DNA from: Arcobacter sp. CECT 8983 | GTDB taxonomy: Bacteria > Campylobacterota > Campylobacteria > Campylobacterales > Arcobacteraceae | Direction: 5' to 3' | DNA length: 64,000 bases | Assembly: GCF_004118855.1 (NCBI RefSeq) | Contig: NZ_PDKF01000002.1 | Location: 262,689 to 326,688 of the forward strand | In this document: positions 1 to 64,000 of the stretch, piece by piece | How the letters are laid out: every line of letters begins with the position of its first letter | Numbering within the stretch: position 1 is the first letter of the stretch | The notes under the pieces: generated by a model | Told to the model about the DNA's origin: nothing | What the model saw: the letters and a program-made list of their open reading frames with translations, nothing else | Databases searched by the model: none | Translations under genes and position numbers: made by a program

Positions 1-1
1 G

Positions 2-271
2 AATCCACATAGTATGGTAAGACATAAAGATATGCCAAAAAAAGCATTTAAAAGCCTTTGGGATACAGTGCAAAAAGGTGAGACATGGACAGGCTATGTA
101 AAAAATGCAACAAAAACAGGAGGTTATTATTGGGTATTTGCAACAGTATATCCCTTTGAGAGTTGTGATGGTACTAAAGGGTATTTGTCTTGTAGAAGGA
201 AACCATCAAGAGAAGAAATATCAGAAGCTGAAGTTTTATATGCAAACTGGAATAAAGAAGAAGGAAGGTAA
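2..271 (+). CDS. PAS-domain protein, Aer/CetB-like energy-taxis sensor (3' part only)
   Basis: The reading frame is already open at the left edge, so the start lies outside the window; about 89 C-terminal residues are visible. The stretch NPHSMVRHKDMPKKAF followed by W-TGYVKN and GGYYWVFATVYP is the classic second half of an Aer-type PAS fold, which in Aer and Campylobacter CetB binds FAD and reports cell redox state to chemotaxis. The protein ends shortly after the PAS core with a charged helix (REEISEAEVLYANW), so it has no transducer or kinase domain of its own in the visible part. It probably works with a separate methyl-accepting partner, as CetB does with CetA. Its stop codon abuts the stop of the convergent histidine kinase. 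Family call is good; the exact partner is unknown. Confidence 0.8.
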   Translation, partial: NPHSMVRHKDMPKKAFKSLWDTVQKGETWTGYVKNATKTGGYYWVFATVYPFESCDGTKGYLSCRRKPSREEISEAEVLYANWNKEEGR

Positions 272-2245
272 TTAACCTTCTTCAATTCTAGTTGGTAAAA
301 TAATAGTAAACTTTGCGCCTTTGTAGCTTTCTTTATTATATGTTATTTCAGAGTTTTCAACACTGATAAAACCTTTTAGATGTTTATTTATGATTTCATA
401 TGTCATATATAAACCAATGCCAGTACCTTGGCTTTTGTGCTTTGTTGTAAAGTATGCATCAAATATTTTATCTAAGTTATCTTCTTGAATTCCACCAGCA
501 TTATCTTGAATAGTAATAGTAATATAGCCTTCTTTCCCTTGAGTACACTCTTCAATAGCACAACTTGGCATTTTGCATTCAAGTTCATATTTTATATTAA
601 ACTCAATTACTCTATTTTTAATATGTTTATTTTCAAAAGCATCAATAGCATTGTTTAGTATATTCATTAAACCTTGAAGAAGCTCATTCTCATATGTTAC
701 AAAATTTGCATCATCAATATTAGATTTAAGTTCAATCTCTTTTGTTGTAAGTCTTGATGAGATTAGTTGAATAGCTTTGTTATATAAGGTTTGAGTACTA
801 ATCTCTTCTTTTATTCTATTAGGGTTAAAGAACTCTCTAAAGTCATCAATTGTTTGAGAAAGATGTTTAGTAGTATTTACAATCGTTTCCATTCCTTTAT
901 CAAACTCTTTATCATCAAGCATTCCTAACTCTTTTTGAATTCTTGTTCCTGAAGCAATAGTTGAAACTGAAGATAAAGGTTGTCTCCATTGGTGAGCAAT
1001 ATTACCTAACATTTCACCCATAGAAGCCATTTTTGATTGTTGGTATAAAACCATATCTTTTTTTCTATTTTCTAGTATTTCATTTTCAATTCGTTCATGA
1101 TATCTTGTAAAGAATTTTTCCAAAATATTCGAAACATAAAAAGATAGGGCTATTAAAATTGCACAAAGAATTAAGCTTATAACTAGAGTGTTTTTTAAAG
1201 ACTCATTATTCATTTGCCTTAACTCTTTTTTCTTTGTTTCTAAATAATTTAACATATCTAAATTATAAAAACCAGAACCAATAGCCCAACCCCAATCATC
1301 AATACCTATAATATATGTTGTTTTATATGCAGGTTTTCCAGTTTCAGGCATAATTGAACCAATATAGTTAATAAAACCAGGTCCTTTTTTTGCTTGTTTT
1401 ATAATCTCTTTTGTAATCATAAAACCATTTGAATCAACTAAATCAATTCTTTTCTTTCCTATGTATTCCTTTTTTATATGAGCAAGTTGATATCCATCAT
1501 AATCAAAAATAAAAATATATCCATTTTTACCATATCTTATATTCTGAATGTACTCTTTTATAATATGGTTTTTCATTTCATTAAGAAAATCTTCTTTATA
1601 TTCACCTGTTCCAATTAATATATCAAGAGGTTTATATAACTTTATATAACTAACTTTGTCAAATCTTTTATGAGCAATATCAGGTTTAACAGCTTTTAAT
1701 TCTCCGAAATATTCATCATGTGTTTTAAAGTGTTCAAGGATATCTTTATATAAATAATTACCATTTTCATCTTTTCTTTGTGAACTATCTTTATTTTCCT
1801 GTTGTGGGATAATTGGATGAAGAATTGTAATTCCACTATTTTTCACTAAATAGAAGTAACCTCTACCTTCATTAAACCTAATTGGTCTAAGGCTTTCTTT
1901 TATAATATTTAAAAGCTCTTTTTCTTCTAAGTGAGAGTATTTTTCGTGCAAATTTTTAATTATGTTATAGGCTTCTTGAACTCTTGATTTTAATCTGTTT
2001 TCAAGTCTTTGTTCAATGTTGTCTCTTTCTCTTTGAATATCTTTATAAGCTTTTTCTACTTGAAACTTTGTAAGTCTCTTTTTTGATTCAATATAGTTCT
2101 TTTTATAAATTTTCAAATCTTTTTGAAAGTTTTCTTCATTTTGTACATAGATTAAAATATTAATTAGTATAGCAATAAGGGTAATAATAAGAACAGGTGA
2201 ATATTTGATAAAACTTAAAAGTTGTTTTTCACTTTTTATAAGCAA
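272..2245 (-). CDS. Membrane sensor histidine kinase with dCache-type periplasmic domain
   Basis: A 657-aa sensor kinase. A first membrane helix (about residues 14-33) and a second (about 353-372) bracket a roughly 300-residue extracytoplasmic region with two Cache-like motifs (YFYLVKNSGITILHP and YIFIFDYDGYQLAHI), typical of small-molecule sensing. The cytoplasmic part has an H-box GNIAHQWRQPLSS (His near 417), an N-box NILNNAIDAF, G1 DNAGGI, F-box IFDAYFTTK and G2 GTGIGLYM, so it should be catalytically competent. The start is TTG, placed by a GGAG Shine-Dalgarno seven bases upstream and lying one base after the lipoprotein stop, so it is probably the last gene of the coaE-dapF-purT run. 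No cognate response regulator is adjacent. Ligand is unknown. Confidence 0.88.
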   Translation of the reverse strand: MLIKSEKQLLSFIKYSPVLIITLIAILINILIYVQNEENFQKDLKIYKKNYIESKKRLTKFQVEKAYKDIQRERDNIEQRLENRLKSRVQEAYNIIKNLHEKYSHLEEKELLNIIKESLRPIRFNEGRGYFYLVKNSGITILHPIIPQQENKDSSQRKDENGNYLYKDILEHFKTHDEYFGELKAVKPDIAHKRFDKVSYIKLYKPLDILIGTGEYKEDFLNEMKNHIIKEYIQNIRYGKNGYIFIFDYDGYQLAHIKKEYIGKKRIDLVDSNGFMITKEIIKQAKKGPGFINYIGSIMPETGKPAYKTTYIIGIDDWGWAIGSGFYNLDMLNYLETKKKELRQMNNESLKNTLVISLILCAILIALSFYVSNILEKFFTRYHERIENEILENRKKDMVLYQQSKMASMGEMLGNIAHQWRQPLSSVSTIASGTRIQKELGMLDDKEFDKGMETIVNTTKHLSQTIDDFREFFNPNRIKEEISTQTLYNKAIQLISSRLTTKEIELKSNIDDANFVTYENELLQGLMNILNNAIDAFENKHIKNRVIEFNIKYELECKMPSCAIEECTQGKEGYITITIQDNAGGIQEDNLDKIFDAYFTTKHKSQGTGIGLYMTYEIINKHLKGFISVENSEITYNKESYKGAKFTIILPTRIEEG

Positions 2246-2246
2246 A

Positions 2247-2828
2247 TTATTTCTCCAAATAGTTTATTAATAAAGCTTTAGCTCTATTTGATAGAATATT
2301 TTTATATAAAGTTTTATCTACTTTATATATGTGTTTACTTTCATTTTGAATTTGTGTTGCAACGAAGTCAGAGTCAACAGAAAGTTTCACAAAAAGTCTA
2401 TTGTCATTACTTAGCCAAGAGTTTTTTATCTTACTTTTTGAAACTGCTTTTAAAGATATTTGTTCTGCAATACTTTTTAAGTCTTGATCAAAAGTCATTG
2501 GGTTATCAAGTTTTTGTTCATACTCTTTATAAAACTCAATTGTTTTTAAATAGATTTTTTTACTAAGTTTATTACTTGCAATTAATAGAGTTCTTTTTTT
2601 GTCAAACTCTTTAACCGTCCCATCTTTTATATAAGAAAAAGCTACAATAGAAATAGCATTTTCTTCTTTTGGTTCTTTTACCCACTTAGGAGCATCCATT
2701 GGTATTTGAGTTGGTTTAACTTCTTCTTGTGTTTTTTCTTCATCACTAAAAGGATTAAGTGATGAGAAAGAAAAACAACCACTAAAAATAAATACTAAAA
2801 TAAATGCTAATAGAAGGTTTTTAATCAT
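2247..2828 (-). CDS. LPP20-like lipoprotein
   Basis: A 193-aa secreted lipoprotein. The N-terminus is a short hydrophobic signal peptide ending in the lipobox FSGC with Cys18 as the lipidation site, followed by a Ser/Pro/Glu-rich linker. The body contains MDAPKWVKEPKEENAISIVAF and a helical region, which resembles the LPP20 family common in Helicobacter and Campylobacter, whose function is not established. The start codon overlaps the purT stop (TAATG), so it is translationally coupled. Assignment to LPP20 is by pattern and length only. Confidence 0.65.
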   Translation of the reverse strand: MIKNLLLAFILVFIFSGCFSFSSLNPFSDEEKTQEEVKPTQIPMDAPKWVKEPKEENAISIVAFSYIKDGTVKEFDKKRTLLIASNKLSKKIYLKTIEFYKEYEQKLDNPMTFDQDLKSIAEQISLKAVSKSKIKNSWLSNDNRLFVKLSVDSDFVATQIQNESKHIYKVDKTLYKNILSNRAKALLINYLEK

Positions 2829-3997
2829 TATTTATCACTATAGTTTTCGATAAGCTCTTTTGCTTGTTGCAGTGCTTTATCACTACTATCTTTATCAAAA
2901 GTTAAAGCAACTGCCATTCTTCTACCTTCATGGCTTTGAGGTTTACCAAATACTCTTGCATATGAAGTAGCTGTAAAGGCTTCATCTTTTATTTCAACAA
3001 CTGGATTAAATGTATCATTTTTAGCTTTATATGCAGCACTTGCTCCTGCTCCATAATCAATAAAATTTAAAGGAAGACCTAAAACTGCTCTTACATGAAG
3101 TGCAAATTCACTTTGAGATTGTGTAATCATTGTTACCATACCAGTATCATGTGGTCTTGGACTTACTTCAGAAAAATAAACTTCATCACCTTTTACAAAC
3201 AATTCAACACCAAAAATACCTCTTCCACCTAAACCATCAGTGATAGTTTTTGCTACTTCTTGAGATTTTCTTTTAGCAGTCTCGCTCATATTCATTGGTT
3301 GCCATGAGAAGATATAGTCACCGTCTTGTTGGATATGTCCAATAGGTTCACAAAATACAGTTTGGTTTTCGTTTCTAGCAGTTAACATAGTAATTTCATA
3401 ATCAAATGTAATAAACTCTTCAACGATTAATTCGCTAGCATCACCCCTTGCTTCTTTTGCAAGTTCCCAAGAGTTTTGTAAATCAGCTTCACTTCTTGCA
3501 ATACTTTGTCCATGACCTGATGAACTCATTACAGGTTTTATAACACAAGGAAAACCAATATTTCCTGCTGCTTTTTCTAAACCTTCAAAAGTAGTAACAA
3601 ACTCATATTTAGAAGTTGGAAGTCCTAGTTCAACTGCTGCAAATTCTCTGATGTTTTTTCTATTCATAGTTTTGTTTACTGCATCTGCATTTGGTATTAC
3701 ATGGTAACCTTCATTTTCAGCAGTAAAAAGTGCCTCAATATTAATAGCTTCAACTTCAGGTAAAATGTAATCAGGTTTTTCCCTTCTGATTACATCTAAA
3801 ATCTCATTTTTATTTTTCATATTGATTGTATAAGCTTTATTTGCAACTAATTGAGCAGGAGCATTATTATAAGAATCAACGGCAATAGTTTCAATTCCTA
3901 ATCTTTGTGCTTCAATAATAACTTCTTTACCTAACTCTCCACTTCCTAGAAGCATAATCTTTATAGAGTCTGATTTAAGAGGTGCTGTAAAATTCAT
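2828..3997 (-). CDS. purT: Formate-dependent phosphoribosylglycinamide formyltransferase
   Basis: PurT converts GAR to FGAR in purine synthesis using formate and ATP, by-passing the folate-dependent PurN. The 389-aa length matches the family. The N-terminal preATP-grasp nucleotide motif [10 protein letters not shown] sits at residues 16-25; the ATP-grasp core includes [16 protein letters not shown] and the metal-binding glutamates in [19 protein letters not shown], followed by PHDTG. It lies in a tight minus-strand run between the glucosaminidase-domain gene (3 bp away) and the lipoprotein (TAATG overlap). The other pur genes here, purM and purA, are unlinked to it, as usual in this phylum. 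Confidence 0.96.
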
Positions 3998-4000
3998 TTT

Positions 4001-4759
4001 TTATTTTTCCTTATTAATTGTTTTTTCATAAAATTTTTTGTCAAGTTGGATTAGTTTATATTTTTTAATAATAGATTTTAAAATTTTTACATAGTTATAA
4101 CCAATTGCAGAGTATTTAGTCATGTCTTCACTTAGAATAAGACCATTTATAAAAGTATTGTTTTTTCTCATTTTTTCTCTGTTTAGTCTAAAGTTTTTAT
4201 ATGCACCTGTTCTATTTAGGTTTCTCATATAAACTGCAATAGAAGATTCTAAAGTAGGGAAGATTCTAACCATATGTTTTTTGCCTTCTTCTCTTCTTAG
4301 TGGAACCATTCCAATTTTTTTATTATAAGTCCAATGTCCAAAAATATTGTTTGCTTGTCTTATAAATCTACTTTTCCCCCAAGCACTCTCTGTTGCAGCT
4401 TGTGCAATTGCAAGTGAAGGAGGAATAATATCTACTCTTCTTAGAAAAGTGTTATAGTCATAGATATTTTTAACTTTATATTTCTTTTGTAGTCTTTCCA
4501 GCTCTTTATACTCTTTTGAGTCTTTAGCTAAATCTTTTTTACCATCAAGTGAAAGAATAAAATCTCTCTCTTTTAGGATTTTTAAATTTTCAACTTCAAC
4601 TTTTTTTTCTAAAAAATTAAAAAAATAGTCTTTTGCTTTTTTCCCTTGAAGTTTATAGTACTCTTTTGGGAAACCTTTATTGTTTTTACTGTCATTGTTA
4701 TTTGCAATTCCCAGTGAACAAACAAGCGCACTCAAAAGCAAAATTTTGAATAATTTCAT
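4001..4759 (-). CDS. Exported glucosaminidase-domain (Bax-like) peptidoglycan hydrolase
   Basis: A 252-aa protein with an N-terminal signal peptide (residues 1-20, LLLSALVCSLGIAN). The C-terminal half matches the Bax/flagellar FlgJ-type glucosaminidase family: PPSLAIAQAATESAWGKS gives the catalytic glutamate at position 124, and NNIFGHWTY follows as in the family. It likely cleaves N-acetylglucosaminyl bonds in peptidoglycan in the periplasm. It lies 9 bp after dapF, whose product makes the meso-DAP of peptidoglycan, so the context also points to the cell wall. The actual bond cleaved is inferred. Confidence 0.8.
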   Translation of the reverse strand: MKLFKILLLSALVCSLGIANNNDSKNNKGFPKEYYKLQGKKAKDYFFNFLEKKVEVENLKILKERDFILSLDGKKDLAKDSKEYKELERLQKKYKVKNIYDYNTFLRRVDIIPPSLAIAQAATESAWGKSRFIRQANNIFGHWTYNKKIGMVPLRREEGKKHMVRIFPTLESSIAVYMRNLNRTGAYKNFRLNREKMRKNNTFINGLILSEDMTKYSAIGYNYVKILKSIIKKYKLIQLDKKFYEKTINKEK

Positions 4760-4768
4760 TTATTTCCT

Positions 4769-5506
4769 TTAAATTGAAGTTGTGAAAACTTTTTTAACAG
4801 CACCTTTAAAATAGATTTTCCCTTCTATTTTAGAGATAGTTAACTCTTCTTGGCTAATTGGATAAACTAAAGCTTTTTCTTCTACAAGGTTTAAATCAAG
4901 ACATCTTAAAAAACAAGCAACCATACCTGTTCCACAAGCTTTTGTCTCTCCTTCAACACCTCTTTCATATGTTCTTACAAAAAGTTTTTTATCTTCAACT
5001 TTTACAAGGTTTACATTTGCATTGTATTCATATCTCATTTTTGCACAAATATCGTGATCATACTTTTCTAAATTATCAACAATGGCTACTAAATGAGGAA
5101 CTCCTGTATCTATTAAAAACCAAGTAAATCCCTCTTGTTCAAAAGCTTCTTTAATAGCTTTTGGTTTAGTCATTTGAGTTTGTACAATATTGCCTTCAAC
5201 AATTGATTCTATAAGTCCAGCTTGAGTTAAAAACTTCATTGAAGAGTTAGCAAGACCATTATTGTAAGCATAGTGTGCAACTGCTCTTGTTGCATTTCCA
5301 CACATAGAAGCAACGCTTCCATCACTATTGTAAAACAGCCATTTAAAGTCTGCTTCAGTACTTGGAACAAGTGCAACTAAACCATCTGCCCCAATTCCTT
5401 CTGTCCTATTACATAGTTTTATTGCTTTAGAAGAGAAATCTTGTTCAACAAAAGTATGGAAGATTACAAAGTCATTTCCACTTGCAGAATATTTTGTATA
5501 TGTCAT
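4769..5506 (-). CDS. dapF: Diaminopimelate epimerase
   Basis: DapF interconverts LL- and meso-diaminopimelate for lysine and peptidoglycan synthesis. The two active-site cysteines are clear: MCGNATRAVAHY (Cys69) and ETKACGTGMVAC (Cys191), together with the N-terminal YSASGNDFV motif. At 245 aa it is slightly short of the roughly 274-aa E. coli enzyme, normal for this phylum. The start ATG overlaps the coaE stop in an ATGA arrangement, so the two genes are co-translated. Confidence 0.96.
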   Translation of the reverse strand: MTYTKYSASGNDFVIFHTFVEQDFSSKAIKLCNRTEGIGADGLVALVPSTEADFKWLFYNSDGSVASMCGNATRAVAHYAYNNGLANSSMKFLTQAGLIESIVEGNIVQTQMTKPKAIKEAFEQEGFTWFLIDTGVPHLVAIVDNLEKYDHDICAKMRYEYNANVNLVKVEDKKLFVRTYERGVEGETKACGTGMVACFLRCLDLNLVEEKALVYPISQEELTISKIEGKIYFKGAVKKVFTTSI

Positions 5507-6093
5507 ATAATTTCTCCTATAATTCTTTCTACTTCATTTTGTAAATTTTTTAAATCTTTAGAGTTATCAATTACCATATGTGCTAACTCTTTTTTCTTTT
5601 CTATATCCCATTGGTTTGATATTTTAATTAATGCTTCTTCTTGGCTTATATTATCTCTTTTCATAAGTCTTTGTATTTGTAAATCTTTTGGAGTATATAC
5701 AACTAAAGACCTAGGAATAGGATAATGCATTTTTTCAAAAAATAGTGGAATATCTATAAAATATGGTTTGTTTTGACTTTCAAATAGTCTTGACCTTTTC
5801 ACAATTTCATCTTTAATTAGTGGATGAAGTAAACTCTCTAGTTTTAGTTTATTTTCTTCATTTGTAAAGATGATTTTACCTAGTTCTTTTCTTAGAACCT
5901 TCCCATTCTCAACATATTGGCTCCCAAACATTTCTGCAATTTTTGCAGAATTCTCATCAAGTAGTTTATGAGAGATCTCATCTGCGTCGATTATTAGAAA
6001 ACCATGAAGTTTAAATAGGTTACAAACTGTACTTTTACCTGTAGATATTCCACCTGTTAAGGCGATTGCATTTTTAAATAAATCATTACTCAT
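5503..6093 (-). CDS. coaE: Dephospho-CoA kinase
   Basis: CoaE phosphorylates dephospho-CoA in the last step of coenzyme A synthesis. The P-loop GGISTGKST is at residues 14-22; LIDADEISHKLL and the later HPLI motif are the expected substrate-binding elements. Its 196 aa match the family. It is probably the first gene of the run coaE-dapF-glucosaminidase-purT-lipoprotein-kinase. A 51-bp gap separates it from the upstream spermidine-synthase-like gene, so co-transcription with that gene is possible. Confidence 0.95.
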   Translation of the reverse strand: MSNDLFKNAIALTGGISTGKSTVCNLFKLHGFLIIDADEISHKLLDENSAKIAEMFGSQYVENGKVLRKELGKIIFTNEENKLKLESLLHPLIKDEIVKRSRLFESQNKPYFIDIPLFFEKMHYPIPRSLVVYTPKDLQIQRLMKRDNISQEEALIKISNQWDIEKKKELAHMVIDNSKDLKNLQNEVERIIGEII

Positions 6094-6144
6094 AGTAGAT
6101 AGTTTACTACAAAAATGATTTATTTATGATTATTTAAAAGAAGA

Positions 6145-6690
6145 TTATCTTTTTGCTATACCAGTTAAAGCTCTGTATTGAGCAGCTGGAAATACAAAAG
6201 AAGCATGGTGAATTTCAGTTGAGTAGTATTCTAAATCAACTAATAAATCAGATCTTTGTAAAATAATATCAGCTGTTGGGTGATACTTTTTAGAAGCTAA
6301 AATTGCAGTTTCATGTCCAAATTTATATGGCATTGAAATCCAGAAATTTTGACCAACTAATGTTAAATCATCTTTTAATTTTTGTTCATCAGTTGAGAAA
6401 CTTGAAGTAGAGAATGAAATAACACCATCATCTTTTAATACTCTTTCAATATTTGCTAAAAGCATTTCATCAAGATTTACATCTGTAAAAATTATTAAAT
6501 CAACATTTTTTTCATCTTTTGAAGTTAAAAGTGAAGTGTCACCATACTCAACATTTTTTAAATTGTGTTTTTCTACCTCTTTTTTTAATTCATCATTTAC
6601 AGAGCCAATTACTAAAACATTTTCTGGTTCTTTATGCGTACAGATAGGAGTATGCACCATCATTTCATTAAAGGCTTGATTATTTTTCAT
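6145..6690 (-). CDS. Short spermidine-synthase-like (SpeE-fold) protein
   Basis: A 181-aa protein resembling a reduced spermidine synthase or Rossmann methyltransferase fold. VLVIGSVNDELKKEVEKH is the first strand-loop, VDLIIFTD the Asp-bearing strand and VLKDDGVISFSTSSFS the post-TSS strand; the C-terminus ending FVFPAAQYRALTG resembles the tail of SpeE enzymes. It is much shorter than normal SpeE (about 260-290 aa), and the usual GGGDG nucleotide loop is replaced by GSVND, so catalytic activity is doubtful. Campylobacterota SpeE proteins are generally divergent. It is transcribed divergently from purM. Confidence 0.55.
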   Translation of the reverse strand: MKNNQAFNEMMVHTPICTHKEPENVLVIGSVNDELKKEVEKHNLKNVEYGDTSLLTSKDEKNVDLIIFTDVNLDEMLLANIERVLKDDGVISFSTSSFSTDEQKLKDDLTLVGQNFWISMPYKFGHETAILASKKYHPTADIILQRSDLLVDLEYYSTEIHHASFVFPAAQYRALTGIAKR

Positions 6691-6724
6691 TTCTATAAGT
6701 CCTTATATTTTATAAAATTTTAGA

Positions 6725-6730
6725 TATAAT
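6725..6730 (+). promoter_or_regulatory. -10 promoter box for purM
   Basis: TTAGATATAAT contains a perfect TATAAT with an upstream TTRGA extension and no clear -35, the usual housekeeping promoter form in Campylobacterota. It implies a leader of roughly 90 bases before purM. No purine riboswitch-like fold was recognised in that leader. Confidence 0.45.
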
Positions 6731-6828
6731 AGCAAAATACTATTAAACTAAATGAATATATCTTTAAGGCATAAAAAATTAAGCTGATATTTAACAGATA
6801 TATTTAAAAACAAAAAAGAAGGAAAATA

Positions 6829-7824
6829 ATGTCAACAGTAAGTTATAAAGATGCTGGTGTAGATATTGATGCTGGAAATCAGTTTGTAGAAAATATTAAA
6901 CCGCATGTTAAATCTACTTTAATCCCAGGAGTACTTGGAGGAATTGGTTCATTTGCAGGAGCATTTGAATTACCAACAGGTTATAAAAACCCAGTTTTAT
7001 TATCGGGAACTGATGGAGTAGGTACAAAACTTAAACTAGCGATTGACTCGAAAAAATTTGATACAGTAGGAATTGACTTAGTTGCAATGTGTACAAATGA
7101 CTTACTTTGTAATTTCGGAGAGCCATTATTTTTCCTAGATTACTATGCAACTGCAAAACTAGAAGTTGATGCAGCAACTGATGTTGTAAAAGGTATTGCA
7201 GAAGGTTGTATTAGATCTGAATGTGCATTAGTAGGTGGTGAAACTGCTGAAATGCCAGGAATGTACAAAGAAGGTGATTTTGATTTAGCAGGTTTCTGTG
7301 TAGGTATTGCAGAAAAAGAAGAGTTAAATAGAATTGAAAAAATAGAAGAGGGTGATGTATTAATTGCACTTCCATCTTCGGGAATTCACTCAAATGGTTT
7401 TTCTTTAGTTAGAAAACTTCTTTTAGAAAAACTTGGAATGACTTTAGAAGATGAGTTTGATGGAAAAATTTTAAAAGATGTATTATTAGAACCAACTAGA
7501 ATTTATGTAAAAGAGTTCAAAGCTAATAAAGACAAAATCAATGCCTTAGCACATATTACAGGTGGTGGTATTACTGAAAACTTACCAAGAGTACTTCCTG
7601 ATAATTTAAAAGCAGTTGTTGATAGAAGTAAAATCAAAGTATTACCAATTTTTGATTATATGGGACAATTTGTTGAAAAAGAAGAGATGTATAGAACATT
7701 TAATATGGGTGTTGGTATGGTTCTTGTTGTAAATCCTGCAAATGTAGATTCTGTATTAGAAAACACTGACGGTTATGTAATCGGTGAAATCAAAGCTGGA
7801 AAAGCAGAAGTAGAATATATCTAG
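6829..7824 (+). CDS. purM: Phosphoribosylformylglycinamidine cyclo-ligase (AIR synthetase)
   Basis: PurM closes the imidazole ring, turning FGAM and ATP into AIR. The 331-aa protein shows the family's VSYKDAGVDIDAG start, the GTDGVGTKLKLA loop, VGGETAEMPGMY and the glycine-rich ITGGGITENLPR. A Shine-Dalgarno AGAAGGA precedes the ATG. It is monocistronic and ends at a terminator shared with the convergent dehydrogenase gene. Confidence 0.97.
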   Translation: MSTVSYKDAGVDIDAGNQFVENIKPHVKSTLIPGVLGGIGSFAGAFELPTGYKNPVLLSGTDGVGTKLKLAIDSKKFDTVGIDLVAMCTNDLLCNFGEPLFFLDYYATAKLEVDAATDVVKGIAEGCIRSECALVGGETAEMPGMYKEGDFDLAGFCVGIAEKEELNRIEKIEEGDVLIALPSSGIHSNGFSLVRKLLLEKLGMTLEDEFDGKILKDVLLEPTRIYVKEFKANKDKINALAHITGGGITENLPRVLPDNLKAVVDRSKIKVLPIFDYMGQFVEKEEMYRTFNMGVGMVLVVNPANVDSVLENTDGYVIGEIKAGKAEVEYI

Positions 7825-7846
7825 TCTTTGTAAGTTTAGATTATTT

Positions 7847-7874
7847 AAAAGGCAAGTTTAAAACCTTGCCTTTT
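7847..7874. terminator. Bidirectional rho-independent terminator between purM and the GAPDH-like gene
   Basis: Stem AAAAGGCAAG (7847-7856) pairs with CTTGCCTTTT (7865-7874), with an 8-base loop and T runs on both sides. It overlaps the last codons of the minus-strand gene. Confidence 0.8.
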
Positions 7875-8892
7875 TTTGTGCATAATATTTTAAAATCTCA
7901 ATTGTTTTTGAGGCATATCCCCACTCATTATCATACCAAAGTAAAAACTTAATCATTTTTTCTTTTTTTACATCTGTATATCTATGATCAATAATAGTTG
8001 TATAGGCTTGTTTCTTAAAATCACTAGAAACAAGTGGGTCGTAGTTATTTAAGACTATAGGATAATTTTGGTTTTTCTCAAACTCTTCAAAAAGTTTTAT
8101 AATCTCTTCTTTAGAAGTTTTCTTTTCAATAAATAAGCATACATTTATTGCTCCCACTGTATCTGTAGGAACTCTTAATGAGTTTGAAGATATTAGTTCC
8201 TGATTAATTTTAGGGTTTACAAAAGAACAAGCTTTTATAGTAGTTGTATTATTTGGAATAATATTTTGTGTAGCTGACCTTCCAAACTCGAAGTTATAGT
8301 CTACATCTCTAGTTGCACTTCCTACAAAACTTCCATCTAAAACCCTTTGATGGTTTAATAAAGGATGTATAGTTGAAATATCACCACAAATAATTTTTTT
8401 ACTTTCATCAATTATCTTTAAAGCAGGAAGTAGTGCCGATGCATTGCAAGAGCTAGTTGAAATAACTTTGTGTTTATTAGTATTAAGTTCTTGTTCATTT
8501 ACTCCAAGAATAATATTTTTGTGAGCATTTTCATTTGCATGGGTTAAAAAGATTGCTTTTACATCGAGTTTTTCAAGGCTTTTTATATCATGTTTGATAC
8601 CACTTGCATCAATGATATAGTCAATATCTTTTAAATCTATATCAAAGATATTTTGGTGATTTAGAATTTTGATTTTTGTTTTAGAGTTTTTTATAAAGTT
8701 TTCATTATCTATTACAAATCTATCTTCGATATTTCCATATGTTGAGTCATGGTTAATAGAGTAAACAATATTTTTGATATAAGGGTTTATCTCATTTATT
8801 GCAACAATCTCAAAGTTTGAATCACTTAGAGATTGTCTAAGAATAGCTTTCCCTATTCTTCCTACTCCATTTAAAAGTATTTTTTCTTTCAT
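7858..8892 (-). CDS. Glyceraldehyde-3-phosphate / erythrose-4-phosphate dehydrogenase family protein
   Basis: A 344-aa NAD-dependent aldehyde dehydrogenase of the GAPDH superfamily. NGVGRIGKA (8-16) is the nucleotide loop; STSSCNASALLP places the catalytic cysteine at 149 and DISTIHPLLN the catalytic histidine at 176, exactly the canonical GAPDH numbering. YDNEWGYA near the C-terminus is also conserved. However, the sequence around the active site differs from ordinary GAPDH (SCNAS instead of SCTTN, and IHPLLNHQRVLDG instead of HAYTATQ), and the latter is closer to erythrose-4-phosphate dehydrogenase (Epd) of vitamin B6 synthesis. It may therefore be a second GAPDH paralogue or an Epd. It stands alone, without pgk or tpiA beside it. 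Confidence 0.75.
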   Translation of the reverse strand: MKEKILLNGVGRIGKAILRQSLSDSNFEIVAINEINPYIKNIVYSINHDSTYGNIEDRFVIDNENFIKNSKTKIKILNHQNIFDIDLKDIDYIIDASGIKHDIKSLEKLDVKAIFLTHANENAHKNIILGVNEQELNTNKHKVISTSSCNASALLPALKIIDESKKIICGDISTIHPLLNHQRVLDGSFVGSATRDVDYNFEFGRSATQNIIPNNTTTIKACSFVNPKINQELISSNSLRVPTDTVGAINVCLFIEKKTSKEEIIKLFEEFEKNQNYPIVLNNYDPLVSSDFKKQAYTTIIDHRYTDVKKEKMIKFLLWYDNEWGYASKTIEILKYYAQKKARF

Positions 8893-8952
8893 TAAGTTAA
8901 GGCCTAAAATTTTTGTTTATTTTAGCATATTAACTTTTAGGTAAGTAGTTAT

Positions 8953-9657
8953 TTACTCACTTTTCATTTCAATAAAAAGGAAATGTGAGTTTTCTAAAGC
9001 TTTAATTTGAAGCTTTCTCTCTTCTGTAACTTCCATAGCATCACCTTCATTTAGTTCAATATCATTTACTATAGAGCTTCCTTCAATCTGAGTAAAGTAA
9101 ACTTGTCTATTTTTATCTATTTCAAAATCTAAAGATTTTCCTTTTTCTAGTTCACTTACATAAAAGTTTACATCTTGATATAGTTGGATAGGAGCTTCTT
9201 TCTCTTTTGAAGAGACTATATTTAAAAGCTTATTTGCTCTTTGTTCTTTTGTAAACCTTTGTGAACCATAAAGTCTAGGAAGACCAGTTGCAGGGGGTAT
9301 TATCCAAATTTGTAAAAGTCTTAAATCTTTACTTTCATGTAAGTTATGTTCACTATGATAAATGCCATCTCCTGCACTTAAATATTGAACTTCTCCACGT
9401 TTTAAAGTCTCTTCATTTCCCATAGAGTCTTTGTGTGTGATTTCTCCATCAATTACATATGAAACAATTTCCATATTTTGATGGGGATGTGTATCAAAAC
9501 CACTTTTTGGATGAATAATATCATCATTTAAAACTCTTAGAACTCCGAAATTTATATTATTAGGATTTCTATAGTCAGCAAATGAGAAGTGAAATCTTGA
9601 CTCAAGCCATCCAAGGTTAGATGTTCCCATATTTTCTTTTTTTAGTTTTTTTAGCAT
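8953..9657 (-). CDS. Pirin-family cupin protein
   Basis: A 234-aa two-cupin protein. The metal ligands of pirins are visible: DTHPHQNME (His57, His59) and YHSEHN (His101, Glu103), with SRFHFSFADYRNP near the N-terminus. Pirins of this type bind iron and some show quercetin 2,3-dioxygenase activity; others act as redox-sensing partners. The start overlaps the end of the dioxygenase gene by 7 bp. It is the last gene of the MarR-controlled operon, which fits a role in handling quinones, flavonoid-like phenols or oxidised products. The substrate is not predictable. Confidence 0.88.
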   Translation of the reverse strand: MLKKLKKENMGTSNLGWLESRFHFSFADYRNPNNINFGVLRVLNDDIIHPKSGFDTHPHQNMEIVSYVIDGEITHKDSMGNEETLKRGEVQYLSAGDGIYHSEHNLHESKDLRLLQIWIIPPATGLPRLYGSQRFTKEQRANKLLNIVSSKEKEAPIQLYQDVNFYVSELEKGKSLDFEIDKNRQVYFTQIEGSSIVNDIELNEGDAMEVTEERKLQIKALENSHFLFIEMKSE

Positions 9658-10430
9658 AATGACTCCTTTAAATCAAAGGCAAAACACTCCATAGAAATAT
9701 TTGTGTACACAAACTCACTATTAAAAGAGATGCCTTTTTTGTTTTTTGCACTTCCAAATACAATAAAAAGTGGTAAAAAGTGTTCATCACTTGGATGATT
9801 TCTTTTATAGTCAATAGTTTTAGCTATTTCTAGTAACCTTTTTTGGTTACCACTATTTATTATATCTATTACTTCATCATTAAAGTTTTTTGCATAAGTT
9901 TTAATTGAATCACTTATTTGCATATCTGAAAGATTATGTGTTAATCCACCACTTCCTATAAGTAAAGCTTCATCTTTGAATAAGGCTAATTGTTTCCCTA
10001 AATATAATAGTTGTTCCTTAGTATAAGAAAGAGGAACAGATATTTGAACTACTGGAATATCAAGTTTTTCATACATCATTGAAAGGCAAGTCCAAACACC
10101 ATGGTCATAGTTAACTCTTGTATTATCTATAGAAATATCAATGCCATTTTCTTTAAGATGATTTACAATTTTAAGGCTTATCCTCTTATCACTTTTTATT
10201 TCATATTCGTACTCATATAACTCTTTTTCAAAACCATAAAAATCATATAATAAATCATTGTTTTCATAGTTTATGATTTTTAAATCATTTGTTACATAAT
10301 GTGCAGAAAAAATGATTATATATTTAGGCTTTTCTAAACCCTTAGCAAAGCTTTTTATATTTGCTTTGCTAAGTGAGTCTTGAAGAATAATATTTGGTGC
10401 TCCATGTGAAATGAAAAGTGAAGGAAACAT
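9651..10430 (-). CDS. LigB/DODA-type class III extradiol dioxygenase
   Basis: A 259-aa protein of the 4,5-DOPA extradiol dioxygenase (YgiD-like) family, which opens catechol rings using a non-haem metal. Metal-binding and catalytic histidines are seen in SLFISHGAPN (His9), IIIFSAHYV, YDHGVWTCL and HPSDEHFLPLF, in the expected order. It follows the FMN reductase by 11 bp and overlaps the pirin gene, so it sits in the centre of the operon. Together with a reductase and a MarR regulator it resembles catechol/quinone-stress loci such as the Bacillus MhqR regulon; that parallel is inference. Confidence 0.88.
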   Translation of the reverse strand: MFPSLFISHGAPNIILQDSLSKANIKSFAKGLEKPKYIIIFSAHYVTNDLKIINYENNDLLYDFYGFEKELYEYEYEIKSDKRISLKIVNHLKENGIDISIDNTRVNYDHGVWTCLSMMYEKLDIPVVQISVPLSYTKEQLLYLGKQLALFKDEALLIGSGGLTHNLSDMQISDSIKTYAKNFNDEVIDIINSGNQKRLLEIAKTIDYKRNHPSDEHFLPLFIVFGSAKNKKGISFNSEFVYTNISMECFAFDLKESLC

Positions 10431-10441
10431 TTTAAACTCTT

Positions 10442-10936
10442 TTAAAAAGAGGCAAAAGTAGAAAGAATCTTTTTTGAACTCTCTTCATTTAAACCATTTT
10501 GATATGTTGTAATAATCTCTCTTGGCATTACAACTGCACCTAATTTTGTAAATTGACTTCTCATACAAGCTGTAACATCACTTCCAAAACTTCCACTATG
10601 TGTTGCTAGTTGAACCTTTTTCATCGAGAATAATTCTCTAAAGTCATTTCCTACTCTTGAAATCCAAGCAACGAAATTAACTAATACAGGAGGAAGTGAG
10701 AAGTTATATTCAGGAGAAATAAAAACATAACTATCGCAACTTTTCATCTTTTCGATAATAGGTTTAATACTACTTGGAATACCATCTTTTTCTTCTTTAT
10801 TACTATCGTACATAGGAAGGTTTAGTTCAACTAAATTGATAATTTCACTTTCTTTACCATTTTCTTGTAGTTGTTCTTTAACCTTTTTTGCTAACTTCAT
10901 ATTTTCATTTAAACTTGCAACAAATATTAAAATCAT
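10442..10936 (-). CDS. NADPH-dependent FMN reductase family protein
   Basis: A 164-aa flavodoxin-fold reductase. YVFISPEYNFSLPPVLVNFV is the hallmark FMN-binding loop of the NADPH-dependent FMN reductase/ArsH/chromate-reductase family, and the N-terminal strand-loop ILIFVASLNENMKLA is consistent. Such enzymes reduce quinones, azo compounds or metals, usually as dimers in the cytosol. It lies 51 bp after yceI and is probably in the same transcript. Substrate is inferred only from neighbours. Confidence 0.87.
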   Translation of the reverse strand: MILIFVASLNENMKLAKKVKEQLQENGKESEIINLVELNLPMYDSNKEEKDGIPSSIKPIIEKMKSCDSYVFISPEYNFSLPPVLVNFVAWISRVGNDFRELFSMKKVQLATHSGSFGSDVTACMRSQFTKLGAVVMPREIITTYQNGLNEESSKKILSTFASF

Positions 10937-10987
10937 TATAAACTCCTTTGAACTATTTTTTATTTATTAAATTAGGTTTTTTACTAA

Positions 10988-11557
10988 TTATTTAGCTAAT
11001 ACTCCTTCAATTACGATATCGATTTTAACTTCTTCACCTACCATAATTCCACCAGCTTCAAGTGTTTTATTCCAATTTAAACCATAATCTGTTCTATTTA
11101 TTTTCCCTTCAATTTCTAAGGCAATTCTTTGATTACCCCATGGGTCAAGTATTTCACCAGTTTTTTCAATATCAAATACAACGTCTTTTGTTACACCTTT
11201 AATAGTTAACTTACCATAAGCTTTATTATTTTCAATTTTTTCAGCTTTGAAAGTTAATTTTGGATATTTTTTTACATCAAAAAAGTCTGCAGATTTTAAA
11301 TGCTTATCTCTTTTTTTATTATCAGTATTAATCGAGTTTGATTCTACTGTACCTTGAACAGATTTAATTGTTCCTGTTTTTTCATCATATTCAAATGAAC
11401 CATCAAATTTTTCAAAATTTCCTCTAACATATGAAATCATTAAGTGCTTAACTTTAAAGCCAACATTTGTGTGAGATGGATCTACATTATATGTAGCACC
11501 AAATAAACTACCTGCTGTTATAATTGATGCAAGTCCTAGTTTTACTAATTTTGTCAT
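10988..11557 (-). CDS. YceI-family periplasmic lipid-binding protein
   Basis: A 189-aa protein with a signal peptide (residues about 1-20, ending SLFGA) followed by TYNVDPSHTNVGFKVKHLM, the unmistakable start of the YceI lipocalin-like beta-barrel; TVESNSINTDNKKRDKHLKS and KINRTDYGLNWN are further family signatures. YceI proteins bind polyisoprenoid or quinone-like lipids in the periplasm. It is the first gene downstream of marR and has its own promoter and operator 22 bp before the ATG, so it is likely derepressed together with the reductase, dioxygenase and pirin. Confidence 0.95.
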   Translation of the reverse strand: MTKLVKLGLASIITAGSLFGATYNVDPSHTNVGFKVKHLMISYVRGNFEKFDGSFEYDEKTGTIKSVQGTVESNSINTDNKKRDKHLKSADFFDVKKYPKLTFKAEKIENNKAYGKLTIKGVTKDVVFDIEKTGEILDPWGNQRIALEIEGKINRTDYGLNWNKTLEAGGIMVGEEVKIDIVIEGVLAK

Positions 11558-11578
11558 TGTTTATCCTTTTTGTTTATA

Positions 11579-11598
11579 ATATTACTAATTAGTAATAT
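11579..11598. promoter_or_regulatory. MarR operator at the yceI promoter (20-bp perfect palindrome)
   Basis: ATATTACTAATTAGTAATAT is perfectly self-complementary. Its core TTACTA-N2-TAGTA is identical in plan to two sites upstream of marR. On the minus strand it overlaps a candidate promoter, TTTACA-17 bp-TAATAT, just upstream of yceI, so bound repressor would block transcription of the redox operon. Confidence 0.75.
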
Positions 11599-11612
11599 AA
11601 ATGTAAAATTTT

Positions 11613-12065
11613 TTAATTTGCTTTATAGACTTTATTTAAAAGTTCATATAAAGTATCAAGTTCTTTGTCACTTAAAACTTCAAGTGATGTTTTTAAATTT
11701 TTTGCATGATTTGGAAATACTTTTTCAATTACTTCAATACCTTTTTGAGTAATAGTTAAAATAGAAGCTCTCTTATCTTCTGGGTCAGAAATAGTTGTAA
11801 TCCAGCCATCTCTTTTAAGGTTTTTTACTACAACAGTAATATTACCAGGAGTACTCATTGTAAGCTTTGTAATTGAACTAATATTCAAATCACCTCTGTG
11901 ATAAAGTACCTCAAGTACTTTGAATTGATTAAAAGTCAAGTTAAAAGTATTTAAATAGTTTACTAATCTATTATGGAATTTTGACCTAATTCTTTCTATC
12001 CTAATGATAGTTTTCATAGATTTATCTGTTCTTTTTCCATAACTTACTAGGGATTTAGTATTCAT
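11613..12065 (-). CDS. MarR-family transcriptional regulator
   Basis: A 150-aa winged-helix regulator. FNLTFNQFKVLEVLYHRGDLNISSIT is the early helix region, MSTPGNITVVVKNLKRDGWI the recognition helix region, and DPEDKRASILTITQKG the wing, all in normal MarR order. It is transcribed in the same direction as, and 55 bp upstream of, yceI. Its own promoter (TTGACA-N18-TATAAT) carries an operator in the spacer, so autorepression is expected. No cysteine is seen in it, so a ligand rather than a thiol switch is more likely. Inducer unknown. Confidence 0.92.
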   Translation of the reverse strand: MNTKSLVSYGKRTDKSMKTIIRIERIRSKFHNRLVNYLNTFNLTFNQFKVLEVLYHRGDLNISSITKLTMSTPGNITVVVKNLKRDGWITTISDPEDKRASILTITQKGIEVIEKVFPNHAKNLKTSLEVLSDKELDTLYELLNKVYKAN

Positions 12066-12085
12066 TTATTTAACTCCTTTGTGAA

Positions 12086-12115
12086 ATTATATTACTAGTT
12101 AGTAGTATTTGTCAA
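12086..12115 (-). promoter_or_regulatory. Consensus promoter of marR with an operator filling the spacer
   Basis: On the minus strand the -35 is TTGACA (12115-12110) and the -10 is TATAAT (12091-12086), both perfect, separated by 18 bp. The spacer contains the operator TTACTA-GT-TAGTA (plus-strand 12092-12105). A Shine-Dalgarno AAAGGAG follows before the ATG at 12065, leaving a very short leader. Confidence 0.8.
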
Positions 12116-12134
12116 GTGTTTTTTAGAAAAACTA

Positions 12135-12148
12135 TTACTAACTAGTAG
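12135..12148. promoter_or_regulatory. Second upstream MarR operator
   Basis: TTACTA-AC-TAGTAG, the same half-sites as the operators at 12092 and 11579. It lies 43 bp (about four helical turns) upstream of the spacer operator, on the same DNA face, suggesting cooperative binding. Confidence 0.65.
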
Positions 12149-12239
12149 CAAAAATACTTTTCAAAAGCCTATGTTAGGCGCTTACACAAATTTGAAAATT
12201 TAGAAATGTTTTGGATTTAATAGTTATTGTTAAAAGTAA

Positions 12240-12263
12240 AAAGGCAGCTATTAAGCTGCCTTT
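12240..12263 (-). terminator. Terminator of the lysine-rich protein gene
   Basis: Stem AAAGGCAGCT (12240-12249), loop ATTA, stem AGCTGCCTTT (12254-12263), followed on the minus strand by further T residues. It separates this gene from marR. Confidence 0.8.
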
Positions 12264-12281
12264 AGAAATTATAATTAAGTA

Positions 12282-12470
12282 TTAAGCAGCTTTTTTAGCA
12301 GCTTTTTTAGCAGCTTTCTTAGCTTTGCTAACTTTTGTAGGTTTAAGTTTTAAAACTTTTTTAGTAACTTTTTTAGTAACTTTTTTTACGTCTTTTTTCT
12401 TTTCAACTACTTTTTTAGCTGCTTTTTTAGCTATTTTTTCAACTTTCTTTTCTTTTAATTCTTTTGCCAT
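12282..12470 (-). CDS. Lysine-rich histone H1-like small DNA-binding protein
   Basis: A 62-aa protein composed almost wholly of Lys, Ala, Val and Thr, with repeated KKAAKKAA and KKVTKK blocks. This matches the composition of bacterial histone-H1-like tails (Hc1/HctA-like or AlgP-like), which bind DNA or RNA through charge. There is no other domain. A proper Shine-Dalgarno (AGGA, six bases before the ATG), its own upstream intergenic region and a dedicated terminator argue that it is a real gene rather than low-complexity noise. The role in nucleoid organisation is inferred from composition only. Confidence 0.75.
   Translation of the reverse strand: MAKELKEKKVEKIAKKAAKKVVEKKKDVKKVTKKVTKKVLKLKPTKVSKAKKAAKKAAKKAA
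12285..12320. repeat. Three 12-bp tandem repeats encoding the Lys-Ala tail
   Basis: AGCAGCTTTTTT occurs at 12285 and 12297 and as AGCAGCTTTCTT at 12309. Each unit encodes the KKAA period of the C-terminal tail. Because the unit is a multiple of three, copy-number change would lengthen or shorten the protein without a frameshift. Confidence 0.8.
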
Positions 12471-12634
12471 TTTTCGTCCTTTTTTTAATTGTGATATTAT
12501 CTATTACTTATTGAAAAAAGTAATATAATATAGGTATTCTACACATTTAGAACAATAATGTCAAGGGTTATAACTAAAAATTAGCTTAAAATCATATTTT
12601 TTATTGTTTAACCAATTAATTATAAACACTTGGA

Positions 12635-12640
12635 TATAAT
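12635..12640 (+). promoter_or_regulatory. -10 promoter box for the aminotransferase gene
   Basis: ACTTGGATATAAT has a perfect TATAAT with a TTGGA extension, 34 bases before the ATG at 12675, without an obvious -35 box. Confidence 0.5.
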
Positions 12641-12674
12641 ATCGAGTTTTACTAAAAGCTTATAAGGAAATTAT

Positions 12675-13784
12675 ATGTTACTAACACCAGGACCAACGCC
12701 TGTACCAGAATTTGTAAGAAAAGCTATGGCAGATGTTACTATTCACCATAGAACACCAGAATTTGAAAAAATATTTGAAGAAACAAGAGAATTATTATTT
12801 GAATTATATGGAATGGATGAAGTTGTAATGCTTGCATCTAGTGGCTCAGGTGCAATGGAGGCTTGTGTTACTAATCTAACAAAGAAAAAAGCATTAACTG
12901 TAAATTCAGGAAAATTCGGTGAAAGATTTGGAAAAATTTGTAAAGCTTTTAACATCGAATATACTGAAATCAAAAATGAATGGAATACGCCTGTAAGTGT
13001 AGATGCTATTTTAGAAGCAGTTAAAAATGACAGTGAAATTGATGCAATATTTATTCAACTATGTGAAAGTGCAGGGGGATTAAAACACCCTGTTGAAGAG
13101 ATTGCAAAAGAAGTTAAAAAACTAAATAAAGATATCACAATAGTTGCAGATGGAATTACTGCTATTGGTGTTGAGAAGATTGACACTACAAATTTAGATG
13201 CAGTAATTACAGGAAGTCAAAAGGCACTTATGCTTCCTCCTGGGCTTGCGATTATTGGTTTATCAAATGCTGCAGTTTCTAAAATTGAAGAGAATGCAAA
13301 AGGTTTTTATTTTAATTTAGCAACAGAAATTAAAAAACAAAGAACAAATACTACAGCATGGACAGCAGCAACAACTTTGATTATTGGATTAAAAGAGATT
13401 TTATCATACATTAAAGAAAATGGTGGATTTGATACGCTTTATGAAAAAACAGCATTAAGAGCAAAAGCTACAAGAGAAGCTTTAAAAGCTATTGGGTGTG
13501 AAATTTATCCTCAAACTCCAGCAAATGCAATGACAACTATTTATAGTGAAAATGCACCTGAAATTAGAAAAATTTTAAAAACAAAGTATAATGTAAATAT
13601 TGCAGGTGGACAAGACCATATTAAAACATTAATCTATAGAATAAATCATATGGGATTAGTTGAAGATTTTGAAGCTACATGGGTAGTAAATGCAGTTGAA
13701 TTAGCAATGGATGAATTAAATCTTAGAGATTTTGATGGAACTGCTTCAAAAGTATTTTCTCAAGAGATGTTTAAAGGAAATTAA
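12675..13784 (+). CDS. Class V aminotransferase (alanine-glyoxylate / serine-pyruvate type)
   Basis: A 369-aa PLP enzyme. LLTPGPTPVPEFVRKAM is the typical start of the AGXT/serine-glyoxylate/phosphoserine-like class V family; ITGSQKALMLPPGLAII carries the Schiff-base lysine near residue 182, and MLASSGSGAMEACV forms the phosphate-binding loop. It probably transaminates alanine, serine or aspartate with a 2-oxo acid in the cytosol. It heads a run with hisZ-like, purA, DUF507 and carA, with gaps of only a few bases, so it is likely the first gene of that operon. Exact substrates cannot be read from sequence. Confidence 0.88.
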   Translation: MLLTPGPTPVPEFVRKAMADVTIHHRTPEFEKIFEETRELLFELYGMDEVVMLASSGSGAMEACVTNLTKKKALTVNSGKFGERFGKICKAFNIEYTEIKNEWNTPVSVDAILEAVKNDSEIDAIFIQLCESAGGLKHPVEEIAKEVKKLNKDITIVADGITAIGVEKIDTTNLDAVITGSQKALMLPPGLAIIGLSNAAVSKIEENAKGFYFNLATEIKKQRTNTTAWTAATTLIIGLKEILSYIKENGGFDTLYEKTALRAKATREALKAIGCEIYPQTPANAMTTIYSENAPEIRKILKTKYNVNIAGGQDHIKTLIYRINHMGLVEDFEATWVVNAVELAMDELNLRDFDGTASKVFSQEMFKGN

Positions 13785-13789
13785 TAATC

Positions 13790-15888
<2,099 letters not shown>

Positions 15889-15892
15889 CCCT

Positions 15893-16444
15893 ATGAGAAT
15901 GAAGTTACATCACACGCCATATATTTCTAGAAGAATCTCAAGAGATTTAGTAAATTGCGATTTTGTAGAGATTAGAAAGACAAAAGATGAAATCAGTGCA
16001 GAAATTGAAAAGATTTTAGATGCTGATATTGAACAAGAGCATGAATTAGATGAAAAAGTTCATGAGTTATTAGATGAACAAGAAGATGAAATTGAATTCT
16101 TAAATGCAGACAGAAGACAACTATTTTGGTTAACTAAAAAAAGATTAGCAAATGACTTTGGTGTAATATTAAACAATGAAGATAGATTTTCAGATATTGC
16201 TCATAAAGTATTAGATTATCTATGGGAAGAAGATTATATTCACTATACTTGTTCTGATAATCAAGTTAAAAACGTAATTTTTTCATCTATTGATGAATTT
16301 TTAAAAGGGTTTGAGAAAGCTGATGATGCTGTAATGGAAAAAATTAAACATTACAAAAGAAAGCTTATTCCAGGAACTGAAGAGTATGATATTGTTTATC
16401 ATAGACTATATGAAGAAGAACTAATTAAAAGAGGGTTAATGTAA
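15893..16444 (+). CDS. DUF507 family protein
   Basis: A 183-aa, acidic, helical cytosolic protein starting MRMKLHHTPYISRRISRDL, which matches the DUF507 family found almost only in Campylobacterota and Aquificota. No catalytic motif is apparent. Its stop overlaps the carA start (TAATG), and purA is 4 bp upstream, so it is co-expressed with purine and pyrimidine/arginine genes. Function is unknown. Confidence 0.85.
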   Translation: MRMKLHHTPYISRRISRDLVNCDFVEIRKTKDEISAEIEKILDADIEQEHELDEKVHELLDEQEDEIEFLNADRRQLFWLTKKRLANDFGVILNNEDRFSDIAHKVLDYLWEEDYIHYTCSDNQVKNVIFSSIDEFLKGFEKADDAVMEKIKHYKRKLIPGTEEYDIVYHRLYEEELIKRGLM

Positions 16445-17568
16445 TGCAAAAAGTATGGATTTATTTAGAAAATGGAACATTCTTAGAAGCTAAATCATTT
16501 GGTGCAACTGGTACAGCAGTTGGAGAAATTGTATTTAATACATCATTAACAGGATATCAAGAAATTATTTCTGATCCAAGTTATGCTGGGCAATTTATTA
16601 CTTTTACAATGCCAGAAATTGGAAATGTAGGTGTTAATGCAGATGATATGGAAAGTAAAACAGCTTACTGTAAAGGTGTTTTAGTTAGAAATTATCACCA
16701 TGAACATTCAAACTATAGATCTGAGGGTGACCTAGATTCATTCTTAAAAGAGCATGGGGTTCTTGGGATTACTGCTATTGATACAAGATATTTAACAAAA
16801 CTAATAAGAGATGAAGGTGCAATGATGATGATTGCATCAACTGAAATCTCTGATAGAGAAGAGCTTGCTGAAAAATTAGCGCAAAGCCCAAGAATAGAAG
16901 ATATTAATTATATCAAAGAAGTGTCTACTAAAGAAGCTTATGTACATAAAAATGGTGCATGGAATCATGAAAACAAAGCATACAACAAAGCTGTAATGAG
17001 TGATAAAAAAGTAGTAGTTATTGACTTTGGTGTAAAAAGAAATATTTTAAATGAATTAGTTGAGTCTGGACTTGAAGTAGAAGTTGTACCTGCTACATTT
17101 AAAGCTGAAGATTTAATTGCAAGATTTGAAGCAAAAGAAATTGGTGGTATCTTCTTATCAAATGGTCCAGGTGATCCATTAACTTTAACAGAAGAGAAAA
17201 AAGAAGTTCAAAAATTAATTAATACAGATATACCTATATTTGCTATTTGTTTAGGACATCAAATGTTATCTATTGCACATGGACATGATACATATAAGTT
17301 ACCATTCGGACAACATGGTGGTAACCATCCAGTCGCAAATCCTGAATCAATGGTTGTAGAAATTACTGCACAAAACCATAACTATAATGTTCCAGATAGT
17401 ATTGTAGAAATTGCTGAGATTACGCATAAGAACTTATTTGATGGAACTATTGAAGGTGTTAAATACAAAAATAAAGAGATCTTCTCAGTTCAACATCACC
17501 CAGAGGCTAGTCCTGGTCCTCATGAGTCGAAATATATCTTTGACGAATTCGCTAAGATTGTAAAATAA
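16444..17568 (+). CDS. carA: Carbamoyl-phosphate synthase small (glutaminase) subunit
   Basis: CarA hydrolyses glutamine and passes ammonia to CarB to make carbamoyl phosphate for arginine and pyrimidines. The 374-aa protein begins with the CPSase_sm domain (FGATGTAVGEIVFNTSLTGY), then a class I glutamine amidotransferase domain with SNGPGDP, the nucleophile elbow FAICLGHQML and the His-Glu pair in VQHHPEASPGPH. carB is not adjacent. The last codons form one outer arm of a long inverted repeat (17553-17696). Confidence 0.97.
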   Translation: MQKVWIYLENGTFLEAKSFGATGTAVGEIVFNTSLTGYQEIISDPSYAGQFITFTMPEIGNVGVNADDMESKTAYCKGVLVRNYHHEHSNYRSEGDLDSFLKEHGVLGITAIDTRYLTKLIRDEGAMMMIASTEISDREELAEKLAQSPRIEDINYIKEVSTKEAYVHKNGAWNHENKAYNKAVMSDKKVVVIDFGVKRNILNELVESGLEVEVVPATFKAEDLIARFEAKEIGGIFLSNGPGDPLTLTEEKKEVQKLINTDIPIFAICLGHQMLSIAHGHDTYKLPFGQHGGNHPVANPESMVVEITAQNHNYNVPDSIVEIAEITHKNLFDGTIEGVKYKNKEIFSVQHHPEASPGPHESKYIFDEFAKIVK

Positions 17569-17696
17569 GTAATCTTATTTTCGCAATCTCTGCGTTGAAG
17601 TTTTAAATTTATTCGTCACATACTCTAGTATGCTCCTCAAAAATTTAAAACTTCGCCTTGACCTTACAAAAAGCAATCACTTCTTTTACAATCTTA
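17553..17696. repeat. 144-bp nested inverted-repeat element with a CGTCACATAC/GTATGCTCCTC core
   Basis: Outer arms are a perfect 13-bp pair: TAAGATTGTAAAA at 17553-17565 (the 3' end of carA) and its complement at 17684-17696. Inner arms are a perfect 14-bp pair: GAAGTTTTAAATTT (17597-17610) and AAATTTAAAACTTC (17641-17654). The 30-base centre (17611-17640) contains CGTCA, CATACT-CT-AGTATG and CTCCTC. The sequence between outer and inner arms is degenerately symmetric as well, so the whole unit could form one long hairpin or cruciform. It also contains a likely carA terminator (7-bp stem, 17553-17559 with 17571-17577, then T-rich). Confidence 0.8.
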
Positions 17697-17708
17697 AAAA
17701 GGGAGATA

Positions 17709-18425
17709 ATGAAAATCATAACTTGGAATTGTAATGGTGCTTTCAGAAAAAAATACACCTACTTAGAAAATATTAATGCAGATATAATTGTAATCCAAGA
17801 ATGTGAAAATCCAGAATTTTCAACAAAAGAATACAAAGTATGGTCAAAAAACTATTTATGGATAGGTGATAATAAAAATAAAGGTCTTGCTATATTTGCA
17901 AAGCCAGAAATTAAAATAGAACAATTAAATTGGAGTGATGAAAACCACTTATATAAAAATGAAAAGTTAGAATCTTTTATTCCATGTTTAATTAATAATT
18001 CAATAATATTAATAGCAATTTGGACAAAAAAAGCAAACTCTGAAGTATTTGGATATATTGGTCAGCTATGGAAATATTTAAAGCTTCATAAAGAAAAATT
18101 AGCAAATAAAGAAGTGATAATTATTGGAGATTTAAATAGTAATAGTATTTGGGATAAATGGGATAGATGGTGGAACCATTGCGATGTTGTAAAGGAATTA
18201 GAAGAACTAAATATTATTAGTATGTATCATGCTATAACAAAAGAAGAACAGGGTAAAGAGAGCACTCCAACATTTTATTTACAAAAAAAGATTGATAAAC
18301 CATATCATATAGATTATTGTTTTTTGTCAAAAAGTTTTATTGATAAAAAATCTACTTTAAAGATATTAGACTATAAGTATTGGTTAGAAAAAAGTGATCA
18401 TATTCCAATTGTTTGTGAAATTTAG
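17709..18425 (+). CDS. Endonuclease/exonuclease/phosphatase (EEP) family protein
   Basis: A 238-aa protein of the EEP fold. The first strand KIITWNCNGAFRKK, the second motif IIVIQECEN, IIIGDLNSN and the terminal SDHIPIVCEI supply the metal-binding Asn, Glu, Asp and Asp-His residues of this superfamily, so it should be an active hydrolase. The start at 17709 is preferred over an in-frame ATG at 17658 because GGGAGA lies just ahead of it and the fold begins there. The specific substrate (DNA or phosphoester) is not determined. It follows the inverted-repeat element and faces pgpA. Confidence 0.83.
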   Translation: MKIITWNCNGAFRKKYTYLENINADIIVIQECENPEFSTKEYKVWSKNYLWIGDNKNKGLAIFAKPEIKIEQLNWSDENHLYKNEKLESFIPCLINNSIILIAIWTKKANSEVFGYIGQLWKYLKLHKEKLANKEVIIIGDLNSNSIWDKWDRWWNHCDVVKELEELNIISMYHAITKEEQGKESTPTFYLQKKIDKPYHIDYCFLSKSFIDKKSTLKILDYKYWLEKSDHIPIVCEI

Positions 18426-18426
18426 G

Positions 18427-18460
18427 TGTAAAACAAACGAATTTAATCGTTTGTTTTACA
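18427..18460. terminator. Bidirectional terminator between the EEP gene and pgpA
   Basis: A 14-bp perfect stem: TGTAAAACAAACGA (18427-18440), loop ATTTAA, then TCGTTTGTTTTACA (18447-18460). It includes the last codons of pgpA. Confidence 0.8.
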
Positions 18461-18935
18461 TTGTAGGTAAGATAAATCTTTCAATTAAATAGTAAGTTCC
18501 ACTAGCAGCAATACCACCAGCAAGTCCAGCTACGATGTCATCACCCATAACACCCCAACCACCTTTTACATCTCTATCAATTCTTCCTATAATAGAAGGT
18601 TTCCAAATATCAAAGATTCTAAAGTACACAAAAGCAATAGGAGCTAAATAATATATATTTTCAGGAGTGATTCCACAAATAGAAAGAGCAATCCACATAC
18701 CAACAAGTTCATCAATAACAATCTCTTTGCTATCATGTTCTCCAACTTCTTCTTCATACTTATTTATCTCTCTTACAGCAATAACTGAGATTAAAAAAGC
18801 AAGTAAGAACATAGTTGATTGTGGAATATACTGTAATAATAAAACACCTAAGATAAGAGATACAAAGCTTCCTACTGTACCAGGTGCTTTTGGGCTTAAT
18901 CCACTATAAAAAACAGTTAAAAATAGTTTTCTCAT
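18456..18935 (-). CDS. pgpA: Phosphatidylglycerophosphatase A
   Basis: PgpA dephosphorylates phosphatidylglycerophosphate to phosphatidylglycerol in the inner membrane. LFLTVFYSGLSPKAPGTVGS is the conserved N-terminus; EIVIDELVGMWIA carries the acidic catalytic residues, and GVMGDDIVAGLAGG the second acidic motif. Several hydrophobic segments are present. The ATG at 18935 is preferred over one 14 codons upstream because it shares a base with the regulator's stop (TAATG) and fits the family's N-terminus; this gives 159 aa. Confidence 0.92.
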   Translation of the reverse strand: MRKLFLTVFYSGLSPKAPGTVGSFVSLILGVLLLQYIPQSTMFLLAFLISVIAVREINKYEEEVGEHDSKEIVIDELVGMWIALSICGITPENIYYLAPIAFVYFRIFDIWKPSIIGRIDRDVKGGWGVMGDDIVAGLAGGIAASGTYYLIERFILPTM

Positions 18936-19819
18936 TATTTCTTCTTCTCTATTCCAAGTTTTTTTCTCTTTTCCCATAGAGATTTTCTTGAGATACCAAG
19001 TTTTTTAGAAAGTTCAGTATCTGGATATTTTGTTTGATATGATAAAACCATCATTTTTACATAATCGTTTATTGTCATTATATTATTTGTCATTAAAAGG
19101 TTATCTTCTTTTTCAATCTCTAATTTATTGTAAGGGAAATCTTCTTCTTTTTCTAAAGATACAATAATACATTTTTTATCTTCTATTAGTTTATTTAAAT
19201 TCTCTTTAGTACTTTTCTTAAGACTATGGTAATCTGTTAGGTATAAGATTCCACTAAACTTTTCATTTACTCTTTTTTGCCAATTATCACTAGATAATGA
19301 TATAAATTTCATCTGCAAATCAAGTTTTCTAACAAGTTCAAAAGCTAATTTATCTGCACTAATTTGTGAGTTTGTTTCAATAAGAGTTGGAAATGATGTA
19401 GGTAATACATGCTCACTTGTATCTACTTCGTTAAACTGAAATTTAAGATAGTCTCTTAATGTTTGTAACTCTTTTCTTATAGATTTACACTCTCTATAGT
19501 GATAAATCTTTCTTAAAAGCTCATCCATGATAAATGGCTTCATAATATAATCTTTTGCACCTTCTTTGATTGGGTCTGTAACAGTTTCGTCTGAAATATA
19601 TGATACAAGAAGTAAAATAATTGAGTCACTATATCTTCTAATAATTGTCTTACATAAAGCAGCAGGTAGTGAAGTAGAAAGTAAAATAATATCGTAATCT
19701 TTTGTAAGATTGTCAATATTAGGAGACTCTACAAAATCACAATTATGTCCATCGTCTAGAAGTCTAGAGACAACTTTTTGAGCGAGGTAAATTTCGCTTT
19801 CAATAATCAGTATATTCAT
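18935..19819 (-). CDS. HP1021-like atypical orphan response regulator
   Basis: A 294-aa regulator orthologous by context and architecture to Helicobacter HP1021 and Campylobacter Cj1608, which also sit beside ispDF. The receiver-like domain (1-115) lacks the phospho-acceptor: the strand DYDIILLSTSLP has Ser48 where Asp is expected, while the conserved lysine in YIMKPF (Lys94) remains. The C-terminus has a Fis-type helix-turn-helix (SKKLGISRKSLWEKRKKL). In HP1021 phosphorylation-independent control, redox-active cysteines, oriC binding and metabolic regulation are reported; Cys27, Cys56 and Cys111 are visible here. It overlaps ispDF by 4 bp. Confidence 0.85.
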   Translation of the reverse strand: MNILIIESEIYLAQKVVSRLLDDGHNCDFVESPNIDNLTKDYDIILLSTSLPAALCKTIIRRYSDSIILLLVSYISDETVTDPIKEGAKDYIMKPFIMDELLRKIYHYRECKSIRKELQTLRDYLKFQFNEVDTSEHVLPTSFPTLIETNSQISADKLAFELVRKLDLQMKFISLSSDNWQKRVNEKFSGILYLTDYHSLKKSTKENLNKLIEDKKCIIVSLEKEEDFPYNKLEIEKEDNLLMTNNIMTINDYVKMMVLSYQTKYPDTELSKKLGISRKSLWEKRKKLGIEKKK

Positions 19820-20940
19820 TTTTTCGTCCAGTCATAGTATTTTAAAGTTGCAATTGATTGTACTGCAACTCCCTCTTTTCGTCCTATAAATCCAAGTTTC
19901 TCAGCTGTTGTTGCTTTTATATTTACAAATTGCTTTTCTATGTTTAGTAAAGAAGCAATGCTCTTTTTAATTTCATTCTTATATGGATTTATTTTTGGTT
20001 GTTGAGCAATTATTGTTAAATCAACATTAACTATCTCATAGCCTACATTATAAATAAACTCTACAATTTTTTGTAAAAGAATTTTTGAGTCTATATTTTT
20101 AAACTCATCATCTGTATCAGGGAAAAATTCACCAATATCTCCTGCTCCACAAGCGCCTAATAAAGCATCAATGAGAGAGTGAATTAATACATCTCCATCA
20201 CTGTGTGCTTTGAAACCATATGGAACATCAATATTTACTCCACCAAGATACATTTTTTTATTGTCTTCAAAGGGATGTATGTCATAACCCGTACCAGTAA
20301 AAAAGTTATTACTAGGAGCACTTAAACAAGATAACTCTTTTAAGTCATCACCAAAAGTTAACTTTTTACTTTTAATAGAACCTTCTAAATAAAAAATAGA
20401 ACCACCAGTTGCTTTAATAGCAGAACTATCATCTGTAAACTCTTTGTCAGTTTCTAAAGCAGTTTTTAAAATAGTAGTTCTTGAAAGTTGTGGAGTTTGA
20501 ATAAGTTTTACATTATCTCTATTTATTGTTTCTTCATTATAAATAACTGTATCATTTACTTTTAAAACTGGAACAATACAATCAGCATTTTCTTTTGAAT
20601 TAATTAATGAAAAAATGACATCTTCAGGAATACAAGCACGAGCTACATCTGTAACCATTACGTATTCAGAATCAACATTTTCTAAAGAATTTTTCATAGA
20701 TTGTTGTCTAGTATCTCCACCTGCAATAAACTCATAATCATCACTAAAGTTTTGCATATAAGCTAATTCATCTTTTGAAGATGTAATAATTACTTTATCA
20801 AATTTGTATAGATTTTCGAGTCTTTTTGTAACAAAAAGCCAGAGTGGTTGATTATCTATTCTAAGCCACTGTTTTTTTGTTTGAAGCCCAAATCTTGTAG
20901 AGTTTCCAGCACATAATACTATAAGTGTTACCTTCGACAA
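19816..20940 (-). CDS. ispDF: Bifunctional IspD-IspF isoprenoid synthesis enzyme
   Basis: A 374-aa fusion serving two steps of the MEP pathway. The N-terminal domain is IspD (CDP-ME synthase) with LIVLCAGNSTRFG; the C-terminal domain from about residue 216 is IspF (MECDP synthase) with GTGYDIHPFEDN, the metal-binding histidines, HSDGDVLIHSLIDALLGA and ATTAEKLGFIGRKEG. The fusion is typical of Campylobacterota and alphaproteobacteria. The LCAGNSTRFG loop is a little divergent from the common AAGxGxR. It is co-translated with the regulator downstream. Confidence 0.96.
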   Translation of the reverse strand: MSKVTLIVLCAGNSTRFGLQTKKQWLRIDNQPLWLFVTKRLENLYKFDKVIITSSKDELAYMQNFSDDYEFIAGGDTRQQSMKNSLENVDSEYVMVTDVARACIPEDVIFSLINSKENADCIVPVLKVNDTVIYNEETINRDNVKLIQTPQLSRTTILKTALETDKEFTDDSSAIKATGGSIFYLEGSIKSKKLTFGDDLKELSCLSAPSNNFFTGTGYDIHPFEDNKKMYLGGVNIDVPYGFKAHSDGDVLIHSLIDALLGACGAGDIGEFFPDTDDEFKNIDSKILLQKIVEFIYNVGYEIVNVDLTIIAQQPKINPYKNEIKKSIASLLNIEKQFVNIKATTAEKLGFIGRKEGVAVQSIATLKYYDWTKK

Positions 20941-20996
20941 AAGACCCCTTTGAGTAAAAAAGTTACAAATTATACTTTAATGTAACTTATGAAATC

Positions 20997-21818
20997 TTAA
21001 AGATCTTCTTCTAATTTATATTTAATAGATTCGATTGCTTTTTCTAAAGTTTCAACTTCAAAACCATACTCAATAGCTTTATTAATAGCTCTTTGAATAT
21101 TTGAATCAGATAAAGGGTTTTTAATATCTGCTAATATTTTTACTATCTCTAAGATTTGTACTTTTTTTACATACTCTTTAGGACAATTTTCTAAATCTTC
21201 TACAAAGCCAATTGAAAAAATAAGGTTATGACTTAAGTTCCAATGTTTAAAAATATTTGCAGTAATTCTAGCACATGAATAACCTACAAACTCTTTTTCA
21301 ACGCTTGAAAGATTTTTTGTTACTGCTATATGTTCTAGAAACTCTTCTTTTTGTTTGTTTTCTGTGATTATATCAGAGATAATAAATTTCCCAGTTTCTT
21401 GTAAGAATGCAGGTAAAAGTAAATCTTCTTTTAAATCTTTGTCAATTTTACTTACCCAAGTGTTAATTATATTTGAAGCTAAATTACATGAAAACATAAA
21501 GTCATCAGTAGAAGCCTCATATGCACTAAGGTCAGTTTGAATAAGGTTTTGAATAACTGAACCTAAAGCAATAGAAATTGTAAAGTTTACACCTAAAAGT
21601 GAAATTGCACGACTTGGAGTTTCTACTTCACTTACAAACCCAAACATAGCAGAGTTTGCAACTCTTAAAACAGTAGTAATAATTAAAGGGTCTTTTTCAA
21701 TAATTTTTAATAAATCTAGTGGTTCTTTAGTTGGCATCTTCCTAAACTCTTCTAATTCTAAAACCGAATTAGGTAAAGGAGGTAAAGAGTCAATTTTATC
21801 TACTATTAGTTGTTTCAT
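20997..21818 (-). CDS. HDOD-domain signalling protein
   Basis: A 273-aa protein made of one HDOD domain: LPPLPNSVLELEEFRK, IIEKDPLIITTVLRVANSA and SRAISLLGVNFTISIALGS are the family's landmarks. HDOD domains are catalytically dead relatives of HD phosphohydrolases and act in signalling, often with chemotaxis or cyclic-di-GMP proteins. No second domain is attached. It is separated by 56 bp from ispDF and 16 bp from the unknown gene upstream, so it may be co-transcribed with the latter. Confidence 0.9.
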   Translation of the reverse strand: MKQLIVDKIDSLPPLPNSVLELEEFRKMPTKEPLDLLKIIEKDPLIITTVLRVANSAMFGFVSEVETPSRAISLLGVNFTISIALGSVIQNLIQTDLSAYEASTDDFMFSCNLASNIINTWVSKIDKDLKEDLLLPAFLQETGKFIISDIITENKQKEEFLEHIAVTKNLSSVEKEFVGYSCARITANIFKHWNLSHNLIFSIGFVEDLENCPKEYVKKVQILEIVKILADIKNPLSDSNIQRAINKAIEYGFEVETLEKAIESIKYKLEEDL

Positions 21819-21834
21819 TGTCGTTCCTGAAATT

Positions 21835-22752
21835 CTATTTTTTTATCATATCAATTAATTGTTTATACTCATCTGTATAAAGTTTTAATAAAACTAGTTT
21901 TTGTTCAAGCAAATCATGTTTAGTTATTTTATTAATATATATATTACTACTTGAAAAATCCCTTAAAATAACTTCTTCAATATGTGCTATTGTGTAATTG
22001 TCAATATTTTTTATCTTGTGAAAACTATTAATATAAAATTCAACAATATTTTTAAACTTATCATTATCAAAACTATCTAAAGGTTTGTATTTATAAATTT
22101 TGTGAATAAGAGTAAGAACTAAAAAAGATGCATTGTTTTTTAATATCTCCAATTCAATCTCTTTATTTGTAAACTCTTTATTTCCAAAGTTAGAAGCAAG
22201 ACTTAAATCAAAACCATGAAACATTCTTTCAAGATTTAAGAGATACTTCTCAAAAGTATAATCTAAAGGATATTCATTTATATCGTGGTAATGAATATGA
22301 GAAAAATAATATAGTTGCTCTCCTATTAGATTATTTAAAATATTTATATGTTTTGAGTCTAAAGGAACTGTTAGTTTTAACATATTCTTTGATTCTTTTA
22401 AAATCTGAAAAAAGTTATCTATATTAGGAATTTTATTTTTATTATTAACAAAGGTATTGCAAAGTTCTGTAAAAACTTTTATAAGTAGTAAATAAAGTTT
22501 AAACTCTATTTCAAATCTATTTTTATCTTCTTGAAAACTTTGTTTTAATAGTTCTTCGTAAAATCTAAATATTTTAGCAATCTCATTTAGGTCATAAATT
22601 GTATTTTTTTTGATTATAAAACTATTGTCAAAAGTAAGAGTATCAATTAACTTTACAAGCTTTATAGCATCTATGTGGTTACTATTAAGTATTAACTTAA
22701 GATTTTTCTTTGAGTTTTCATAAAGCTTTGTTAGATTTTTGATACTTTTCAT
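21835..22752 (-). CDS. Hypothetical helical protein of unknown function
   Basis: A 305-aa protein rich in Leu, Ile, Lys and Asn, apparently all-alpha, without signal peptide or membrane segment. I recognise no domain. It is 16 bp upstream of the HDOD gene on the same strand, so the two may form a small signalling operon. A good Shine-Dalgarno was not obvious (AAGGTTTAT before the ATG). Confidence 0.7.
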   Translation of the reverse strand: MKSIKNLTKLYENSKKNLKLILNSNHIDAIKLVKLIDTLTFDNSFIIKKNTIYDLNEIAKIFRFYEELLKQSFQEDKNRFEIEFKLYLLLIKVFTELCNTFVNNKNKIPNIDNFFQILKESKNMLKLTVPLDSKHINILNNLIGEQLYYFSHIHYHDINEYPLDYTFEKYLLNLERMFHGFDLSLASNFGNKEFTNKEIELEILKNNASFLVLTLIHKIYKYKPLDSFDNDKFKNIVEFYINSFHKIKNIDNYTIAHIEEVILRDFSSSNIYINKITKHDLLEQKLVLLKLYTDEYKQLIDMIKK

Positions 22753-22854
22753 ATAAACCTTAAATTATTTTAAACTATTATAATCAATTTGACCTTACAT
22801 AATTAATAATTTAAAACTAGTTGTTTTAATTAAGTTTCTATAATATAAATTTGA

Positions 22855-22860
22855 TATAAT
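22855..22860 (+). promoter_or_regulatory. -10 promoter box for thiC
   Basis: AATTTGATATAAT contains a perfect TATAAT with TTGA extension, 28 bases before the ATG. The short leader leaves no room for a TPP riboswitch, and none of its conserved sequence is present. Confidence 0.55.
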
Positions 22861-22888
22861 CAGCTTAAATTATTAGATAGGATTTTAT

Positions 22889-24244
22889 ATGAGAGATTGG
22901 TTAGACAATCATAAAGATGATGAAGTAAGAACTCAAATGTATTATGCTAAAAGAGGCATTATTACACCAGATATGGAGTATGTTGCAAAAGTAGAGAAGA
23001 TTGAACCGGAACTTGTAAGAGACGAAGTTGCAAGAGGAAGGTTAATCATTCCTGCAAATGTTAATCATAAGCATTTAAAGCCAATGGCTATTGGTATGGC
23101 TTCTTCATGTAAGATTAATGCAAATATTGGTTCATCTGCATTAGCATCAGACATTCAAGGTGAAATTGAAAAAGTTGATGTTTCATTAAAATATGGTGCA
23201 GATACAATTATGGATTTAAGTACAGGTGGAGATTTAGATGCTATTAGAGCTGCTGTTATTGAGCACTCAACAGTTCCTATTGGAACAGTTCCGATGTACC
23301 AAATTTTACATGATGTTAAAGATAAAATTGAAAATTTATCTATTGATGTTATGTTAGATGTTTTAGAAAAACAAGCTCAACAAGGGGTTTCATATTTTAC
23401 AATTCATGCTGGATTTTTATTAAGATTCATGCCTCATATTGCAAAAAGAAAAATGGGTATTGTATCAAGAGGTGGTTCTTTAATGGCTGCATGGATGATG
23501 CATTACCATAAAGAAAATCCATTTTATGATGCTTTTGATGATATCTTAGATATTTGTAGAAGATATGATGTATCTTTATCATTAGGTGACTCATTAAGAC
23601 CAGGATGTTTAGCGGATGCATCAGATGAAGCTCAATTATCAGAATTAAAAGTATTAGGTGAACTAACACTTAGAGCTTGGGAAAAAGATGTTCAAGTTAT
23701 GATTGAAGGACCAGGTCATGTTCCATTAAATCAAATTGAAAGAAATATGAAACTTGAAAGAGAGTATTGTCATGAAGCACCTTTCTATATTTTAGGTCCA
23801 CTTACGACTGATATTGCAGCTGGTTATGATCATATCTCTTCTGCAATTGGTGCAGCTGTTGGTGGATGGCATGGAGCTTCAATGTTATGTTATGTAACTC
23901 CAAAAGAGCACTTAGGATTACCAAATGCACAAGATGTAAGAGAAGGTATTATTGCATATAAAATTGCAGCTCATAGTGCTGATATTGCAAGAGGAAGAAA
24001 AGGTGCAAGAGATATTGATGATGAGATGTCTGATGCCAGATATGCTTTTGATTGGAATAAACAGTTTGAATTATGTTTAGACCCAGAAAGGGCTAAAGAG
24101 TATCATGATGAAACTCTTCCTCAAGATGTGTTTAAAGAAGCAGAATTTTGCTCAATGTGTGGACCAAAGTTTTGTTCATACAAAATCACTCAAAAGATTG
24201 TAAAAGATCATGGTGATAAGATTGAAGCAACTGCTACAGCTTAG
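22889..24244 (+). CDS. thiC: Phosphomethylpyrimidine synthase (HMP-P synthase)
   Basis: ThiC is a radical-SAM enzyme that rearranges AIR into the pyrimidine of thiamine. The 451-aa protein carries the C-terminal [4Fe-4S] motif [12 protein letters not shown], the Zn/substrate loops GTVPMYQ and [12 protein letters not shown], and [17 protein letters not shown] is the product of PurM encoded 15 kb upstream, so the pathways meet here. It is monocistronic with its own terminator. Confidence 0.98.
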
Positions 24245-24270
24245 TATTTTTTAATAAAATGTAAGTTATA

Positions 24271-24303
24271 AAAAAGGTCAAGTTTTTTTACTTGACCTTT
24301 TTT
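24271..24303 (+). terminator. Terminator of thiC
   Basis: AAAAAGGTCAAG (24271-24282) pairs with CTTGACCTTTTT (24291-24302) around a T-rich loop and runs into T residues. Confidence 0.85.
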
Positions 24304-24410
24304 TATTAATGATTTCAATTAAGACAAAAATTATCCTATTTGAAATATAATGTCGTGAAAATTTAAGAAATAAAATTTATTTTTCTTGTTAAAAGAAATT
24401 AAAAATTAAG

Positions 24411-24428
24411 GTCCCTAAAAACAGGGAC
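24411..24428 (+). promoter_or_regulatory. Small hairpin in the mrp leader
   Basis: GTCCCT (24411-24416), a six-base A-rich loop, then AGGGAC (24423-24428). It ends 19 bases before the mrp ATG and is followed by TGTTTT. It may be a leader structure affecting mRNA stability or translation, but it could be chance. Confidence 0.35.
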
Positions 24429-24447
24429 TGTTTTAAGGATAAAATAT

Positions 24448-25638
24448 ATGGCAACTATAGCAGATATAAAAGAAGAGTTATCAAAAGTTATATATCCAGG
24501 TTTCCAAAAATCTATTGTTGATTTTGGTTTCGTAAAAGATATTCAAGTTGATGCTGATGATGCCTGTACAATACTTTTAGATATTACTTCAAGTGCTGAA
24601 GAAGTAGCTTCAAAACTAGAAGAAGATATCTCAAAAGTTTTAGGTGAAATTGGTGTAACAAATGTAAATTTAAAAATTTCTAAGCCAGAAGCTCCCAAAC
24701 AACAAAGTAATAGTGTAAGTGGAAGTAATATTGCTCCACAAATTAAAAACTTTGTAATGGTAAGTTCTGGAAAAGGTGGAGTTGGTAAATCAACTACTAC
24801 TGTAAACTTAGCAATAGCAGCAGCAATGCAAGGTAAAAAAGTAGGTATTTTAGATGCAGACATCTATGGACCAAATATTCCTAGAATGATGGGTTTAAAT
24901 GGACTTGAAGTTGAGGTAGTTGGAAATAAAGCTAAGCCTTTTAATGCCTTTGGCGTTTCAGTTATGTCAATGGGTTCTTTAATGGAAGAAGGGCAATCTC
25001 TTATTTGGAGAGGTGCTATGATTATGAAAGCTATCCAACAATTATTAAGAGACATTCTTTGGGAAGATTTAGACATTTTATTTATTGATATGCCTCCAGG
25101 AACTGGTGATGCACAATTAACTCTTGCACAAAGTGTACCTGTAACATGTGGTATTAATGTTACTACTCCTCAACATGTTGCACTTGATGATTCAAGAAGG
25201 TCTTTAGATATGTTCCAAAAACTTCATATTCCTATTGGTGGAATTATTGAAAATATGAGTGGATTTATTTGTCCTGAATGTAATACTGAGTCTGATATCT
25301 TTGGACAAGGAACTTGTGAAGATTTAGCAGATCAATATAATACACAAGTATTAGGATTACTTCCTATTGAACCAGCAATTAGAGAAGGTGGAGATGGTGG
25401 TAAACCAGTTGTTTATTTCCAACCTGAATCTGAATCTGCAAAAAGATATATGAAAGCTACAGAAAAATTAATTGCTTTTGTAGAAGAAAATGCAGGAAAA
25501 GCAGAAAATGCTTCTATTCAACCAACTACAGCTCCAGGACAATCTGCTTGTTCTACAAGTGGTGCAGCAGCTTCTAAGTCTGAACCAAAACAAGAATCTT
25601 CATCTGGTGGATGTGGAACTGGTTGTGGTTGTCACTAA
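24448..25638 (+). CDS. mrp: Mrp/ApbC (NBP35-type) Fe-S cluster carrier ATPase
   Basis: A 396-aa P-loop ATPase that delivers Fe-S clusters. The N-terminal MIP18/DUF59 domain (about 1-80) is followed by the deviant Walker A SSGKGGVGKST, the switch region LDADIYGPNIPRM, IDMPPGTGDAQLT and the cluster-binding CxxC pair in FICPECNTES. The last 50 residues form a low-complexity Ser/Ala/Gln linker ending in GGCGTGCGCH, an extra cysteine-rich tail not universal in the family. Shine-Dalgarno AAGGAT precedes the ATG. Confidence 0.95.
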   Translation: MATIADIKEELSKVIYPGFQKSIVDFGFVKDIQVDADDACTILLDITSSAEEVASKLEEDISKVLGEIGVTNVNLKISKPEAPKQQSNSVSGSNIAPQIKNFVMVSSGKGGVGKSTTTVNLAIAAAMQGKKVGILDADIYGPNIPRMMGLNGLEVEVVGNKAKPFNAFGVSVMSMGSLMEEGQSLIWRGAMIMKAIQQLLRDILWEDLDILFIDMPPGTGDAQLTLAQSVPVTCGINVTTPQHVALDDSRRSLDMFQKLHIPIGGIIENMSGFICPECNTESDIFGQGTCEDLADQYNTQVLGLLPIEPAIREGGDGGKPVVYFQPESESAKRYMKATEKLIAFVEENAGKAENASIQPTTAPGQSACSTSGAAASKSEPKQESSSGGCGTGCGCH

Positions 25639-25665
25639 ATAAAAAGAGCTTTTGCTCTTTTTATT
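25638..25665 (+). terminator. Terminator of mrp
   Basis: AATAAAAAGAGC (25638-25649), loop TTTT, GCTCTTTTTATT (25654-25665), partly overlapping the mrp stop. Confidence 0.85.
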
Positions 25666-25771
25666 ATTACTTTCAGTAACTTTCTTTATTCTATTTTTTA
25701 TTGAGACTTCTAAAATTTCCAAAAATTTAAATATTATTATAAACTTTAAATAAAGACAAAAGGAGTTTACT

Positions 25772-25879
25772 ATGTTTTTAACTGAAATTTTTACATTTGT
25801 TGTAGTAGGATTATTAGCTTTTATGGCAGCTAGTTTTGTAGTAAAACACTTTATTAGAAAGAAAGAGAAAAAAGCCTAG
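25772..25879 (+). CDS. 35-aa single-pass membrane microprotein
   Basis: ATG at 25772 opens a 35-codon frame with an excellent Shine-Dalgarno (AGGAG, six bases upstream) and a TAG stop at 25877-25879. The peptide has a short N-terminal segment, one hydrophobic stretch (about residues 6-24, FTFVVVGLLAFMAASFVV) and a basic tail HFIRKKEKKA, the pattern of a small inner-membrane protein with its C-terminus inside. It lies between the mrp terminator and the convergent hisIE gene, in an otherwise unexplained gap. I do not recognise a family. Confidence 0.65.
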   Translation: MFLTEIFTFVVVGLLAFMAASFVVKHFIRKKEKKA

Positions 25880-25889
25880 ATTTTAGGCT
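25873..25889. terminator. Convergent hairpin between the microprotein gene and hisIE
   Basis: AGCCTA (25873-25878) and TAGGCT (25884-25889) form a six-bp stem flanked by AAAA on the left and ACTTTT on the right. It overlaps the stop codons of both genes. Confidence 0.5.
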
Positions 25890-26565
25890 ACTTTTCTCTA
25901 GAGTTTTTTTCTTCAATTCCAGATAAGCTAAATCTTCTAGAAAGTTCTTGCTTTACTCTATCTGGATTAATTCCTTTACTAGAAAGGGCAACTAAACTAT
26001 GATATAGTAGATCAGCTGCTTCATAGATAATCTCTTCTTCATCATTATCTTTAACTGCAAAAGTAAATTCTCCAGCTTCTTCTACAATCTTTTTAAGCAT
26101 AGAGTTTTCTTTACCTTGAAGAAGTTTTGCAGTATATGATTTTGTAGGATCATCATTTTTTCTTGATTCAATTACATGGTATAAAGTATCAATCACGCCA
26201 TAGGCATTAGTAGTATTTACTTCTACGTCAAGTTTAACTTCATCATTTTCTAAATCAGTAAAGAAGCATGACTTTCTTCCTGTATGACAAGCAACACCAT
26301 TTTGGTTTACTTTTAATAAAACAGTGTCATTATCACAATCAACCATGGTAGAAACAACTTCTTGCGTATGTCCAGAGCTTTCACCCTTTTTCCATAATCT
26401 TTGTTTACTTCTACTGTAATAATGAGCTTGTTTTATTTCAAGCGTTAGTTTAAGTGCTTCTTCATTCATATATGCAAGCATTAATACTTCATTAGTAGTT
26501 GCATCTTGTGTGATAACAGGGATTAATCCATTCATTTTTTGCCAGTCAATTTTTTCAGTACTCAT
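25888..26565 (-). CDS. hisIE: Bifunctional HisI-HisE (PR-AMP cyclohydrolase / PR-ATP pyrophosphatase)
   Basis: A 225-aa fusion for steps two and three of histidine synthesis. The N-terminal HisI domain has [29 protein letters not shown], the metal-binding DCDNDTVLL and [10 protein letters not shown]; the C-terminal HisE domain (from about residue 125) has [16 protein letters not shown] and [13 protein letters not shown]. It is isolated from other his genes except the hisZ-like gene 11 kb upstream. Confidence 0.97.
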
Positions 26566-26614
26566 TTAAAATCCGTGATAGTAAATTTATTAAGAGGAAA
26601 AACTCCTCTTAATA

Positions 26615-27703
26615 TTATTGGTTAATTGCAGTGTCTCTTGATTTATTTTTAGTGTCAACCCAGATATTTGGAGTTGAGCCACCAGGTGTTAAGAAAATCT
26701 TAGCATCTTTGTTTTCTCTAAGAGCTTCGTTGAATTTACCTTGAACTTCAATTTGTTGCATATGAAGTAATTTAGGTGTAAGTGAACCTGCAATTGCTTT
26801 ATTTGCAGCTGCTTGTGCTTTTGCTTCAATAGTTACAGCATCTGCTCTACCTTGCGCTTCAATTCTGTTTTTGTCAGCCTCACCCTTTGCAAGTGCAGCT
26901 TTTTTCTCAGCTTCTTGTTTAGCTCTTAAAACTTCGTATCTTACTCTTTCTGATTCTTGGTTAGCAATTTGAACTCTTTCAATTTGCTCTTTAATCTTTG
27001 GAGGAAGAACAATCTCTCTTAATTGAACTGATTCTACAGTTACAGGTTTTTCTTTAAGAGATTCGATTTCAGTTCTAATTCCATTTTCAATCATAGTTGC
27101 AATTTCATTTCTTCTAGTTGGTAATTCTTCTGCGTTAAATCCACCAACAACATTTCTTACTATGTTTCTAACAACTGGGTTAACGATTTTATCTTCCCAT
27201 CCTGGACCCCAAGTAGCAATTGTTAAAGGTGCTCCTGAAGCAGTAAGTCTATATTGAACTGTTAATTCAATTGAAACTGGTAAACCCCTTGCATCAAGAA
27301 TGTTAATAGCAGGGTTTAATTTAATACTTTGGTCAAATCCATTACTACCACTAGTTTCCACTGAAGCATAATTAATAAGTCTAACTTTTGTATCAACTAC
27401 AATAACTTTTTGGAATACTGGAATATATAAATGGAAACCAGGATTTAAAGGTCTATCTTCATACTTACCTGTTGTAACTTTGATACCCACTTGACCAGAT
27501 TCAATGATTACAAAGGGTTTAAAGATAAATAAAGCAGCTAAGATGATGATAATTACATAAATAATCCCAGCTTTTTTACCGAAGTTTTTAAAAAATTCAG
27601 GTGGCTCAAAAGGAGGTTGGTAATTACCACCTCCACCGTTATTGGAGTTGTTACCCTTGTTTTGTTGTTGTCTATTTTTAAAATAGTCGTTATCTATTGG
27701 CAT
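26615..27703 (-). CDS. SPFH/Band 7 (prohibitin-like) membrane protein
   Basis: A 362-aa protein with a Gly/Asn/Gln-rich cytoplasmic N-terminus (about 1-40), one membrane helix (about 46-64, IIYVIIIILAALFIF) and a Band 7 domain (VIIESGQVGIKV, RPLNPGFHLYIP), then a long Ala/Glu/Lys coiled coil. This is the layout of HflK/prohibitin-type scaffold proteins that form membrane rings around proteases such as FtsH. No hflC partner lies beside it, so it is more like single-gene prohibitin homologues. Function is inferred from family. Confidence 0.87.
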   Translation of the reverse strand: MPIDNDYFKNRQQQNKGNNSNNGGGGNYQPPFEPPEFFKNFGKKAGIIYVIIIILAALFIFKPFVIIESGQVGIKVTTGKYEDRPLNPGFHLYIPVFQKVIVVDTKVRLINYASVETSGSNGFDQSIKLNPAINILDARGLPVSIELTVQYRLTASGAPLTIATWGPGWEDKIVNPVVRNIVRNVVGGFNAEELPTRRNEIATMIENGIRTEIESLKEKPVTVESVQLREIVLPPKIKEQIERVQIANQESERVRYEVLRAKQEAEKKAALAKGEADKNRIEAQGRADAVTIEAKAQAAANKAIAGSLTPKLLHMQQIEVQGKFNEALRENKDAKIFLTPGGSTPNIWVDTKNKSRDTAINQ

Positions 27704-27723
27704 AAATTACCCTTTTTTTTGTT

Positions 27724-28644
27724 TTAGTTTATATAAGTTAAATATTTCTCATATTTTTCATTTTTACCTTGAACTGCATCAAAGTAAGCAGTCTGTAAGG
27801 CTTCAGTAATTGGACCTCTTTCACCAGCTCCAATAACTCTACAATCAATCTCTCTAATAGGAGTTACTTCAACAGCAGTTCCTGTGAAGAAAGCTTCATC
27901 AGCAATATAAACCTCTTCTCTTGTAAGTCTTCTTCTTACTACTGTATATCCTAAATCTTCAGCTAAATCAATAACTGTAGCTTGAGTGATAGACTCTAAA
28001 GAGTTGTCATTTGGAGGAGTAATAATTACACCATCTCTTACGATAAAGAAACAAGCACCAGATGCTTCTGCAATATAACCTTGGTCATCTCTTAATAAAG
28101 CTTCATCATATCCAGCTTCAACTGCTTCAAATTTTGCCATTTGAGAGTTTAAGTAGTTTGCAACTGCTTTTGCTTTTCCCATACCAGATGTATTTGGGTT
28201 TCTAGTCATAGATGCAATTTTAACTCTTACACCTTTTTTCATTCCCTCTTCACCTAAATATGCTCCCCATTCCCAAGCAGAAATAGAAACATTTACAGGT
28301 GCATCTTTATGATATAGACCCATAACACCATAACCTAGATATACTAAAGGTCTAATATATGCTCCCTCAAATAGTTCATTTTTTTGTAATAATTCAACTT
28401 GAGCATCGTTTAATTCATCTGCTGTAAATGGAACTTCAATAAGAGTCATTTTAGCAGAATTAATTAATCTTTTAGTGTGCTCTTTTAATTTAAAAATAGC
28501 ACATCTTCCATCATGTGTTTTATAAGCTTTAGTACCTTCAATTGCACCATTCCCATAATGCAATGTGTGACTTAAAACATGAACTTTTGCGTCATGCCAA
28601 TCAACAAATTTTCCATCCATCCAGATGTATTTTGCTTCTGTCAT
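27724..28644 (-). CDS. ilvE: Branched-chain amino-acid aminotransferase
   Basis: A 306-aa fold-type IV PLP enzyme performing the last step of Ile, Leu and Val synthesis. Signatures include HTLHYGNGAIEGTKAY, the Schiff-base lysine in GMGKAKAVANYLNSQ (Lys near 158), EALLRDDQGYIAEASGACFF and EAFFTGTAVEVTPIREID. It lies 20 bp upstream of the SPFH gene on the same strand. Confidence 0.96.
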   Translation of the reverse strand: MTEAKYIWMDGKFVDWHDAKVHVLSHTLHYGNGAIEGTKAYKTHDGRCAIFKLKEHTKRLINSAKMTLIEVPFTADELNDAQVELLQKNELFEGAYIRPLVYLGYGVMGLYHKDAPVNVSISAWEWGAYLGEEGMKKGVRVKIASMTRNPNTSGMGKAKAVANYLNSQMAKFEAVEAGYDEALLRDDQGYIAEASGACFFIVRDGVIITPPNDNSLESITQATVIDLAEDLGYTVVRRRLTREEVYIADEAFFTGTAVEVTPIREIDCRVIGAGERGPITEALQTAYFDAVQGKNEKYEKYLTYIN

Positions 28645-28827
28645 TTATCCATCCCTATAAATAAAGTAATTGTTTTCAATTTACTTTTTGATTTTTGTCT
28701 GATAGTTTATCCAAGCTTGCTTTAAATTAAAGTGAATGATTGTTTTTACCTTTAGAACTATTAATTATATTAAACTAATGTGAATTTAACATGGAGTTTT
28801 TTTAAGAATATTTTCTTTTTAATTTGA

Positions 28828-28833
28828 TATTAT
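28828..28833 (+). promoter_or_regulatory. -10 promoter box for the methyltransferase gene
   Basis: AATTTGATATTAT matches the extended TTGA-TATWAT form seen before several plus-strand genes here, 29 bases upstream of the ATG. Confidence 0.45.
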
Positions 28834-28861
28834 CCAAATAAAAAATTAAGGAGAATATTAT

Positions 28862-29461
28862 ATGTCTCAACAAGAGTTTTGGAACAGTAAATTTTCAAGA
28901 GATGGATATCTTTATGGAATAAAACCAAATAGTTTTATAGCAAGCAAAGTAAAACTTTTAAAAAGAGGTGCAAAAGTTTTATGTCTAGGTGAGGGTGAAG
29001 GTAGAAATGCAATTTTTTTAGCAAAAAAAGGTTTTGAGGTAACTGCTATTGATGCTTCTGATATAGGTCTTAAAAAGTTAGAACAAAGAGCAAAAGAAGA
29101 AGATTTAAGTATCAAAACTATTTGTCTTGATTTAAATGACTGGGAAGCAAAGGAAAAATATGATGGAATAGTTGCCTCATATTTACATATGTATGAAGAA
29201 GATAGAGCAAAATTATTTGAAAATATTAATGAATCATTAGAACCTGAAGGTATATTTATTGGAGAATTCTTTTCTGTAAATCAGTTAAATTTCTCAAGTG
29301 GTGGACCAAAGGATGAAAAGCTTTTATATAAAGTAGAAGATTTTAAAAATCATTATGCTTTTTGTGATGCAGATGTTAAAGAGCAAATTACCATCTTAGA
29401 TGAAGGAAAAGGGCATCAAGGTGAAGCTAGTGTGATAAGAGTTTTACTTTCTAATAATTAA
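28862..29461 (+). CDS. Class I SAM-dependent methyltransferase (TehB-like)
   Basis: A 199-aa methyltransferase. It starts MSQQEFWNSKFSRDGYLYG, as in TehB/thiopurine-like enzymes; VLCLGEGEGRNAIFLA is SAM motif I, VTAIDASDIGLKKL motif II and YDGIVASYLHMY the post-motif strand. Such proteins detoxify tellurite or methylate small molecules. Shine-Dalgarno AAGGAG precedes the ATG. It is next to, but probably not in, the iron-uptake locus. Substrate unknown. Confidence 0.85.
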   Translation: MSQQEFWNSKFSRDGYLYGIKPNSFIASKVKLLKRGAKVLCLGEGEGRNAIFLAKKGFEVTAIDASDIGLKKLEQRAKEEDLSIKTICLDLNDWEAKEKYDGIVASYLHMYEEDRAKLFENINESLEPEGIFIGEFFSVNQLNFSSGGPKDEKLLYKVEDFKNHYAFCDADVKEQITILDEGKGHQGEASVIRVLLSNN

Positions 29462-29515
29462 AATTATACAACAAACCCCATACATTTAATAAAAAATTTA
29501 ATATTAAATAACTAC

Positions 29516-29534
29516 AATTATGAAAATTATTATC
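29516..29534. promoter_or_regulatory. Fur-box-like site upstream of the DUF4198-sigma-FecR locus
   Basis: AATTATGAAAATTATTATC agrees with the classical 19-bp Fur consensus (GATAATGATAATCATTATC) at 15 positions by my count. It ends 13 bp before the start codon of the DUF4198 gene, in the expected promoter zone, which would place the locus under iron repression. Confidence 0.55.
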
Positions 29535-29547
29535 AAAAAGGTAGATT

Positions 29548-30312
29548 ATGGATATTAAAAAAACTCTAATGGGGTTTGCATTTCTTGCAATAACAAATTT
29601 AAGTGCTCATGATTTTTGGGTAGATTCTCAAAATAATAGTGACCTTTCTTTTAACATTGGATATGGTCATGACTTTCCAAAACTTGAAAAAATACCAGAA
29701 GAAAGACTAGAAATTTTTGAAGCTTTAAAAATAACAGGTGAAAAACAAACTATTGAACTAAAAAAAAGTTCAACTGTTAACTATAATTATGAATTAAATC
29801 AAAAACTTGAAGATGGTTCTTATATCTTATCAGGTGTTTATAAACCAACTTATTGGACAAAAGATGAAAACTTCAAATGGTTTCAAGGTAAAACAAAAGA
29901 TGAAATAAAAACAAAAGCTACTTTTTGTGAAAAAGCACACTTTGAAGCAAAAAATATCTTCTCTATAGGAAATAAACATAGTGATATTATTACTAAACCT
30001 ATCGGACACAAACTAGAAATAGTTCCTTTATCTAACCCAAAAGATTACAAAGTAGGAAAGCCATTTAAAGTTAAAGTTTTATTTAAAAATAGACCTTTAA
30101 AAGTATCAGCTGTAAAAGCTACTTTAGAAGGATATTTAAAAGGTAAATTTGCATACTACGGAACAACTGACTTAAGAGGTGTTACAGAAATATTGCCACT
30201 TAAAGCAGGTAGATGGTTAGTAAAAGCAGAAGTAAAAAAAGAGTTAGAAGATAAGAGTAAATGTGATGAAGAGATAAATGTTGCAACATTAACTTTTGAT
30301 ATAAAAGAGTAA
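29548..30312 (+). CDS. DUF4198 periplasmic protein, metal-uptake associated
   Basis: A 254-aa exported protein with signal peptide MDIKKTLMGFAFLAITNLSA cleaved before HDFWVDSQ. The HDFWV start, repeated beta strands and the late KAGRWLVKAEV are typical of DUF4198, a family often encoded beside TonB-dependent receptors and nickel/cobalt importers. N-terminal His and Asp could bind metal. It is the first gene after the Fur-like box and precedes the sigma factor by 21 bp, so it likely serves the same substrate as the receptor. Role is inferred. Confidence 0.8.
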   Translation: MDIKKTLMGFAFLAITNLSAHDFWVDSQNNSDLSFNIGYGHDFPKLEKIPEERLEIFEALKITGEKQTIELKKSSTVNYNYELNQKLEDGSYILSGVYKPTYWTKDENFKWFQGKTKDEIKTKATFCEKAHFEAKNIFSIGNKHSDIITKPIGHKLEIVPLSNPKDYKVGKPFKVKVLFKNRPLKVSAVKATLEGYLKGKFAYYGTTDLRGVTEILPLKAGRWLVKAEVKKELEDKSKCDEEINVATLTFDIKE

Positions 30313-30333
30313 GCAACAGATTAAAGAGTTTGC

Positions 30334-30807
30334 ATGTTAGAGTATTATAAAGAAATCTCTTACTACTTACTAAGACTTACAAAAGATAAAGATTTAGCTA
30401 AGGATCTTACTCAAGAGACTTATGCTAAAGCTTTAGAAATAGATAAAAAAACTGAAAATACTACTATTCAAAAAGCATATCTTTATAAGATTGCCTACAG
30501 TCTTGTTGTAGACAAAGTAAGAAAAAATAAAAAAATATCTTATACAAGTTTCGAAGAAGAACAATACTCTATTCCTAAAAAAGAGTGTCCAGATGAAATT
30601 TTAATTGAAGAAAAAAAAGAACAAAAATTAAAAAAATGTATTAGTACTCTTTCAAGAAAAAACAAACAGGCTTTTGTTTTACACATTTATAAAGGATATA
30701 CGCGAAAAGAAATTTCTGAAATCATGGGTATAAGTGTAAATGCAGTAGAAAAAAACATAACAAGAGCAATGTTGAAAATAAAAGAGCAAATGAAGAAAGA
30801 GTATTAA
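30334..30807 (+). CDS. FecI-type ECF sigma factor
   Basis: A 157-aa sigma-70 family member with only regions 2 and 4. Region 2 covers DLAKDLTQETYAKALE and AYLYKIAYSLVVDKVRK; region 4 covers LSRKNKQAFVLHIYKG and RKEISEIMGISVNAVEK. This is the iron-transport (FecI) subgroup by size and neighbourhood. Its stop overlaps the fecR-like start (TAATG). It should direct transcription of the TonB receptor gene downstream once FecR signals. Confidence 0.92.
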   Translation: MLEYYKEISYYLLRLTKDKDLAKDLTQETYAKALEIDKKTENTTIQKAYLYKIAYSLVVDKVRKNKKISYTSFEEEQYSIPKKECPDEILIEEKKEQKLKKCISTLSRKNKQAFVLHIYKGYTRKEISEIMGISVNAVEKNITRAMLKIKEQMKKEY

Positions 30808-31763
30808 TGGATTTATTAGAAGAAATAGATAAAAAAGCAATATCTTGGATAATAAAAGAGCAAGAAGGTTTAAGTTTAAAAGAAAAAAATGACTTGAAAA
30901 AATGGCTAGAAAATATAAACCATGCAAACTCATATAATGAAAACAAAAAACTTTTTTTTGACTGTAAAAATTTAGATGAAGAATTTTTGAATGAATGCCT
31001 AGATAATACTCATAATTCAAATATCTTTTATAAGAGTAAATATCTTGTGGCTTCCATAATAGCACTGCTTTTTGTATGTGCTTTTCTTTTGGAACAAAAC
31101 AAAAATAAAATACTCTTTTCTAAAGAGTTTAGTAGTAAAAATGAAAAGATATTAAATATAGCATTGGAAGATAGCTCTTTAATAGATTTGGATATAAAAT
31201 CAAAAATGAAAGTAGAATATTATAAAAACAAAAGAGTAGTGAATTTTCATGAAGGAAAAGCCTTTTTTTCTGTTGCTAAAGATAAAAATAGACCCTTTTT
31301 TATTAAGATGAAAAATGCTCAAATTGAAGTTTTAGGAACAAAATTTGAGGTTTCAAACTTAAATGATAAAGTAAGTATAAATGTTCTTAGTGGAATAGTT
31401 AAAGTAAGTCATATCTCTGATTCAAAAAAGAAAAAAGATCTAATTCAGTTAAAAAAGTCTGAAAGTTTTTCTTTGGATAATAAAGGTAATATTTTGGATT
31501 TTAAGAAAACTAATTTATCCCAAATAGCAAGTTGGAAAAATGATTTGATATACTTTGAGAACCATACTTTAAAAGATGCAGTAAGCTTTTTCCAAAGGTA
31601 CATCAATAAAAAAGTAGAGTTTGATTCTTATGAGTTGTCTCAACAAAAAATCTCAGGTAAATTTTCCACAAAAAATTTTGATGGATTTATTGATTCCATT
31701 AAACTTTTGTATTCTCTTAAGATTGAAGAAAAAGAGAAAATCTTAAAAATATCAAAAAAATAA
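30807..31763 (+). CDS. FecR-family anti-sigma / signal-transducing membrane protein
   Basis: A 318-aa protein. The N-terminal DUF4880 sigma-binding region (AISWIIKEQEGLSLKEK) is followed by one membrane helix (about 74-93, YLVASIIALLFVCAFLLEQ), then the periplasmic FecR domain (FHEGKAFFSVAKDK, IEVLGTKFEVSN, VLSGIVKV) and a C-terminal STN-like segment. It should hold the sigma factor inactive until the receptor's STN domain touches its periplasmic part. Coupled to the sigma gene. Confidence 0.92.
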   Translation: MDLLEEIDKKAISWIIKEQEGLSLKEKNDLKKWLENINHANSYNENKKLFFDCKNLDEEFLNECLDNTHNSNIFYKSKYLVASIIALLFVCAFLLEQNKNKILFSKEFSSKNEKILNIALEDSSLIDLDIKSKMKVEYYKNKRVVNFHEGKAFFSVAKDKNRPFFIKMKNAQIEVLGTKFEVSNLNDKVSINVLSGIVKVSHISDSKKKKDLIQLKKSESFSLDNKGNILDFKKTNLSQIASWKNDLIYFENHTLKDAVSFFQRYINKKVEFDSYELSQQKISGKFSTKNFDGFIDSIKLLYSLKIEEKEKILKISKK

Positions 31764-31770
31764 AAAATAT

Positions 31771-31800
31771 TCTGTCCGTTTTTAATACTTTATTCGTTTA
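31771..31800 (+). promoter_or_regulatory. Candidate sigma-factor promoter before the TonB receptor gene
   Basis: The 88-bp gap between fecR-like and receptor genes contains TCTGTCCGTTTTT (31771) and TTCGTTTAAG (31793), unusual GC islands in AT-rich DNA, spaced like -35 and -10 boxes. They could be the target of the FecI-type sigma factor. No second example is in the window to compare with. Confidence 0.25.
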
Positions 31801-31851
31801 AGCTACTAGAGATAATAGTTCTCAAAATCATAAAAAGAAAAAAGGAAAAAA

Positions 31852-34197
31852 ATGAAGCTATTAAAAAGTTCATTAGTTGCCCCAAGTTTAGCTTTTCTTT
31901 TAAGTGTAAATCTTTTTGCCCAAGAGTCATACACAATAAAAGATAAAACTTTAAAAGAGGCATTGGAAATTATATCAAAAAAATCAAAGTTGTCATATAT
32001 TGCAAAAGATAAGCTTTTAGAGTCAAAAAAAGTAAATGATATTGAAAATATAAATGAGGTAGAAAAAGCATTAGAAGAACTTTTAGCAGGAACAGGTTTA
32101 GAAGCAGTTGTAAATAAAAATACAATTATTATCAAAGAAAAAAACAGTAATGCCTCTTCAAAAGATTCTGATAATTTAGGTGAAGTAAATGTAACTGAAA
32201 GCTTACAAAATAAGATGGCAAACAAAAACTTTTCAAGTGATGCAAATCTAGGATTATTTGGTGAATCAAATATAAAAAACGTACCAATGTCAGTGGTTAC
32301 TTTTACAAAAGATAGTATTAAAAATAATCAGGCTAGACAATTAAGTGATTTAATTACGCAAGACTCTTCTGTACGAAGCTCAGGAGCATATGGAGATAAT
32401 GCGGAATCCTTTTATCTAAGAGGTGTTCCTTTAGGAGATTGGAATCAGGGAGAATATGCTTTTGATGGAGTTTATGGTGTTGCTCCAAATTATAAAGTTC
32501 CAACAGATCTTTTTGATGCAGTATCTGTAGTAAAAGGACCAAGTACAATTCTTTTTGGGATGTCTCCAAAAGGAAATACAGGAGGAGCTATAAACTTAGT
32601 TCCTAAAAGAGCTTATAAAGATTCAAATGAGATTGAATTAAGATATACAAATGATTCAAAACCAGGAATTGCAACTGATATTGCTAGACGATTTGGAAAA
32701 GATAAACAGTTTGGTGCAAGGCTAAATTTAGCTTATGATAGTGGTGACTCTGTTATTGATAACTTAGAGAGTGAATCTTTTAGTGGTTCATTAAGTCTTG
32801 ACTATATATCTGATAACTTTATTACAAGTTTAGATTATATCTCAACTTTTGAAAATATTGATGCACCTTTTAGAAGATTATATATAGCTGATGGAGTAGA
32901 TTTAGCTAGTGCACCTGATAATAATTTTAATCTTGCACAAGATTGGGAATACTCTAATGCCGATGAAAATCTAGCTTTATATAAGTTTGATTACTTTTTT
33001 AATGAGAATACACAAGTTGGTTTTTATGTAGGAGGCGGACAGTCTAATGTAGATAGATTATTTCAAAAAGGAGCAGTACTTCAAAACTCAAATGGTGATG
33101 TAAAAACAAATTTTAGTAATGGTAAGTTTGATGTTTCAAGATTTACATATGGAATTAAAGCAAACAGTTCATTTAAAACTGCATCGTTGAATCATAGAAT
33201 AAATGTTGATGCTTCTTCTTATGAGGGAAAAGTTAAAACTAGAATAAACACTGATTCTACAAAATATGATAGTAATATTTATCATCCAACAAAAATATCT
33301 AAAATTGATTTAGTCCTACCAGATGATAAAAGAACAGATACCATTTTAGAATCTTTTGCTATCTCAGATACGATTTCAAATGAAGCTGAAGATATTAGAT
33401 TTACTTTTGGAGGAAGATATCAAAATGTAGAAACAATAAATTATGATATATCAGGTGATAAAACAAGTCATTATGATGACTCAAGATTTTCACCTTTTGT
33501 AGGACTTGTTTATAAACCAATAGAAGATTTAAGTTTATATGCAAATTATTCACAAGGCTTAAGTGCAGGACAAAATGCTCCTGCTGGAAGTGCTAATGAA
33601 GGTGAATCTTTAAAACCATATAAAACAACTCAAATAGAAGTAGGAGCAAAATACAATCACAATAATATTGATTATTCTTTAGCTTTATTTGATATGGAAA
33701 GAAAAAAAGCAGAAACAGGCAAAGATAATGTATATGCTTCAACTATGAAACTACAACATAGAGGTATTGAAATTTCTGCTTTTGGAAAATTAACTCAGAC
33801 AGTTCGATTCTCTTCTGCATTAACATATATGAAAACAGAAATTAAAGAAACAGAACAAACATATTCAAATGATGAGGTAGGTGGTGCTCCAGAGCTTTTA
33901 GCAAATATAGGTTTAGATATTGATATCCCTTTTGTAAAAGGATTATCTTTTGGGAATTATTTAATTTATAGCGATGAACAATACGTAAGAGATGGTTCAA
34001 CAGTAAAACTTCCTTCTTGGACAAGATGGGATATGGGCTTAAAATATGAAACTAAATACAATAAAAATGATTTAACTGTTATGTTTGATGTAGATAATGT
34101 GACAAATAAAGCATATTATGAAGGAGCTTCTCAATGGGGACATATCTCATCAGGAGAACCAAGAGTATTTAGTTTAAGTCTAAATTATAAATTCTAA
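31852..34197 (+). CDS. TonB-dependent siderophore receptor with STN signalling domain (FecA-type)
   Basis: A 781-aa outer-membrane receptor. Signal peptide to about residue 24 (LLSVNLFAQ), then an STN domain (about 25-95, TIKDKTLKEALEIISKKS), a plug domain (NVPMSVVTFTKDSI, SFYLRGVPLGDW, VSVVKGPSTILFGMSPKG) and a 22-strand barrel ending in the usual terminal Phe (LSLNYKF). The STN domain marks it as a transducer that turns on its own synthesis through FecR and the sigma factor. The barrel resembles ferric-siderophore (ferrichrome/pyoverdine type) receptors; the ligand cannot be named. Terminator follows at 34205. Confidence 0.93.
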   Translation: MKLLKSSLVAPSLAFLLSVNLFAQESYTIKDKTLKEALEIISKKSKLSYIAKDKLLESKKVNDIENINEVEKALEELLAGTGLEAVVNKNTIIIKEKNSNASSKDSDNLGEVNVTESLQNKMANKNFSSDANLGLFGESNIKNVPMSVVTFTKDSIKNNQARQLSDLITQDSSVRSSGAYGDNAESFYLRGVPLGDWNQGEYAFDGVYGVAPNYKVPTDLFDAVSVVKGPSTILFGMSPKGNTGGAINLVPKRAYKDSNEIELRYTNDSKPGIATDIARRFGKDKQFGARLNLAYDSGDSVIDNLESESFSGSLSLDYISDNFITSLDYISTFENIDAPFRRLYIADGVDLASAPDNNFNLAQDWEYSNADENLALYKFDYFFNENTQVGFYVGGGQSNVDRLFQKGAVLQNSNGDVKTNFSNGKFDVSRFTYGIKANSSFKTASLNHRINVDASSYEGKVKTRINTDSTKYDSNIYHPTKISKIDLVLPDDKRTDTILESFAISDTISNEAEDIRFTFGGRYQNVETINYDISGDKTSHYDDSRFSPFVGLVYKPIEDLSLYANYSQGLSAGQNAPAGSANEGESLKPYKTTQIEVGAKYNHNNIDYSLALFDMERKKAETGKDNVYASTMKLQHRGIEISAFGKLTQTVRFSSALTYMKTEIKETEQTYSNDEVGGAPELLANIGLDIDIPFVKGLSFGNYLIYSDEQYVRDGSTVKLPSWTRWDMGLKYETKYNKNDLTVMFDVDNVTNKAYYEGASQWGHISSGEPRVFSLSLNYKF

Positions 34198-34204
34198 AAC
34201 TAAG

Positions 34205-34230
34205 AAAGTAGGGCATTGCTCTACTTTTTT
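34205..34230 (+). terminator. Terminator of the TonB receptor gene
   Basis: AAAGTAGGGC (34205-34214), loop ATT, GCTCTACTTT (34218-34227) with one G-T pair, then T residues. Confidence 0.85.
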
Positions 34231-34353
34231 ACAACTAAGTTGCATTTGATTTTTACTTTTATTGCTTAACAATTTTTTAACCATAATTTAAATAGACTAT
34301 CTTACTTTTATAATAACTATAATCAAAGATAATCAAAAGAAAATAGAGAAAAA

Positions 34354-37300
34354 ATGGTAGACATACAAAAACTAATAGAAGAGAAAGTTATAATTATTGA
34401 TGGAGCTATGGGAACACAACTTCAAATAGCAGACATCAAAGATGAATACTGGTTACACGAAGGGGTTAATTTAGAAGGTTGTAATGAACTTCTAAACTTA
34501 ACAGCACCACATATTTTAGAAGGCATCCATGATGCTTATGCTGCATCTGGAGCTGATTTTATTACTACTAATACTTTTGGTTCTATGCCATGGGTTTTAG
34601 ATGAGTATGATATTCCACAAACTTCATATGAGCTTTCACGTCTTGGGGCCGAGCTTGTTAAAAACTCTTGTGACAAATATTCAACTCCTGAAAAGCCAAG
34701 ATTTGTATTAGGTTCTATTGGACCTGGAACAAAGCTTCCTTCTTTAGGACATATCACATATGATGAGATGTTTGAAGGTTATAAAATCATGGCACAAGGT
34801 TTAGTTGATGGTGGAACAGATGTATTCTTACTTGAAACTTGTCAAGACCCATTGCAAATAAAAGCTGGACTTCATGCTCTAAAAGCAGTGGCACCTGAAA
34901 TTCCTATTATGGTTTCTGTAACGATTGAACTTAGTGGTACTATGCTTATTGGAACTGATGCAATGACAATTGCAGCAATTATGGAACCATTTAATATTTT
35001 ATCTTTAGGTTTTAACTGCGGTACTGGACCAAAACAAGTTTTAAAGCATGTAAAAACTTTAAGTGAAGTATGTAAATTCCCAATTTCTGTTCACTCAAAT
35101 GCTGGGCTTCCTCAAAATAGAGGTGGACAAACCTATTACCCAATGCAACCAAAAGAGTTCACAGAATTAACAAAAGAGTTTTTAGATTTTAATGGAGTTT
35201 CATTTTTAGGTGGTTGTTGTGGTACAACTCCTGAGCATATTGAAGCTTTAGTAAAAGCAGTAGATGGAATAGTTCCTAAAAAACCAAGTGGATTTTTAAA
35301 AGCATCACTTGCATCACTTTTTAACACAGTTCCACTAAAGCAAGACCCAGCACCACTTCTGATTGGTGAAAGAAGTAATGCTACTGGTTCAAAAGCTTTT
35401 AGAGAATTACTTAAAGCTAATGATTATGAAGGTACTTTATCTGTTGGTCAACAACAAGTACGTGCTGGAGCCCATGTTATTGATGTATCAGTTGGATTTG
35501 CAGGTCGGGATGAAACAGGAGATATGGATAAAGTAGTATCTTTATATTCTCAAAAAGTTTCATTACCACTTATGCCTGACTCAACGCAAGTTCCAGCTTT
35601 AGAAGCAGCTTTAAAACAAATTGGTGGAAGATGTATCATAAATTCTGTTAACCTAGAAGATGGGGAAGAAAAGTTTGATACAGTTTGTAAATTAGCTAAA
35701 AAGTTTGGTGCAGCACTTGTTTGTCTTGTAATTGATGAAGTTGGTATGGCAAAAAGTAAGGAAAGAAAACTTGAAGTTGCAGAAAGAATCTATGATTTAT
35801 GTGTAAATAGACATGGATTTAAACCTGATGATTTAGTATTTGATATGCTTACATTTACTATTGGTTCAGGAGATGATGAGTATAGAACAGCTGGTATTGA
35901 GACACTTGAAGCAATTAAAGAATTCCAGATACGTCATCCAGAAGTTGGAACTACTCTTGGACTTTCTAATATCTCATTTGGACTTGACCAAAAAGCAAGA
36001 ATATATCTAAATTCAATTTATCTTGACCATTGTGTAAAAGCTGGTCTTACGTCTGCTATTGTAAATGTTAAGCACATCTTGCCACTAAATAAAATTTCTG
36101 ATGAGGATAGAAAAGCTTGTGATGATTTAATCTTCAACAATCAAGAAGATGGTGACCCACTATTTAAGTTTATAGAACACTTTGCAAATGTTGGAGATAT
36201 GGAAGAGCAAAGTGATGAAGAATATCAAAAACTAGAACCAATAGATAAAGTAAAAAAACTTCTTTTAGATGGTGATAAAGATAGAATGTTACCACTAGTT
36301 GAAGAGTTAAGACATAAAGTAAATCCAGAAATAATAGTAAATGAATGGCTAATTGATGGAATGAAAGTTATTGGAGAGCTATTTGGTTCTGGACAAATGC
36401 AGTTACCATTTGTACTTCAAAGTGCAGAGACTATGAAAGCAACAGTTGATGCTTTAAACCCATATTTACCAAAAGAAGAGAAAGCTAGTGAAACAGTTTT
36501 AGTATTAGGAACTGTAAAAGGTGATGTGCATGATGTTGGTAAAAACTTAGTTGATATTATTCTTTCAAATAATGGATTTAAAGTAATCAATATTGGTATC
36601 AAAGCTGATTTAAATGACTTTATCATAGCAGTAAAAGAACACAAAGCACAAGCAATAGGAATGAGTGGTTTACTTGTAAAGTCAACAGCTGTTATGAAAG
36701 AAAATCTTGAAGAGCTACAAAAGCAAGGTATTGATATTCCTGTACTTCTTGGTGGAGCAGCACTTACAAAAAGTTTTGTAAATGATTATTGTAGGTCTAT
36801 TTATGATGGTCCAATTTTTTATTGTAGAGATGCTTTTGATGGTGTTGTTTCAATGCAAAGAATTGAAGATGGTGACCTTGAAAACACTTCCCTTGCCGCT
36901 GATTTAGTAGATGAAGAAGAAATAGCACGAAAAGAAGAAAAAGAAGTAGTTATCAATGAAGAAGATGTAGTTCTTCCAGAAGCAGGTGAATTTACTTTCC
37001 CTCCACTTTGGGGAAGAGTTGCTTTAGATAATAAAGCTATTGATAAAGATTTAGTATTTAAATGGATTAATCATAGAGTTTTATTTAGACAAAGATGGGG
37101 ATATAAAAGAGCTAAAAATTCAAAAGAGAAGTTTTTAGAGCATGAAAAAAATGTGGTTGAACCTATTTATGAAAGATTAAAAGAAGAGTTTATAGAAAAA
37201 GAACTTTTTGACCCAATTGCTATTTATGCTTATTATCCTTGTATTTCAAAGAAAAATAAATTGTATATTTTTTCTGAAGAGTATGCTTTTCATTCAGAAG

Positions 37301-37821
37301 AAGAAGCAAGAAATGTGCCACCATTAGAAAAAGCAATAAAAGTAATGGAGTTTCCACGGCAAAAAAAGAAACCACATAGATGTATAGCAGATTTTTTCGC
37401 AAATGATAGACTTGATGTAGTTGCCTTTACTTTTGCAAGTGCAGGATTAAAGCTTACTCCATATGAAGCAGCACTTTATAAAGAAAGTAAATTTACAGAG
37501 TATTATCAAGTACATGGCTTAGGAGTTGAGTTAGCAGAAGCTTTAGCAGAAGTTTTACACAAGCAAGTAAGACTTGATTTGGATATTGTTCCAAAAGAAG
37601 GAAATACTTTATATGATGTTCAAATGAAACAGTATGTAGGTTGTAGATACTCTCCTGGATATGCTGCTTGTCCTGATTTAGAACAAAGTAGAGATATGTT
37701 TGATTTACTAAAACCAGAAGAGTTTGGAATAGAGTTAAGTGAAACATTCCAAATTCACCCAGAGCAATCAACGTGTGCAATTGTAGTGCCTCACCACAAA
37801 GCAAACTACTACAATGTATAA
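34354..37821 (+). CDS. metH: Cobalamin-dependent methionine synthase
   Basis: A 1155-aa, full-length MetH. Order: homocysteine-binding barrel (1-310) with zinc cysteines in NCGTG and GGCCGTTPEH; pterin (methyl-THF) domain with IGERSNATGSKAFRE; cap helices; B12 domain with the cobalt-ligand motif GDVHDVGKN; and the C-terminal SAM-reactivation domain with GCRYSPGYAACPDL. It transfers methyl from 5-methyl-THF to homocysteine. No SAM or cobalamin riboswitch was recognised in the leader. luxS, which returns homocysteine to the same cycle, is 1.3 kb downstream. Confidence 0.98.
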   Translation: MVDIQKLIEEKVIIIDGAMGTQLQIADIKDEYWLHEGVNLEGCNELLNLTAPHILEGIHDAYAASGADFITTNTFGSMPWVLDEYDIPQTSYELSRLGAELVKNSCDKYSTPEKPRFVLGSIGPGTKLPSLGHITYDEMFEGYKIMAQGLVDGGTDVFLLETCQDPLQIKAGLHALKAVAPEIPIMVSVTIELSGTMLIGTDAMTIAAIMEPFNILSLGFNCGTGPKQVLKHVKTLSEVCKFPISVHSNAGLPQNRGGQTYYPMQPKEFTELTKEFLDFNGVSFLGGCCGTTPEHIEALVKAVDGIVPKKPSGFLKASLASLFNTVPLKQDPAPLLIGERSNATGSKAFRELLKANDYEGTLSVGQQQVRAGAHVIDVSVGFAGRDETGDMDKVVSLYSQKVSLPLMPDSTQVPALEAALKQIGGRCIINSVNLEDGEEKFDTVCKLAKKFGAALVCLVIDEVGMAKSKERKLEVAERIYDLCVNRHGFKPDDLVFDMLTFTIGSGDDEYRTAGIETLEAIKEFQIRHPEVGTTLGLSNISFGLDQKARIYLNSIYLDHCVKAGLTSAIVNVKHILPLNKISDEDRKACDDLIFNNQEDGDPLFKFIEHFANVGDMEEQSDEEYQKLEPIDKVKKLLLDGDKDRMLPLVEELRHKVNPEIIVNEWLIDGMKVIGELFGSGQMQLPFVLQSAETMKATVDALNPYLPKEEKASETVLVLGTVKGDVHDVGKNLVDIILSNNGFKVINIGIKADLNDFIIAVKEHKAQAIGMSGLLVKSTAVMKENLEELQKQGIDIPVLLGGAALTKSFVNDYCRSIYDGPIFYCRDAFDGVVSMQRIEDGDLENTSLAADLVDEEEIARKEEKEVVINEEDVVLPEAGEFTFPPLWGRVALDNKAIDKDLVFKWINHRVLFRQRWGYKRAKNSKEKFLEHEKNVVEPIYERLKEEFIEKELFDPIAIYAYYPCISKKNKLYIFSEEYAFHSEEEARNVPPLEKAIKVMEFPRQKKKPHRCIADFFANDRLDVVAFTFASAGLKLTPYEAALYKESKFTEYYQVHGLGVELAEALAEVLHKQVRLDLDIVPKEGNTLYDVQMKQYVGCRYSPGYAACPDLEQSRDMFDLLKPEEFGIELSETFQIHPEQSTCAIVVPHHKANYYNV

Positions 37822-37871
37822 TATAATGAAATCTTAGATAAAATGATTTCAACAATAAAATAGGAAAACAA

Positions 37872-38372
37872 ATGCCTCATAGAGAAAAAAACATAAAAGA
37901 TAGAATATTAGACTTTGTTTATATTTTATCAAAGCAACCAATTTTATTAAGAGATTTACTTGATGCAAATAGACAATATAATGAAGGTATGCATGTAGAT
38001 CCAGCAAGATTAGGCTTTAGATTAAAATTAGGTCGAGCTTATTTTTTATATATTATGCTTGTCTTAGCAATTATAGTACCTCTTTCTGCTATATTACATA
38101 AGCCTTTAGCAAATATTGACCCACATATTTCTATTTTAGGAGCTATGGTAATTACAGCAGTGATTTTTATAGGATTTAATTTTTTCAGAGCTAAACTTAG
38201 AGATGAAATTACAAAAAGACAAATCAAAAAATCATGGAGACTTAGATTCCCGTACTTCTCTTATGAAGAGTATAATCAAAAAATAGAAGAGATTTATGAG
38301 CGGGCAATTAAAGATGAAATATCTAAAAAAGATTTAGAACGATATATCTTAGATAATCTTGTAGAAGATTAG
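37872..38372 (+). CDS. Small two-helix inner-membrane protein, unknown function
   Basis: A 166-aa protein with two adjacent membrane segments (about 57-75, FLYIMLVLAIIVPLSAIL, and 88-106, GAMVITAVIFIGFNF) between charged cytosolic ends. The C-terminus is helical and acidic/basic (YEEYNQKIEEIYERAI). No domain is recognised. It follows metH by 50 bp and overlaps the end of the convergent mnmD gene by 4 bp. Confidence 0.75.
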   Translation: MPHREKNIKDRILDFVYILSKQPILLRDLLDANRQYNEGMHVDPARLGFRLKLGRAYFLYIMLVLAIIVPLSAILHKPLANIDPHISILGAMVITAVIFIGFNFFRAKLRDEITKRQIKKSWRLRFPYFSYEEYNQKIEEIYERAIKDEISKKDLERYILDNLVED

Positions 38373-39094
38373 TCATAAAGGGCTTTTAGCTCTTTATTTC
38401 TTTCTTGTTTTAACTGCATATCAATATATTTTGCATTGATATCTTTTTTAGATTTTATTGCAATTGTTTGTTTTCTTTTTCCTGTAGGATTTATCTCAAA
38501 AACTTCAAACCCAGCTTTATATAAAGATAGTCTTACATTACTTGCTATTGAATAGGTGGTTACTATAACTTCATTGTTTGAAGCATTAAAAATATCTTTG
38601 AAATATTCAACAGTCCAAAGCTCACGATTTACTTCCGAGCTAAAAGCATCCTGATATACGATATCTAGATCTTTAATTGTTTTTATATATTTTCTTGCAT
38701 TGCCAATGAAAAGTTCTATTTGTATATTTTCATCTTTGTACTTTTTTGTTTCAAGTAGTTCTTTTATAATATGAGATATTTTTTCAAACTCTTGCGGAAA
38801 CTCAAACTCTTTTAAAGACTCAATTAGTTTATCGTCTAGTTCAGGAGAAAAGATTTCTATCTTTTTATCAAGATTATTCTCTAAAATATAGTTAATAGTA
38901 GAAAAAGTGTTATATCCTAAGCCAAAACAGATATCCAATATTTTTAAATATCTCTTTTCTTTGTGAAAATTAAAAGCAGGAAGAACATGTTTTATAAGAG
39001 ATTCTTGTATGGCTCCTGTTTTTAAATCATGAAAGTGTTGATTATATTTTGTAGAATAAAGTGTATTAGAATTATCTTTTGTTTTTACAAGCAT
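38369..39094 (-). CDS. mnmD: MnmC/MnmD-type tRNA wobble-uridine methyltransferase
   Basis: A 241-aa stand-alone methyltransferase domain corresponding to the N-terminal half of MnmC, which methylates nm5s2U34 to mnm5s2U34 in tRNA. SAM motif I is LKILDICFGLGYNTFST; DIVYQDAFSSEVNRELWT is the family's DAF catalytic region. The FAD-oxidoreductase half of MnmC is absent, so it is of the MnmD type. It lies 28 bp downstream of luxS and may be co-transcribed. Confidence 0.88.
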   Translation of the reverse strand: MLVKTKDNSNTLYSTKYNQHFHDLKTGAIQESLIKHVLPAFNFHKEKRYLKILDICFGLGYNTFSTINYILENNLDKKIEIFSPELDDKLIESLKEFEFPQEFEKISHIIKELLETKKYKDENIQIELFIGNARKYIKTIKDLDIVYQDAFSSEVNRELWTVEYFKDIFNASNNEVIVTTYSIASNVRLSLYKAGFEVFEINPTGKRKQTIAIKSKKDINAKYIDMQLKQERNKELKALYD

Positions 39095-39122
39095 GTTTGG
39101 AACTAAGCCAAAGGGCTTAGTT

Positions 39123-39638
39123 TTAGTTTCCTAAAGAGTTTAACTTTTCTTCTGAAAGGAAAAGTTCTTTATTTGACATTACACCAATTTTTTGGTCTAA
39201 AATGTCTTGTGCAATCTGTTTTGCTTCTTCTAATGAGTGCATTTTATATGTACCACATTGAAACTCATTTAACTCTGGAATATCATTTTGTGACTTTACA
39301 TTTAATACATCTTCCATAGCTTGCTTCCAAGCAGTTGCAACTTGTTCTTCACTAGGATTACCTAATAAACTCATATAAAAACCAGTTCTACATCCCATTG
39401 GAGATACATCAATGATTTCTACAGTATCAGAGTTTAAATGCTCTCTAATAAATCCTGCGAAAAGGTGCTCTAAAGTGTGAATACCTTTTTCTCCTAACAT
39501 TTTTTCATTTGGTACACAGAATCTTAAATCAAAAACTGTGATAATATCTCCTGATGGAGATTTCATTGTCTTTGCAACTCTAACTGCTGGTGCTGGCATA
39601 ATTGTATGGTCAACTCTAAAACTATCTAATAATGGCAT
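39123..39638 (-). CDS. luxS: S-ribosylhomocysteine lyase (AI-2 synthase)
   Basis: LuxS cleaves S-ribosylhomocysteine to homocysteine and the AI-2 precursor DPD. The 171-aa protein has the metal site [10 protein letters not shown] (two His) and [11 protein letters not shown] with the catalytic Cys, then a second conserved Cys in ECGTYKMHS-type position ([11 protein letters not shown]). It feeds homocysteine to MetH encoded nearby. A 303-bp divergent region with an inverted-repeat element separates it from the LysE gene. Confidence 0.98.
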
Positions 39639-39721
39639 TTTATAAACCTTTCTTTTGTGATTATTTTTGGATTTTAGCTAAATAAAGTTAAATGGATGAT
39701 TAGTATAAAAAAGTAGTATTC

Positions 39722-39790
39722 TCATATCAAATAGCTTTAGAAGGACGACGTTAGGAGTAGGAGTACTTGACGGGGTGCTATTTGATATGA
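39722..39790. repeat. 69-bp inverted-repeat element with GC-rich core
   Basis: Perfect 14-bp arms: TCATATCAAATAGC (39722-39735) and GCTATTTGATATGA (39777-39790). The 41-base core is strikingly richer in G than its surroundings (GGACGACG, GGAGTAGGAGTAC, TTGACGGGG). Read on the minus strand it contains CGTCA-AG-TACT followed by TACTCCT, the same order as CGTCA-CA-TACT and TATGCTCCT in the core at 17611-17640, suggesting one family of elements. Confidence 0.75.
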
Positions 39791-39797
39791 TATTGAA

Positions 39798-39823
39798 TTT
39801 TAAGAGGCTGCTATCTCTTAAAA
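39798..39823. terminator. Terminator-like hairpin next to the inverted-repeat element
   Basis: TTTTAAGAG (39798-39806), loop GCTGCTAT, CTCTTAAAA (39815-39823). It is bidirectional in form. No gene ends here, so it may terminate an unannotated transcript from the element or be part of it. Confidence 0.45.
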
Positions 39824-39905
39824 ACATAATATCAGTATAACAGAAAATAAACTACGCATATTAAAATAACTGTTTAGAAAATATGCAATTATAATTATTT
39901 TTTGA

Positions 39906-39911
39906 TATTAT
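39906..39911 (+). promoter_or_regulatory. -10 promoter box for the LysE-family gene
   Basis: TTTTTTGATATTAT, the same extended form as upstream of the methyltransferase and AEC genes, 30 bases before the TTG start. Confidence 0.45.
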
Positions 39912-39941
39912 TGTATTTTATAATAGAAAAAAGGATTGGTT

Positions 39942-40553
39942 TTGAGTACCGAGTTTTTATTGACTTCATTAATAGTAGTTTTAATTCCAGGAACTGGTGT
40001 AATATATACAATATCAATGGGAATTTTTGCAGGAAGAAAAGAAAGTTTTTTTGCTGCAATGGGTTGCACTTTAGGAATTATTCCCCATTTGCTAGCTTCA
40101 ATATTTGGACTAGCTGCAATTTTACATACAAGTGCAGTAGCCTTTCAAATAGTAAAAATCATTGGAGTTTGTTATCTCTTTTATTTAGCATATATGATGT
40201 ATAAAGAGACAGGTTCTTTACAAATAAAAGGTAAGCAAAAACAAAAAGGACTTTACAAAATAGTATTAAGAGGTTTTTTAATTAATATTCTGAATCCAAA
40301 ACTTTCAATCTTTTTTTTAGCTTTTTTACCACAATTTATTTCTTCTTCTAGCACTACAATTGTAAGTGAAATGTTACTTATGTCCTTTGTATTTATGATT
40401 ATGACTTTTGTTGTATTTGTTATATATGGTTTTTTTGCTCACAAGTCAAGTACATTTATTCAAGATAGTCCAAAAATAATGCAAAAAATTCAAAAAGGAT
40501 TTGCAGGTATTTTTGTATTATTAGGAATGAAACTAGCTATTTCAGAAAGATAA
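39942..40553 (+). CDS. LysE/RhtB-family amino-acid exporter
   Basis: A 203-aa inner-membrane permease with about six hydrophobic segments. LIVVLIPGTGVIYTISMGIFAGRK is the family signature after the first helix, and ILNPKLSIFFLAFLPQF the second. LysE/RhtB proteins export amino acids such as lysine, threonine or homoserine lactone. The TTG at 39942 is preferred over the one at 39936 because AAGGA ends six bases before it. Substrate unknown. Confidence 0.85.
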   Translation: MSTEFLLTSLIVVLIPGTGVIYTISMGIFAGRKESFFAAMGCTLGIIPHLLASIFGLAAILHTSAVAFQIVKIIGVCYLFYLAYMMYKETGSLQIKGKQKQKGLYKIVLRGFLINILNPKLSIFFLAFLPQFISSSSTTIVSEMLLMSFVFMIMTFVVFVIYGFFAHKSSTFIQDSPKIMQKIQKGFAGIFVLLGMKLAISER

Positions 40554-40563
40554 AGAGATTTTG

Positions 40564-40929
40564 TTAAAAGTTCTTATTTTTAATAATATCTTTTAGATAA
40601 GCTTCTGCTTTTCTTTTTTGTAAATATGCAAAAACAACTATTAGTATGACTCCTATTCCATATGTTAATAAAATAGCAAGAACTACAAGAATAGTTAAAA
40701 GTAAAGTATCATGAAGTTCTGCATCTACTTGAACCTCTTTTGAATCAAGTGTAACTTTTGTATTAAATCTAAGAATAGTATTTAGCTTGCACTTTTGTAT
40801 TTCAAAACTGTTGTTTCCTTTGATTGATTCACAATTTTGATTCTTAAGTAGTTGTGCGTATAAAGAGTCTAATAACTCTTTATTATCTCTTTTTAGTGTC
40901 TGTTTTATTGATACATTAAATAGGCTCAT
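40564..40929 (-). CDS. Hypothetical small membrane protein
   Basis: A 121-aa protein with a mixed N-terminal domain of about 75 residues (SLFNVSIKQTLKRDNKELLD) containing two cysteines, and a hydrophobic region near the C-terminus (about 74-103, LLLTILVVLAILLTYGIGVILIVVFAY) that could cross the membrane once or twice, then a basic tail. No family recognised. It converges on the LysE gene and diverges from the Septu-like pair; involvement in that system is conceivable but unsupported. Confidence 0.65.
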   Translation of the reverse strand: MSLFNVSIKQTLKRDNKELLDSLYAQLLKNQNCESIKGNNSFEIQKCKLNTILRFNTKVTLDSKEVQVDAELHDTLLLTILVVLAILLTYGIGVILIVVFAYLQKRKAEAYLKDIIKNKNF

Positions 40930-41089
40930 TGCTAACCTTTTTTATTTTAGTATATCAAGTTAGTAAAAAGTAGTGTGAATTTGGCTGTATAGTTTCTAAA
41001 CTTTTGTATAGGTAGTAATCTTTTAAGGGATAAATAAGTTGTATAAAAAGAGTTTTTAAATATGATTATAAAAAATAATGGAATAATTT

Positions 41090-42838
41090 ATGGAATTAGT
41101 ATATCTGTGGGTAGAAGAGTATAAAAATATAAAAAGACAAGGGTTTAACTTTTCTCCTAAGTTTAGGTGTGAGTTTAAGCCAGAGTATGAAAAAGATGAA
41201 AATGGAGATGAATTCTTAAAGGATGATTGTGAACTTATAATAGAAGAGAATAAAGATTACCTAAGTATATTTCCTGAAAATATTAATATAACTGCTATTG
41301 TTGGTGAGAATGGGAGTGGTAAGAGTACAATTTTAGATATTGTTACAAATATGAATAGAAATTTAAGTAAACTAATTATTTATTATAATGGAAAAGAATT
41401 AATTGTAAAAAATTCTTATTTAGATAATTTTTCAATCAACTATTTGAGAATAGGGGTAACGCAGCTGAAAGAATTAAATGAAAATAATTTAAGTCTGAGA
41501 GATAGCCTTTTTAAAAACTATCAAAAATATTTTTTTGTTAATAAAGAAAAAAAGCTTGATTCATATTGGTATGATTTTATAAACATAAGTTATTTAGAAT
41601 CAGATAAAAATACTCAAATAATCATTAATTTATTAAAAAATAGAAAAATTAGATTGCCTTTTAATACCCCAAAATATTTTACAATTAGTTTAAAAGATAC
41701 AGACTATTTTGACAAAATAATTGAAAGTAAGATAGAAAGAGATGAATCATTTAATATAAGTTTTATAGAAAACAATTTTTTTAACTTAGATTATGAAATA
41801 AAAGAAAATAAGCTTAAAAGAGTTAAGTTTTATCTAATTATAGCAAATATTTTTACATATAATGAAGATTTAAATAATTCTTTCGCCAGTATTTTCTTTT
41901 CTAATAATAGCCCTCAATCAATAGATGATATTATTGATATGTTTTTACTTTATCTATCTCCTTCAGATAAAGAAGATATTAACTTTATAGTTAATTCTTT
42001 AGAAAACTCTTTTGAATCAAATAAGTACTTTAATGAATTTACAATAAAAATTGAAAAATTAGATAAAAACTTTATTAATAGGTATAGAAGGCTAATATCT
42101 TCAAAGGATAATTATTTCTCAAAAGAAAATAATATTTTTGATTTTAGGTTTGATACCAATTTAAGTGATGGAGAGTTTGAGTTTTTGCTTATATTTAGTA
42201 GGATATATGAGAAAATTGAAAACAAAGATAGTATCATATTAATAGATGAAGGTGAAAAATCATTACATCCTAATTGGCAAAAAAAATATATTTATTTTCT
42301 TGTTCAGTTTTTTGAGAAAAACTATCAAAATAAAATACAACTACTTTTAACAACACATTCTTCATTTATTCTTTCAGATATTCCAAAAGAAAGTATAATT
42401 TTTTTAGAAAAAGATGAAAAAACTGGAAATTGTATAAATGCAACTGAAAAAATGGAAGATTTTAATACTTTTGGAGCAAATATCCATACACTTCTATCTC
42501 ATGGTTTTTTTATGAAAAATGGACTTATGGGTGAATTTGCAAAAAGTAAAATTGAGAGAATAAAAAGGTTTTATGAGATTGTTAAAAAGAGTGAAAATGA
42601 AATTCAAAATAATACATCAGCCAAAAAGGCATGGATAGATTACTTTCTTAGAAGAAAAGATAAATATTATTATATTCAATCAATAATAGGTGAGCCCTTT
42701 TTACAAAAGGTTATAAAAAACTATTTAGATGAGCTTGAAAAAGTATTTGATAAAGAAAACTACAAACAAAAAAAATTAAAAAAGTTAGTTGAAGAGTTTG
42801 GAGAAGATACAGTAAGAAAGTTTTTAGACAATGACTAA
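41090..42838 (+). CDS. PtuA-like AAA/ABC-type ATPase of a Septu-like defence system
   Basis: A 582-aa SMC/ABC-like ATPase. It begins MELVYLWVEEYKNIKRQGFN, the family's opening, with Walker A GENGSGKST at residues 72-80, a signature-like LSDGEFEFLLIF near 358, Walker B IILIDEGEKSLHP near 385 and a switch region LLTTHSSFILSDI. The coiled insert between the two halves is short. It overlaps the HNH gene by 8 bp (ATGACTAA), which implies tightly coupled synthesis of two partners. In Septu systems PtuA senses the phage and the HNH partner cuts nucleic acid. No reverse transcriptase or retron RNA is next to it. Weak Shine-Dalgarno. Confidence 0.85.
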   Translation: MELVYLWVEEYKNIKRQGFNFSPKFRCEFKPEYEKDENGDEFLKDDCELIIEENKDYLSIFPENINITAIVGENGSGKSTILDIVTNMNRNLSKLIIYYNGKELIVKNSYLDNFSINYLRIGVTQLKELNENNLSLRDSLFKNYQKYFFVNKEKKLDSYWYDFINISYLESDKNTQIIINLLKNRKIRLPFNTPKYFTISLKDTDYFDKIIESKIERDESFNISFIENNFFNLDYEIKENKLKRVKFYLIIANIFTYNEDLNNSFASIFFSNNSPQSIDDIIDMFLLYLSPSDKEDINFIVNSLENSFESNKYFNEFTIKIEKLDKNFINRYRRLISSKDNYFSKENNIFDFRFDTNLSDGEFEFLLIFSRIYEKIENKDSIILIDEGEKSLHPNWQKKYIYFLVQFFEKNYQNKIQLLLTTHSSFILSDIPKESIIFLEKDEKTGNCINATEKMEDFNTFGANIHTLLSHGFFMKNGLMGEFAKSKIERIKRFYEIVKKSENEIQNNTSAKKAWIDYFLRRKDKYYYIQSIIGEPFLQKVIKNYLDELEKVFDKENYKQKKLKKLVEEFGEDTVRKFLDND

Positions 42839-43790
42839 CCTAAACTATGAAAATCATTTAAAAGATAAAAATCTTGATATAAAAAAAGAGTATTTAGCAT
42901 CTTTAAACAAAAGTAAGTTTGATAGCAAAAATGGTGAGTCTTTAGAAGATAGGTATAAAAGATATATAAAAACTACTGGTACTTTAAAAGATGTGTTTAA
43001 AGATTATTCTTTAGAAGATATTGTATTAGTTAAGACTGATAGCCTAAAAGATATAGTAGCTGATATAGAGTATAAAATTTCTAAAATAACAGAAAAGAAA
43101 AAAAAGAATTTATATCAAAAAGTAAAAGATTTATTTAAATATGAAAATAAGTTTCAAGGCGATGTAATAACGCCATTTTTTACAGATAACTTTAATTTTA
43201 GAACTTGTTTTTATTGCAACAAGGATTTTATAACAAACTTTGAAAAACAAAAGGGTGTATACACGTCTACTTTTCAGTTAGACCATTTCTATGATAAAGG
43301 TACTTATCCTTATTTAGCCTTGTCTTTTTGTAATCTTATTCCATCATGTGCTACTTGTAACTCTAGAAAAGTAAAAGGTAGTGTAAATATGATAAATACT
43401 ATTACTCCAAATAGTGAAGACTTTAAATTTCACGAAAAAGTAAAGTTCAAATTATACTTAGATAAAAATTGTAAAGATTTGCATGTAAAAGATAAAGATG
43501 ATATTGATATTAGTCTAAAAGAACAGTTTTCAAAAGAGTATAAAAAGTATATTGAAGTTTTCAAACTAAACGAAAGATATAAAGCTCATAAAGATATAGT
43601 TTATGAGATGATAGAAAAAGCAGAACTTTATCCAGATAGTAGACTAAAAGAGTTGCAAGACATAACAGGCATTCCATATCAACAAATAAAAAAAGATATA
43701 TTTAATCTAATTGAAGAGGATGAAGATTTATCAAAAAAGCCATTTTCAAAACTAATTAAAGATATAAGTGAAGAACTAGGCTTAGTTTAA
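42831..43790 (+). CDS. PtuB-like HNH endonuclease of a Septu-like defence system
   Basis: A 319-aa nuclease. The N-terminal 110 residues are charged and helical, without a known domain. The HNH core has a CxxC zinc knuckle (CFYCNK), the catalytic QLDHFYDKGTYPYLALSF, then NLIPSCATCNSRKVKG with the second Cys pair and Asn. This is the retron/Septu-associated HNH class (TIGR02646-like). The C-terminal region (about 190-319) is helical and may bind the ATPase. It overlaps the convergent por gene by nine bases at their 3' ends, so the pair is a compact two-gene island. Confidence 0.85.
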   Translation: MTNLNYENHLKDKNLDIKKEYLASLNKSKFDSKNGESLEDRYKRYIKTTGTLKDVFKDYSLEDIVLVKTDSLKDIVADIEYKISKITEKKKKNLYQKVKDLFKYENKFQGDVITPFFTDNFNFRTCFYCNKDFITNFEKQKGVYTSTFQLDHFYDKGTYPYLALSFCNLIPSCATCNSRKVKGSVNMINTITPNSEDFKFHEKVKFKLYLDKNCKDLHVKDKDDIDISLKEQFSKEYKKYIEVFKLNERYKAHKDIVYEMIEKAELYPDSRLKELQDITGIPYQQIKKDIFNLIEEDEDLSKKPFSKLIKDISEELGLV

Positions 43791-46700
43791 AGCCTTAGTC
43801 TCTTCTATAACACTTACTTCTAGTTCATCACTATAATCCATTGAAGCCCATCTTTGAAGTTGTCTATATCTATATTGAGCATCTTTTTTATTTTTATTTA
43901 GTAGTTCATCAGCATGTTCGGGGTTTAGTTTCTTTAAAGACCTATATCTATTTTCCCTTAATAAAAACTCTTCATATCTATCCCAATCTGGTTTTTTACC
44001 AAATATTTTAATAGGATTTTGCCCTTCATCTATCTTTCTTGGATCAAAAGTATAAATAGGCCAATATCCACAATCAGTTGCAAGTTGTCCTTGTTCAACT
44101 GACTTCATAAGTCCACCTTGAATACCGTGGGCAATACATGGAGAATAACAGATAATCAAAGACGGTCCATCATAAGCTTCTGCTTCTTTCATAGCTTGTA
44201 CTGCTTGTTTTTGATTTGCCCTTGAGTTTATTTGAGCTACATAGATATTTCCATATGTCATAGAGATATAGCCTAAATCTTTTTTAGCATTTGGCTTACC
44301 ATCATTTGTAAAATCTGCAATAGAACCAGCCCTTGCAGCTTTTGATGATTGTCCACCAGTATTTGAATAAACTTCTGTATCTACAACAAGAATATTTACA
44401 TTTTCTCCTGTTGATAAAACATGGTCAACACCCCCATATCCAATATCATAAGCCCAACCATCTCCACCAATCATCCATTGAGATTTTCTCACAAGATATT
44501 TTCTTAGAGATAGTAATTCTTTCACTCCATCTTGGTCTTGATTATTTTCAAGTTGAGGTACAAGTTTGTCTCTTATTTCTTGAGTTTTAACTCCATTACT
44601 TCTATGTTCTAACCACTCTTTATAAAGTACTTTCAAAGGATTAGATACTTCATCCATACTCTTTAGCATAATTCTTGCAATTCTATTTCTAATAGCTTCA
44701 TTTGCTGCATGCATTCCATAACCAAATTCAGCAGTATCTTCAAATAAAGAGTTTGCCCATGCTGGACCTTCACCTTTTGCATTTTTTGTATAAGGTGTTG
44801 ATGGAGCAGAAGCAGAGTAAATAGAAGAACATCCCGTTGCATTTGCAATCATCATTCTATCCCCAAACAGTTGCGTTGCTAAAGTAATATATGGAGTTTC
44901 TCCACAACCTGGACAAGCAGAGTGGTATTCAAAAAGAGGTTGCGCAAATTGAGAGTTTTTCACATTGTTTTTTTCAACTAAATAGTCTTTATAAGAGACG
45001 TCATTAAATAAATAATCAGCATTTTCTTGTTCATTATTTTCATCTTCTATTCCATATGGAACCATTTTAAGTGATTTCTCTTTTGTAGGGCAAATATCAA
45101 CACAGATATTACAACCAGTACAGTCTAAGATAGATACTTGGATTTTATATTTTAAATCTTTGCCTTTAAACTCTTTTCCTTTTGCATCAAGTGAGTGTTC
45201 TTTTACTCCATTTGGAGCATTTTCATACTCTTTTTCATCTAATAAAAATGGTCTAATTACAGCATGTGGACACTCAAAAGCACATTGATTACATTGAATA
45301 CAGGTATCTTCATTCCATTGAGGAACCATCGTTGTAATACCTCTTTTTTCATATTTTGTTGAACCATTTTCAAAGGTACCACACTCCATTCCTAGATCTA
45401 CTATTGTGGAAACTGGAATTTCATCGCCTTTTGCAGCATTAACGATTTTTGCAAAGTTTTCTACATATTGAGAACCTTTGTAATCACTATTTATCACAAG
45501 CTCTTTAGCTTCATATTCTGCCCATTGTTTTTTTACTTCAACTTCTTCAACTCCATGTTCTCCTTGGTCAATTGCAAGATAGTTCATTTTAACTATCTCT
45601 TCACCTTTGTTTCCATAAGCTTTTTTTGCATACTCTTTCATATACTCTTTTGCTTCTTCATAGGGAATGATATTTGCTAATTTGAAAAAGGCAGCTTGCA
45701 TGATAGTATTTGTTCTATTTCCAAGTCCAATATCATGGGCTAGTTTTGTGGCATTTATGATATAAAACTTGATGTTTTTATCTGCAAGTATTTTTTTAAC
45801 TCTATTTGGTAGTTTATTCTCTATCTCATCTTTTGAGTGAATTGAGTTTAATAAAAAAGTACCATTCTCTTTTAGTTTATCTACAACTTCATATTGCTCC
45901 AAATAAATCTCTTTTGAACAGGCTACAAAACTTGGATTTGATACAAGATATGTTGAGCGAATAGGCTTTTTACTAAATCTTAAGTGTGACCTTGTATACC
46001 CACCACTTTTTTTAGAATCATAAGCAAAGTATGCTTGTGCATAAAGCTCAGTTTTGTCACCTATAATTTTTACTGAGTTTTTATTTGCTCCAACAGTTCC
46101 ATCTGCTCCAAGTCCATAAAATAAACACTCATTTACATCTTCTACAACTGAAATATTCTCTTTTACCTCAATAGATGTATTTGTTACATCATCTATAATT
46201 CCAACTGTGAAGTTATCTTTTGGATTTATAGTTGCTAGATTATCAAATAGTGCAATAATCTGATTTGGTGGTACATCCTTTGAAGAAAGTCCATATCTTC
46301 CACCTATGATTTTAGGTTGATTTTTTTGTCCATAGAATAAAGCTTTTACATCAAGATATAATGGTTCTCCTAAACTTCCTGGTTCTTTTGTTCTATCAAT
46401 TACACAGATTCTTTCAACACTTAAAGGTAAAACATTCATAAAATACTTTGCAGAAAAAGGTCTATAAAGATGAACTGTAAGAAGTCCTACTTTTCTGTTC
46501 TCTTTTTGGTTTAAGTAGTCAACTGTTTCTTTAATAGTTTCAGTTACTGAACCCATTGCTACAATTATATCAGTTGCATTTTTATGTCCATAATATGTAA
46601 ATGGAGCATAATCTCTTTTAGTGATTTTAGAAATCTCTTTCATATACTCATTTACAACATCAGGTAAAGCATCATAATATCTATTTGCAGCTTCTCTTCC

Positions 46701-47381
46701 TTGGAAGTAGATGTCATCATTTTGAGCAGTTCCTCTTGTAATTGGTGATTCGGGATTAAGTGAAGTATCTCTAAACTTTTGAACTGCTTCATAGTCAATT
46801 AATCTGTCAAACTCTTCATAGGGCATTACTTCAATTTTATTTATTTCATGTGAAGTTCTAAAACCATCAAAGAAGTGTAAGAATGGAACTCGTCCTTTTA
46901 TGGCACTTAGATGAGCAACTCCTGCTAAGTCCATAACTTCTTGAACTGAACCCGTTGCAAGCATAGCAAAACCAGTTGCTCGTGTACTCATAACATCTTG
47001 ATGATCACCAAAGATAGATAAGGCATGTGTTGCTAGAGATCTTGCACTAACATGTATAACACCAGGTAATAATTGTCCTGCTACTTTATACATATTTGGA
47101 ATTTTTAATAATAATCCTTGTGAAGCTGTAAATGTTGTAGTTAAAGCACCTGCTTGTAAAGCACCATGAAAAGTCCCAGCCGCACCTGCTTCACTTTGCA
47201 TTTCAATAACTTTTACAGTAGAACCAAAAAGGTTTTGTTTACCTTGTGTAGCCCATTTCTCAACATTGTCTCCCATTTGAGAAGAGGGTGTAATAGGATA
47301 TACTCCTGCTACTTCAGTAAAGGCATATGAAACATATGCCGCCGCTTCGTTTCCATCCATTGTAGCAAACTGTTTATTCAT
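43782..47381 (-). CDS. nifJ: Pyruvate:ferredoxin (flavodoxin) oxidoreductase, single chain
   Basis: A 1199-aa homodimeric-type POR linking pyruvate, CoA and CO2 to reduced ferredoxin or flavodoxin. Domains in order: POR N-terminal (FATMDGNEAAAYVSYAF), domain II, gamma/EKR region, two [4Fe-4S] sites (CIQCNQCAFECPHAV and CTGCNICVDICPT) and the TPP domain with GGDGWAYDIGYGG and CPGCGETPY. Length matches NifJ of enterobacteria and other Arcobacter-type genomes. The enzyme is oxygen-sensitive and works in central carbon metabolism. It is monocistronic; its 3' end is overlapped by the HNH gene. Confidence 0.97.
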   Translation of the reverse strand: MNKQFATMDGNEAAAYVSYAFTEVAGVYPITPSSQMGDNVEKWATQGKQNLFGSTVKVIEMQSEAGAAGTFHGALQAGALTTTFTASQGLLLKIPNMYKVAGQLLPGVIHVSARSLATHALSIFGDHQDVMSTRATGFAMLATGSVQEVMDLAGVAHLSAIKGRVPFLHFFDGFRTSHEINKIEVMPYEEFDRLIDYEAVQKFRDTSLNPESPITRGTAQNDDIYFQGREAANRYYDALPDVVNEYMKEISKITKRDYAPFTYYGHKNATDIIVAMGSVTETIKETVDYLNQKENRKVGLLTVHLYRPFSAKYFMNVLPLSVERICVIDRTKEPGSLGEPLYLDVKALFYGQKNQPKIIGGRYGLSSKDVPPNQIIALFDNLATINPKDNFTVGIIDDVTNTSIEVKENISVVEDVNECLFYGLGADGTVGANKNSVKIIGDKTELYAQAYFAYDSKKSGGYTRSHLRFSKKPIRSTYLVSNPSFVACSKEIYLEQYEVVDKLKENGTFLLNSIHSKDEIENKLPNRVKKILADKNIKFYIINATKLAHDIGLGNRTNTIMQAAFFKLANIIPYEEAKEYMKEYAKKAYGNKGEEIVKMNYLAIDQGEHGVEEVEVKKQWAEYEAKELVINSDYKGSQYVENFAKIVNAAKGDEIPVSTIVDLGMECGTFENGSTKYEKRGITTMVPQWNEDTCIQCNQCAFECPHAVIRPFLLDEKEYENAPNGVKEHSLDAKGKEFKGKDLKYKIQVSILDCTGCNICVDICPTKEKSLKMVPYGIEDENNEQENADYLFNDVSYKDYLVEKNNVKNSQFAQPLFEYHSACPGCGETPYITLATQLFGDRMMIANATGCSSIYSASAPSTPYTKNAKGEGPAWANSLFEDTAEFGYGMHAANEAIRNRIARIMLKSMDEVSNPLKVLYKEWLEHRSNGVKTQEIRDKLVPQLENNQDQDGVKELLSLRKYLVRKSQWMIGGDGWAYDIGYGGVDHVLSTGENVNILVVDTEVYSNTGGQSSKAARAGSIADFTNDGKPNAKKDLGYISMTYGNIYVAQINSRANQKQAVQAMKEAEAYDGPSLIICYSPCIAHGIQGGLMKSVEQGQLATDCGYWPIYTFDPRKIDEGQNPIKIFGKKPDWDRYEEFLLRENRYRSLKKLNPEHADELLNKNKKDAQYRYRQLQRWASMDYSDELEVSVIEETKALN

Positions 47382-47480
47382 TATCTATCCTTATAACTCT
47401 AGGTCTATAAATAGATAATAATTAAATAAAACTTAAAAAAGTATGAATAGTAAATAGATAAAGTTAATTTAAAAGTAATA

Positions 47481-47513
47481 AACTAATAAAAGATTACATA
47501 TCTCTTATTAGTT
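47481..47513 (-). terminator. Terminator overlapping the 3' end of the HAD gene
   Basis: Stem AACTAATAAAAGA (47481-47493) pairs with TCTCTTATTAGTT (47501-47513) with one mismatch. The stop codon of the minus-strand gene lies in the loop, and T-rich sequence follows on that strand. Confidence 0.55.
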
Positions 47514-48138
47514 TTACTGCTTCAAGAGGATTTTTCACTATAAAAGGTGTGTGCTCTTTTAAAGAGTCTTCTTTTCCATAACCACAAGTTACACCAACAC
47601 AGTTAACACCAGCACTTTGTGCAGCTATTAAGTCAAGTTCTGTATCTCCTACCATCCAAATATCACAAGTCTGTTTGATTTGCATTAAATCTAAAGTTCT
47701 ATGGATTGGTTCTGGATGTGGTTTTGGATGTTCCACATGCTCTCTTCCTGTGATATGTTCAAAGTACTTCATGATATCCATGTGTTCAAGTAATTCTTGG
47801 CTATAAAGTCCTGTTTTAGTAGTAACCACAGAAAGTCTTGCAAAAGTATTTGCTAGTTCAACTGCCTCTTTTGCAAACTCTAGTAATTCTGTTTGTTGTC
47901 TTGATATTTGTCTATATCTGTCTTTATAAGAATCAACAAAATCCCATACAACTTCTTTGTCAATACCTAATTCTTGATACATAATATCTAAAGGATGTCC
48001 GATTAAAGATTTTATATCTTCATCAGTTCCTTGAAAATTATAATTTAGTTCTTTAAATGAGTGATGAAATGTAGATGTTATAGCTTCTGTTGAGTCTATT
48101 AAAGTTCCATCTAAATCAAAAAGGATAATTTTTTCCAC
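47494..48138 (-). CDS. HAD-family hydrolase, phosphoglycolate phosphatase-like
   Basis: A 214-aa haloacid-dehalogenase phosphatase. Motif I FDLDGTLIDSTEA has the nucleophile and acid Asp pair, SVVTTKTGLY is motif II/III region with the Thr and Lys, and VGDTELDLIAAQSAG is motif IV with acidic residues. The small helical cap matches Gph/PgmB-type enzymes. Substrate may be phosphoglycolate or another small phosphoester. Stands between por and an SBP gene. Confidence 0.88.
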   Translation of the reverse strand: MEKIILFDLDGTLIDSTEAITSTFHHSFKELNYNFQGTDEDIKSLIGHPLDIMYQELGIDKEVVWDFVDSYKDRYRQISRQQTELLEFAKEAVELANTFARLSVVTTKTGLYSQELLEHMDIMKYFEHITGREHVEHPKPHPEPIHRTLDLMQIKQTCDIWMVGDTELDLIAAQSAGVNCVGVTCGYGKEDSLKEHTPFIVKNPLEAVKLIRDM

Positions 48139-48216
48139 TATTATGCCGCCCTAAAATTTTATTTATAATATAGTATAAAATTCATTACAAGCATATTTAA
48201 AAAATAAACTAATTTT

Positions 48217-49728
48217 TTATGGTTTAATCCAGTCTTTTTGATTATGCATAACCCCTATAAAAGAAGGTTCTACATTTTTTATTTTAGAGTTTACAACAGT
48301 AATTGAATTTGGAATATATAAAAATAAATAAGGTAAATCATCACTTATAATTTTGAAAAGTTTTTTATATATCAAACTTAATTTTTTTTGGTCAATTGTT
48401 AGGGACCCTTTTTCGATAAGTTTATCAACTGTAGAATTTTTATATCCAACAAGATTAAATCTTCCAAGTTTATCTGAATCACTGTGCCATAGAGGATAAG
48501 CATCTGGCATAAGAGCTAAACTCCAACCTAAAAGTATAGTTTCAAATTTTCTTGGATGAACAACTGTATTTAAAAAAGCTTGCCATTCCATTACTTTGAT
48601 TTTGGCTTTTACTCCAATTTTTGCAAGTTGATATTGCATAATAAGTGCTGCATTAAGCCTTATCTCATTTCCTGTATTTGTAACTATTTCAAAACTAAAA
48701 GGATTAGTTTCATCATAACCTGCTTGTTTTAAAAGTTCTTTTGCTTTTTTTTGATTTTGTTTTATTTGTTTAACTTCATCATTAAAAGCAAAACTTCCAG
48801 GTAAAAAAGGACCATTACAAACTTTTCCATGTCCAAAGAAAAGAATATCAACCATTTCTTGCCTGTCTATAGCTAAAGATAAAGCCTGTCTAACTCTTTT
48901 ATCTTGGAATTTTTTATTTCTAAGATTAAAACCTAAATAGTCATATAAAAAACTTTGAGTTTCAACTATTTTAAAATCTTTTTTAAACTTACTATCAATT
49001 TGTCTATCTATTTGAAGTGGAGTTAATCCTCCTACATCTAGTTTGTTTTCTTTAAGCATTAGAAAAACAGTATCAGGACTTGGAAGAAACTTGAAATGAA
49101 TATTATCAATTTTAGGTTTACCTTCAAAATAGTCTTCATTTGCCTTTAAAATAATATCCGAAGAGTTTTTAAATGAATCAAGTTTATAAGAACCATTTCC
49201 TATAGGATTTTTATTAAAAGAGCTTGTCATTAGATTTTTTTCATTTTTTAAAATATGTTTAGGAAGTAAACCTATTAGCCAAATATGTAAGGCTTTAAAA
49301 TAAGGTTTTTTGTAGATTACTTCAAGTGTATAATCATCAATTGCTTTTACACTTTCTACTTCTTTGAAGTTTGAAACAATAGAGTTAAAAACCTTTGGAT
49401 CAATAACCTTTTCATAGGTAAAAACAACATCATGAGCAGTTACTTTAACTCCATCATGCCAAAGTACATCTTTTCGTAAGTTTATTAGAAGTTTAGTATT
49501 ACTTTCAAATTTATATGAAGAAGCAATATCATTAACTATATTTCCATCTTTGTCATACTTAAATAGTCCATTAAATAGCCATCCTGATACTTGAGAGCTA
49601 GCAGTATCATTTGATAAAATAGGATTTAAACGACTTGGACTTGAAGTCATTGAAAGGTTAAGTGTACTTGCAAAAATATATAGTGAAAATAGAATTTGTA
49701 TTAATAAAATAGATATAAGGTTTTTCAT
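48217..49728 (-). CDS. Periplasmic peptide/nickel-type ABC substrate-binding protein (orphan)
   Basis: A 503-aa SBP_bac_5 protein with a signal peptide (1-20, LISILLIQILFSLYIFA). Family marks: RLNPILSNDTASSQV, KDVLWHDGVKVTAHDVVFTY, VRQALSLAIDRQEMVDILF and AYPLWHSDSD. It should deliver oligopeptides or a metal-chelate to an ABC importer, but no permease or ATPase gene flanks it, so the partner is encoded elsewhere. Transcribed divergently from the AEC permease. Confidence 0.9.
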   Translation of the reverse strand: MKNLISILLIQILFSLYIFASTLNLSMTSSPSRLNPILSNDTASSQVSGWLFNGLFKYDKDGNIVNDIASSYKFESNTKLLINLRKDVLWHDGVKVTAHDVVFTYEKVIDPKVFNSIVSNFKEVESVKAIDDYTLEVIYKKPYFKALHIWLIGLLPKHILKNEKNLMTSSFNKNPIGNGSYKLDSFKNSSDIILKANEDYFEGKPKIDNIHFKFLPSPDTVFLMLKENKLDVGGLTPLQIDRQIDSKFKKDFKIVETQSFLYDYLGFNLRNKKFQDKRVRQALSLAIDRQEMVDILFFGHGKVCNGPFLPGSFAFNDEVKQIKQNQKKAKELLKQAGYDETNPFSFEIVTNTGNEIRLNAALIMQYQLAKIGVKAKIKVMEWQAFLNTVVHPRKFETILLGWSLALMPDAYPLWHSDSDKLGRFNLVGYKNSTVDKLIEKGSLTIDQKKLSLIYKKLFKIISDDLPYLFLYIPNSITVVNSKIKNVEPSFIGVMHNQKDWIKP

Positions 49729-49794
49729 ACAAAAAATTATATCCTATTAATACTTTTTATATTAGTAAAACATAAGTTTTACATCTTTTTTTGA

Positions 49795-49800
49795 TATTAT
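49795..49800 (+). promoter_or_regulatory. -10 promoter box for the AEC transporter gene
   Basis: TTTTTTGATATTAT, 21 bases before the ATG, the same form as before the LysE and methyltransferase genes. Confidence 0.45.
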
Positions 49801-49821
49801 TACAGAAAATAAAGATATTAG

Positions 49822-50745
49822 ATGACTGTATTTCTTACACTTTTAAGTAAAATCCTTCCTTTATACATAAGTATTATTTTAGGGTTTTTAAGTACCGCTT
49901 TACTTAGTGCAAATAAAGAAACAATTGCAAAGATTTTACTTTTTATTTTAGCTCCACTTATTGTTTTTAATGCCACATTAAATGTAAAGCTTGATTTAAC
50001 TGTAGCCTTTCTTCCTTTGTACTTTTTTATATTTAGTTCTATTTTGGCTTTCTTATTATTGTTTATTTTTAAAAGAGTTTGGAGTGATAATACAGCAAAT
50101 TTATTAGCCTTTAGTACTGCGACTGGAAATACAGGGAACATAGGAATTCCTTTAGCAATTTTATTTTTAGAGCCAAACTTAGTTGATATTTTTATTTTTA
50201 CTGTTTTAGCTTCAATTCTTTATCAAAATTCAGTAGGATATTATATAACGGCAAAGGGTAATTTTACAGTTAAAGAGAGTATAAAAAAGGTACTAAGACT
50301 TCCTGTTTTATATGCTTTTCTTTTAGGATTAGTATTAAATCTTAGCGGTTTTTCTATGCCTGAGCTATTATTTGATTATTCAAACTATCTAAAAGGAGCT
50401 TATGCTATTTTAGGCATGATGCTTTTAGGTATGGGAATGGAAAAAATTAAAGTAGGGCAAACCTTAGATATAAAATTTGTTTCTTATGCAATGTTTATTA
50501 AATTTGTAATTTGGCCAGCTTCTGTATTGTTATTTATATTTTTAGATAAAAACTATTTTATGTACTTAAATGATGGTCTTTATATGGTAATGTTTTTATT
50601 TTCAATTGTTCCACTTGCTGGAAATACAGTTACAGTTGCAACCTTATTAGATGTTAAGCCTGAAAAAATGTCTTTTACAGTTTTTGTTTCTACTGTTATA
50701 TCTTTATTTTATATTCCATTTGTGATTTATTTGTATATGAGTTAG
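49822..50745 (+). CDS. AEC (auxin efflux carrier) family permease
   Basis: A 307-aa inner-membrane protein with about ten hydrophobic helices. FSTATGNTGNIGIPLAILF is the central AEC motif and SIVPLAGNTVTVATLL the second inverted-repeat motif. Bacterial members such as MleP transport malate, malonate or other carboxylates. Substrate cannot be inferred from context. Confidence 0.87.
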   Translation: MTVFLTLLSKILPLYISIILGFLSTALLSANKETIAKILLFILAPLIVFNATLNVKLDLTVAFLPLYFFIFSSILAFLLLFIFKRVWSDNTANLLAFSTATGNTGNIGIPLAILFLEPNLVDIFIFTVLASILYQNSVGYYITAKGNFTVKESIKKVLRLPVLYAFLLGLVLNLSGFSMPELLFDYSNYLKGAYAILGMMLLGMGMEKIKVGQTLDIKFVSYAMFIKFVIWPASVLLFIFLDKNYFMYLNDGLYMVMFLFSIVPLAGNTVTVATLLDVKPEKMSFTVFVSTVISLFYIPFVIYLYMS

Positions 50746-50764
50746 TACTTTTTAGGCATAAAAA

Positions 50765-50788
50765 AAGGAGAGACAAAAGTCCCTCCTT
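50765..50788 (-). terminator. Terminator of the rplM-rpsI operon
   Basis: On the minus strand AAGGAGGGAC, loop TTTT, GTCTCTCCTT, followed by a run of T residues. One mismatch in the stem. Confidence 0.85.
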
Positions 50789-50833
50789 GTAAAAGCTTTG
50801 CACAATTGCAAAAAATAATTTGTAAAGTACAGA

Positions 50834-51223
50834 TTATCTTTTTGAGAATTGTGTAGATTTTCTTGCTTTTCTTCTTCCGTATTTCTTTCTTTCAACAGCT
50901 CTTGCGTCTCTTGTTAATAATCCGAAAGGTTTTAAGATAGCTCTGAATTGCTCATCATAAGCAACTAAAGCTCTAGAAATACCATGTCTTACAGCGTCAG
51001 CTTGTGCAGAATAACCACCACCAACAGTTTTTACAACAACATTTACAGAAGTTTCTTGTTTAGATACTTCTAGTGGCTGCATAACTCTTTTTTTAATAGC
51101 TTCGTGTCCACCTAACCATGCGTCTAAAGTTTGACCATTAATTGTAATTTCACCAGTACCGTTTTCTAACCATACTTTAGCTACAGCAGATTTTCTTCTT
51201 CCAGTTGCGTATACTTTTGCCAT
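50834..51223 (-). CDS. rpsI: 30S ribosomal protein uS9
   Basis: A 129-aa ribosomal protein starting [19 protein letters not shown] and ending in the basic RKSTQFSKR tail that reaches the P-site. Full length. It follows rplM by 5 bp, the conserved rplM-rpsI pair. Confidence 0.98.
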
Positions 51224-51228
51224 TAGTC

Positions 51229-51648
51229 TTATCCTTTAATTTGCGCAGTGTGAGGGTGCTCTGAACCTGCGTATACTTTTAATTTTTTTAGCATTGTTTT
51301 TCCAAGTTTTGTTTTTGGAAGCATACCTCTTGTTGCTAATTTATATAGTTTTTCAGGGTTATTTTCTAACATATCTGACATCTTGTGTGTCTTAGTACTT
51401 CCAAAGTATCCTGAGTGAGTATAATAGTTTTTATCTTCTAATTTAGCTCCAGTGAACTTTGCTTTTGAAGCATTGATGATAATTACGTTGTCTCCACAGT
51501 CAACATTTGGAGTATAGCTAGGTTTATGTTTACCTCTTAATAGTGTTGCAACTTCAGTAATAATTCTACCAAACACTTTATCCGTTGCATCAACTACTAT
51601 CCAATCTCTTTCGATTTCGTTAGCTTTTGCCATTTGAGTAAATTTCAT
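51229..51648 (-). CDS. rplM: 50S ribosomal protein uL13
   Basis: A 139-aa protein with [33 protein letters not shown] and the family [12 protein letters not shown] region. First gene of the rplM-rpsI operon. A 76-bp gap separates it from the phosphate kinase gene upstream, so it may also receive transcription from the pst cluster. Confidence 0.98.
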
Positions 51649-51724
51649 TTATTTTCTCCGATTTTGTTAATGAGGTGGAATAATAGTGTAGTGTTACTTA
51701 AATAATACTTAAATTAAGTCTTTT

Positions 51725-53104
51725 TTAATATTTTATTATAAATTCAGAACCCTTTGTAAGTTCACTCTTTATTTCCAATGAAAAATTGTGTAAAGAAACA
51801 ATTGAAGATACTATAAATAATCCAAGCCCTAGAGAGTTATTCCAACCATTTTGAGATACTCTATAGAATTTGTGCCTAATGCTTTTTAAGTCAGTTTCAC
51901 TAATACCAATTCCTCTATCTTTAACACTAATTTGCTTTTCATCAAAACTTACTATTACTTCATCTTCTGAATATTTTAAAGCATTTTCAACTAAGTTTTC
52001 TAAAGCCATCCTAAATAGGGTTTCATCAATATTAAACTCATAATCTTTTTTTGCTTCAATAGTTATTTCTCTATTAGGATATTTATCATTTAAATCAGAT
52101 ACCACTTGTTCACAAATTTGTAAAATAGAAGATTTAGTTGTAAGTATTTGTTGTTTACCTTCTTCAAGTTTTAAAGTAAGTCTTAGTTTATCAATAATAT
52201 GAGACATCTTTATACCATTTGAATGAATTTTCTTTAAAAACTTCTCTTTCATTGCTTCTGGTAAATCTTTATCAGAAAGAATAGTTTCACTATATCCTGT
52301 GATTACTGCAATAGGATTTTTAAATTCATGGGAAATAGCAGAAATGATTTCATCTTTTTGTTTATTTGCAAGTTTCAATTTTGCAGTTTGTTTTGATTTT
52401 TGTTTTTCTCTTTTTGCTAATTTAGAAGCTACTTTGTTTAAAAGTCTTGTAATCTTATAAAACTCTTCTGAAAAATCTGAATAGATACCTGAAGTTGGCT
52501 TTTTGTTACTTAGCTCAATTAAATAACCTAAAATAGCATTTGTTTCATTTCTAATTTTAATACTTATTAAATATGTTGCAATGAATGCAACAATTATAAA
52601 CATAGAAATAAAAGCAATTATTTGAAAAGATAGTTTAGTAAAGTTTTCAATGATTTTAGTAGTGTAGTCTGCAAGTCTTAAATAATATATTTCATCATCA
52701 ATAACTATCTTTTTTGCTACATATAAAAGCTCTTCATTTAAAGTATGTGAAAATCTAATTTTTTTTCCATAACCTTCATATTTTGCATGAATGATTTCAT
52801 ATCTAGTTGAATGATTTTCCATAGTCTTAATATCTCTATCACTATCTGCTATAACCTTACCTTCTTCATCGATAATAGTAATTCTAAGTCCAGTTTTAGC
52901 TTTAAAGGTTTTAATTATGTAGTCAAGATTTTTAAAGGAAGTTAGATTTAATGAAAGAGAATCTATATTTTGAGATAAATTTTTTTCAATTTGATCTAAA
53001 TATATATTTTTTGACCAATAGTATGTTGTGGCACTTATAATAATTAATACAAGTAAAAAGATTAAAGAAAAAGTTCTAAAAAATAACTGATGAAGTTTTA
53101 ACAA
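51725..53104 (-). CDS. PhoR-like sensor histidine kinase of the phosphate regulon
   Basis: A 459-aa two-helix membrane kinase (segments about 13-31 and 160-182, FIIVAFIATYLISI) with a periplasmic loop of about 125 residues. H-box ISAISHEFKNPIAVITGY, N-box ALENLVENALKY, G1 VKDRGIGI and G2 LGLGLFIVSSI are intact. It overlaps the response-regulator gene by 7 bp at the end of the pst-phoU-psiE cluster, so it should sense phosphate status through Pst/PhoU as PhoR does. Confidence 0.88.
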   Translation of the reverse strand: MLKLHQLFFRTFSLIFLLVLIIISATTYYWSKNIYLDQIEKNLSQNIDSLSLNLTSFKNLDYIIKTFKAKTGLRITIIDEEGKVIADSDRDIKTMENHSTRYEIIHAKYEGYGKKIRFSHTLNEELLYVAKKIVIDDEIYYLRLADYTTKIIENFTKLSFQIIAFISMFIIVAFIATYLISIKIRNETNAILGYLIELSNKKPTSGIYSDFSEEFYKITRLLNKVASKLAKREKQKSKQTAKLKLANKQKDEIISAISHEFKNPIAVITGYSETILSDKDLPEAMKEKFLKKIHSNGIKMSHIIDKLRLTLKLEEGKQQILTTKSSILQICEQVVSDLNDKYPNREITIEAKKDYEFNIDETLFRMALENLVENALKYSEDEVIVSFDEKQISVKDRGIGISETDLKSIRHKFYRVSQNGWNNSLGLGLFIVSSIVSLHNFSLEIKSELTKGSEFIIKY

Positions 53105-53772
53105 AATAAGTAACCTTCTCCTCTTATAGATTTGATGTACTCTTTTTTATTATCAGGGTCGATTTTTGCTTTTAATCTTTTAATTGCAACATTTACAGTT
53201 TTTAGTTTTTTATCGTAAGAGTCTTCCCAAACAGTTTCAAGTAAATGTTCTCTTGTCATAAGAATATCTCTATTTTTAATAAACTCTAATAATAAATCAT
53301 GCTCTAAATGAGTAAGTTCAATTTCATTTCCATCAATAAAGAACTTTTTATTTGCTGCTTTATATGTGATATCTCTAATTTTTAAAACATCAATATCTTT
53401 GGAACTTCTTTTTATAACAGCTTTAACTCTTGCAAGTAATTCTTGTATCTTAAAAGGTTTTGTTATATAGTCATCTGCATGGGAATCAAAGCCATCTAGA
53501 ATATCTTCATCTTTATCTTTTGCAGTTAGATAAATAACAGGAGAGTTGTATCCCTTTTCTTTTATTTTATTGATAAATTCTGTTCCATCTATCCCTGGAA
53601 GGTTTCTATCCATAAGTATTAAATCAATATGTTCTTCATCTAAAACTTTTTCTAACTTTTCATTTACACTTAAAAAACCAATTGTTTCATAACCTTCTTT
53701 TTGAAGTGTATATTCCAAAAGTTCTAAAATATCCTCTTCGTCTTCAACTATTAGTATTAACTTATCACTCAT
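53098..53772 (-). CDS. PhoB-like OmpR-family response regulator
   Basis: A 224-aa regulator: receiver domain with LIVEDEEDILELLEYTL, phospho-acceptor Asp in LILMDRNLPGIDGTEF, Lys in YITKPFKIQELL; then a winged-helix effector with ELTHLEHDLLLEF and VNVAIKRLKAKI. The start MSDKLILIV at 53772 is preferred over an ATG 15 codons upstream because it overlaps psiE (ATGAGTGA) and fits the receiver fold. It probably binds the GTAAC repeats upstream of pstS and pstC. Confidence 0.92.
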   Translation of the reverse strand: MSDKLILIVEDEEDILELLEYTLQKEGYETIGFLSVNEKLEKVLDEEHIDLILMDRNLPGIDGTEFINKIKEKGYNSPVIYLTAKDKDEDILDGFDSHADDYITKPFKIQELLARVKAVIKRSSKDIDVLKIRDITYKAANKKFFIDGNEIELTHLEHDLLLEFIKNRDILMTREHLLETVWEDSYDKKLKTVNVAIKRLKAKIDPDNKKEYIKSIRGEGYLFC

Positions 53773-54169
53773 CTTCTTCTTTTTTCCCTTGGATAGATTC
53801 TTTTTGTAATTTAACAATTCCTGGAGAGTATTTTATAGCTAATATTCTAAAAATAAAGAATACAAAAATAACAAAAAGTAGAAATAGTATAGTAAAATAG
53901 TCTTTATTTGCATGGGAAGTATAGATGATAACATCTCTAATTAGAAAAATAATAAAGATATCAATAACAAATCTAAGTCTTAATTTTTCTTTTTTTATAA
54001 AGTCTGAAATCATCTTAGCTACTTCCATTAAAACTATGAATTCTAGCATTAAGATGATTGTTTTATAAAATTCTAGTTTTGCAACTAAAACTATCGTAAA
54101 GATAATTATAGCTGCAGAAACTTCATAATTTGAGTTGAAGTATGATTTTATTTTTTGAATGGCTTTCAT
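53765..54169 (-). CDS. psiE: PsiE-family phosphate-starvation protein
   Basis: A 134-aa membrane protein with four hydrophobic segments (for example VSAAIIIFTIVLVAKL and TILFLLFVIFVFFIFRI). LMEVAKMISDFIKKEKLRLRFVIDIFIIFLIRDVI includes the conserved PsiE features. In E. coli psiE is induced by phosphate starvation; its role is not established. Here it lies between phoU-like and the regulator, overlapping the latter. Confidence 0.85.
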   Translation of the reverse strand: MKAIQKIKSYFNSNYEVSAAIIIFTIVLVAKLEFYKTIILMLEFIVLMEVAKMISDFIKKEKLRLRFVIDIFIIFLIRDVIIYTSHANKDYFTILFLLFVIFVFFIFRILAIKYSPGIVKLQKESIQGKKEEDE

Positions 54170-54172
54170 TTA

Positions 54173-54841
54173 TTATACGTTTTCTAAGTCTCCACCAACT
54201 TCTGCAAATACTAAAAGATTAGCAATAGAAGAAGCTCTTCCTGAAATCTTTTCTAATCTTCTTAATGAACTTAATACTTCAAAATAATCTTTAGAAAGCT
54301 CAATTTTTTTAGTAATTAGTTTTAAGATATTTTTTTCAATCATTGCATATAAATCATCTGTTTTACTATCTTCAACTAATACTTTATTAAATTTTTCTTC
54401 AATAATTTTTTCATCATCTTCACCAATCATCTCAATGGCTGTATTAAGTGCAAGGTTAGATGTCTTTAATAAAGGAATTGCATACTCTAAAATTGCATCT
54501 GCATTTAGTTCTTGAGAAAATGATTTTCTAAAGTTTTTAGCAAATGTTTTTGAGTAAGCTGCTGCTCTCATTAATTCATTTGTAATCTTTAAATATGAAA
54601 CCATCTCTCTTAAATCTTTTGCCTCTGGTGAATAAAGGGCTAAAGTTTTAACTATTAAATTATCAATCTCATTTGATTTTGTAGATAATTTTTTTAAAGA
54701 TAGATTTACATCTTTTAACATTGATGAGTCATTCTCTTTTAAAGCAGACAAAGAGATTTTATTTGCATGAGAAATTTCTTCTCCAATATTTTTTATCTCT
54801 TCTTTTATTTTATTAATGCTTTCAATATATGGTTTTAACAT
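54173..54841 (-). CDS. phoU: PhoU-like phosphate signalling protein
   Basis: A 222-aa all-helical protein with PhoU-type repeats: LSTKSNEIDNLIVKTLALYSPEAKDLREMVSYLKITNELMR matches the (E/D)xxxD metal-binding helix pairs. PhoU couples PstSCAB to the PhoR kinase and limits phosphate uptake. Its start shares a base with the pstB stop (TAATG). Confidence 0.87.
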   Translation of the reverse strand: MLKPYIESINKIKEEIKNIGEEISHANKISLSALKENDSSMLKDVNLSLKKLSTKSNEIDNLIVKTLALYSPEAKDLREMVSYLKITNELMRAAAYSKTFAKNFRKSFSQELNADAILEYAIPLLKTSNLALNTAIEMIGEDDEKIIEEKFNKVLVEDSKTDDLYAMIEKNILKLITKKIELSKDYFEVLSSLRRLEKISGRASSIANLLVFAEVGGDLENV

Positions 54842-55608
54842 TATCCGAACCTTCCTGTAATATAGTCTTCTGTTTTTTTATTAGATGGATTAACAAAAAT
54901 AGTTTCTGTTTCATCATATTCTATTAGTTTTCCTAAATGGAAAAATGCTGTATAATCAGCAACTCTAGCTGCTTGTTGCATATTATGAGTTACAGTAATA
55001 ATTGTATATTTCTTTTTTAACTCTAACATTAATGCTTCAATTTTCTCAGTTGAGATAGGGTCAAGTGCTGATGTTGGTTCGTCCATTAAAATAACTTCTG
55101 GCATAACTGCGATCGTTCTTGCAATACAAAGTCTTTGTTGTTGACCACCAGATAGTGAAGTACCAGGTTCTTGTAACTTATCTTTTACTTCATCCCAAAG
55201 TCCTGCATCAATAAGTGCTTTTTCAACAAGCTCATCACAAGCCTTTCCCTTTTTTACGTGACCATGCTTTAAAGGTGCATAAGCTACATTTTCATAAATA
55301 GATTTAGGAAATGGATTTGGTTGTTGAAATACCATTCCAATCTTTTTTCTAACACTTACTTCATCTACGTCTTTATCATAAATATTTTTATTATCAATAA
55401 CAACAGAACCATCAATTTTAACACTTGAAATTAAATCATTCATTCTATTTAAACATCTTAAGAATGTAGATTTACCACATCCTGATGGTCCAATTAATGC
55501 TGTAATTTTGTTTTCATATAAAGGAACAGTGATATTATGAAGTGCATGATTATCTCCGTACCATAAATTTAATTCGTTTACATCTATTTTTATACTATTA
55601 TTTGACAT
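54841..55608 (-). CDS. pstB: Phosphate ABC transporter ATP-binding protein
   Basis: A 255-aa ABC ATPase with Walker [11 protein letters not shown]-loop [12 protein letters not shown], signature [10 protein letters not shown] and Walker [14 protein letters not shown], plus the PstB-specific [10 protein letters not shown] start. Couples ATP hydrolysis to phosphate import. 15 bp after pstA. Confidence 0.98.
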
Positions 55609-55623
55609 CTTTTTTATTCCTTC

Positions 55624-56808
55624 TTACCACTTAACTTCATATTTTTTTCTTAGATAAATTGCTAGAGCATTTAGTGAAATTAAAATTGTTAATAACACCA
55701 TAATCCCAGCTGCTGTTTTTTCTATATACATTCTCTCTGGCATACCAGCCCAAGTAAATAACTGTGCAGGCATAACAGTTGCTGCTTGAAATATAGACTC
55801 TGGTGAATCTGGGATAAATGCAATCATTCCAATGATGATTAATGGTGCAGTTTCACCCATTGCTTGTGCTAAACCAATAATTGAACCCGTTAATATTCCA
55901 GGAAATGCTAATGGTAAAACATGGTCTCTTGTAACTTCAATTTTTGTAAGACCTAAACCATATGCTGCTTGTCTTATTGAATCTGGGACTGCTCTTAAAG
56001 CTGCTCTTGAACTTACAATAATTATAGGTAAGGTCATAAGTGCAAGGGTTAAACCACCAACTAAAGGTGATGATCTTGGCATTCCAAAAAGGTTAATAAA
56101 GATTGCAAGACCTAAAAGACCAAAAAGAATTGAAGGAATTGCTGCAAGGTTATTAATATTAACTTCAATTGTTTGAGTAAATTTGTTATCATCTGCAAAC
56201 TCTTCTAAATATACTGCTGTCATAACTCCAATAGGAAAAGCAACAAGCATTGTAATAATTAAAGTTAAAATAGAACCAATAATTGCTGAGTTTAGACCTG
56301 CAAATTCTGGTGTTTTTGAGTCACCATTTAAAAAGAAAATTTTATTGAATTTTAGTTCAACATCTCCAGTTTCTTTCATATCATCAATTAAAACTCTATC
56401 TTTTCTTTTTAATTTGTAGTAGTGACCTTTTAAGTATTGGTCAACTTGATCATCTGCAAGTACCCACATTTTAACTTTTGTACCCATAAGTTCTGGGTTT
56501 TTTTTCATTTCCATTGGAAGTGTTCTAAGCCATGCTCTTGAAACAATATTGTTATATTTTCTATCAATAGCTTTTCTATAACTTTTCATTGAAGCTTCAT
56601 TATATGTCACTTCTACATTAACATATGCTTGTTCAAAAGCAGGGCTTCCTTTTCCTATAATATCAAAAAGAAAAAATGCTAAAAATGCAATTGAAAAAAG
56701 TAAAGATGCAAGAGTGAATCTTTTGAATCTTTTAGAGCTTCTATGTCTTTTTGAAAGTGTAGGATCATAAAATGGGTTATTTTTATTCTTATTTTTTCTT
56801 TTAATCAT
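55624..56808 (-). CDS. pstA: Phosphate ABC transporter permease PstA
   Basis: A 394-aa permease. After a basic N-terminus and one helix there is a periplasmic insert of about 120 residues (about 55-170), so it is longer than E. coli PstA (296 aa). The C-terminal BPD_transp core has PSILFGLLGLAIFINLFGM and LGLTKIEVTRDHVLPLAFPGI, the EAA loop contacting PstB. It overlaps pstC by 4 bp. Confidence 0.96.
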   Translation of the reverse strand: MIKRKNKNKNNPFYDPTLSKRHRSSKRFKRFTLASLLFSIAFLAFFLFDIIGKGSPAFEQAYVNVEVTYNEASMKSYRKAIDRKYNNIVSRAWLRTLPMEMKKNPELMGTKVKMWVLADDQVDQYLKGHYYKLKRKDRVLIDDMKETGDVELKFNKIFFLNGDSKTPEFAGLNSAIIGSILTLIITMLVAFPIGVMTAVYLEEFADDNKFTQTIEVNINNLAAIPSILFGLLGLAIFINLFGMPRSSPLVGGLTLALMTLPIIIVSSRAALRAVPDSIRQAAYGLGLTKIEVTRDHVLPLAFPGILTGSIIGLAQAMGETAPLIIIGMIAFIPDSPESIFQAATVMPAQLFTWAGMPERMYIEKTAAGIMVLLTILISLNALAIYLRKKYEVKW

Positions 56809-57734
56809 AATGTATTCACTTTATATTTTTCTTTGAATTTTCTAATTAAACTTAATGAAATAATATTAAGTATTAAAGTAACAACGAATAGCATAAGACC
56901 TAGTGCAAATGCAGATAAAGTCTCTGGTGAATTAAACTCAAAGTCACCAACAAGTGAGTTTACTATTGTTACTGTAACTGTTGTCATATCCTCTAATGGG
57001 TTCCATGATAGGTTTGGTCTTAATCCTGCTGCCATAACAACAATCATTGTTTCTCCAATTGCTTTTGAAAAACCAAGAATACAAGCAGAAATGATACCTG
57101 GAAGTGCAGAAGGTAGTACAATATTTTTAATTGTTTCCCCTTGTGTCATACCAAGACCAAGTGAGGCTTTTCTTTGAGAATCAGGAACTGCTTTAATAAC
57201 GTCATCTGATAATGATGAAATTACAGGAATAATCATAATTCCCATAACAACACCTGATGCTAAAGCTGAGTTAAAAGTAGCTTCTAAACCTATTGCAGAA
57301 GCAGCTTTTACAATTAAAGGTGCAACAGTAATTGCAGCAAAGAAACCATATACAACTGTAGGAATACCAGCTAGAACTTCTAACATTGGTTTTAAGTATG
57401 ATCTTGTTTCGTGAGAAGCATACTCACTCATAAAAACAGCACTACCTAACCCAATAGGAATTGCAACAAACATTGCAATGAATGTAATCATCATTGTTCC
57501 AGCAAAAATTGGTATGGCACCAAATTTACTTCCAGCAATACCTGGCGACCATTCTGTTCCTGTTAAGAAGTACCAAAAACTTCTTAATTCAAAGAAGGCT
57601 ATTGCTTCAAATAGAATTGAAAAAAGAATACCAAAAGTTGTAAGGATTGAGATAACAGAAGCTGTAATCAATGCACCTTTAATAAGGTTCTCTTTTAATT
57701 CAGTTGATTTATTTTTAGATTCAAATGAATGCAA
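56805..57734 (-). CDS. pstC: Phosphate ABC transporter permease PstC
   Basis: A 309-aa permease with six helices. VLAGIPTVVYGFFAAITV and LGLGMTQGETIKNIVLPSALPGI (EAA loop) identify PstC. It starts the pstCAB-phoU-psiE-regulator-kinase run; the 135-bp upstream gap carries a tandem GTAAC repeat, so it has its own phosphate-controlled promoter besides any readthrough from pstS. Confidence 0.97.
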   Translation of the reverse strand: MHSFESKNKSTELKENLIKGALITASVISILTTFGILFSILFEAIAFFELRSFWYFLTGTEWSPGIAGSKFGAIPIFAGTMMITFIAMFVAIPIGLGSAVFMSEYASHETRSYLKPMLEVLAGIPTVVYGFFAAITVAPLIVKAASAIGLEATFNSALASGVVMGIMIIPVISSLSDDVIKAVPDSQRKASLGLGMTQGETIKNIVLPSALPGIISACILGFSKAIGETMIVVMAAGLRPNLSWNPLEDMTTVTVTIVNSLVGDFEFNSPETLSAFALGLMLFVVTLILNIISLSLIRKFKEKYKVNTL

Positions 57735-57778
57735 ATCTACCCTTTGTGTTTAAATTTTCGTAATTCTACAAGACAATA

Positions 57779-57794
57779 GTTACATGATGGTTAC
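57779..57794 (-). promoter_or_regulatory. Pho-box-like repeat upstream of pstC
   Basis: On the minus strand TGTAACCATCATGTAAC contains two GTAAC units exactly 11 bp apart, 45 bp before the pstC start. The same spacing and sequence recur before pstS. Direct 11-bp-spaced repeats are how PhoB-family dimers bind. Confidence 0.6.
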
Positions 57795-57838
57795 AAGGTG
57801 GTATAAATTTAGAGATAAGATTTAAGTATTGTAAAGAA

Positions 57839-57859
57839 GGAAAGTAAGAGTTGCTTTCC
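57839..57859 (-). terminator. Probable terminator of the SHOCT-protein gene
   Basis: GGAAAG (57839-57844) and CTTTCC (57854-57859) form a stem that extends imperfectly on both sides, followed on the minus strand by TTCTTT. It lies between the SHOCT gene and the pstC promoter. Confidence 0.45.
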
Positions 57860-57869
57860 CTCTTTTGAA

Positions 57870-58181
57870 TTATTTTTGTGAAAGAATTATTTTCTTTTGT
57901 TCGTTAAATTCTTGGTTAGTAATATAACCTTGTTTTTTCATCTCTACAAGCTCTTTTAATTGTTGCATTTTACTACTTTTAGATGTTGTTGTAGTATTAT
58001 TAACTTGAGTAGGTTGTTTTGAATTTCCTTCAAGTGAGTTATTTACTCCGTCAACAGCTTTGTCAAATAAACTATTTGAAACATTGTCTGCTAATTGATC
58101 CATTTTACTTCCAAAATCAAAAGCAAAAATTGGTGAAGTCACAATTAATGTAACAAGAAGTACCTTTTTAAATTTTAACAT
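57870..58181 (-). CDS. Exported SHOCT-domain small protein
   Basis: A 103-aa protein with a signal peptide (1-20, KVLLVTLIVTSPIFA) and a C-terminal SHOCT motif: MQQLKELVEMKKQGYITNQE followed by FNEQKKIIL. SHOCT segments are short helical hairpins thought to mediate oligomerisation. The middle is Asn/Thr/Ser-rich. It lies inside the phosphate cluster between the cyclic-di-GMP gene and pstC. Function unknown. Confidence 0.75.
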   Translation of the reverse strand: MLKFKKVLLVTLIVTSPIFAFDFGSKMDQLADNVSNSLFDKAVDGVNNSLEGNSKQPTQVNNTTTTSKSSKMQQLKELVEMKKQGYITNQEFNEQKKIILSQK

Positions 58182-58300
58182 TTTTTCTCCTAATATATTT
58201 TTTTGTTATTTTATAAGAAAAATCATTAAAATAATATTTAACAATATATCTTACAAAAATATATTTAATATTATTATCTAAAAGTGTATAAATTGTAGAA

Positions 58301-60016
58301 TTAAAATATTGAGACACCAAGAGGAGTTATACTTTTTTTTGAAGCACTTTTAATACTTCCAAGACATAAATTGAATTGTTGTAAAGAGCTATTTTCAACA
58401 ATTTCAATAATAGCAGAACTAACACTTAATAATTTAAATTCTCTTTCGACTCCAAATCTATCTTTTGATGTCATATAGCCATTATTTATATCTTTTTCAT
58501 TGTAAAGGCTTGTTGCATTTATTCTAAACTCTTCTTGTACATTTTTAATAACTTCATAAACATAGTCGTAGTTACTATTAACAAAACCTACAAAAAAGTC
58601 ATCTCCTCCTACATGGGCAATGAAGTTTTCACTTGAGATATTTTTTTGAAGGATTTCAGAGAACATTAAAATTGCACGGTCACCTTGTCTAAAACCATAA
58701 GTGTCATTAAAGGGTTTAAAGTCATTAAAATCAAAATATACTATTTGAGTATGTTGATTATTTTTAAATGCAGTAGAAATAAAGTTTTCAATTTGTTTAT
58801 TACCTGGTAGTTTAGTAAGGGGATTTTGATTCTGAGCTATTTCAAGGTTTCTTTTATATGAAAGAGATAAAAGATTATTAAGATTTATAAATCCATAATA
58901 TCTAGCATCTTTTGAAACAAATACCCCTTGTGCATCATTTCTCATATTAAAAATTTCTAAGGCTTTATCAATCCCCCAACTTAAATCAATTTCCAAAACA
59001 GGTTTAATATAGTTTTTTAGTTTTGCTTTAAATGAGTCGTTTTTTGCTAATGATAATCCATATTGAGAGTATGAGATCTCTTTAATATCTACTTCGTAAA
59101 TGGCCCCTAAAATTTTTTTATTATCATCAATAATAGGAACAAAAGTATTTAAAGTATGCTCTTTAAAATAAACAAATAGTTCATGTAAACTTGCATTTAC
59201 ATTTAGTGGATCAATTTTGTCAATAAAAGATTTATCAATAAAATTTCCCCTTGAAACTCTTCTATCTTTATTAAAAATATTTTCTTTTGAATAATATTTT
59301 TTTATATCTTTTATATTTGTACTTGGTCTTGCTACTAAGTACCCTTGGATATAGTCTGCTTTTATCTCTTTGCATACATAATATTCTTCTTTAGTTTCAA
59401 CACCTTCAGCTATAACTTTTATGCCCATAGTGTGAGCCATTTCTACAATTGAAGCACAAAATAGTCTTTTCTTTGCATCTTTATGAATATTTTCAATAAA
59501 AAACTTATCTATTTTAATAAAATTAGTATCTGATAAATATAATAAATGAAGTCCAGAGATTCCTGTACCAAAATCATCTAAAGCGATATTATAATTTTTT
59601 GATTTATATGTACTTACAATGTGTTTAATTAATTGTTGGTCTTCTAAAGAACTATGTTCTGTTATTTCAAAGCAGATATCATCTTTGCTTAATTCATATT
59701 TTTCAAGTTGTTTTGATGTTTCACCAAATTGAAAATCTGGCATTGCAAAAAGCCTATTATCAATATTATAAAATAGTTTTAGATTATTTATCTCTATTTT
59801 TTTGTATTTTTTAATAGCTTTTTTTCGTAAAAGCATATCTACTTTATAAAGTATCTTTTTATTAGCTAAAGTATCAAAAAAATGGAAAATAGATTCAAAC
59901 TCTAGTTCTTCAACATTTCTAATTAAAGCTTCTACAGCAAAAATTTTACCTGTGTGAGTATTTACGATAGGTTGAAAAGCGAAGTCGAGTTTGTCAACAT
60001 CAATTTTTGCTGACAT
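58301..60016 (-). CDS. EAL-CBS-GGDEF cyclic-di-GMP protein
   Basis: A 571-aa cytosolic protein. The EAL phosphodiesterase domain (about 1-245) keeps its catalytic set: EALIRN, CFEITEH, ALDDFGTG, FIKIDKFF, AEGVET and QGYL, so it should hydrolyse cyclic-di-GMP. A CBS-pair-like region (about 265-395, FVPIIDDNKKILGAIY) could bind nucleotides. The GGDEF domain (about 400-571) has HVGGDDFFVGF, that is GGDDF instead of GGDEF, so synthase activity is doubtful and it may be regulatory. No membrane segment. It lies between pstS and pstC, suggesting coupling of phosphate status to cyclic-di-GMP. Confidence 0.92.
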   Translation of the reverse strand: MSAKIDVDKLDFAFQPIVNTHTGKIFAVEALIRNVEELEFESIFHFFDTLANKKILYKVDMLLRKKAIKKYKKIEINNLKLFYNIDNRLFAMPDFQFGETSKQLEKYELSKDDICFEITEHSSLEDQQLIKHIVSTYKSKNYNIALDDFGTGISGLHLLYLSDTNFIKIDKFFIENIHKDAKKRLFCASIVEMAHTMGIKVIAEGVETKEEYYVCKEIKADYIQGYLVARPSTNIKDIKKYYSKENIFNKDRRVSRGNFIDKSFIDKIDPLNVNASLHELFVYFKEHTLNTFVPIIDDNKKILGAIYEVDIKEISYSQYGLSLAKNDSFKAKLKNYIKPVLEIDLSWGIDKALEIFNMRNDAQGVFVSKDARYYGFINLNNLLSLSYKRNLEIAQNQNPLTKLPGNKQIENFISTAFKNNQHTQIVYFDFNDFKPFNDTYGFRQGDRAILMFSEILQKNISSENFIAHVGGDDFFVGFVNSNYDYVYEVIKNVQEEFRINATSLYNEKDINNGYMTSKDRFGVEREFKLLSVSSAIIEIVENSSLQQFNLCLGSIKSASKKSITPLGVSIF

Positions 60017-60034
60017 AGGATTTACCTCTTTTTT

Positions 60035-60100
60035 ATAGTATTAAATATGAGCTCTTATTTTGTGTTCGCGGGCAGAATAAAAGTTCATATTTAATGCTAT
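60035..60100. repeat. 66-bp inverted-repeat element upstream of the EAL gene
   Basis: Arms ATAGTATTAAATATGA (60035-60050) and TCATATTTAATGCTAT (60085-60100) match at 15 of 16 positions. The 34-base core includes TGTTCGCGGGCAG, a GC island in AT-rich DNA. The layout (AT-rich arms, GC-rich core, intergenic, about 70 bp) parallels the element at 39722, though the core sequence differs. Confidence 0.65.
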
Positions 60101-60128
60101 TAAAAGAAAGCAGAGATGCTTTCTTTTA
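60101..60128 (-). terminator. Terminator-like hairpin downstream of pstS
   Basis: A perfect 11-bp stem, TAAAAGAAAGC (60101-60111) with GCTTTCTTTTA (60118-60128), loop AGAGAT. It could end the pstS transcript and so let PstS be made in excess over the membrane subunits. Confidence 0.7.
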
Positions 60129-60150
60129 ATTTTGTTAGTAGGGAAAGAGA

Positions 60151-61206
60151 TTAGTGTTTTAAATCTTCTAATTTAAGTTTTTTAGAATTCATTACTGCTT
60201 TTCTAATTTTTGTTCTATCTGCGTCTGGTAAAGCAATTAGTCCAATTTCAGTTAAAATTCCATCAGGTCCAATCATGTTTTCAGACATAAACATCTCAAT
60301 ATATTTGTTCATAGCAGGAACATCTTTTTTATGAGAGTTTTTAGTATAGAAGAATAGTGATCTTGATACTGGGTACTCACCAGAAGAAATTGTATCTGGA
60401 GTTGGAGCTACACCATTAATAGTTGCACCAGCTAATTTATCATCATTTTCAACTAAGAAAGAGAAACCAAAAACACCAAATGCATTAGTATTTTTATTTA
60501 GTTTTTGAACAATAATGTTGTCATTTTCACCAGATGGAACATAAACACCATCAGTTCTAATTACAGAGTATTTTTTATACTTTTTATTTGCTTTTTTATC
60601 AGCATTATAAAGGTCAGTATATACAGACATTTTTTTGAATACTTTTTGCATTACTAACTCTTCAAATGCATCTCTTGTACCAGAAGATTTTGGTGGTCCA
60701 TAAACAATAATTTCTCTATCAGGTAAAGAAGCATCAATGTCAGACCATTTTTTATATGGGTTAGCAATTAATTTTTTTCCATCTTTAGATGGTACTTCAG
60801 CTGCAACTGCTAATGCTAAGTGCTCTCTTGAAATATTAAATGCAGGATTAACTTTTGATTGTGCAAATGCAATACCATCGTAACCAATTACAGATTCAGT
60901 AATATCAGTAACTCCATTTTTTTCACACATTGTGAACTCTTTAGTTTTCATTCTTCTTGATGCATTTGTGATATCTGGTGTATTTAAATCATTTCCAGCA
61001 CAAAATAGTTTCATACCACCACCTGAACCAGTTGATTCAACTACTGGAGTTGGGAATTTAGTTGTTGCACCTAATTCTTCAGCTACTGCAGATGAGAAAG
61101 GATATACTGTTGATGATCCAACGATTTTGATTTGGTCTCTTGCACTTAATGATACAGTAAGCGCAGCACTTGCTAGTAAAGCAATTGTAGTTTTCTTTAA
61201 TGTCAT
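60151..61206 (-). CDS. pstS: Periplasmic phosphate-binding protein PstS
   Basis: A 351-aa PBP-like phosphate receptor. Signal peptide MTLKKTTIALLASAALTVSLSA, then IKIVGSSTVYPFSSAVAEE and VESTGSGGGMKLFCAG, the phosphate-binding loops; GPPKSSGTRDAFEE is the third. The ATG at 61206 is preferred over one four codons upstream because the earlier ATGGAG contains the Shine-Dalgarno of the later start. First gene of the phosphate cluster. Confidence 0.95.
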   Translation of the reverse strand: MTLKKTTIALLASAALTVSLSARDQIKIVGSSTVYPFSSAVAEELGATTKFPTPVVESTGSGGGMKLFCAGNDLNTPDITNASRRMKTKEFTMCEKNGVTDITESVIGYDGIAFAQSKVNPAFNISREHLALAVAAEVPSKDGKKLIANPYKKWSDIDASLPDREIIVYGPPKSSGTRDAFEELVMQKVFKKMSVYTDLYNADKKANKKYKKYSVIRTDGVYVPSGENDNIIVQKLNKNTNAFGVFGFSFLVENDDKLAGATINGVAPTPDTISSGEYPVSRSLFFYTKNSHKKDVPAMNKYIEMFMSENMIGPDGILTEIGLIALPDADRTKIRKAVMNSKKLKLEDLKH

Positions 61207-61253
61207 TTTTGTCTCCATATTTTAATTATGATATGGAAGTATATAAGTAGTTG

Positions 61254-61269
61254 ATTACAACTTGGTTAC
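61254..61269 (-). promoter_or_regulatory. Pho-box-like repeat upstream of pstS
   Basis: On the minus strand AGTAACCAAGTTGTAATC contains GTAAC and GTAAT 11 bp apart, about 48 bp before the start. It agrees with the E. coli Pho box at roughly 11 of 18 positions by eye and with the pstC site in the GTAAC units. Confidence 0.6.
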
Positions 61270-61320
61270 TAAAGGATTATTTTTGTGTATTAGTTATTTT
61301 GTAAGAGTGCAAAAGGGCTA

Positions 61321-62388
61321 TTATAGCCCATTTGCTTCAATAAGTCTTGTTTGATAATCAGTAATAAGAGGATCAATTACTTCATCAAAAAGACCATCAT
61401 TCATGATTGCATCTAATCTATATAAAGTTAGATTAATTCTATGATCTGATATTCTTCCTTGTGGATAATTATATGTTCTAATTCTTCCACTTCTATCTCC
61501 AGTACCTACTTGTTCTTTTCTAGTAGCACCTTCGCTTTGAATTTTCTCTTGCATTTCAAGGTCATAAAGTCTTGCTTTAAGAACTTTCATTGCTCTATCT
61601 TTATTTTTGTGTTGAGACTTTTGGTCTTGGTTTGTAACAACAATTCCAGTAGGAATATGAGTAATTCTTACAGCAGAGTCTGTAGTATTTACTGATTGTC
61701 CACCATTTCCACTTGCTCTCATTACATCAATTTTTAAATCATTTGGGTTGATTTCAATCTCTACATCATCAACTTCAGGCATAACGGCAACAGTAATTGC
61801 TGACGTATGGACACGACCTTGTGATTCAGTAGCTGGTACTCTTTGAACTCTGTGTGTACCACCTTCAAATTTTAATTTTGAATATACATGGTCACCTTTA
61901 AATAAAGCTACAATTTCCTTGTATCCACCTGCTTCACTTTCACTTTGGTTCATGATTTCAACTTTCCATCCATTATTTTCTGCATATCTGATATAAGCTC
62001 TAAAAAGATTACCAACGAAAAGCGCTGCTTCATCTCCTCCAGTACCTGCTCTAAGTTCTAGAAAGATATTTTTGTCATCATTAGGATCTTTTGGAATCAT
62101 TAGATATTTAATCTCTTCTTCAAGCTGTGGCTTTGAAGCTTCTAATTCTTTAATTTCCTCTTTTGCAAGTTCTCCAAGTTCTGGATCTTCAAGCATTATT
62201 TTGTTTTCTTGAATATCTTCTACAACTTTGATATACTCTTTTGCTTTGTTAACAATTGGTTCAATACTAGATTGTTCCTTTGAAAGCTCAGTCATTCTTT
62301 TTATGTCAGAAGTGATATCTGGAGAGATCAATAATTTATTGATCTCTTCATATCTGTCTATAAATGGTTTTAGTTTATCTTGTAGCAT
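61321..62388 (-). CDS. prfA: Peptide chain release factor 1
   Basis: A 355-aa class I release factor for UAA/UAG. The anticodon-mimic PAT is in [12 protein letters not shown] and the peptidyl-hydrolase loop is [15 protein letters not shown] (GGQ near 229), with the [11 protein letters not shown] continuation. The PAT tripeptide distinguishes it from RF2. It lies 56 bp after rpsT. Confidence 0.98.
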
Positions 62389-62444
62389 ATTTGTTAGTAT
62401 TTATTATATTTATATAGACTCGAATAAAATATTTGAATTTATAC

Positions 62445-62705
62445 TTATATAGCGTTTACTTGTACTTGTAGTCTAGAAACTTTTCTAGCTGCAGTACCTT
62501 TCTTTAGGATACCTTTAGATACACAGTGGTGGATGTATTTGTTAGCAGATTTCATTGCTTCAACTGCTTTGTCTTTGTCTGCAGCTTCAATTGCAGCTAC
62601 TACGTCTTTAGTAACATTTTTAATTCTAGTTTTGTAGAATCTGTTTCTTTCTGTTCTAACTTTTGTCTGTCTCGCTCTTTTCTCAGCAGATTTGTGATTT
62701 GCCAT
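62445..62705 (-). CDS. rpsT: 30S ribosomal protein bS20
   Basis: An 86-aa basic helical protein starting [20 protein letters not shown], the invariant S20 opening, and ending [18 protein letters not shown]. Gene order rpsT-prfA is common in Campylobacterota. Confidence 0.98.
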
Positions 62706-62789
62706 AATTATTTAACCTCTTTGTAAAATTTTAAAGGATAGAATATTATCTAAATAACTTTAAAGTTAGTTTAAATTTAGGAAGATTTA

Positions 62790-64000
62790 ATGAAACTATT
62801 TGGAACAGATGGAGTTAGAGGATTAGCAGGTGAGTTCTTAGATGCAGTTACTGTATTAAAACTTGCAAAGGCTGCTGGAATCTACTTTAGAAAGCATTCA
62901 ACAACAAAAAGAATATTAGTTGGAAAAGATACACGAAGAAGTGGATATATGATTGAAAATGCACTTGTAAGTGGTCTTACTTCAGTAGGTTATGATGTAA
63001 TTCAGATTGGTCCTATGCCTACTCCTGCAATTGCTTATTTAACAGAAAGTATGAGATGTGATGCTGGAATTATGATTTCTGCTTCTCACAACCCTTTTGA
63101 AGATAATGGTATTAAATTTTTTGATAACCATGGAAATAAGCTAAGTACTAACTGCGAAGAAAATATTGAGAAAATTTTCTTTGATGATGAAGTATTAAAA
63201 GAAGGAACAGTAACTGGGAAAAATATTGGTTCTTCTAAAAGAATTGATGATGTTATTGGAAGATATATAGTTGCAATTAAAAGTTCTTTTCCTAATGATT
63301 TATCATTACAAGGGATGAGAATTGTTTTAGACTGTGCAAATGGTGCAGCATATAAAGTAGCACCTACTATTTTAGATGAATTAGGTGCGGATGTAATTAC
63401 ATTAAATGATAAACCAAATGGATATAACATCAATGATGGATGTGGTGCTTTATATCCTAAAAATGTAGGTAAAGTAGTAAAAGAGTATAGAGCTGATATT
63501 GGTATTGCCCTTGATGGTGATGCTGATAGATTAGTTATTGTAGATGAAGAAGGAGAAGTTGTAGATGGTGATAAACTTCTTGGTGCTCTTTGTACTTTCT
63601 TAAAAGAAGAAAATACTTTAAAAGGAAACGCTTGTGTAGCAACTGTAATGTCTAACAAAGCATTAGAAGATTATTTAAATGCACATGACTTAGAACTTCT
63701 AAGATCAAACGTGGGAGATAAAAATGTTTTAGAGCAGATGAAAGACAAAGGAGTTAATTTTGGTGGTGAACAAAGTGGTCATATTATTTTCTCTGATGTA
63801 GCTAAAACTGGTGATGGTTTAGCTTCTGCACTTCAAGTATTAGCACTGATTTTAAGAAGAAAACAAAAAGCAAGTGTTGCATTAAACCCATTTGAACTTT
63901 ATCCACAACTTTTAGTTAATTTAAAAGTTAGTGAAAAAAAACCTTTAGAAGAAATTGATGGACTAGAGGAGATTTTAGAACCAATTAGAAAAAAAGGTAT
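62790..64000 (+). CDS. glmM: Phosphoglucosamine mutase (3' end beyond window)
   Basis: ATG at 62790 after AGGAAGA opens a frame that runs off the right edge (403 codons visible of about 445). It begins [33 protein letters not shown] places the phosphorylated serine at residue 99 as in Helicobacter Glm[19 protein letters not shown] is the Mg site and [10 protein letters not shown] the sugar-binding loop. It converts glucosamine-6-phosphate to glucosamine-1-phosphate for peptidoglycan and LPS. Divergent from rpsT-prfA. Confidence 0.97.

Follow-up and report, generated by a model that had tools for sequence, protein, structure and literature searches.

An intact ATPase-HNH gene pair of the PDC-M62 candidate family in Arcobacter sp. 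CECT 8983 and cassette exchange among its relatives

Septu systems combine, in tandem genes, an ATPase with Walker A and B motifs (PtuA) and an HNH nuclease (PtuB). For Septu EcB88, the accessible text of one report states that phage protection needs both active sites and that H75 and N91 of PtuB are essential (PMC13096335). Phage DNA and tRNA have both been reported as targets of PtuAB nucleases, tRNA for retron-Eco7 and Septu EcB88, according to the accessible parts of two articles (PMC11555353, PMC13096335). Similar gene pairs are catalogued by PADLOC as PDC-M62: the accessible text of PMC11811056 describes PDC-M62-type systems as unpublished candidates, and records that 203 PDC-M62 pairs of the Bacillus cereus group were called Septu by DefenseFinder in one data set. 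As far as the texts are accessible, this article is the only one in which we found the name PDC-M62, and an assay of PDC-M62 was found in none.

The pair described here lies in a window of 64,000 nucleotides from Arcobacter sp. CECT 8983, in which an earlier note had pointed out an ATPase gene overlapping an HNH nuclease gene. The list of open reading frames bears this out: both genes are on the + strand, at 41090-42838 (582 aa) and 42831-43790 (319 aa), and overlap by 8 bp. The pair is intact, with the catalytic residues of both proteins present. The ATPase, which is ABC/SMC-like, opens with a first head part (residues 1-88, 41090..41353, +) comprising a conserved N-terminus, MELVYLWVEEYKNI, and the Walker A motif GENGSGKST at residues 72-80. 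A hypervariable middle follows (residues 89-349, 41354..42136, +), and then a second head part (residues 350-490, 42137..42559, +) with LSDGE at 358-362, the Walker B motif ILIDEGE including D386 and E387, the H-loop H423 and the FGANIHTLLSHGFFM block. The protein ends in a C-terminal tail that is helical in the structure model (residues 491-582, 42560..42838, +). K78, S359, G361, D386, E387 and H423 are invariant in alignments of 16 and of 58 rows. In the nuclease, a helical N-terminal extension (residues 1-120, 42831..43190, +), whose helices fall in a confident part of the model, precedes the HNH core (residues 121-180, 43191..43370, +), where the two CxxC pairs and the DHF motif that had been noted take the form C126-x2-C129, D151-H152-F153, N168 and C173-x2-C176-N177. 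Of these, C126, H152, N168, C173, C176 and N177 are invariant in 67/67 rows, and C129 and D151 are kept in at least 90% of the 67. A conserved C-terminal tail (residues 300-319, 43728..43787, +) has the family consensus KRPLSKLIKDISEELGL. With a G+C content of 0.21-0.24, the island is poorer in G+C than its flanks (about 0.27-0.35), and a promoter and terminator scan gave nothing that exceeds shuffled sequences.

The earlier note had proposed a profile search of both proteins, and its outcome is clear: the best PADLOC models in hmmscan are PDC-M62A for the ATPase (8e-87) and PDC-M62B for the nuclease (2.9e-56), the two parts of one candidate system. Both proteins match over their length. A second PDC-M62A model, judged by E-value, covers ATPase residues 1-568 of 582 at 5e-62, and nuclease residues 1-317 align with positions 1-324 of the 328 in PDC-M62B. 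The N-terminal extension of the nuclease, which had been taken as the possible mark of a distinct subtype, is therefore a family feature, since the PDC-M62B model includes it. The PADLOC models of PtuA (1e-20) and PtuB (2.3e-8) follow; the ATPase also matches AbiLi (1.9e-18), Pfam AAA_21 (1.2e-13) and, by phmmer, PtuA (2.8e-8). Curated NCBIfam cut-offs were missed by NF041760 (49.9 of 500 bits) and NF041761 (20.5 of 150), the retron-derived PtuA and PtuB models, as well as by TIGR02646 (24.4 of 52.15); TIGR04435, a restriction-associated ATPase family, scored 77.8 bits, below its cut-off of 300. When a profile of 58 ATPases was searched against the PDB, PtuA of type I-A retrons came first (7.5e-23), far ahead of SMC and Rad50, and AriA followed (4.7e-17). 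The nuclease sequence alone found no PtuB in the PDB by phmmer, its best match being an unrelated protein at E 0.36, and a nuclease profile found one retron HNH chain at 1.5e-5, with other PtuB chains only near E 1.

Predicted structure points the same way for the nuclease. An AlphaFold model built on 67 sequences (pLDDT 93.8) has the PtuB fold: in comparison with solved structures, the first nine rows are PtuB-type chains from retrons and Septu (Z 9.4-11.0; 183-206 of 319 residues aligned at rmsd 3.6-5.0), and the next row falls to Z 4.5. The Foldseek E-values of the same model against PtuB-type chains are weak (0.02-0.8). For the ATPase model, PtuA fills the first 16 rows of the Foldseek result, and VIA-align places ABC transporters (Z 9.5) about level with PtuA (Z 10.4); this model is poor in the middle, with a mean pLDDT of 69 and blocks of 33-62 over much of residues 89-350. 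Because of the model matches and the structural kinship, the pair is, as judged by profiles and predicted folds, a member of PDC-M62 that is PtuAB-like in anatomy. With PtuB-type chains leading the structure comparison of the nuclease and PtuA leading the profile search of the ATPase, the idea of a self-contained ATPase-HNH module of the PtuA/PtuB kind stands. The label "Septu-type" holds in part: the kind of ATPase and HNH protein and the closest solved structures agree with it, but the family name does not, with the curated cut-offs missed and PDC-M62 as the best match.

The pair was also said to sit between housekeeping genes, and a comparison with close relatives agrees. Compared by blastn with the luxS-POR region in two close genus mates, G009 and G010, the window shows an inserted segment of about 2.77 kb (41018..43790) that carries both genes and is absent from both mates; the flank matches (83-94%) stop at 41017 and resume at 43775 in G010 or 43793 in G009. 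The POR of G009 and G010 is 97% and 95% identical, respectively. Universal conservation of the pair in the genus, which the earlier note had named as grounds against its reading, was not seen. A core gene was rejected because the site is empty in these two genomes and the ATPase profile at E 1e-25 occurs in under half of the searched genomes of the family (46/101). A mobile element at the window copy was rejected too: no tRNA gene was found in the window, and no clear target duplication was apparent by eye in the blastn flanks. The immediate neighbours of the window copy include no recognised defence genes, which counts against a defence role. A retron was likewise rejected: the claim that no reverse transcriptase is linked to the pair held up, with the single RVT_1 match of the genome at C2:26868 and the pair at C2:303778, about 276 kb apart, and an Rfam search of 38000-47500 gave no match.

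The distribution of the family is patchy. The genome of the window holds a second, diverged pair elsewhere, and a nuclease match occurs in 13/16 genomes of the genus, counting this genome and a deletion scar in G015; the other matches in the genus are 28-44% identical, those of G001, G006 and G011 being distant. A scan of genome contigs yielded 212 relatives, from which 78 loci were kept (by record title, 66 from Campylobacterota, 10 from Bacteroidota and 2 labelled 'bacterium'). The nuclease gene, in a few cases a fragment, directly follows the ATPase gene in 69/78 of these loci from other genomes, 67 by a gene-order scan and two (L114, L137) by full-length nuclease matches in tblastn, and the two genes overlap by exactly 4, 8 or 14 bp in 45/67. 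Of the remaining nine, a contig end truncates four (L117, L143, L155, L160), two carry inserted genes (L166, L180) and three lack a complete pair (L127, L129, L150). Insertions of MNT and HepT-like genes occur in some copies. Decay is visible in several places: the scar of G015 fuses the first ~32 ATPase codons to the last ~22 nuclease codons, retaining the conserved nuclease tail, L129 keeps a nuclease remnant of 38 residues, and split genes occur in L199 (both of the pair) and in L200 (the ATPase gene). Some relatives are linked to defence genes. The G003 pair is separated by 23 bp from Lamassu LmuB, which lies upstream of it on the same strand; in G005 the pair is followed by a type I HsdR gene, and type I restriction genes also neighbour the distant pairs of G006 and G011. 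The G006 ATPase fits a PtuA model best, not PDC-M62. The neighbour scan covered ten proteins from five loci, picked by hand, three of which had no match at 1e-10 (two in L034, one in L024), and the linkage is therefore no measured enrichment. The nuclease matches 32 plasmid records, all below 60% identity. Carriage by phages was rejected, with a match in a single one of 50,697 phage records, and a weak one (23.7% identity).

Two chromosomal sites recur. Among the 46 genomes with the ATPase, the gene lies within 2.1 kb of luxS in 15 (one in the genus of the window, one in genus g6 and 13 in genus g11), and it points away from luxS in all 15 maps. In 11/13 of the g11 loci the pair is followed, sometimes after other small genes, by an operon of ~370-, 245- and 300-aa genes that looks ABC-transporter-like by eye; among 13 further g11 genomes, luxS is followed directly by that operon in nine and by other genes in four. 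A second site, defined by common flanking genes, holds a pair in 6/16 genomes of the window's genus and the scar in G015. By Pfam names, a LysE-family gene is present there in 4/6 pairs, and thyA in 4/6 and in the scar genome.

Conservation along the two proteins is uneven. Among 58 ATPase sequences, median pairwise identity is 71% for residues 1-40, 65% for 63-88 and 76% for 457-490, while residues 89-349 fall to 12-17%, near-random between loci, and vary strongly in length. In the nuclease, median identity is 65-76% in residues 151-180 and 300-319 (65% in the latter) and 12-23% in residues 1-120. We compared these parts across 73 loci, namely the window, 8 loci of its genus, 55 of the 78 kept loci and 9 luxS loci; left out were the other 23 of the 78, three luxS duplicates of named loci, one genus duplicate of L159, and broken pairs. 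Identity in the ATPase tail (~490-582) correlates with identity in three parts of the nuclease (rho 0.38, 0.54 and 0.58), values that 0/500 label permutations reach. For ATPase residues 1-88, 89-349 and 350-490, rho lies between -0.05 and 0.17, mostly inside the permutation range; the exceptions are residues 1-88 (0.17) and 89-349 (0.11) against the nuclease linker, reached by 2 and 1 of 500 permutations. In a sliding window, the correlation climbs from about ATPase residue 466 to a peak rho of 0.69 at 526-555. It is 0.49 and 0.64 in the 55 loci alone. Quick trees of 72 loci, built without support values and leaving out the short nuclease of L166, tell the same story: tail and nuclease have 18/69 splits in common (random maximum 2), against one for head and nuclease and one for head and tail. 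When the head, tail and nuclease trees are set against one another in AU tests, none of the three data sets accepts the tree of another, and the likelihood gaps are very large; tail and nuclease are therefore not perfectly linked. We prefer the shared splits, since the replicates of the AU tests are too few for exact p-values.

Individual loci show where the exchange takes place. L195 and L197 are 83-100% identical per 60-nt window up to about nt 1380 of the ATPase gene and then diverge through tail and nuclease. Conversely, L188, L191 and L197 agree at 77-100% from about nt 1200 of the ATPase gene to the end of the nuclease gene and have unrelated middles. Between L189 and L193 the ATPase agrees in all but one 60-nt window, and so do the MNT gene and roughly 200 nt at the 3' end of the nuclease gene, but not the nuclease body; with a short nuclease reading frame of 223 aa, the L193 copy may be broken. 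Mosaic structure is seen in the window pair too: the head of its ATPase falls with locus L109 of Sulfurospirillum arcachonense, the grouping changes near residue 480, and its tail and nuclease group with L112, L119, L120, L122, L123, L126, L130, L140 and L154. The ATPase tail and the nuclease thus have a common history in which the remainder of the ATPase takes little part, and sensor and effector cassettes are exchanged at a boundary near ATPase residue 480. A broader reading, which we regard as evenly poised, is that PDC-M62 loci are combinatorial. A sensor cassette, the ATPase middle between its conserved ends, would be joined at FGANIHTLLSHGFFM near residue 480 to an effector cassette of ATPase tail and HNH protein, and recombination at fixed chromosomal sites, on the luxS side and at the second, often thyA-side, site of the window's genus, would swap sensors under constant effectors and vice versa, with an MNT-HEPN pair between the genes in some lineages. 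The simplest account that these patterns suggest is that the tail holds a given class of nuclease, the middle senses and the conserved blocks serve as junctions.

The correlation of tail and nuclease could also reflect mere physical linkage and recombination in conserved DNA, with no docking module, a possibility that deserves weight although we lean against it. The ATPase tail and the nuclease gene adjoin, the breakpoints fall within or close to the best conserved DNA, as expected from homologous recombination, and linkage alone may give part of the pattern. Yet ATPase residues 526-570 correlate less with the N-terminus of the nuclease, the part nearest the tail (rho 0.23-0.34, in a region that is harder to align), than with residues 101-150 (0.54-0.57) or 241-270 (0.49), which argues for contact. 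The correlation also stays, at 0.45 and 0.49, once pairs whose identity in the nuclease core or in the tail is at least 0.6 are removed.

As to what the pair is, we think it rather unlikely that it represents plain canonical Septu with no separate family status. Such a reading would fit the DefenseFinder calls in the B. cereus group, as given in the accessible text of PMC11811056, the matches to PtuA and PtuB models and the PtuB fold, but the PDC-M62 models fit far better, the NCBIfam cut-offs are missed, conservation is dominated by ATPase residues 1-40 and 457-490 and by the nuclease tail blocks, and the HNH histidine, counted from the N-terminus, is set 77 residues deeper into the protein than in PtuB of EcB88. 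A toxin-antitoxin or plasmid-exclusion role, in which the ATPase restrains a toxic nuclease that acts on plasmids or in addiction, strikes us as improbable. The joint decay or loss of both genes is less expected of an addiction module, the hypervariable ATPase middle suggests recognition of changing targets, and Lamassu or type I restriction genes accompany some relatives; against this stand the plasmid-borne nuclease relatives, the MNT and HepT-like insertions and the growth arrest caused by retron-Eco7 PtuAB when other retron parts are missing, as stated in the accessible text of PMC11555353. Finally, the ATPase profile does reach SMC and Rad50 (best 3.4e-11), as might befit a core pair for repair or chromosome maintenance, but PtuA is far ahead, at E 1e-25 only 46 of the 101 family genomes searched have the ATPase, the site is empty in the two genus mates and several copies are damaged; we give this reading very little credence.

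We consider it likely that the two genes form an intact immune module of PtuA-PtuB type, PADLOC candidate PDC-M62, which would operate through a sensor ATPase and an HNH effector. The ABC/SMC-like ATPase would form a multimer, and its helical C-terminal tail, the proposed docking module, would restrain the HNH protein. As the putative sensor, the hypervariable middle (residues 89-349) may detect a phage product or a state of infection, and altered ATP binding or hydrolysis would then free or position the nuclease. The latter would cut nucleic acid, either DNA or tRNA, and the cutting would stop the infection, with a probable cost to the cell. The window pair is predicted to protect against phage.

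What merits further work is the cassette structure and the site beside luxS. We know of no established answer to how PtuAB-type ATPases recognise phage. If the cassette reading is true, nature supplies pairs in which one sensor is combined with two nucleases (L195/L197) or one nuclease with unrelated sensors (L188/L191/L197); with these, sensing can be assayed separately from killing, and they indicate the docking surface without a structure. The luxS side, in turn, is a place in which to seek new immune genes in Arcobacteraceae. Among the literature titles listed as matches, in a search with most subscription journals outside its scope, none concerned a luxS-side defence site or cassette exchange in PtuAB pairs.

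Compared with named systems, the window ATPase has an ABC-type head in common with PARIS AriA, AbiLi and TIGR04435, all of which are weaker matches. In PARIS, the partner of AriA is AriB, a TOPRIM nuclease and not an HNH protein, whereas the partner in the window matches HNH models, not AriB. PtuA and PtuB of type I-A retrons (Ec78/Eco7, Ec83) are the best solved relatives of both window proteins by fold or profile, and the window locus differs from these retrons in having neither a reverse transcriptase nor an Rfam-recognised RNA. The Septu chain G of PDB 8eea aligns with the nuclease model over 198 residues (Z 10.4, rmsd 3.8), and the spacing of 16 between H152 and N168 equals that between H75 and N91 in PtuB of EcB88. 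Compared with PtuB, the window nuclease is longer, with a variable helical N-terminus and a conserved C-terminal tail; the PDC-M62 models fit far better, and the curated Septu-related cut-offs are missed. From PDC-M62 we found no difference: the two proteins and the gene order are the same, and the nuclease match is near full-length, including the N-terminal extension. All told, the pair is real and intact, and rather typical of a candidate family near Septu that is already catalogued.

The interval beside luxS, which holds the PDC-M62 pair of ATPase and HNH nuclease genes in the window, also carries a LysE-type translocator gene (window 39936-40553), situated between luxS and a gene for a 121-aa protein. 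Like the pair, this translocator gene is missing from the same interval in the close genus mates G009 and G010, and the difference between them and the window is a separate gain or loss. The luxS-POR gap of four other genus mates (G015, G014, G001, and G004; loci L103, L104, L105, and L106, respectively) contains four genes, three of which show 27-31% identity to segments of the fused POR, and on inspection these gap genes appear to encode a multi-subunit oxidoreductase. In two genomes of g11, another group within the family, the luxS-side gap (L206:+144..+1291 and L211:+158..+1293 from luxS) is occupied not by the defence pair but by what by eye are genes for a MarR-like regulator and a protein resembling short-chain dehydrogenases.

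At the second chromosomal site, G015 carries a deletion scar (L039:7676-7840) in which the start of the ATPase gene is joined to the end of the nuclease gene; as judged by eye, the junction contains a short shared sequence. The pair can also be interrupted: two genes, which Pfam assigns to an MNT nucleotidyltransferase and a HepT-like HEPN protein, are found between the ATPase and HNH genes, with short overlaps from gene to gene, at L180:5810-9129 (genome G100), L189, and G029:C1:2923131-2925531, while L166 (G098) retains the MNT gene alone. HEPN copies of at least 90% identity occurred only next to a PDC-M62-type ATPase (3 of 40 among the matches listed; G100, G097, and G029).

L114 contains an additional ATPase-HNH pair (3761-5796), located ~1.2 kb upstream of a PDC-M62 pair and of canonical PtuA/PtuB appearance on inspection. 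In G003 (L024:8083-14645), LmuA, a 168-aa gene, LmuB, and, 23 bp downstream of LmuB, the PDC-M62 pair lie on one strand, and this run looks like a compound Lamassu and PDC-M62 operon.
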